Of a stretch of DNA of 20,822 nucleotides, positions 1 through 20,822 are shown in pieces. The DNA comes from a virus. The translations under genes were made by a program, and so were the position numbers. Each line of letters begins with the position of its first letter. The stretch's first letter is position 1. The DNA lies in IMG/VR virus record IMGVR_UViG_3300011114_000779, positions 1 through 20,822 of that record. One strand, given 5' to 3'. The notes below the pieces were generated by a model, which did not search any database, had not been told where the DNA came from, and was given only the letters and a program-made list of their open reading frames with translations.

Positions 1-2
1 TC

Positions 3-101
3 AGTTGGGGCAATGGTGGCGAGGCTCCAAAGCCGGGCGGTGGATACATCGAACGCGGCTTTGAACTTAGGCGCGATTGCGTCTGTTACGTCCAACAGTG
101 A
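3..101 (+). CDS. C-terminal end of an unidentified protein (5' partial)
   Basis: One frame is open from the window edge and ends at TGA 99-101. It encodes 32 residues, ending in a Cys-Val-Cys-Tyr stretch after a glycine/proline-rich part. It is followed by a 44-base gap and then a gene with a clear Shine-Dalgarno, which fits a gene end here. A second frame is also open from base 1 to 153 but runs through the ribosome site and start of the next gene, so it is less likely. No family is recognised and the assignment is tentative. Confidence 0.35.
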   Translation, partial: SWGNGGEAPKPGGGYIERGFELRRDCVCYVQQ

Positions 102-145
102 TCGCAAGCAACCGCACCGCAGCAAATTAGAAACAGGAGACGAGA

Positions 146-298
146 ATGGCTGACTTGAGACAGTGGATCGCGCGGAAGCTTTTGATGCTGGCCTACCTGA
201 TCGACCGCGACGGCAAATTCGAGTTCCGCGCCGGTTGCTACAAGTTCGAGCGCGGATGGAAGCAGCCGACCAGCACGAACGACATGGCCGCCCAATGA
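146..298 (+). CDS. Small hypothetical phage protein (50 aa)
   Basis: ATG at 146 is preceded by AGGAGA at 135-140, a strong Shine-Dalgarno with normal spacing. The product is 50 residues. The N-terminal half is an amphipathic helix with a hydrophobic face (residues 8-19), followed by a basic and aromatic part with repeated Phe-Glu and Tyr-Lys pairs. The stop overlaps the next start as ATGA (295-298), so the two genes are probably translationally coupled. No function can be assigned. It looks like the small early proteins typical of rhizobial phages. Confidence 0.7.
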   Translation: MADLRQWIARKLLMLAYLIDRDGKFEFRAGCYKFERGWKQPTSTNDMAAQ

Positions 299-393
299 TC
301 GAGACGTTCCTAATCGCCACGGCGGCTGTCCTGTTCTGGAAGCTTGTCGGGGTTGGCATCGCAGAAATGCGCTACCGGAACAATCGAGACTGA
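295..393 (+). CDS. Small membrane protein (32 aa)
   Basis: The ATG at 295 overlaps the stop of the preceding gene by four bases (ATGA), which is the main support for the start. The 32-residue product is one predicted transmembrane helix (about residues 3-22, with a Phe-Trp-Lys in the middle) followed by a short charged tail rich in Arg and Asn. Such single-pass mini-proteins in early phage blocks may act on host membrane processes or on superinfection, but nothing here shows which. A longer in-frame start upstream (163) would read through the preceding gene in another frame and is rejected. Confidence 0.55.
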   Translation: MIETFLIATAAVLFWKLVGVGIAEMRYRNNRD

Positions 394-445
394 CGTTAAT
401 GGCGAGTGAAGGCGTGCCCCGAGAATAGATGCAGGGAGGATTTTT

Positions 446-1054
446 GTGGCCGACACGTTCGACAAAATTATGACTGGAACGCCGCTCAATTCGACGGCTG
501 GCAGAGTCACGTCAAAGGGCGAGCACTACACGCCGAGTGTGGCTGTGCCATACTTCCATGCACATTGGGACGCGCCTCCGGCCATGAGGCCTTTCGTTGG
601 CGATCCTACTCAAAATCTCACTGGAACCAAAGTCCAACGCTTCACGGTTATCGGTCTATTGGACGATCCGAACGGGAGCAAATGGCGCGGGCGGCGCTGG
701 GTCGTGCGATGTGTCTGCGGAGACTATGAAGCAAGGAGCGCAAAGGCGATTACAAAGTTGCTTGATCCGACGTACGCACCGAACCCGCAAGAAGGTCGCT
801 GCTTTAATTGCTCGCATACTTCTCTGATCCAAAGACGCTACGAAAAGAAGGGCTCCAAGCCGCTTGTTTCATTTTCTCAACCGCAGGCAAGCCCAGGTCT
901 TAAAGAGATAACCGTCAAACTTCGACGCCGCGAAGATGGCGGGCTTCACATATCGGCCCCTGACATGCCGAGCCTAAACTTGAGCGGCCCAGATCAAACG
1001 GAAGTCCTTGGGCGATTGCTTCCCGCGCTTCAAGCAATGGGCCTATGGCGATAA
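446..1054 (+). CDS. Hypothetical phage protein with a zinc-ribbon-like Cys4 motif (202 aa)
   Basis: The start is GTG at 446, supported by AGGGAGGA at 433-440. The 202-residue protein has three parts. The first 60 residues are polar. A central region (about 65-125) contains a beta-rich stretch with CxC at 89/91 and CxxC at 119/122, which could bind one zinc ion. After a basic linker (127-160) comes a C-terminal part with an Ile-Thr-Val-Lys-Leu strand and a helix ending at the stop. This layout is seen in phage proteins thought to bind nucleic acid, but I do not recognise a named family. It is the largest gene of the early block and is convergent with the leftward RHH gene 47 bases downstream. 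Confidence 0.8.
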   Translation: MADTFDKIMTGTPLNSTAGRVTSKGEHYTPSVAVPYFHAHWDAPPAMRPFVGDPTQNLTGTKVQRFTVIGLLDDPNGSKWRGRRWVVRCVCGDYEARSAKAITKLLDPTYAPNPQEGRCFNCSHTSLIQRRYEKKGSKPLVSFSQPQASPGLKEITVKLRRREDGGLHISAPDMPSLNLSGPDQTEVLGRLLPALQAMGLWR

Positions 1055-1101
1055 CTTGGCGTCACCGCATATCACCAAATTCGGCTTTTACGGTTAGGGG
1101 A

Positions 1102-1263
1102 TTACTTTTGAGCACGTTCCCGGCGCTTAATCTCCCGATCCACAGCCTCTCGAATGAGGTCGGATCGCTTTTCGCCCTCCTCGAGAACGCTGTCGATGCG
1201 CTCGAGCGTGCCTTCGGGGAAGCGCGCCGGGGTTTGCTCGTGGTTGATCTGTTTCCTGCCCAT
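1102..1263 (-). CDS. Ribbon-helix-helix transcriptional repressor (CopG/Arc type, 53 aa)
   Basis: This 53-codon gene runs ATG 1263-1261 to TAA 1104-1102, against its neighbours. The product fits the ribbon-helix-helix fold: a short N-terminal strand (about residues 9-15, EQTPARF), helix A (about 16-29, GTLERIDSVLEEG), a turn, then helix B starting at Lys-Arg-Ser-Asp-Leu-Ile-Arg-Glu-Ala (32-50). Ser/Asp at the helix B cap and the spaced Ile/Leu/Val core are typical of CopG/MetJ/Arc proteins, which bind DNA as dimers through the strand. Three palindromes (1274-1354) lie directly upstream, suggesting autoregulation and control of the divergent gene at 1377. No Shine-Dalgarno is visible, and the promoter geometry predicts a leaderless message. 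It could instead be an orphan antitoxin, but no toxin gene adjoins it. It is the only leftward gene in the early block. Confidence 0.82.
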   Translation of the reverse strand: MGRKQINHEQTPARFPEGTLERIDSVLEEGEKRSDLIREAVDREIKRRERAQK

Positions 1264-1269
1264 CACCAG

Positions 1270-1298
1270 AATATAGATGATATCACGAATTGTTACAA
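1270..1298 (-). promoter_or_regulatory. Predicted promoter of the RHH repressor gene
   Basis: Read leftward, TTGTAA (1298-1293) and TATATT (1275-1270) are separated by exactly 17 bases and match the sigma-70 -35 and -10 consensus well. The predicted start of transcription falls about seven bases past the -10, at about 1263, which is the A of the repressor ATG. Operator site 1 sits in the spacer and overlaps the -10, so bound repressor should block this promoter. This is motif matching only. Confidence 0.55.
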
Positions 1299-1354
1299 GG
1301 GCCTATTTTGTAGATATCATCTATTGCAATCCTCCCCATTGATGATATCATCTA
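1274..1354. promoter_or_regulatory. Three palindromic operator sites between the RHH gene and its divergent neighbour
   Basis: Three GATATC-centred sites share the arm TAGATGATATC. Site 1 is TAGATGATATC at 1274-1284. Site 2 is the inverse, GATATCATCTA, at 1313-1323. Site 3 is GATGATATCATCTA at 1341-1354, containing a perfect 12-base palindrome at 1341-1352. Their centres are 34 and 31 bases apart, close to three DNA turns, which would put bound proteins on nearly the same face. Site 1 overlaps the predicted leftward promoter and site 3 the predicted rightward one. RHH repressors typically bind short palindromes in tandem, so the neighbouring 53-residue protein is the likely ligand. Confidence 0.72.
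1324..1351 (+). promoter_or_regulatory. Predicted rightward promoter for the gene at 1377
   Basis: TTGCAA (1324-1329) and TATCAT (1346-1351) are 16 bases apart and could serve as -35 and -10. The -10 lies inside palindromic operator site 3, so repressor binding would occlude it. The predicted start of transcription is near 1358, leaving a short leader with GGAG (1366-1369) before ATG 1377. The match to consensus is moderate. Confidence 0.4.
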
Positions 1355-1376
1355 ATCATCGAAACGGAGCAAGCAA

Positions 1377-1610
1377 ATGACCACCCGATCCAAGACCTAC
1401 TGCGGCGACCTCGAGAGCCAGAACGGCGATTACCTCGGCTGCATCCACAAGACAGAGGGCGGGTTCATCGTTCGCAAGCCGGACGGCTCGAGCATTGGCC
1501 CAGTGCAATTTGATGGCCGCATTTTCCAGGGCAACCAATTCACCAAAGTTCGCACCACCAACATCGGGTACGCGGTCGTCAAGTCCTACCGCCTCAAGGA
1601 AGCGGCCTAG
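1377..1610 (+). CDS. Hypothetical protein under the RHH operator (77 aa)
   Basis: ATG 1377 follows GGAG at 1366-1369. The 77-residue product is predicted to be mostly beta strand, with two cysteines (9 and 22), several Gly-Asp and Asp-Gly turns, and a basic C-terminal strand. No HTH, RHH or enzyme motif is seen, and I do not recognise a family. It is the first gene downstream of the rightward promoter that the operators appear to control, which makes it the natural partner of the RHH protein. It could be a regulator, an anti-host protein or simply the first early product. Confidence 0.75.
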   Translation: MTTRSKTYCGDLESQNGDYLGCIHKTEGGFIVRKPDGSSIGPVQFDGRIFQGNQFTKVRTTNIGYAVVKSYRLKEAA

Positions 1611-1630
1611 TGGCCGCCAGGAGTATCATC

Positions 1631-1786
1631 ATGGACCCCCTCGAAGCCGCCAACCATTACATCTACCTCGAGCAAACCGGCGCGCCTGGTGCCGCCGCTG
1701 GCTTCGCTCGAGGCTACGAAGAACGCGCCACCGAAGCCGAGTTCGACGCCTACCTCAGTTTTATCGACATTCAGGTTGCGGCCTGA
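1631..1786 (+). CDS. Small acidic hypothetical protein (51 aa)
   Basis: ATG 1631 follows CCAGGAG at 1617-1623, within normal distance. The 51-residue product is acidic and helical, rich in Ala, Glu and Tyr, with a glycine/alanine hinge near residues 18-28. It starts 20 bases after the preceding stop and is probably cotranscribed from the operator-controlled promoter. No family is recognised. A frame running across it from 1495 is a shadow. Confidence 0.65.
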   Translation: MDPLEAANHYIYLEQTGAPGAAAGFARGYEERATEAEFDAYLSFIDIQVAA

Positions 1787-1820
1787 TTTTAGCAACCAGA
1801 AATCAGCTTGGAGGCTGAAA

Positions 1821-2039
1821 ATGAAAATGGCCGAACTTCACGCGGACGTTGCCGACATTGAAACCGAGAAGGAGTTTCAGATGCGCCTCAAGTTGGAAAG
1901 CATCCTGCAACTGCTGGAGGATGCGAGGATCGACATGCGGCACATCCCATCCGACGATGCCCTTCGGAATTGGTCAGATGACAGCCAAGCCCAACTGGCG
2001 AAAGCCATCGACGCCTTGAAGCCGCTCGCGGGCTATTGA
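1821..2039 (+). CDS. Hypothetical helical protein (72 aa)
   Basis: ATG 1821 is preceded by TTGGAGG (1808-1814). The frame is open further upstream, but this start has the ribosome site and avoids overlap with the previous gene. The 72-residue product is almost all alpha-helical. Residues 13-40 form a charged amphipathic helix that could be a short coiled coil, and residues 55-68 a second helix. No enzyme motif is seen. Proteins of this type in phage early blocks are often small inhibitors or adaptors, but no role can be inferred. Confidence 0.65.
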   Translation: MKMAELHADVADIETEKEFQMRLKLESILQLLEDARIDMRHIPSDDALRNWSDDSQAQLAKAIDALKPLAGY

Positions 2040-2041
2040 GC

Positions 2042-2146
2042 GTGACCGCAAAAACCAAAAACACAGATATCAACAAGCATGTGCCGAGCGGACGCAAAAC
2101 CGCTTCCAATGGTGCACCCGCAACCAATTCAGCCGACGCCGCATAG
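2042..2146 (+). CDS. Possible 34-residue basic peptide
   Basis: A GTG at 2042, three bases after the preceding stop, opens a 34-codon frame ending at TAG 2144-2146. The peptide is low in hydrophobic residues and rich in Lys, Thr, Asn and Ala, so it is probably unstructured. No Shine-Dalgarno precedes it, and only the tight spacing supports translation. It fills what would otherwise be a 116-base gap and may simply be a spacer. Confidence 0.22.
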   Translation: MTAKTKNTDINKHVPSGRKTASNGAPATNSADAA

Positions 2147-2155
2147 GAGAGGTAT

Positions 2156-2389
2156 ATGCCGCAGAAAATAGTGACCGAATATTGGGCCAAGCCGATCCCG
2201 CCGCGCCAGTTCGATTGGGCTGCGCATTACGACGACCCGGAGGGGCATGTCGGGTACGGCGCGACCGAGCAGGAAGCGATCAACGATCTGCTGACCGAGC
2301 ACCCGCCCTGCAAGAACGAGAGCCCCTACGTCCGCTCTGACGGCGGATGCCTGAAATGCGATGCCGACCAGGGGGAGACGTGCCGATGA
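2156..2389 (+). CDS. Hypothetical phage protein with C-terminal Cys motif (77 aa)
   Basis: ATG 2156 has a strong ribosome site, AGGAGAGG at 2145-2152. The N-terminal half has strands followed by a Gly-Tyr-Gly-Ala-Thr turn and a short helix, a pattern also found in HicB-like and small phage proteins. The C-terminus carries CxxC (residues 65/68) followed by Ala-Asp-x-Gly-x-x-Cys-Arg, like the small zinc-finger tails of many phage proteins. The stop overlaps the next start (ATGA, 2386-2389), so the pair is likely coupled. The function is unknown. Confidence 0.75.
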   Translation: MPQKIVTEYWAKPIPPRQFDWAAHYDDPEGHVGYGATEQEAINDLLTEHPPCKNESPYVRSDGGCLKCDADQGETCR

Positions 2390-2589
2390 CTGACTTTGCA
2401 TGGGTGATCGAGAAGGGATCGGAGCCCAGCTACTACGCGCCGACCGAACCGGGCGAGTGGAGCCGGGATCATCTAAAGGCGTGCCGGTTCGCACGCAAAG
2501 AGGATGCCGAAGCGATCCAGTTCCGCCACGTCACGCACGGGCTACTGCCGGTCGAAGGCACTCGCGTCTGCGAACATGGGTGGGGCTGA
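2386..2589 (+). CDS. Conserved small phage protein (67 aa)
   Basis: The start overlaps the preceding stop by four bases. The 67-residue product has a layout found in many phages of alphaproteobacteria: an N-terminal Trp-Val-Ile strand, a central Tyr-Tyr and Trp-Ser turn, then an Arg-Phe-Ala-Arg-Lys-Glu-Asp-Ala-Glu helix (about 34-43). A His/Cys pair near the C-terminus may be fortuitous. No molecular role is known to me for this group. It probably lies in one transcription unit with its neighbours. Confidence 0.7.
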   Translation: MTDFAWVIEKGSEPSYYAPTEPGEWSRDHLKACRFARKEDAEAIQFRHVTHGLLPVEGTRVCEHGWG

Positions 2590-2591
2590 AT

Positions 2592-2840
2592 ATGGGCCTG
2601 CGGGACCGCTGCAAAGAGCACTACCAGCGCATGGGGCGCGACAACATGCTGCGCCAAGGCTCGCCGGTTGATGACCTGACCGCGTTCGTGGCTTCGGAGA
2701 TCGGGCGCGCCGCCGATAGCTCGCTCGAAGATACGTTGCCGCTCTGCCTCTACTTCGGCACCGCTCAGGACCGGAAAGAATTTCTCGAACTGGTGCGTGA
2801 GGCCAAGCCCAACTGGATCACAAAGCATTGGCCGCGCTGA
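2592..2840 (+). CDS. Hypothetical phage protein (82 aa)
   Basis: ATG 2592 begins two bases after the previous stop. A G-rich stretch inside the previous gene (GGTGGGG, about 2579-2585) can act as ribosome site. The 82-residue product is mainly helical. An N-terminal helix carries Arg, Cys and His, a central acidic helix covers about residues 26-46, and an aromatic/basic tail ends in His-Trp-Pro-Arg. No motif is recognised. A longer reading from 2400 lies over the previous gene in another frame and is rejected as a start. Confidence 0.7.
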   Translation: MGLRDRCKEHYQRMGRDNMLRQGSPVDDLTAFVASEIGRAADSSLEDTLPLCLYFGTAQDRKEFLELVREAKPNWITKHWPR

Positions 2841-2878
2841 CGCTGAATTTCCATCAGTGCCGACGAAAGGATTGAAAA

Positions 2879-3052
2879 ATGCAGCCCAAAGTAACCGACA
2901 ACGACCAAGACACCATCACCGTCGAGCATGGCGGCAAGGTCGTTCGGGAATACAGCTACCGAAATGACGATGAGCGCCGTGTGCGTATGGTGCGCGCCCG
3001 CGAGTACGTCGAAGGGTGGTGCGATGCGCTGGACCAAAAGGTGCCCGCATGA
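2879..3052 (+). CDS. Small conserved phage protein (57 aa)
   Basis: ATG 2879 is preceded by GAAAGG (2865-2870). The 57-residue product has an N-terminal strand pair around His-Gly-Gly-Lys. A helix follows with the pattern Asp-Asp-Glu-Arg-Arg-x-x-Met-x-x-Ala-Arg-x-Tyr-Val-Glu-Gly-Trp (about 30-47), which I recall from small proteins of rhizobial phages. Its stop overlaps the next start (ATGA, 3049-3052). The function is unknown. Confidence 0.7.
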   Translation: MQPKVTDNDQDTITVEHGGKVVREYSYRNDDERRVRMVRAREYVEGWCDALDQKVPA

Positions 3053-3567
3053 CGCCAGACTATGGCCCTTGGAAGGACAGCGGCGTAGCTGGCTTATGGC
3101 TGCCGGACGGCTATGACGAATTTGGGCGCTTCAAACAGGTCAGAAACGAAAAGCTCCACGTCCGCCTGACCTTTGAGCGCGTTCGAAACCGCGTCCTTTG
3201 CGAACAATGGCGCGATGCTGCCGTGGCGGATGGCTGGTCGATAGAACCGACCTATAGTCATGAGCCGCAGGAACACGCCTTCCGCCTCAAGCGCGAGGGC
3301 TTTGTGGTTCAAGGTCTCGCGCGTCCGATACCGGGACCGCACGGCACTACCCCCGTTCCCCAAGTCAGCATTTGGGGACCGGATGGGTTGGCCATCGAGC
3401 CACCACTTACCTACAGCTTCGAAGCGATCAAGCGCGGCGCTGAGACGTGCGGGGCGTGCGGCGCATATCCAGTGGCGACCGAGCGCGTGGCGTTCGTCAA
3501 TCGGTGCTGCGCGGCCTGCGCTCCAAAAGAACGGGCACGGCTTGAGGTTGGAAATTGGTCTGAATAA
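3049..3567 (+). CDS. Hypothetical protein with C-terminal zinc-ribbon motif (172 aa)
   Basis: The ATG at 3049 overlaps the preceding stop by four bases and is preferred to the in-frame start at 3016, which would overlap the previous gene more. The 172-residue protein has an N-terminal Gly/Trp/Asp-rich region, a central mixed region, and a C-terminal candidate zinc site: CxxC at 134/137 and Cys-Cys-x-x-Cys at 153/154/157, sixteen residues apart. Two CxxC pairs on a beta hairpin are the usual zinc-ribbon pattern. DNA or RNA binding is plausible but not shown. This is one of several such proteins in the block. Confidence 0.75.
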   Translation: MTPDYGPWKDSGVAGLWLPDGYDEFGRFKQVRNEKLHVRLTFERVRNRVLCEQWRDAAVADGWSIEPTYSHEPQEHAFRLKREGFVVQGLARPIPGPHGTTPVPQVSIWGPDGLAIEPPLTYSFEAIKRGAETCGACGAYPVATERVAFVNRCCAACAPKERARLEVGNWSE

Positions 3568-3605
3568 AGCGCGGCGATGATGCGCCCTGAGCGCGGAGGA
3601 ACCAA

Positions 3606-3770
3606 ATGCGCCGATATTTTTGCTGGTTGCTAGGGCACCGCTGGGCAATCCTCGATTGGAACGAGGAGCGCGGTCGGATGCGCTGCACCGACTGCCAGCA
3701 CGTTGAGCCGCTACGGGGCGAGGCTCTAGTTGAATGGATCAGGTGGCGTACAAAGCGCGCCTCGCGCTAA
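3606..3770 (+). CDS. Small Cys-containing prophage-type protein, DUF1660-like (54 aa)
   Basis: ATG 3606 has a strong GCGGAGGAACC ribosome site just upstream (3593-3603). The 54-residue product starts Met-Arg-Arg-Tyr-Phe-Cys-Trp-Leu-Leu-Gly-His-Arg-Trp and carries a second pair, Cys-x-x-Cys, at 27/30. A cysteine followed by Gly-His and a later CxxC resembles small prophage proteins of the DUF1660 type, where these residues probably bind a metal. The C-terminal tail is Arg/Trp-rich. The family assignment is from pattern memory only. Confidence 0.62.
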   Translation: MRRYFCWLLGHRWAILDWNEERGRMRCTDCQHVEPLRGEALVEWIRWRTKRASR

Positions 3771-3795
3771 CCGCCGCTTTCCGTCGAGGAACACA

Positions 3796-3882
3796 ATGGC
3801 TGAAACTACCTACACGATCTTAGTGCTGACGTTCGGAGCCGGGGCGCTGTTCGGCATCTGGCTGCGCGGCAGATATGGCTAG
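3796..3882 (+). CDS. Tiny membrane protein (28 aa)
   Basis: ATG 3796 follows GAGGA at 3786-3790. The 28-residue product is essentially one transmembrane helix (about residues 6-22, with a Gly-Ala-Gly-Ala-Leu-Phe-Gly small-residue motif that could allow helix packing) and a basic Arg-Gly-Arg tail placed to face the cytoplasm. The gene is very short. It is supported by the ribosome site, the clean hydrophobic profile and its place between two genes on the same strand. The function is unknown. Confidence 0.5.
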   Translation: MAETTYTILVLTFGAGALFGIWLRGRYG

Positions 3883-3906
3883 AATCCGGGCTCGGAGAGA
3901 TTGAGC

Positions 3907-4080
3907 ATGGCCGCGAAACGTAAAAAGAAAGAGGCAGTCGTCCACATGCGGGCGCGGCGGAGCGACATTGACCTGATTGACCAAGCGGCTCGCGTCATGC
4001 GCGTTACCCGCTCGGAGTTTATCCGCAACGCCGCCGAGGTCCGCGCGATGCGTGTTTTGGAAATTACCGGGACGCGCTGA
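3907..4080 (+). CDS. DUF1778/TacA-like ribbon-helix-helix protein (57 aa)
   Basis: ATG 3907 opens a 57-codon frame. After a basic N-terminus (AKRKKK) comes a strand (about 9-15), then helix A with Ile-Asp-Leu-Ile-Asp-Gln-Ala-Ala (21-28). After the turn Met-Arg-Val-Thr comes Arg-Ser-Glu-Phe-Ile-Arg-Asn-Ala-Ala (35-43). The spacing of the AA and S-E-F-I motifs matches DUF1778/TacA antitoxin-type RHH proteins. These usually pair with a downstream GNAT acetyltransferase toxin, but the following 67-residue gene is far too small and lacks acetyl-CoA motifs. It may therefore be a phage-borne orphan antitoxin that neutralises a host toxin, or a second regulator. The ribosome site is weak. Confidence 0.72.
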   Translation: MAAKRKKKEAVVHMRARRSDIDLIDQAARVMRVTRSEFIRNAAEVRAMRVLEITGTR

Positions 4081-4105
4081 CGTGTCGAATGTGACGGAGG
4101 ATGAA

Positions 4106-4309
4106 ATGGCGAAGAAGCGCAAGACCGCAAAGCGGCACAAGCCAAAGAGTTACATGCTGGTCATTCGCGTGGCCGTCCCCGCGCGGCTCGTTCCGAAACT
4201 GCAAGTGATGCGCGTGATGGGGAAACTGCCAGACAGTTGGCTCATGCGCGACCTAGAGATTTTGAACGCCTACTACGACATGCCGATGCAGCCGAGCGGT
4301 TATAGGTAG
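4106..4309 (+). CDS. Basic hypothetical protein (67 aa)
   Basis: ATG 4106 is chosen because GGAGG (4096-4100) sits five bases upstream. In-frame GTGs at 4082 and 4091 are possible but lack a ribosome site. The 67-residue product begins with a highly basic tail (MAKKRKTAKRHKPK), then a strand Tyr-Met-Leu-Val-Ile-Arg-Val, then helices and an aromatic Tyr-Tyr-Asp end. The basic tail suggests nucleic acid or acidic-partner binding. It starts 25 bases after the DUF1778-like gene, where a toxin would be expected, but it shows no toxin motif. Confidence 0.68.
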   Translation: MAKKRKTAKRHKPKSYMLVIRVAVPARLVPKLQVMRVMGKLPDSWLMRDLEILNAYYDMPMQPSGYR

Positions 4310-4312
4310 AGA

Positions 4313-4492
4313 ATGCCAGCGCGCAGAACCGGGAAATTCAAGTGTGTCGCCTGTGGCCGGATCACGGTCCAGCCGATTGACAAGGATCACCCAGCCCATG
4401 AGATCAGGTCATGGTGCTGCGGCTGTTCGTTCGAGCGCGTCTGGTTCAAGCAAATCCATGACAGCATTTCAATGCCAACGGAGAAAAAATGA
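4313..4492 (+). CDS. Small zinc-finger-like protein (59 aa)
   Basis: ATG 4313 lies three bases after the previous stop, with AGGTAGAGA directly before it. The 59-residue product has CxxC at 11/14 and Cys-Cys-x-Cys at 35/36/38, with His residues between (26 and 29), a good candidate for one zinc site. The N-terminus is basic, and an aromatic helix (41-49) follows the second cysteine group. It overlaps the next gene by four bases (ATGA, 4489-4492). It is shorter than 60 residues and easily missed. DNA, RNA or protein binding is possible. Confidence 0.65.
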   Translation: MPARRTGKFKCVACGRITVQPIDKDHPAHEIRSWCCGCSFERVWFKQIHDSISMPTEKK

Positions 4493-4704
4493 GCGATATT
4501 TTTTACGAGGTCGCGTTCGGCATTACTCGCGTCGAACTGTCAAAAGCCAAGGCCGAGATCGAGCGGCTGCGGGCGGCTGGTCTGGCGGCAATGCAGCGGC
4601 TCAACGAAAGCGGCACGGGCGAAATGGGCCTCACTGATACCATCCACGCCACCCATCGGATTCTAGCCGCCGCTTTTCAGCAGTCAGGGGGCGACACCAA
4701 ATGA
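4489..4704 (+). CDS. Hypothetical helical protein (71 aa)
   Basis: The start overlaps the preceding stop as ATGA. The 71-residue product is nearly all helical. A short aromatic N-terminus precedes a charged heptad-like helix (about residues 15-42, ELSKAKAEIERLRAAG), which may form a coiled coil, followed by a second helix with His and Ala. It also overlaps the next gene by four bases, so three genes (4313-4904) form a coupled set. No function is recognised. Confidence 0.7.
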   Translation: MSDIFYEVAFGITRVELSKAKAEIERLRAAGLAAMQRLNESGTGEMGLTDTIHATHRILAAAFQQSGGDTK

Positions 4705-4904
4705 CCGTCAAAGAACTGATAGCCATACTACAAAGCAAGCCCCAGGACATCCTGGTAGCATATCGGTGCTGTAGTGAGTGGGTTCTGCTTGAAGCGGACG
4801 ACATAGGCGTTGACGCCCTCTGTGTGCCTCGCGGTGATGGATGGGTGGCTAACCCTCGCCCGGACAAGCCAAAGCAGGACTATCTAACTCTGCCCGGAAA
4901 CTGA
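4701..4904 (+). CDS. Conserved small phage protein (67 aa)
   Basis: The ATG at 4701 overlaps the previous stop by four bases. The N-terminus, Thr-Val-Lys-Glu-Leu-Ile followed by Leu-x-x-x-Pro-Gln-Asp-Ile-Leu-Val, is a pattern shared by many small phage proteins in which a helix presents a Pro-Gln-Asp turn before a strand. It continues with strands containing Cys-Cys and Leu-Leu-Glu-Ala and ends in Leu-Pro-Gly-Asn. The biochemical role is unknown. It is the last rightward gene before the converging late block. Confidence 0.75.
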   Translation: MTVKELIAILQSKPQDILVAYRCCSEWVLLEADDIGVDALCVPRGDGWVANPRPDKPKQDYLTLPGN

Positions 4905-4955
4905 CGCGCGCATACAAGAGATATATGCCGCCGTAATAATTGGATGCAGGAGAGA
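4905..4955. other. Convergent junction between early and late blocks
   Basis: These 51 bases separate the ends of the two oppositely transcribed blocks. No GC-rich hairpin with a T-tract is visible on either strand. Only a weak four-base inverted repeat is present near the right edge. The stretch 4910-4932 resembles 2141-2163, the ribosome site and start of another gene, but here the ATG (4925) is followed by CCG CCG TAA and so is dead. It may be a decayed copy of a gene start. Confidence 0.3.
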
Positions 4956-5453
4956 CTATCGCTCTGCGCCGCCCATGAGAACTTCTAACCAGTTTCGCTG
5001 CGTTTCCGTGGCCTGCGCCGATGGATCGCCGCTATAAATTCTAGCAGCAATAGTTTGCTTCAAAGCGTCATCGTTAGACCCGTAAGCAGTGCCTTGGAAT
5101 GCCGATCTTTGGGCGTCGGTTAGATCGAAGCTAGGAACAATACCGCGATCCCTCATGAGTAGGCGAAGCGCCTCATTTCTTGCCACAGCGTCGTGATTTA
5201 CACCGGGAGGAGAATATGGGTTTAGAACAACATGGCCGCTTTCAGATGCCATGCCAGCCACGTGAGGATTCGACTGGAAATAGCTCTGCTCGCCGGGGTA
5301 AAGATCGGGTCGAACTTGATACCCAAACATGCCCGATGGCTGCTGCCCGCCCATTGCTTGCGCCACCCGTGCTACACCCGGCGATGGCGGTGTGGGCGCT
5401 CCAAGCGTAGGAACCCCCATCAACAGTTTAGCAATGGAAGATGAATCAGCCAT
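4956..5453 (-). CDS. Conserved phage protein, possibly virion-associated (165 aa)
   Basis: Two adjacent ATGs are possible. The second (5453) is chosen because it lies seven bases from AAAGG; the first (5456) is only four bases away. The N-terminal 50 residues are Pro/Gly/Met-rich and probably disordered. The rest, from about residue 55, is a compact domain with Tyr-Phe-Gln-Ser-Asn-Pro-His-Val-Ala-Gly-Met-Ala, a Val-Val-Leu-Asn-Pro-Tyr strand and a helical C-terminal half ending in Asn-Trp-Leu-Glu-Val-Leu. I recall this domain as a frequent product in phages of alphaproteobacteria, sometimes at the end of larger structural proteins, with unknown function. It is the last gene of the leftward late block. 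Confidence 0.75.
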   Translation of the reverse strand: MADSSSIAKLLMGVPTLGAPTPPSPGVARVAQAMGGQQPSGMFGYQVRPDLYPGEQSYFQSNPHVAGMASESGHVVLNPYSPPGVNHDAVARNEALRLLMRDRGIVPSFDLTDAQRSAFQGTAYGSNDDALKQTIAARIYSGDPSAQATETQRNWLEVLMGGAER

Positions 5454-5510
5454 CATAAAGCCTTTGGTTTTGTTGGTAACTTATCACGGCGCTGGCGGTA
5501 ATGCCTAAAA

Positions 5511-5633
5511 TCAGGGCCTAAACCCAGACGCCATCAACGCGCGGTGCTGCCGGTTCGTCATGACGAACATCTGGAGCTTCCCGCCGGATACGACACACAG
5601 CGTCGGCCCCTTGGCCCATGTCACCTTGGCCAT
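5511..5633 (-). CDS. Possible small protein (40 aa)
   Basis: ATG at 5633-5631 opens a 40-codon frame starting 16 bases after the stop of the preceding gene. The product is Met-Ala-Lys-Val-Thr-Trp-Ala-Lys followed by short strands and a basic helix ending in Phe-Arg-Pro. No clear Shine-Dalgarno is present. The same frame is open up to 5834 as a 107-residue reading, but that part lies over the better gene at 5650-5838 and is Lys/Ser/Arg-rich low-complexity sequence, as expected of a shadow frame. Support is spacing and composition only. Confidence 0.42.
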   Translation of the reverse strand: MAKVTWAKGPTLCVVSGGKLQMFVMTNRQHRALMASGFRP

Positions 5634-5649
5634 ATCGAGTCGGCGGCGT

Positions 5650-5838
5650 TCAGCCGGCAATGGGGATGATTTCGGCTGTGGGCGTGACGGGCGGGCCTTC
5701 CTTTTCCCACTCGATGAGGTCTGACCAGCGCCCGTGGTGCGTGCCTTCAAGGCTGCGGTGCTTTGTCCAGCCAGCTTCGATGAAGGCCGGGACTTCCTCT
5801 TTTCTGACGAAGCGGAAGATTTGCGTTTTCCCATTCAT
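5650..5838 (-). CDS. Hypothetical protein (62 aa)
   Basis: The ATG at 5838 overlaps the stop of the upstream gene (ATGA on the minus strand, 5838-5835). The product has an N-terminal strand Gln-Ile-Phe-Arg-Phe-Val, a helix containing Val-Pro-Ala-Phe-Ile-Glu-Ala-Gly-Trp, then a His-rich loop (Gly-Thr-His-His-Gly-Arg-Trp) and an acidic Trp segment. It ends in a Pro/Ile tail. It is a compact alpha/beta fold of unknown role, common as an accessory protein at the end of phage operons. Confidence 0.65.
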   Translation of the reverse strand: MNGKTQIFRFVRKEEVPAFIEAGWTKHRSLEGTHHGRWSDLIEWEKEGPPVTPTAEIIPIAG

Positions 5839-6059
5839 TCCGTCTCTCGCGTGTAGTCGAACTCTTCATCGTCGCTGTCATCGAAAACCAGACCGGCGGT
5901 GAAGCCGATGGCTTCCGGGAGTTCTTGCCGTCGCAATTCTGGCGTCAGAGGCTCGGCATCCGGCACCTTGGCGCGCGAGACAACGCCGCGCTTCTCCTCG
6001 ATGACCGGGCGGCCTGATGGGTGCCCCATCTTTGGCGGCTCTATCGGTTTGTGTTTCAC
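5835..6059 (-). CDS. Hypothetical acidic-tailed protein (74 aa)
   Basis: The chosen start is GTG at 6059, overlapping the exonuclease stop by four bases (GTGA), with GGGGGA nine bases upstream. The longer frame reaching 6179 would run inside the exonuclease gene and is rejected. The product has a Pro-rich start, a basic middle and a strongly acidic C-terminus (Asp-Asp-Ser-Asp-Asp-Glu-Glu), suggesting a disordered partner-binding protein. Its coupling to the nuclease gene makes an accessory role to that enzyme possible. No family is recognised. Confidence 0.62.
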   Translation of the reverse strand: MKHKPIEPPKMGHPSGRPVIEEKRGVVSRAKVPDAEPLTPELRRQELPEAIGFTAGLVFDDSDDEEFDYTRETE

Positions 6060-6808
6060 TTGACACGATCCCCCGAGAAAGACGCCCCACAGTCTTTGCA
6101 AAGCAGACGCTGACGGACGACGGCCTTTCCGTAATTTAGCCCGCGCATCCGAATGTTCGGAGATTGGCAGGTCGGGCAATGACTATGCCCGCTCCATAGA
6201 TTCAGGTTCGGATGGTTCGGCGCCCACGGCTTTAGCTTCTCGTACACGCGCTCAAGCAGTTCAACGTCGCGCGCATTATAACGCCGCATCAGCCTCCATG
6301 ACGGAGCGTGGCCCGACATGCACGATAACCACAGATGCACGCCGGTGTGGGGGAGCTTCTGCCCGACCTTGAGGCTTTGTCCGAGGTCGTTGAGCCGGTT
6401 GCTATCGAACTTGAAGTGCCGGCGCGCGATCTTGAGTGTGTCGATTGTCTTGTATGGGGATGGCGGCTTAAGCCCGTGCTGGATAAAGCGCGCGTTGGAC
6501 TTGCGGATGTCGAAGCGGTCGCCGTTGTGCGCGATCAGGATGTCGGCTTCGTCAAAAACATCATACAGGTCTTTGACTAGATCGCGGTCGTTTTCCTTGT
6601 CCCGCTTGAACAGCGGATAGTCTGGAAGGGCGTAGGTATCGACGCGCTTTGCCCCCATCCATTTCACTGCGAACGACAGCATGTACCAGTCGTTCTCAAC
6701 CGCGATGATGTTCCCCTCTTTCCACTTGACGAAAAAGTACCCGAGGGATGGTGCTGTCTCGATGTCTATGAACGCAATACGGGGCTGGCGTCCCGTTGGT
6801 TCTCGCAT
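6056..6808 (-). CDS. DEDD-type (RNase H-like) 3'-5' exonuclease with C-terminal zinc ribbon
   Basis: The 250-residue protein has the three exonuclease motifs of the DEDD superfamily: ExoI Phe-Ile-Asp-Ile-Glu-Thr (D15, E17), ExoII Ala-His-Asn-Gly-Asp-x-Phe-Asp (N95, D100), and ExoIII Tyr-Asn-Ala-Arg-Asp (Y177, D181). These residues bind two metal ions and cleave nucleotides from 3' ends. A zinc ribbon follows, with CxxC at 211/214 and 237/240, likely to grip nucleic acid. No polymerase domain is attached, and the length fits the YprB-like RNase H-like proteins found in phages. It may process phage DNA or RNA. Its place near the end of the late operon, behind a membrane protein with which it overlaps by one base (TGATG), is unusual for a replication enzyme. 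Confidence 0.85.
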   Translation of the reverse strand: MREPTGRQPRIAFIDIETAPSLGYFFVKWKEGNIIAVENDWYMLSFAVKWMGAKRVDTYALPDYPLFKRDKENDRDLVKDLYDVFDEADILIAHNGDRFDIRKSNARFIQHGLKPPSPYKTIDTLKIARRHFKFDSNRLNDLGQSLKVGQKLPHTGVHLWLSCMSGHAPSWRLMRRYNARDVELLERVYEKLKPWAPNHPNLNLWSGHSHCPTCQSPNIRMRGLNYGKAVVRQRLLCKDCGASFSGDRVK

Positions 6809-7011
6809 CAGTGCTTCAATCCGAACAAATTGCGGATCGCATCAAGCCCTTGGCTTAATAGGATCAGCAATCCGATCACGGTGAAGAACACGAACTTGCC
6901 GATTGCGCGGTTGACCTTGCACCAGCCTTCGATGCGGCCATACACCTTGGCGATCCTGGCAAGTGCAGCAACCTCCTCTGGCGATAGGGTTTTCAGGGGA
7001 TCATTGCCCAC
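6808..7011 (-). CDS. Small single-pass membrane protein (67 aa)
   Basis: The start is GTG at 7011, the only usable start in frame, with GGAG eight bases upstream. The N-terminal 35 residues form a cytoplasmic-type helical region (Leu-Ser-Pro-Glu-Glu-Val-Ala-Ala-Leu-Ala-Arg-Ile). One transmembrane helix follows (about 38-54, rich in Phe, Val, Ile and Leu), then a short amphipathic tail. It lies after the holin and before the exonuclease, so it may be a lysis accessory (second holin or antiholin) or a membrane anchor. A 14-codon frame with a stronger ribosome site overlaps its start. It overlaps the exonuclease start by one base. Confidence 0.7.
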   Translation of the reverse strand: MGNDPLKTLSPEEVAALARIAKVYGRIEGWCKVNRAIGKFVFFTVIGLLILLSQGLDAIRNLFGLKH

Positions 7012-7045
7012 GGCATAGACTCCGTGGTTCCATAGCCTCAGCCAT
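7001..7045 (-). CDS. Possible 14-residue leader peptide overlapping the next start
   Basis: ATG at 7045 has the best ribosome site in this region, AGGAGG at 7058-7053 with seven-base spacing, yet the frame holds only 14 codons and stops at 7003-7001, just inside the following membrane-protein gene (GTG 7011). Ribosomes ending here could restart at the GTG, coupling the two. Alternatively the longer gene once began here and a small indel broke the frame. No homology can be used on so short a peptide. Confidence 0.3.
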   Translation of the reverse strand: MAEAMEPRSLCRGQ

Positions 7046-7111
7046 CAGTCGGCCTCCTTTGCCGGTTGGTGGTAGGGGCGGCCCTGCGTTCGCGCGCCGG
7101 GTCGCTCCGCT

Positions 7112-7507
7112 CTATTTTCCGAAACGATTTCCGATAATGCGCGTGACGTTCTCGATTCCGCGCTTGCCAAAGTAGAAGGCCATTACCAACCCGGCCCACT
7201 CGGCAACGGTTCCGTGCACCGCATCGGTGGTTCCCCACCCGAAACATTTGTCCCAGATGAGAACCTTCGCGAAAAAAACGAGGGTGACGTAGGCGAATAG
7301 CTTTTCCGGTTCGTACCAGCGCCCGATCTCGGCAATCTTGAGCGCGTTCTGCGCCTGTACCTCGGCTGCCTGCACCTCCAACTCGCGAATGGCTAGGTCC
7401 GCGCCGATCCTGTCCGTCGTGTTGCCCGCCTTAAGCTTTGCATTGTAGGCGTCCAGCGCGCCCTTGATGATCGGGCCGCTGATGAGAGAAGCAAGCCACG
7501 TCCACAT
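7112..7507 (-). CDS. Holin of the GTA 3-TM type
   Basis: ATG at 7507 overlaps the lysozyme stop by one base (TGATG). The nine extra residues of the longer frame lie inside the lysozyme gene and are dropped. The 131-residue product has a hydrophobic N-terminus (residues 3-15) and a charged helix with Ala-Ile-Arg-Glu-Leu-Glu-Val-Gln-Ala-Ala-Glu (39-49). Two further membrane segments follow (about 69-86 and 102-114), then Tyr-Phe-Gly-Lys-Arg-Gly-Ile-Glu and a basic tail. This order matches the holin family described from gene transfer agents. It would form lesions in the inner membrane and release or activate the neighbouring lysozyme. The assignment is by family pattern. Confidence 0.8.
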   Translation of the reverse strand: MWTWLASLISGPIIKGALDAYNAKLKAGNTTDRIGADLAIRELEVQAAEVQAQNALKIAEIGRWYEPEKLFAYVTLVFFAKVLIWDKCFGWGTTDAVHGTVAEWAGLVMAFYFGKRGIENVTRIIGNRFGK

Positions 7508-8241
7508 CAGCGGTTCACCTTGCGGCGAATCCAAGCGCGCACGTTATCCGGTCCCATAAACCAGATGCCGGAAACGCCAACAATAAGCAGCGCACAAACA
7601 ACGATACCGACCACACGCCAGTCCGTCGCCCACGCGGCCAATCCGGCCACGCCTCCACCCGTGAGCCACGTCCAAGCCCGCTCAACGAATGAGGGACGAT
7701 CCTGCGCTGGGGGGTCAATCTGCTGCGGCATTGGATCGCGCGGCGGCAACGGCTTCTGCTCTTGCATTGGAGGGAGATTGTAGGGCGAGCGGAACAACAG
7801 GGCTTCCGCAGAGCGCCGACGAACCAGTCCCTTCAACACCTGACCGCCGCCTTTATTCCACGCGGCGAACTGGCGATATGCACCTTCAAAATCCCTGGCG
7901 TTCACCTTCTTGAGCAAGGTGGACTTGGCAAGGTTGCCCTCTCCGCAGTTGTACGTGAATGACACCAGCGCATCGAACTGGTTTTGAGTGAGCGGCACCT
8001 TCACACGGCGCAGAACCGCTGCTTCGTAGCGGGTCATGTCGTCCTTAAGCGCCTGGTCGCATTCTGCCTGCGTCCACACGTCGCCCTTCTTGAACGGGCG
8101 TCCGCCGTCGTTAGTATGGCCCCAACCGATCGTCAGAACATTCGCCGGGCAGTAGTACGTGGTGAAGCGCCCGTTGCCGATGGGCTTAAGACAGCCTTCA
8201 AATTCCTTGATGAGCTTAAGCCCACGTTCGCTAATCTTCAT
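7507..8241 (-). CDS. Endolysin: GH24 lysozyme with C-terminal membrane segment
   Basis: The start is ATG 8241, preceded by AGGAG; the longer frame to 8364 lies over the upstream gene. Residues 1-155 are a phage T4/P21-type lysozyme (glycoside hydrolase 24) that cuts the N-acetylmuramic acid-N-acetylglucosamine bond of peptidoglycan. The catalytic set is Glu15 (in Glu-Phe-Glu-Gly), Cys31 in place of the usual Asp, and Thr37 in Leu-Thr-Ile-Gly-Trp-Gly-His-Thr. A Pro-rich linker (155-183) leads to a hydrophobic C-terminus (about 195-230, Trp- and Val-rich) that should span the membrane once or twice. There is no N-terminal signal or SAR helix. The tail may hold the enzyme at the inner membrane until the holin acts. 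At 244 residues it is longer than the usual 150-180 because of this anchor. Confidence 0.88.
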   Translation of the reverse strand: MKISERGLKLIKEFEGCLKPIGNGRFTTYYCPANVLTIGWGHTNDGGRPFKKGDVWTQAECDQALKDDMTRYEAAVLRRVKVPLTQNQFDALVSFTYNCGEGNLAKSTLLKKVNARDFEGAYRQFAAWNKGGGQVLKGLVRRRSAEALLFRSPYNLPPMQEQKPLPPRDPMPQQIDPPAQDRPSFVERAWTWLTGGGVAGLAAWATDWRVVGIVVCALLIVGVSGIWFMGPDNVRAWIRRKVNR

Positions 8242-8444
8242 TTCTTGCTCCTGAAACAAGCGGCGTGGTTCGCGCGCTCTCTTTCGGTCACCTTGTATTT
8301 TTTGGCGTCCGCGTCCCGCTGCTCTTTGCTGTGGTTGCTCACGTACCAGCGCACGAGCCAGCACGGATAAGACCGCTCAGCGAGCGCAGGCGAGACGGTG
8401 ACCGTGAGGGCGATTGCCGCAAGCAGTGCGCGAGCCTGAACCAT
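8238..8444 (-). CDS. Small secreted protein of the lysis cassette (68 aa)
   Basis: ATG 8444 gives a typical signal peptide: Met-Val-Gln-Ala-Arg, a hydrophobic core, and a probable cleavage after Ala-Leu-Ala at residue 22. The mature part is about 46 residues, basic and helical, with two cysteines (28 and 63) that could form a disulphide in the periplasm, and a Pro-Cys-Trp-Leu-Val-Arg motif. There is no lipobox, so it is not a typical Rz1 lipoprotein. It overlaps the upstream small membrane-protein gene by one base and the lysozyme by four. A role in lysis or in blocking superinfection is inferred from place only. Confidence 0.7.
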   Translation of the reverse strand: MVQARALLAAIALTVTVSPALAERSYPCWLVRWYVSNHSKEQRDADAKKYKVTERERANHAACFRSKK

Positions 8445-8581
8445 TATCGAAGCGCCAACAGAACGAGGCCGACAATCACAAGCAGCGTCACGGCAGGATG
8501 ACGACCGATAAAGCCAATCGTTTGCCAGTAGCCTTCGAGCAAGCAGTCCCAAGTGCTGCGCAGCGCGTCTTTGAGTTTCAT
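8444..8581 (-). CDS. Tiny membrane protein of the lysis cassette (45 aa)
   Basis: ATG 8581-8579 to TAA 8446-8444 gives 45 residues. It overlaps the upstream gene by four bases (ATGA) and the downstream one by one (TAATG), so both ends are held by coupling. The N-terminal half is amphipathic with Trp and Cys. Residues about 28-44 are a strongly hydrophobic transmembrane helix (Ala-Val-Thr-Leu-Leu-Val-Ile-Val-Gly-Leu-Val-Leu-Leu) ending just before the stop. It may modulate the holin or act as a membrane stress peptide. It is short and easily missed. Confidence 0.62.
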   Translation of the reverse strand: MKLKDALRSTWDCLLEGYWQTIGFIGRHPAVTLLVIVGLVLLALR

Positions 8582-8889
8582 GATCCAGACTCCGGGGGTT
8601 TGAAGCAGTAAACGATGTCGCCGGCCTCTGGCCGCGTGGCGCAGACGTGCGCTTTGCCGTCCTGCGTGATTTCGTTTTTAAGGATCAGATGGTCGGGAAC
8701 TGCGATCCACTTGCGGTCCTCACGGCGCAGCGCGAACCATGTCCCGCCCTTGAACTGCGCTTCGGTTGGATAGCAGTCCCAGGAACTACAACATGAGGTG
8801 CCGGTATCTGGCCGCTTCAAGTCCGTGTAGATGTCGTGCGCCTGCGCCGGGACAACGCAAAGCAGCAGCGCGGCGATAAGCCATCGCAT
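8578..8889 (-). CDS. Secreted cysteine-rich protein (103 aa)
   Basis: The start is ATG 8889. Residues 1-17 are a signal peptide with probable cleavage after Ala-Gln-Ala. The mature protein begins His-Asp-Ile-Tyr and holds five cysteines, in Ser-Cys-Cys-Ser-Ser-Trp-Asp-Cys, Val-Cys-Ala and Tyr-Cys-Phe, suggesting disulphides in the periplasm or outside the cell. I recall similar short proteins from rhizobial genomes and phages, without known function. It opens the lysis cassette, overlapping the next gene by four bases. Possible roles are a periplasmic lysis factor or modification of the host surface. It lacks a lipobox. Confidence 0.75.
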   Translation of the reverse strand: MRWLIAALLLCVVPAQAHDIYTDLKRPDTGTSCCSSWDCYPTEAQFKGGTWFALRREDRKWIAVPDHLILKNEITQDGKAHVCATRPEAGDIVYCFKPPESGS

Positions 8890-8916
8890 TCATAACCCCG
8901 GTATTTTGTCTGGTGC

Positions 8917-9597
8917 TTAGGTGTACGCGCCTGACGGCGGCGCAAAGTTCGCCGTCCACCGAGCGATGCCCTTGCTGATGCGAACCTCGTCCATCCAGCC
9001 GTTGAATGAACTCCCGCTATCTCCGCCATCGCCAACCCGCAGAGCGCCAGAATCGTTGTTCATATCGAGGTCTGTGAATGTACCGATGCTGGTCCCGCCA
9101 ATGTAGCAGGTTATCGTGCTGCTACTGCGAACGAGCGCAACATGATACCAAATGTTGGTTGACGCAGCCCACGCGATGACGCTTTCAGAGCCGTTGTAAA
9201 GACGAAGTTGGCCGCCTGATGTGTTGACAAAATAAAATGTCCAGCCGGTCCCTCCAAAGTTTCCGGTTGCAACAAGACCATACGCAGCCGCCACTGAATT
9301 GAAGCGAATCCAGAAATCTATGGTGAAGTCACCGGCACCCGCGCCTCCTAAATTCCAGTCCGTGCTATTAGGCGACGATACATAGTCGCCAGACCCGTCG
9401 CACAAGAGGCTCGCACCGCCGAACTTACTCTGAGCGGTTGATACTTGAGCGTTGCCATTAGCCGTCATCGTATGTGCGGCAGAAGACGAGTCCGTAAAGG
9501 TCGTTGACGCATTAGTTCCATCGCAGTGAAGCAAAAGCTTCGTGAATGCGTCGTTGCCGCCTATGGACAGATTCGGCACCGGGAAGGGCATCAACAC
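8917..9597 (-). CDS. LamG/concanavalin-A-like lectin domain protein, probable adsorption protein
   Basis: The start is GTG 9597, seven bases after AAAGGCGG. The in-frame ATG at 9591 is too far from that site. Residues 18-226 form one LamG-type jelly-roll domain with its usual markers: Leu-Leu-x-His-Cys-Asp-Gly near the start, Phe-Thr-Ile-Asp-Phe-Trp-Ile-Arg-Phe (91-99), Trp-Tyr-His-Val-Ala-Leu-Val-Arg (150-157), and Gly-Trp-Met-Asp-Glu-Val-Arg-Ile (200-207). Such domains bind carbohydrate and occur at phage tail tips. Lying directly after the fibre genes and before lysis, it probably sits on the virion and recognises host polysaccharide. There is no N-terminal attachment domain, so it may bind a fibre non-covalently. 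Confidence 0.85.
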   Translation of the reverse strand: MLMPFPVPNLSIGGNDAFTKLLLHCDGTNASTTFTDSSSAAHTMTANGNAQVSTAQSKFGGASLLCDGSGDYVSSPNSTDWNLGGAGAGDFTIDFWIRFNSVAAAYGLVATGNFGGTGWTFYFVNTSGGQLRLYNGSESVIAWAASTNIWYHVALVRSSSTITCYIGGTSIGTFTDLDMNNDSGALRVGDGGDSGSSFNGWMDEVRISKGIARWTANFAPPSGAYT

Positions 9598-9599
9598 GG

Positions 9600-9992
9600 C
9601 TATTCCGCCTTTAAGATAGCGGCAGGATCAGCGCCGATGCCCGACAGGAATTTAATCGCGTCCTTGTCGTCAGAATAAATCGTGGGCCTGTCCGACACAT
9701 ACCAACGCTCCCGCAGGACTGTACTTTCGTTCAGCGCCTTGCTGGCCGTTTCGAGCATTCCCGCGTCGTGGAGTCTGGCCACGATGATCGACTTACGGAT
9801 CACAGCCCTCGCCTTCACAGGTTCGGGTTGTTCCCATGTCGCGGCAACGATCCGAAACTCGTTGTTGTCAAATGTCGTGTCCGCCCCAAAGACTACATCG
9901 CCAGTTGGAAGGTCAACGCGGCCAGGGATGTTGACCCATCGACGTATTTCGATGCCGTCAACGCTTTCAAGTTTGAATCCATTGACTTTCAT
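9600..9992 (-). CDS. Hypothetical tail-fibre-region protein (130 aa)
   Basis: ATG 9992 lies three bases after the fibre stop. The 130-residue protein has a beta-rich N-terminal half with Ile-Glu-Ile-Arg-Arg-Trp-Val and Gly-Arg-Val-Asp-Leu-Pro strands, a central helix (about 58-90) and a C-terminal helical region. That region ends Asp-Asp-Lys-Asp-Ala-Ile-Lys-Phe-Leu, then Ile-Gly-Ala-Asp-Pro-Ala-Ala-Ile-Leu. It recalls small proteins next to phage fibre genes that may assist fibre folding, but that role is inferred from position. It could equally be a minor tail component. Confidence 0.68.
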   Translation of the reverse strand: MKVNGFKLESVDGIEIRRWVNIPGRVDLPTGDVVFGADTTFDNNEFRIVAATWEQPEPVKARAVIRKSIIVARLHDAGMLETASKALNESTVLRERWYVSDRPTIYSDDKDAIKFLSGIGADPAAILKAE

Positions 9993-9995
9993 TGA

Positions 9996-11300
9996 TTATG
10001 TCCCAGTCACATAAGTCACGGTCAGTCGCGAAAAGCTGTTTGTCTTGGTAATGGTGAAGATGTGCTTTTTAGTGCCAGTCGAACTGTATGTATCGCCATC
10101 AACAATCGTGAAGCCTGACGTGGTAATCGCACCCGCGCTAGCGTTGGTGCATTCGATTATCATCGAGCAGACAGAGGACGGGGGGGCAAGAGTGTGGGCG
10201 CCGCCGTTGGTGTAGTGCTGGAAGTTCCCCGAGGTTGGGTCTGGCGTGAAAGTCCCGGACGATTTCGTCCCGGCGCTAAATGACGTGGCAGTGTATCCAG
10301 CCGTCAGATTTGACGTGGTATCGTTTCTGACAACCAGGCTGCCAGTGGTGAGCGTTGGATTCCCCGAAACCCCATCGCCATTGGTTACAGTAATAACATT
10401 TGACGTTCCGGTGATTGTGCGCTGCGCGTAGGTTTCCGAGGCAGTGCGCGCGACAATGCCTGTGCTAGACATTCCCTCTAGTGCGGCAAGATCGTTAGCC
10501 AGCGCTAAGGTCGGGTTGCCAGACACGCCATCGCCGTTCGATACGGTAATACCGGCAGCTGGTGCGGTCAGAGTTCGCTGGGCATAAGTCTCGCTTGCGG
10601 TGCGGGCGACCAGACCTGTCCCTGCCATTCCCTCTAGTGCGGCAAGATCGTTAGCCAGCGCTAGAGTCATGTTGCCGGATGACGTGATCGGACTGCCTGA
10701 AACAGTGATGCCAGCCGCAGGCTGCGTGATGCCTACGCTCGTGAGCGCTCCCGCGTCTCCGGTCCGCGACGTAACGATGTAGAGAGGGTCTTCCGCAGTC
10801 AGCGCCAGAGAGCCAGAGACGTAGGTAACGGCGAGTTGCAGCCAAGTCGTGTTGTTCGTGACGGACGTGATCGAGAATACGGCGGCAACCGCGCCGGCCT
10901 CTTCCCGAATTATCAAATAGCCCTTGGTGGTGTTGGTGCTATCGTCCCACGTTGCCACGTAAGCTGAAACATCCGAGCCGCTTCCGGTCGCGCTCAATGC
11001 AATCGCGGTGACAGATGCCAGGGTGGCGTTGTTGAAGCGCATATAGCCTGTGGTCGGCAGGGCCATCGAGGTAGAGGTTTCGTACAGCCACTTAATTCCA
11101 GCGTCTGCCCCGCGCGGAATACCAAAATTGAATTGAGCCGCAGCGGTTGAACCCGCATTTGCTACAGTCGGAGTGCTGCCCGCAGCAAGAGCGGTTGCTG
11201 TGCCGGCGCTAACGGTCGCGGCGGCTCCAGTCGGGCCGCGCAGCAGAGAATTTAGGACGAACGAAGCCGCCCCGCGCGCCGGGCTAAATCGAAGTGTCAT
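9996..11300 (-). CDS. Tail fibre protein with tandem repeats (434 aa)
   Basis: The start is ATG 11300. The sequence is Ser/Thr/Gly/Ala-rich and poor in charge, as in trimeric fibres. Residues 22-64 are a short collagen-like or linker part (Gly-Pro-Thr-Gly and Ile-Pro-Arg-Gly). Residues 69-182 look like a folded beta domain. Residues 213-316 hold two copies of a 52-residue repeat starting Leu-Ala-Leu-Ala-Asn-Asp-Leu-Ala-Ala-Leu-Glu-Gly-Met, each ending in Gly-Asp-Gly-Val-Ser-Gly-Asn-Pro-Thr. The C-terminal 110 residues form another beta-rich domain, perhaps the host-contacting tip. No chaperone or peptidase domain is visible. It is the third of four virion adsorption genes in a row. Confidence 0.8.
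   Translation of the reverse strand: MTLRFSPARGAASFVLNSLLRGPTGAAATVSAGTATALAAGSTPTVANAGSTAAAQFNFGIPRGADAGIKWLYETSTSMALPTTGYMRFNNATLASVTAIALSATGSGSDVSAYVATWDDSTNTTKGYLIIREEAGAVAAVFSITSVTNNTTWLQLAVTYVSGSLALTAEDPLYIVTSRTGDAGALTSVGITQPAAGITVSGSPITSSGNMTLALANDLAALEGMAGTGLVARTASETYAQRTLTAPAAGITVSNGDGVSGNPTLALANDLAALEGMSSTGIVARTASETYAQRTITGTSNVITVTNGDGVSGNPTLTTGSLVVRNDTTSNLTAGYTATSFSAGTKSSGTFTPDPTSGNFQHYTNGGAHTLAPPSSVCSMIIECTNASAGAITTSGFTIVDGDTYSSTGTKKHIFTITKTNSFSRLTVTYVTGT
10470..10663 (-). repeat. 156-base tandem repeat inside the tail fibre gene
   Basis: An identical 38-base stretch occurs at 10470-10507 and 10626-10663, exactly 156 bases apart, equal to 52 codons. Flanking sequence is also similar but diverged, giving two protein repeats. 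The identical core against diverged flanks suggests recent recombination or gene conversion between the copies, and the repeat is a likely place for unit gain or loss. Confidence 0.85.
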
Positions 11301-11310
11301 GTCGCTGTTC

Positions 11311-11706
11311 CTAGAAGGTCACGGGATTGGGGCGGAACGAAACGATCCCATGCGCCCAAAGTGTCACGACACCATCCGCGTCCTGCGAAGCAAGGTCCGC
11401 GATGTAGTCGCCTTCGTATGAGTTGAGCGTGCCTGCCGCTACCGTAATTCGCAAAACACGGTCAATGCCGGAATCGGAATCTGCCACAATGGAAAGCGTT
11501 CCATCATCAATTGATAGCGTAAAGTCAGCGCTCGCATTGTCGGCTTCGCAGCGAAACGTCATCTTGAAATCAAGGTCGGTCAGATCGAACGCTGCTCCCG
11601 CCTCGGTGAAATAGATATCTTCTGCCCAGGTAGCATTGGTGGCCACTGTCCCAGACAAATCGAACAGGGCGCCTGATGAACTTCCGCTTCTGGAAAGGCT
11701 TGTCAT
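11311..11706 (-). CDS. Tail-fibre-associated beta-rich protein (131 aa)
   Basis: The start is ATG 11706, one base after the stop region of the preceding fibre gene. The 131-residue product is predicted to be nearly all beta strand: Ala-Thr-Trp-Ala-Glu-Asp-Ile-Tyr-Phe, Phe-Lys-Met-Thr-Phe-Arg, and Leu-Arg-Ile-Thr-Val. It ends with Gly-Ile-Val-Ser-Phe-Arg-Pro. This is the pattern of small jelly-roll or baseplate upper-type N-terminal domains that dock receptor-binding proteins. No family match is certain. Its place between two fibre genes supports a structural role. Confidence 0.68.
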   Translation of the reverse strand: MTSLSRSGSSSGALFDLSGTVATNATWAEDIYFTEAGAAFDLTDLDFKMTFRCEADNASADFTLSIDDGTLSIVADSDSGIDRVLRITVAAGTLNSYEGDYIADLASQDADGVVTLWAHGIVSFRPNPVTF

Positions 11707-11707
11707 T

Positions 11708-13072
11708 TCAGCCCCGATATTGCGCTGTCAGAAGCATCGAGCCTTCGGTGCCATAGAATGTCTTTGAGGACGCCTCGCCCGGTGTCTCAAGCATGGTGAT
11801 GGTCTGAACGCCCAATGCAGGAGGCGCCGAATAGCGCCCGCCTGCATAATTGAGCGATGCTGTGATGGACCCAGAATTGGTTGAAGTCGCAGCACCGCCA
11901 ACAGCGGTGCCAGACATTGCGGTCGTGGAGTTGTAACCAATGCCGACTCGCGCCGGTGAGCCGGCATTGCCGCCGCTGTTGACCTGTTGGATAGCCTCAA
12001 GGTCAAAGCACTCCTCAGCAAGCCCGGTCATGATTGAAATACTGTTGGTGCTGGCGTTATTGGAAGGACGCACCGTCGCTGTGCCGTAGGTCCACGACGA
12101 CGTACCGTCGCCAGCCTTCATGATGATGGACATGCGATTATAGACATTCCACACGCCCCACTTGCGGGACTGTCCGTAAGCTGTGTGGCACGTCAACTGA
12201 CCGTTTGAGGCGTCCATAAAGAGTGTGCCAAGATACGTCCCCTGGTTCGCAGCAACGGAATAGGTTGTTGCGCCGTTGCGGGCGGTCATGGCGTTTGCAA
12301 TGGTCAGCAACCCGCCGATCGAGCGGGTAATCTCGGTCGTGCCTGCGCCAGAGCCACGAGCGCCGGCTCCAGCCGTGGCTGTATTCCAGGCAGGCCCCGT
12401 TCCGATCACAACAGCGGCGCTGTTGATAAACGCGAACACGTCATAGATCGCGTTGGCGACGTGGTTGGAATTGAGCGTCAGCGTCAGTTCGGAAAACGAC
12501 TCTGTGTTGAACAGCGAACCGTCATAGATCGGCAAAAGATTTCCAAGGTACGGCATGTAATATACAGCCGTGCCAGCAGAAACACCGGACGCGAGGACTG
12601 GGACCCCACTCGTGAGTGATAGGCGCCCCTGCGGGACGGATACGATGTTCTGCAATGTGGTCTGAATGCCTGAAATCTCATCCGAGAGGTCGGTCAGTTC
12701 AGATACGCTAGGTACGCCAAGGTTGGTGCGGGCAGCCGTCGCTGTGGTGCCCCCCGTGCCGCCAGAAGCAATCGGGAGCGCCCCAGAGCCGGCGGAAAGC
12801 CCCGTGTCGATGTAGTCAAACTCGTCACCTATGAGGACGCCAGCGGAAGTCTCGTTCCGCATCTTGTAAGTACCGGCAGCGATATATCGACGCGGAAAGT
12901 TGCCGGAAGCGTTGGCCGTGGCTGGATTTGCAGCGGCAATCGACAGCCCGATATCGGTATAAACCGATGCAAGCGTTGTCGTGTTTGGCAAATAGATGTA
13001 CTGTTTAGCCCCAACATAGGGGCTTCCATTGGAATCCTCTAAGTGCTGCCAGGGGATAATTTGCAAAGCCAT
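11708..13072 (-). CDS. Tail fibre protein (454 aa)
   Basis: ATG 13072 is preceded by GAGG. The N-terminal 95 residues have the layout of a fibre attachment domain: Ala-Lys-Gln-Tyr-Ile-Tyr-Leu-Pro, then Asn-Pro-Ala-Thr-Ala-Asn-Ala-Ser-Gly-Asn-Phe-Pro and Ala-Gly-Thr-Tyr-Lys-Met-Arg. This is common where fibres join the phage tail. Residues 99-120 hold the typical fibre segment Ile-Ala-Ser-Gly-Gly-Thr-Gly-Gly-Thr-Thr followed by Ala-Arg-Thr-Asn-Leu-Gly. Residues 121-145 may be a coiled coil, and the rest is a large Gly/Thr/Asn-rich beta region ending in Ala-Gln-Tyr-Arg-Gly. It is the first gene after the terminator at 13085-13114 and probably the main fibre. Confidence 0.82.
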   Translation of the reverse strand: MALQIIPWQHLEDSNGSPYVGAKQYIYLPNTTTLASVYTDIGLSIAAANPATANASGNFPRRYIAAGTYKMRNETSAGVLIGDEFDYIDTGLSAGSGALPIASGGTGGTTATAARTNLGVPSVSELTDLSDEISGIQTTLQNIVSVPQGRLSLTSGVPVLASGVSAGTAVYYMPYLGNLLPIYDGSLFNTESFSELTLTLNSNHVANAIYDVFAFINSAAVVIGTGPAWNTATAGAGARGSGAGTTEITRSIGGLLTIANAMTARNGATTYSVAANQGTYLGTLFMDASNGQLTCHTAYGQSRKWGVWNVYNRMSIIMKAGDGTSSWTYGTATVRPSNNASTNSISIMTGLAEECFDLEAIQQVNSGGNAGSPARVGIGYNSTTAMSGTAVGGAATSTNSGSITASLNYAGGRYSAPPALGVQTITMLETPGEASSKTFYGTEGSMLLTAQYRG

Positions 13073-13084
13073 GCCAGATGCCTC

Positions 13085-13114
13085 AAAGAAAAAGGCCGCC
13101 CTGTGAGGACGGCC
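13085..13114 (-). terminator. Rho-independent terminator before the tail fibre genes
   Basis: On the minus strand the stem GGCCGTCC / GGGCGGCC (13114-13107 and 13101-13094, eight pairs with one G-U) closes a five-base loop (13106-13102) and is followed by TTTTTCTTT (13093-13085). This is a textbook intrinsic terminator. It lies between the stop of the large ejection gene (13142) and the start of the fibre gene (13072), leaving only about 12 bases between the T-tract and the ATG. No promoter fits in that gap. Confidence 0.85.
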
Positions 13115-13141
13115 CTGCTGATCGTTCTTGTGTCGGTGCTG

Positions 13142-15502
13142 TTACTGGCCTGGTGGCCGTGGAATTACTGGCTTGTCGTCCTCTGCGCGGCCTATCGCTG
13201 GCGCTTGCAACGAAGGCGCCATAGCCGGGCCGCCTTGGCTACTGCCGACGCGCACACTAGCGGAGTCAGCGGAACGCAGCACGCCCAACAGCCTTTGATT
13301 GCTGGCAATCATCTTGATACCGCGGTTCAATACCGCTGGATCACTTGAGGTCAGCATTTCGGCAACGTTCTGCGCCACCCGCTGGTCAATACCGCGCTTT
13401 CCTGCCGCAGCAAGAGCCGCCGCGATGCCGGAAGTCGTCGGATCAAAACCAAGATAGCCGCCACCACCCGCACCGGCCGCGCCAGCGGTTATCAGTTGCA
13501 GCGCCGTGGTCGAATGACCCTGCACCGCCCGCAACCCTTGCTGCATGATGTTTTCAACCCGAAGAACCGTTTCAAGTTCTGCGGCGCGCTGCGGACCTAG
13601 CACAAGATGAAATCTCTGCTTCGCGTCCGGCGTATTGTAGATGCGCCGGACTACATCGGCGCGGTCAGGGACTTTATCCAGAACTTCCATGTACCGGGAA
13701 ACAAAACCGTCCTGAAACAGTTGGCGCTCCATCGGAGACATTTTTGCCAAAGCGGCGCGCGTCTGCGGTAGCGCGAAATTCTCCGTAACGAACTTCTGGC
13801 CAGCCTCCAGAGCATTTTCAGCGCCAAAGAACTTAGCGGCACCTTGGCGCGCGTCCTGATAAGACGGCACCAATCGATCCAGCTCTTTGTTCAGCGCCCG
13901 TGAAAGATCGCCAAGGCGTGAAGCATCTTCCATGCCGCCGGCCCTCTCGGCCTTCTTGGCTGCGTTGGATAGCTCGCGCCGCGTATAATCCCAGAATTGC
14001 AAATTCGGATAAGTCGGGACACCGTTAGGCCCACGATTGAAAGTAAGCCGCCCGTCAGGTGTGATCGTGAATGGAGAACGGAAGCCACCGAACCCCTCAG
14101 TGATCGCACGATCCTTGCCGGTTGTGATAGCGGAACGAATAGCGTCCTGCACAGCAGGGCTGCCGAAAAAGCGCTCCAATACAGGGGACAAGATCGGCTT
14201 GTCGCCGTCCTTATATGCCCGCCCGTAGTTCGCGCGGTTGACTGTTTTCTCGACTTTATCAATCGCCTGCTGTTGCCCGTGAGCGTCGGGGTAGTTGAAT
14301 GTAGAACGCAGCCATTGTGTCAGTCTCGCCCCTTGGCTTTCGAACCGGGGGTCAAGCGTCTGGTTCAGTGTGTCTTTGGCACCGCCGGATATGTTGGCCG
14401 CCGATCGGGCCAGGTTGCGGCCCGGCTGGCCCAGCGTATCCATGACCGCTTGCGGCCCGCCCGGCACCAACTCAGACGGCGCGAGCCGATTAACAGCGCT
14501 TGGGTCAATAGTCGCGGCTTCGTTGTATGCCCGACCGACCGCACGCTCCGCGGCGCCCGTTGGGTTGGCTGCGGCACGTAACATATTTATCGGCGTAGAT
14601 ACCGCGGCGCCGATGAGCTTCGCCCCACCCTCTACAAGAGGAGGCGCAACCGCGCCTATCGCCCCGCCAACCGCAGAGCCAATTGCGGCGCGCGAAGCCC
14701 GATCCTCAATCGTGGTCCCTTCACCAGCGCCGGCCGCCGCACCCGTAACGGTCCCGAGCGCAGCACCGCGCCCCATGCGGGCTAGCAGCGTCGCTGCGTT
14801 CAGCGCGCCGCCAAGAGGTAGTGCAACAGCGCCGCCGATCTGGCCGGCCATGTAACTGCCGGGGTATTGCTCCTCTGCCGCTTTCTGGGTGCTTCGCACC
14901 GCATCGCGTGAAGCCGCGTAGCGCTTCGCCGCTGTATCGCCGCCGGTCAGATATTCGTAGCCGAGCTTTGCCAGCCCAATAATCGCGTCAGACGGACCGG
15001 ATAGCGGGCTTCGCAATTCCTCTGGAGTACCAGCCGCGCCAGCGACGCCAGCCAGTTCATCCCCGAAATTGGACGTGATGCCAGAGCGCAAGCCTTCGGC
15101 TATAGCGCGACCGCGCCCGATATCAGGACGGCTATCGGGCCGCTGCGGTGTGACCGATTGGGCTGCGGGAGGCGCAGTTCCGTCAAACTGGTCAAAGAAA
15201 TTCTGCGCTTGTTGCGGCTTGGCCGGCGTTGCTTCCGCGGTCTGCGGACCCAGCGCATTCATGAACTTGCGGCCATAACCGGCAACGGTCGTGCCGAGCA
15301 CGTCCTTACGGTTTGGGTCGTTCATTCCGCCTTCGCCGGCAAACCACGCCTTGGCAGCTGGGCCAACAGCGCGGTAGTTACCGCCGCTTTCAACAGAAGC
15401 AATCGCATTGTCATATCCGGGCCGGATGGGGCGCACAGTAATGCTTGGCCGCCCATCCGCCGTTCGTTCGCCGTCGAACTGGTCAAAGAAGTTTCCAGCC
15501 AT
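13142..15502 (-). CDS. Large internal virion (DNA ejection) protein with shortened transglycosylase segment (786 aa)
   Basis: The chosen start is ATG 15502, overlapping the upstream stop by one base; GTG 15505 would add one residue. In size and position it corresponds to P22 gp16. The first 85 residues carry Ile-Ala-Ser-Val-Glu-Ser-Gly-Gly-Asn-Tyr (Glu38), the catalytic start of a phage lytic transglycosylase. The text then jumps at Val-Gly-Pro-Ala-Ala (46-50) straight into Trp-Phe-Ala-Gly-Glu-Gly-Gly-Met-Asn, the usual C-terminal part, so the middle of the enzyme is absent. The motif Asn-Phe-Phe-Asp-Gln-Phe-Asp-Gly occurs at residue 4 and again near 101. Residues about 218-304 are glycine-rich and hydrophobic, suited to membrane insertion. 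The remainder is helical with a second Gly/Ala-rich patch near 655-690. It probably leaves the capsid to help DNA cross the envelope. Confidence 0.78.
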   Translation of the reverse strand: MAGNFFDQFDGERTADGRPSITVRPIRPGYDNAIASVESGGNYRAVGPAAKAWFAGEGGMNDPNRKDVLGTTVAGYGRKFMNALGPQTAEATPAKPQQAQNFFDQFDGTAPPAAQSVTPQRPDSRPDIGRGRAIAEGLRSGITSNFGDELAGVAGAAGTPEELRSPLSGPSDAIIGLAKLGYEYLTGGDTAAKRYAASRDAVRSTQKAAEEQYPGSYMAGQIGGAVALPLGGALNAATLLARMGRGAALGTVTGAAAGAGEGTTIEDRASRAAIGSAVGGAIGAVAPPLVEGGAKLIGAAVSTPINMLRAAANPTGAAERAVGRAYNEAATIDPSAVNRLAPSELVPGGPQAVMDTLGQPGRNLARSAANISGGAKDTLNQTLDPRFESQGARLTQWLRSTFNYPDAHGQQQAIDKVEKTVNRANYGRAYKDGDKPILSPVLERFFGSPAVQDAIRSAITTGKDRAITEGFGGFRSPFTITPDGRLTFNRGPNGVPTYPNLQFWDYTRRELSNAAKKAERAGGMEDASRLGDLSRALNKELDRLVPSYQDARQGAAKFFGAENALEAGQKFVTENFALPQTRAALAKMSPMERQLFQDGFVSRYMEVLDKVPDRADVVRRIYNTPDAKQRFHLVLGPQRAAELETVLRVENIMQQGLRAVQGHSTTALQLITAGAAGAGGGGYLGFDPTTSGIAAALAAAGKRGIDQRVAQNVAEMLTSSDPAVLNRGIKMIASNQRLLGVLRSADSASVRVGSSQGGPAMAPSLQAPAIGRAEDDKPVIPRPPGQ

Positions 15503-16503
15503 CACCAGCCCAGAATGCCCTTGGCCGCGCCCGGCCCATATTTGGCGTCAAACTGTTCGCGCAACTTCGGATCGGATTTGAGAGCCGCTACAGCGGGCTC
15601 AGGAGCCGCAGCCCGCGGGGCTGCTGACGATCCACCACCGCCTGGCTTAAAGTAGTCGCCGCCGCGCAAATCCTTGATCCTGGTATCTTGAAGTTCGATC
15701 TTGCGATCGGTCAGCTTTTCCATCCGCTCGATGATGCTCTTACGGATAGGCGGGGGCGTTTTTGGATCGCCCAACATTTCGATAAACTTCTTCAATTCAA
15801 AGTCAGTTGTGGCGCCCTTGAGTGTATTGGCCATATTCTGGAGGGCTTCCGGCCCCATGATCTTTTGCCACTCGGTTGTTTTGTCAGCAGTGGCCTTGTC
15901 GGCAATGAAGTCAGGGACAAGCATGTCGGGCAGATTTGACCCCGCCCATGCGCGGGCGCCAGCGCCAGCCCCGCTAAACGTCCCGTCATTGAGCTCCTTG
16001 GCGCGGGCCAGCGCTTCCTTTGTTCCGAGCAATTGCGGCTTAACGTCCTCCGCTTCAAAAATCGCCTTCTTATCGGTTGCGCTAATCGGCGTGTCAGTCT
16101 TTGGAAAGAGTGCCTTGCGGCCTTCGGGTGAAGCTGGGTCCATGCCAGCCGCTTTGAGGATTTGCAGCAGCGCTGGGACTTCCTGCCGGGCCGCATTCTG
16201 ACGGGCTATATCAAGCATCCCAGTCTTGTACGTCTGATCGAACTGCTGATTGCCCATGCTGGCAATCGTCTGCGCGCCCTGCATATCACCAACGGCCATT
16301 AGGCGAGCAAGCGCGCTCTGCGGGTTGCCGCCCTGCATCTCTTGAGCAGCTTCCGCACGAGCTTGGTCGACTTGGCGCCCCTTCATCAGCTTGGCGATAG
16401 CAGAATAGCCCTGCTGTCCAGCCTCGAAGCCTTGATCGATACTCGGTACAGCAACGCTGAAAGGGTTAGCCATTCCCATAAGCCCAGGTGTTGCGCGAGC
16501 CAT
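15502..16503 (-). CDS. Internal virion / ejection protein (333 aa)
   Basis: The longest reading starts at ATG 16503, overlapping the upstream gene by 38 bases. ATG 16473 (residue 11, Met-Ala-Asn-Pro-Phe) would reduce this to eight and suits the tight packing of this operon, but no start has a good ribosome site. The protein is Ala/Gln-rich and helical: an N-terminal region (12-130) with Gln-Gly-Tyr-Ser-Ala-Ile-Ala-Lys-Leu-Met, a central acidic part, a charged helix near 255-275, a Gly/Ala/Pro linker and a C-terminal Lys-Leu-Arg-Glu-Gln-Phe-Asp-Ala-Lys-Tyr-Gly-Pro-Gly motif. It lies where P22 has gp20, between gp7-like and gp16-like genes, so a DNA ejection role is inferred from order and composition. 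Confidence 0.72.
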   Translation of the reverse strand: MARATPGLMGMANPFSVAVPSIDQGFEAGQQGYSAIAKLMKGRQVDQARAEAAQEMQGGNPQSALARLMAVGDMQGAQTIASMGNQQFDQTYKTGMLDIARQNAARQEVPALLQILKAAGMDPASPEGRKALFPKTDTPISATDKKAIFEAEDVKPQLLGTKEALARAKELNDGTFSGAGAGARAWAGSNLPDMLVPDFIADKATADKTTEWQKIMGPEALQNMANTLKGATTDFELKKFIEMLGDPKTPPPIRKSIIERMEKLTDRKIELQDTRIKDLRGGDYFKPGGGGSSAAPRAAAPEPAVAALKSDPKLREQFDAKYGPGAAKGILGW

Positions 16504-17224
16504 CGCTGTTGAACGGATTGGAGCCAGAAGGCGACATCAGGCTTCCGATGGCACTCCCGCCGCCGAACGACGGCACACCAAACGCGCCAAGCGCCATGCC
16601 ACCGATTTTCATGGCCCCATTAAAGATATTCTGCGCACCAGCCGCCTTGGCATTCGCCGCAGCAATGTCGCCCTGGCCAATCGTGCCGGCGCTGGTCATG
16701 TCGCCGTTATAGGCCGTGGTGCGAGCGCCCGTCTGGCCATTGAGTCCAGTACCGTAAGCGGCGTTCTCCGCACCCGTCGCCGCCATGCCTTGCGAAAAGC
16801 CCTGCTGATTGAGGCCCATCAACCGCTGTAGCTGGTTGCCGTAGGTCTGGTCAGCCGTTCCAGTTGCGAACCGCGTCAGGTCTTTCAGCGTGCGTCCGCT
16901 CTGATCCATGCCGCGCGCCGCAGCACTGCGATCAACGGCCCGCGTGCCCTCGTCCATCGCAAACTGATAGCCGGGGAGCGAGCGAACCGAACTCGGATTC
17001 TGAATGAGATTGAGCAGGGCATCGTTGGACGCGCCGCCGATCTTGTTCGCCTGTTCGACGTAGGGCTGATAGCTCTGGCCGATGGCGTCATAGCCGGCCT
17101 TATATTCATCGCCGTAGCCGAGCAGCTTCTGGACCGCGCCCTGCTGCTTGTTGTACGTGTCGGATGCCGCCGCCTTCGCTGCATTGGCGCCGGTCTTCCC
17201 GTTAAAGTCATCCCACCAGCCCAT
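16466..17224 (-). CDS. DNA transfer / ejection protein, P22 gp7-like position (252 aa)
   Basis: ATG 17224 overlaps the upstream stop by one base (TAATG). Residues 1-60 are polar and helical. The central part has Leu-Pro-Gly-Tyr-Gln-Phe-Ala-Met-Asp-Glu-Gly-Thr-Arg, then Ser-Ala-Ala-Ala-Arg-Gly-Met-x-x-Ser-Gly and Thr-Tyr-Gly-Asn-Gln-Leu-Gln-Arg-Leu. I recall this motif set from phage DNA transfer or internal proteins of podoviruses. The C-terminal third is Gly/Ala/Ser-rich, with a hydrophobic stretch near residues 200-230 that could insert into membrane. With the two genes downstream it forms a set of three, as in P22 (gp7, gp20, gp16). Confidence 0.77.
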   Translation of the reverse strand: MGWWDDFNGKTGANAAKAAASDTYNKQQGAVQKLLGYGDEYKAGYDAIGQSYQPYVEQANKIGGASNDALLNLIQNPSSVRSLPGYQFAMDEGTRAVDRSAAARGMDQSGRTLKDLTRFATGTADQTYGNQLQRLMGLNQQGFSQGMAATGAENAAYGTGLNGQTGARTTAYNGDMTSAGTIGQGDIAAANAKAAGAQNIFNGAMKIGGMALGAFGVPSFGGGSAIGSLMSPSGSNPFNSDGSRNTWAYGNG

Positions 17225-17415
17225 TAGCGTGTCCTGTGTGTTTGCAGCATCGCGTTGATCTTGGCGATGATGTCTGCGGTCGTTGCCGACCCGCTCAAAT
17301 CTTCCAACTCACCAAAACGCTGCTGGCGCTTATCCAGCGTGTCCAGCATTCCGTGTAGCTCTGGCTCAATGTCTGGAATGTCGGGGACGCGGGAACGGCG
17401 CGTGTTGCTCGTCAT
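17224..17415 (-). CDS. Small virion-region protein (63 aa)
   Basis: ATG 17415 overlaps the gp10-like stop by four bases, and its stop overlaps the next start by one. The 63 residues form a Pro/Asp-containing N-terminus, a helix (about 16-40) and, after a Ser/Ala turn, a C-terminal helix Thr-Thr-Ala-Asp-Ile-Ile-Ala-Lys-Ile-Asn-Ala-Met-Leu. In P22 this position carries the tail needle gp26 and the ejection factor gp14, both much longer. This protein could be a scaffold or chaperone for the ejection set, or a minimal plug. No homology supports either. Confidence 0.62.
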   Translation of the reverse strand: MTSNTRRSRVPDIPDIEPELHGMLDTLDKRQQRFGELEDLSGSATTADIIAKINAMLQTHRTR

Positions 17416-18812
17416 CGCTTCAACGGCCTGACCGACAAATCGAGCGCGAGAAGCGCGCGGATCACTGGGTCGCTAATCCGAAATCGAAAGATCACGCCCT
17501 GTGGACCAAACCGGCCAAGCCGCCGCGTCGTGACCCGCACGCGCTGGCCATACGTGCCAAGGGACAGCATCCGCTGCCCCTTCCACGTCGCCCCGCCGTC
17601 AACGGACCATTCGGCCATCAGCTTCGGCGCACTGCCCTGCCCGGTTGTCAGTGCGTTCCCGGTCGCCACGTCGATGTGCAGCGCGTCCATGACGGCGCCG
17701 TTGGGGAATGCGTGGAACGTCGGGGTATCGACGCCCCAAATCAGGGGCTGGTCGCCTTCAACGAAGGCTGTTTTGTCGAGATAGTAGAGGCTGCCAGAGA
17801 GCGTGTCCCCGACGATGATCTTGCCCCACGCGCGCACCGGGTTGCGGAACCGCCAGCGTCCGCCTTGGTTATAGCTTTCGCGCGAATGCCAGACGCCCGT
17901 TGCCGCATCGAACACGCGGCACCAGCCCGACCCCTGAAACACAGCGAAGGCGTGGCCCTCTATCGTATGCGACGAAGCCATGATCGAGGCTTGATCGCTA
18001 TCGTTAGCAATGACTCGCTCGATCCCGTGATCGGAAATGCGCTGAACCTGACCGGTCCCACTGATACGGTAAACAATGCAGTCATCGCCTGCAAAGGCGA
18101 GCGTGTTGTCGAACGCCGTAACTGCCTCTGCCGCCAACAGTCCGTGCTTGATCGGAGTGCCAATGGGCTCTATCGGAAAGTCCGCATTGCCCGTAACGCG
18201 CCACTGCTCAGTCTGTTTGCGCTTGAAGATGAACAGATCGCCATCCGCCTTGATGCGGACCGCCGGATCGGCTGACTGCGCAGCCGTTGCATAGTCCAGA
18301 CCGTCAACGGTTTGGCACTCGTTCAGCGAGGAAAGATAGAAACGCCGGTTTGCAAAAAGATAGGCGGTGTATCCGCCAATTTGATCTTGCGAGATTGCAT
18401 CGTCCGGCAAGTCCTCATCGACCACGCGCTTGACGACATCGTTCTCAATGTAGAACTGGCCGGCCCCGCAACGAATGCTGATCTGCGGGATTTCGGCCTG
18501 GTTGCGCGACATCTGCACAACGTCGGTTCCGGGTATAGTTCCGATCCGCGTTGCCGCGCCGCTCTCCGGTACCTTCCAAACACCACTGGAATGGACATCG
18601 TAGATGCAATCAAGGTCATCGAGATAGATCGACCCCCGCTGCGGCGTATCGGTAACGGCCCGCTCTAGCGTTGCGCCGTATTCCGGCAGGATCGCCAGCG
18701 GGTCTTTCGCGTCTGTGCCCTGTTTCTCGGAATAGCAGTTGATGAGCTGCGCCTGTCCCGCGAACGAATACTTGCTGATGTTCGTGCGAAACGGGATCGG
18801 AAGTGCGGTCAT
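17412..18812 (-). CDS. Packaged-DNA stabilisation protein, P22 gp10-like (466 aa)
   Basis: ATG 18812 overlaps the upstream stop by four bases (ATGA). The N-terminus (Leu-Pro-Ile-Pro-Phe, then Ala-Gln-Leu-Ile-Asn-Cys-Tyr-Ser-Glu) and the following repeated beta-strand pattern match the phage stabilisation family of P22 gp10, which is about 470 residues long. In P22, gp10 binds below gp4 on the portal and closes the head after packaging, forming the hub for tailspikes. Motifs include Phe-Ile-Phe-Lys-Arg-Lys-Gln-Thr-Glu-Gln-Trp (middle), Trp-His-Ser-Arg-Glu (about 330) and a C-terminal Trp-Ser-Val-Asp-Gly-Gly-Ala-Thr-Trp with Arg-Arg-Leu-Gly-Arg-Phe-Gly. The domains look like beta-propeller blades. 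It is one of the best identifications in the window. Confidence 0.87.
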   Translation of the reverse strand: MTALPIPFRTNISKYSFAGQAQLINCYSEKQGTDAKDPLAILPEYGATLERAVTDTPQRGSIYLDDLDCIYDVHSSGVWKVPESGAATRIGTIPGTDVVQMSRNQAEIPQISIRCGAGQFYIENDVVKRVVDEDLPDDAISQDQIGGYTAYLFANRRFYLSSLNECQTVDGLDYATAAQSADPAVRIKADGDLFIFKRKQTEQWRVTGNADFPIEPIGTPIKHGLLAAEAVTAFDNTLAFAGDDCIVYRISGTGQVQRISDHGIERVIANDSDQASIMASSHTIEGHAFAVFQGSGWCRVFDAATGVWHSRESYNQGGRWRFRNPVRAWGKIIVGDTLSGSLYYLDKTAFVEGDQPLIWGVDTPTFHAFPNGAVMDALHIDVATGNALTTGQGSAPKLMAEWSVDGGATWKGQRMLSLGTYGQRVRVTTRRLGRFGPQGVIFRFRISDPVIRALLALDLSVRPLKR

Positions 18813-19204
18813 CGGCCCGTAGCAAAGTTAAATCCGGCACGGCGCGGCATGGCATCGTTTGACACTAACGGCAAAGGATTTGCGCTGCGCGGACTTGCCA
18901 TCACCGTTAGATACCGCTCAGCCTCGCGCATTGCGGCTTGCGCAGATGCCGGGTCGATCAATCCGAACGACGGGGCAACGGCCAAACCAATCCGGCGCGA
19001 GAGCGGCGTTAGGTATTCGAGCGGGACCGACATATCCGAGCCGTTCCAGATCGGCAGACCGATGCTGCCCAGCATGGCAACCTCAGAGCCGACCGTTTCC
19101 TGCGACCACTCAAGGTCGGTTGCGCTTGGTGTCTCTTCGGCACCGACAAGCCCAAGGTCTTTAAGGACGCGCGTGGCCAGATCGCTTTGTGAATAGGTCG
19201 TCAT
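18809..19204 (-). CDS. Head completion / tail accessory protein, P22 gp4-like (131 aa)
   Basis: ATG 19204 overlaps the upstream stop by four bases. The N-terminal half is helical, starting Tyr-Ser-Gln-Ser-Asp-Leu-Ala-Thr-Arg-Val-Leu-Lys-Asp-Leu-Gly. Further helices follow, with Leu-Glu-Tyr-Leu-Thr-Pro-Leu and Ala-Met-Arg-Glu-Ala-Glu-Arg-Tyr-Leu, as in the helical connector proteins that sit on the portal ring. The C-terminal 25 residues are flexible. P22 gp4 (about 166 residues) lies directly upstream of gp10, and the same order here supports the call. It should form a twelve-membered ring joining portal to gp10. No muramidase motif is evident. Confidence 0.73.
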   Translation of the reverse strand: MTTYSQSDLATRVLKDLGLVGAEETPSATDLEWSQETVGSEVAMLGSIGLPIWNGSDMSVPLEYLTPLSRRIGLAVAPSFGLIDPASAQAAMREAERYLTVMASPRSANPLPLVSNDAMPRRAGFNFATGR

Positions 19205-19941
19205 GCCGCCTGCGCCTTATCTCGTGCCTTGCTCTCAAGGAAATCCGCGTAACGGATCGCGTAGTTGTGCGGGCCGATGTGTCCGATCAGGTGATTGACG
19301 TTCGCCCAAACATCGCCGCCGCAGCGCGTCCAGCGGTCGCAAAACGCCAAATCCTCGGACAGCTTCACGCCGCGCGCATCGCGGTACTTGTCGAATGCGC
19401 GGATGAGGCGGCCTTGGCCCAGACTTTCGTTGCCTGGATGGCCGGACACATCGCGATCGATGATGTCGGGCAGCTTTGCAATCATCGTCTGGATCACGTG
19501 ACGTGAAATCAGCAGCACACCGCCGCCGACGCCAGCGACCTTCAAGAACCCGTCAGTGAGATCGTCAACCGTGTTTTCAGTGAACGCGCGCCCTACCGCC
19601 TGAGCGGGGAATTTGCGCTTGGCATAGAAACAACCAACCAACGGTTCACCGAACGCAAGCATGTCAGCCACAAGCGCGACCGGGAACTCCATGTCGGCAT
19701 CAACAAACAACAGGTGCGACAACGCCGGATGCTGGTCGTACCAGTTGGTGACGACGATGTTTCTGACTTCCTCGATGTCACCCGCTGAAATCGTGAAGAA
19801 CGTATTGGGTATGCCCTTGAACGTCAGGAACTGGCCGATGTTGTAGATGCTTTGCGCCGTCCTGGTGTTCATCTGCTCGCCAAACGCGGGACAGCAGATC
19901 AGCACGCCCTTAACGTGCTTCGACGGCTTCCAATCCTTCAC
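19201..19941 (-). CDS. GT-A-type glycosyltransferase-like protein 1 (246 aa)
   Basis: The start is GTG 19941, overlapping the upstream stop by four bases (GTGA). The fold features are those of GT-A transferases: an N-terminal strand Gly-Val-Leu-Ile-Cys-Cys-Pro-Ala-Phe, a DxD metal/nucleotide-sugar motif in Phe-Val-Asp-Ala-Asp (81-83), a Gly-rich stretch (137-141), and a C-terminal Ser-Glu-Asp-Leu-Ala-Phe-Cys-Asp-Arg-Trp (195-204) with Gly-His-Ile-Gly (220-223). In related enzymes the acidic pair and the histidine form the active site. It would move a sugar from a nucleotide donor to an unknown acceptor. It is a relative of the next upstream gene and sits among virion genes, so a capsid or tail protein may be its target. 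Confidence 0.77.
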   Translation of the reverse strand: MKDWKPSKHVKGVLICCPAFGEQMNTRTAQSIYNIGQFLTFKGIPNTFFTISAGDIEEVRNIVVTNWYDQHPALSHLLFVDADMEFPVALVADMLAFGEPLVGCFYAKRKFPAQAVGRAFTENTVDDLTDGFLKVAGVGGGVLLISRHVIQTMIAKLPDIIDRDVSGHPGNESLGQGRLIRAFDKYRDARGVKLSEDLAFCDRWTRCGGDVWANVNHLIGHIGPHNYAIRYADFLESKARDKAQAA

Positions 19942-20606
19942 CGCGCCCTCAACCAGTTGCCGAGATGACCGCCAAAGGTCTTGAGGCCGACGTGGCCCAT
20001 CTTGATTTCAGGATCGACCCAAACCTTGCCACCGATGTCGCGCCAGCGCCGGCAGAATGCGTAGTCCTCGCCCAGCTTGAGCTTGCCGATCCTGCACGGA
20101 TCGAACAGCGCCCACGCCCGCTCATTCGGCGCGTCCGTGCAGTGGAATTCCGTGTTCGGGTAAAACGCGACCATCTTTTCAAGCATCGCGCGGGACATGC
20201 GCGTAAAGCCGGCAGGCACTCCCTCGACTTCGAGCAACCCCGTAGCTGGGTCGGCTTGAAGGTGTTCGCGGTCCAGCTTCCACGAAACCGGGTAACCCTC
20301 CGGTTCGCATCGCAGCGGATAAATGCTGGCAACAAAATCGACGGGATGAGCGAGCAACCGGGCAACGGCCCCGCTCTCCCACAGCACGTCACTATCTATG
20401 AACACCAGATCGGTCGCGTTGGACGCCAAGAACTTGGCGACCATCAGCCCGCGACAATCACCGATCAAGGCGCTCCCGCACTCATCCTGTAGCGTGAACG
20501 CAATGTCCTTGTCCCTGAACGCAAGGACCTCTGACACCAGGCTACGCATCGTCATCATGTGGACCGTTCCGGTATAGGCCGGGATCGCGATCCAAACGTG
20601 CGTCAT
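19938..20606 (-). CDS. GT-A-type glycosyltransferase-like protein 2 (222 aa)
   Basis: ATG 20606 overlaps the upstream stop by four bases. Like its neighbour it has an N-terminal strand (Val-Trp-Ile-Ala-Ile-Pro-Ala-Tyr), a DxD motif in Phe-Ile-Asp-Ser-Asp (71-73), and a C-terminal Gly-Glu-Asp-Tyr-Ala-Phe-Cys-Arg-Arg-Trp (179-188) followed by Gly-Gly-x-Val-Trp and Gly-His-Val-Gly (204-207). An extra early segment with Ile-Gly-Asp-Cys-Arg-Gly (48-53) probably binds the nucleotide. The shared motifs and adjacency suggest an old duplication, but the sequences have diverged, so donor or acceptor likely differs. It probably acts in the host cytoplasm during virion assembly. There is no membrane segment. 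Confidence 0.77.
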   Translation of the reverse strand: MTHVWIAIPAYTGTVHMMTMRSLVSEVLAFRDKDIAFTLQDECGSALIGDCRGLMVAKFLASNATDLVFIDSDVLWESGAVARLLAHPVDFVASIYPLRCEPEGYPVSWKLDREHLQADPATGLLEVEGVPAGFTRMSRAMLEKMVAFYPNTEFHCTDAPNERAWALFDPCRIGKLKLGEDYAFCRRWRDIGGKVWVDPEIKMGHVGLKTFGGHLGNWLRAR

Positions 20607-20822
20607 TCTTTGTGAGCCTGTAGAACAAACTGCCAGGTGTGATCGATGGACTTCTCATCAACCGCGATCAACCGGAGGTCTGCCTTGTAGAAGGGGCGAT
20701 AATCAGTGATGGGCGATTGTCCAACCTGATCGTAATTGCGCTGGTTACGGTAACTCAGGCATTGCGGGGAGATGATCCGAGTATGCCCCGGATCGCCCCA
20801 GGCCCACGGCGAAAGCGCCTTC
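20603..20822 (-). CDS. C-terminal part of an unidentified phage protein (5' partial)
   Basis: One minus-strand frame is open from the window edge to TGA 20605-20603, overlapping the next start as ATGA. The visible 72 residues read Trp-Ala-Trp-Gly-Asp-Pro-Gly-His-Thr near the edge, then Ile-Ser-Pro-Gln-Cys-Leu-Ser-Tyr-Arg-Asn-Gln, a Tyr-Asp-Gln segment, and a C-terminal strand Trp-Gln-Phe-Val-Leu-Gln-Ala. I recall similar aromatic, His-containing stretches from uncharacterised phage proteins but cannot name a family. Coupling to the glycosyltransferase-like gene could make it part of the same modification unit. Its start lies outside the window. Confidence 0.7.
   Translation of the reverse strand, partial: KALSPWAWGDPGHTRIISPQCLSYRNQRNYDQVGQSPITDYRPFYKADLRLIAVDEKSIDHTWQFVLQAHKE

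Follow-up and report, generated by a model that had tools for sequence, protein, structure and literature searches.

Results and Discussion

The DNA analysed here, a virus record of 20,822 nucleotides (IMG/VR IMGVR_UViG_3300011114_000779; the whole stretch is called the window in the following), carries a small leftward gene for a ribbon-helix-helix (RHH)-like protein of 53 residues that most probably, with a probability of roughly 0.8, acts as an autorepressor dedicated to a divergent early operon with variable small genes and does so beside any CI/Cro switch. Judged from the sequences of its relatives, the gene and the palindromes in front of it are a real regulatory module that is conserved in dozens of related phages.

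The gene, its putative operators and the predicted promoters are listed in Table 1. A search of the whole window for TAGATGATATCATCTA with up to three mismatches gave exactly three places, all upstream of the RHH gene, while 0.03 matches are expected by chance from shuffled sequences. Each of the three sites contains one exact copy of the arm TAGATGATATC, and the distances between their centres (1281.5, 1315.5 and 1346.5) are 34 and 31 bp. A near-perfect palindrome is formed by site 3 alone; in each of sites 1 and 2 one arm is perfect and the other degenerate. A sequence-only reading of this DNA had pointed out a 53-codon leftward gene, three GATATC palindromes and a divergent gene at 1377, and all of them are indeed present, with the sites far beyond chance. 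It had also placed the sites on promoter-like hexamers, and we can confirm that they overlap or flank such hexamers on both strands: three hexamer pairs were found against 0.4 expected, one on the minus strand (1298/1270) and two on the plus strand, including a further pair at 1292/1320.

Table 1: Features of the RHH locus in the window (positions in nucleotides; operators, promoters and operon are predictions).
Feature	Positions	Strand	Details
RHH repressor gene (predicted)	1102..1263	-	ATG at 1263, stop at 1102; 53 aa
Predicted RHH promoter	1270..1298	-	-35 TTGTAA (1298-1293), 17 bp, -10 TATATT (1275-1270)
Operator site 1 (putative)	1274..1289		TAGATGATATCACGAA; inside -35/-10 spacer of RHH promoter
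Operator site 2 (putative)	1308..1323		TTGTAGATATCATCTA; between the promoters, abuts divergent -35
Predicted divergent promoter	1324..1351	+	-35 TTGCAA (1324-1329), 16 bp, -10 TATCAT (1346-1351)
Operator site 3 (putative)	1339..1354		TTGATGATATCATCTA; best palindrome; overlaps divergent -10
Shine-Dalgarno GGAG of divergent gene	1366..1369	+	leader conserved in relatives
First divergent gene	1377..1610	+	ATG 1377; 77 aa; no relatives found
Block of small rightward ORFs, presumed target operon	1377..4904	+	extent judged by strand and spacing alone

The position of site 1 (about -22) is kept in most relatives, and the position equivalent to the divergent -35 reads TTGAC in most of them. Their divergent genes have ACGGAG-type leaders and often start about 115–120 bp from the RHH start. 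The distance from the -10 of the RHH promoter to the ATG is 6 bp here and 6–7 bp in 37 of 50 loci, a count from a promoter search in which TTG was required and the best match taken, so that single loci may be misread. As this gap is short and Shine-Dalgarno-like 4-mers in front of the RHH gene are rarer (2 of 63 loci, 3%) than at random positions (11%), the RHH mRNA is probably leaderless. It is probably also a one-gene transcript, since an ORF for 202 amino acids at 446-1054 on the plus strand (PHROG 18493, unknown function, E 3.5e-19) is convergent with the RHH gene.

The 53-residue protein matches PHROG 949 (unknown function, E 1.6e-7) and the NCBIfam profile for YlcI/YnfO (NF041551, YlcI_YnfO_N) with 40 bits at a curated cut-off of 30, and all 44 aligned family members reach the latter model. 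In a Pfam profile search it did not reach the RHH profile RHH_1. The AlphaFold2 model, a monomer built from 44 relatives (pLDDT 88), shows an extended segment (residues 9–18) followed by helices 19–26 and 33–52 and thereby has the order of the RHH superfamily fold with an N-terminal strand and two helices in about 45–50 residues. Its best matches in the PDB are the RHH proteins ParD2, ParD1 and Reg576, and only RHH proteins match at a TM above 0.45 (Foldseek best E 5.8, TM 0.65; VIA Z 3.4–5.1, best 5.1), weak E-values being what one would expect of a query of 53 residues modelled as a monomer. Arc itself is absent among the Foldseek and VIA matches listed, which does not count against an Arc-like fold. 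The model thus supports the assignment of the protein as RHH-like. With the proline that ends the strand as anchor, E9-Q10-T11-P12-A13-R14-F15-P16 is equivalent to Arc 8–15, and the Arc contact residues Q9, N11 and R13 would then presumably correspond to Q10, P12 and R14. The predicted β-strand comprises residues 9–15 (EQTPARF) and belongs to the strand type P12/R14, residue 14 being a near-invariant Arg across the aligned relatives.

Scans of IMG/VR yielded 26 and then 80 loci, and the about 80 related loci are mostly located on phage or prophage contigs. A single-protein search of GTDB genomes added a few alphaproteobacterial loci from Bradyrhizobium, Devosia and Azospirillum as well as distant RHH proteins; such distant proteins occur in many Melainabacteria/Obscuribacterales genomes (L093–L125), with the similarity limited to the helix part. 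Annotated relatives are Caulobacter phage DMCA (PQ480021) and Sinorhizobium phage StopSmel (OR786374), and the named isolates and hosts of the family are alphaproteobacterial. A phage collection searched by DNA gave no match to the window.

Relatives that keep the gene and lose the repeats, named in the sequence-only reading as the finding that would speak against it, are rare: of the 43 loci with a P12/R14 strand, 40 have at least two GATATC sites in the 400 bp upstream, the array being missing in L008, L043 and L090. In this class there are two to four GATATC palindromes per locus, and their usual distances to the RHH start are about 22, 57, 82 and 102 bp or, as in the window, 22, 56 and 87 bp. 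The spacings between sites vary across relatives (18–20, 23–27, 31 and 34–36 bp) and the helical phase is not conserved, which favours separate dimers on promoter elements over a uniform cooperative array; cooperative binding to one fixed tandem array is accordingly not supported. Occupancy of all three sites in the window is likewise not assured, as spacing and number vary and sites 1 and 2 have a single perfect arm.

Two other layouts were seen among the relatives. In four loci (L012, L013, L018 and L021) the GATATC sites are about 300 bp upstream, before a small ORF that was apparently inserted ahead of the RHH gene, and the repressor would therefore come second in the transcript. In loci with CATATG operators (L068:2780-2853, alike in L071, L072, L079 and L084) the promoters apparently overlap face to face with one palindrome in common and a forward promoter TTGAC-N17-TATGAT, whereas the GATATC class has a back-to-back layout.

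A strong argument for binding of the palindromes by the protein comes from their covariation. Proteins with EDMQARF, DMQARF or close strands pair with TCATATGA, and among the DM(Q/V)AR loci CATATG is found in 20 of 21 and two GATATC in none of the 21 (Fisher p about 1e-11 to 1e-13 for the GATATC versus CATATG split, relatedness being ignored). These counts rest on a fixed 8-bp palindrome search and on hexamer counts, a free-form 12-bp PWM having been dropped after its register slipped in many loci; choosing the best palindrome per locus without knowledge of the protein gave the identical split. The operator of EKTMARF (KTMARF) is TGGTATCA, and the StopSmel strand PVLVRL pairs with CGATATCG in the 8-bp palindrome search. 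Inspection of the upstream sequences by eye assigned EQTIIRL and DTTIIRL (TIIRL) to TGTAATCA or TGTTATCA, EQTVARF to TGATAACA, EQASARF to TGATAGCA and TGCTAGCA, DTAIARL to TGATAGCA, EVYLAKF to GTATATAC, DRITLPL and ERILLPL to CGTATATACG and ENINLTL to TCATGTACATGA, while EKTMARF, EAMVARF and QSMTARF all go with (T)GGTATCA.

Among the 53 columns of the alignment, columns 10 and 12 have the top normalised mutual information with the operator type (0.81 each), the operators having again been chosen blind to the protein. Column 7 also scores 0.78, and part of the covariation is therefore explained by common descent. After controlling for the rest of the protein, operator and strand differences show a partial correlation of 0.54 (permutation p 0.0005); after controlling for the strand, that between operator and the rest of the protein is 0.18. 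Within the N7 clade column 12 alone stands out (z 17; next column 6.4): P12 occurs with GATATC in 40 of 40 loci and 11 of the 12 non-P12 loci are without it, the sole exception being L057 with EAALGRF and TGATATCA. This test left out six loci with an unrecognisable array or a broken N-terminus, three of which are P12/R14. Comparison of the loci thus shows the pairing of protein and operator type and the location of the sites on promoter-like elements, and it provides strong evidence that the 53-residue protein is the predicted cognate binder of the palindromes in the window.

Exact copies of TGATATCANNTA occur 43 times in 17 of the 20 P12-class records, all at most about 400 bp away from the RHH start as computed from the locus ranges, and the reversed pattern used as control gave 0 matches. 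Likewise, each exact CTCATATGAG in the 13 DMQARF records sits at the RHH gene. Exact TGATATCANNTA was found in 0 of these 13 records and exact CTCATATGAG in none of the 20 P12 records. Since exact sites are confined to the RHH locus, the regulon of the protein seems to be one intergenic region. A wider regulon was also considered and discarded, as exact sites were not found elsewhere in the surveyed relatives; scattered sites with one mismatch in records of the CATATG class resemble background.

Most ORFs of the presumed target operon are without a family match, and the first divergent genes of the relatives form 72 clusters among 83 loci, based on a rough ORF picking that is wrong in some cases; most of those tested had no family match either. 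As the first divergent gene in the window is also without relatives, we rejected it as part of the conserved module and regard it as cargo. According to the locus comparison, the constant part consists of repressor, operators, predicted promoters and leader, and the genes behind are exchanged. One cargo gene with a recognisable relationship is the first divergent gene of L089, which is PAPS-reductase-like (PHROG 424, E 1e-6). The divergent block of the window includes a second RHH-type ORF at 3901-4080 on the plus strand, which was absent from the sequence-only reading and matches a TacA1-like antitoxin and RHH_1 barely over the Pfam cut-offs. Further downstream, at 6056-6808 on the minus strand, a homologue of a DNA polymerase exonuclease subunit (PHROG 403, E 3e-78) is encoded on the same strand as the structural and lysis genes.

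From these data we propose the following model. The strand residues 9–15 would pair with the strand of a second subunit, with residues 10, 12 and 14 reading the major groove of the TGATATCA palindromes. Infecting DNA would be free of bound repressor, so that both divergent promoters could fire and the rightward small genes would be expressed together with the RHH gene, the latter probably from its leaderless transcript. The accumulating protein would fill site 1 in its own promoter, site 3 at the rightward -10 and site 2 between them and would thereby shut off both promoters, so that the rightward genes would be expressed in an early pulse that limits itself. As the sites cover both divergent promoters, the arrangement is most naturally read as repression of both the RHH gene and the rightward block; we infer repression, autoregulation and the temporal pulse from this arrangement, and the early timing of the pulse is suggested by analogy to known systems.

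Self-repression together with repression of the rightward block had been claimed before, and this part is strengthened by the covariation and by sites over both promoters. The accompanying idea that the RHH protein serves as the main lysogeny switch in place of CI/Cro appears unlikely. It would agree with the divergent, autoregulated and hence switch-like geometry, and also with the lack of a visible HTH regulator, which we can confirm as neither an HTH_3 domain nor a tyrosine integrase was detected when both were looked for in the 20.8-kb window. This record may well be a fragment, however, and among 36 relatives 22 have an HTH_3 regulator that exceeds the cut-off, in several cases in a divergent pair at another place in the genome, and 23 have a tyrosine integrase; in StopSmel a c repressor and Ner are even located 0.3–1 kb from the module. 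Activation is also within reach of RHH proteins, and site 2 directly upstream of the divergent -35 is in a position that activators can use. That the protein activates the divergent promoter, with or without also repressing it, is nevertheless very improbable, because another site lies over the -10 or between -35 and -10 in the window and in most relatives, which is a classical place for repression.

RHH proteins with several repeats are also known from partition, where they often autoregulate too, and the array could then be a centromere-like site bound by a partition adaptor of the ParR, ParG or Omega type. We give little credence to this, as an ATPase of the ParA type (PF13614) was found in 0 of 30 relatives, the sites number just two to four with each of them on promoter elements, and integrases are present in most relatives (23 of 36). 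Scarcely any more probable is an antitoxin whose partner would be the divergent gene: ParD antitoxins are the best structural matches, but the protein has little beyond the RHH fold and is without a C-terminal toxin-binding tail, and a first divergent gene that differs almost everywhere (72 clusters, 83 loci) means that there is no conserved toxin. A dedicated autorepressor in front of exchangeable early genes is therefore the reading we prefer. More tentatively, and with the odds rather against it, the system might be a second control module of phages that can be exchanged as a unit, with one RHH gene and its operators in at least seven specificities read by residues 10–14 before an ever-changing early, perhaps anti-defence cargo, and superinfecting phages might be silenced depending on their specificity type.

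Conclusion

In summary, PHROG 949, so far listed as unknown, can be given a function. The natural strand/operator pairs (GATATC, CATATG, TAATCA, TAGC, GGTATC, GTATAC and GTAC types) can serve directly as data for an RHH recognition code. Exact operators point to a single promoter in each phage and can thus be used to locate the presumably first-expressed small genes, a group in which host-takeover or anti-defence functions are frequent.

By profile the protein belongs with the YlcI/YnfO family from the E. coli prophages DLP12 and Qin, whose NF041551 model also covers all aligned members. The E. coli genes were rejected as a model for the module, since the palindrome array was not found upstream of ylcI or ynfO; an inverted repeat ATCAATTA / TAATTGAT is present there in place of the array (L136:4650-4700 and L137:17500-17550). 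No function for PHROG 949 or YlcI/YnfO was found in the literature searched, from which subscription papers were mostly absent.

Arc from phage P22 (immI), with a length of 53 residues, is likewise a phage RHH protein that is autoregulated through an operator between -35 and -10 and coexists with a separate CI-type repressor. The two differ in that the arc-ant operon has a single operator, whereas the GATATC palindromes are spread over a divergent region, where no antirepressor gene was noticed. A PDB sequence search gave no significant match to Arc; among the aligned members, a single one hits PHROG 2639 ('Arc-like repressor'), at E 0.054. Besides Arc, the nearest parallel in function is Reg, found on p576 and further pLS20-family plasmids of clade II, an RHH repressor of highly variable establishment genes whose repression is thought to allow transient expression on entry (PMC8708921), and Reg576 (6gyg) is a structural match to our model; Reg, however, belongs to a plasmid and controls several operons, in contrast to the one locus per phage observed here. 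The phage counterparts of Reg, the Aca repressors, are described as HTH proteins (PMC8708921, PMC11065993); they are also small autorepressors of early operons with fast-changing small genes but differ from the RHH protein in their fold. Autoregulated phage RHH repressors are of a known kind. As far as the literature searched goes, with few subscription papers among it, three things are new: a role for an uncharacterised family, its regulon of a single locus in front of genes that change, and the way in which strand and operator covary in nature.
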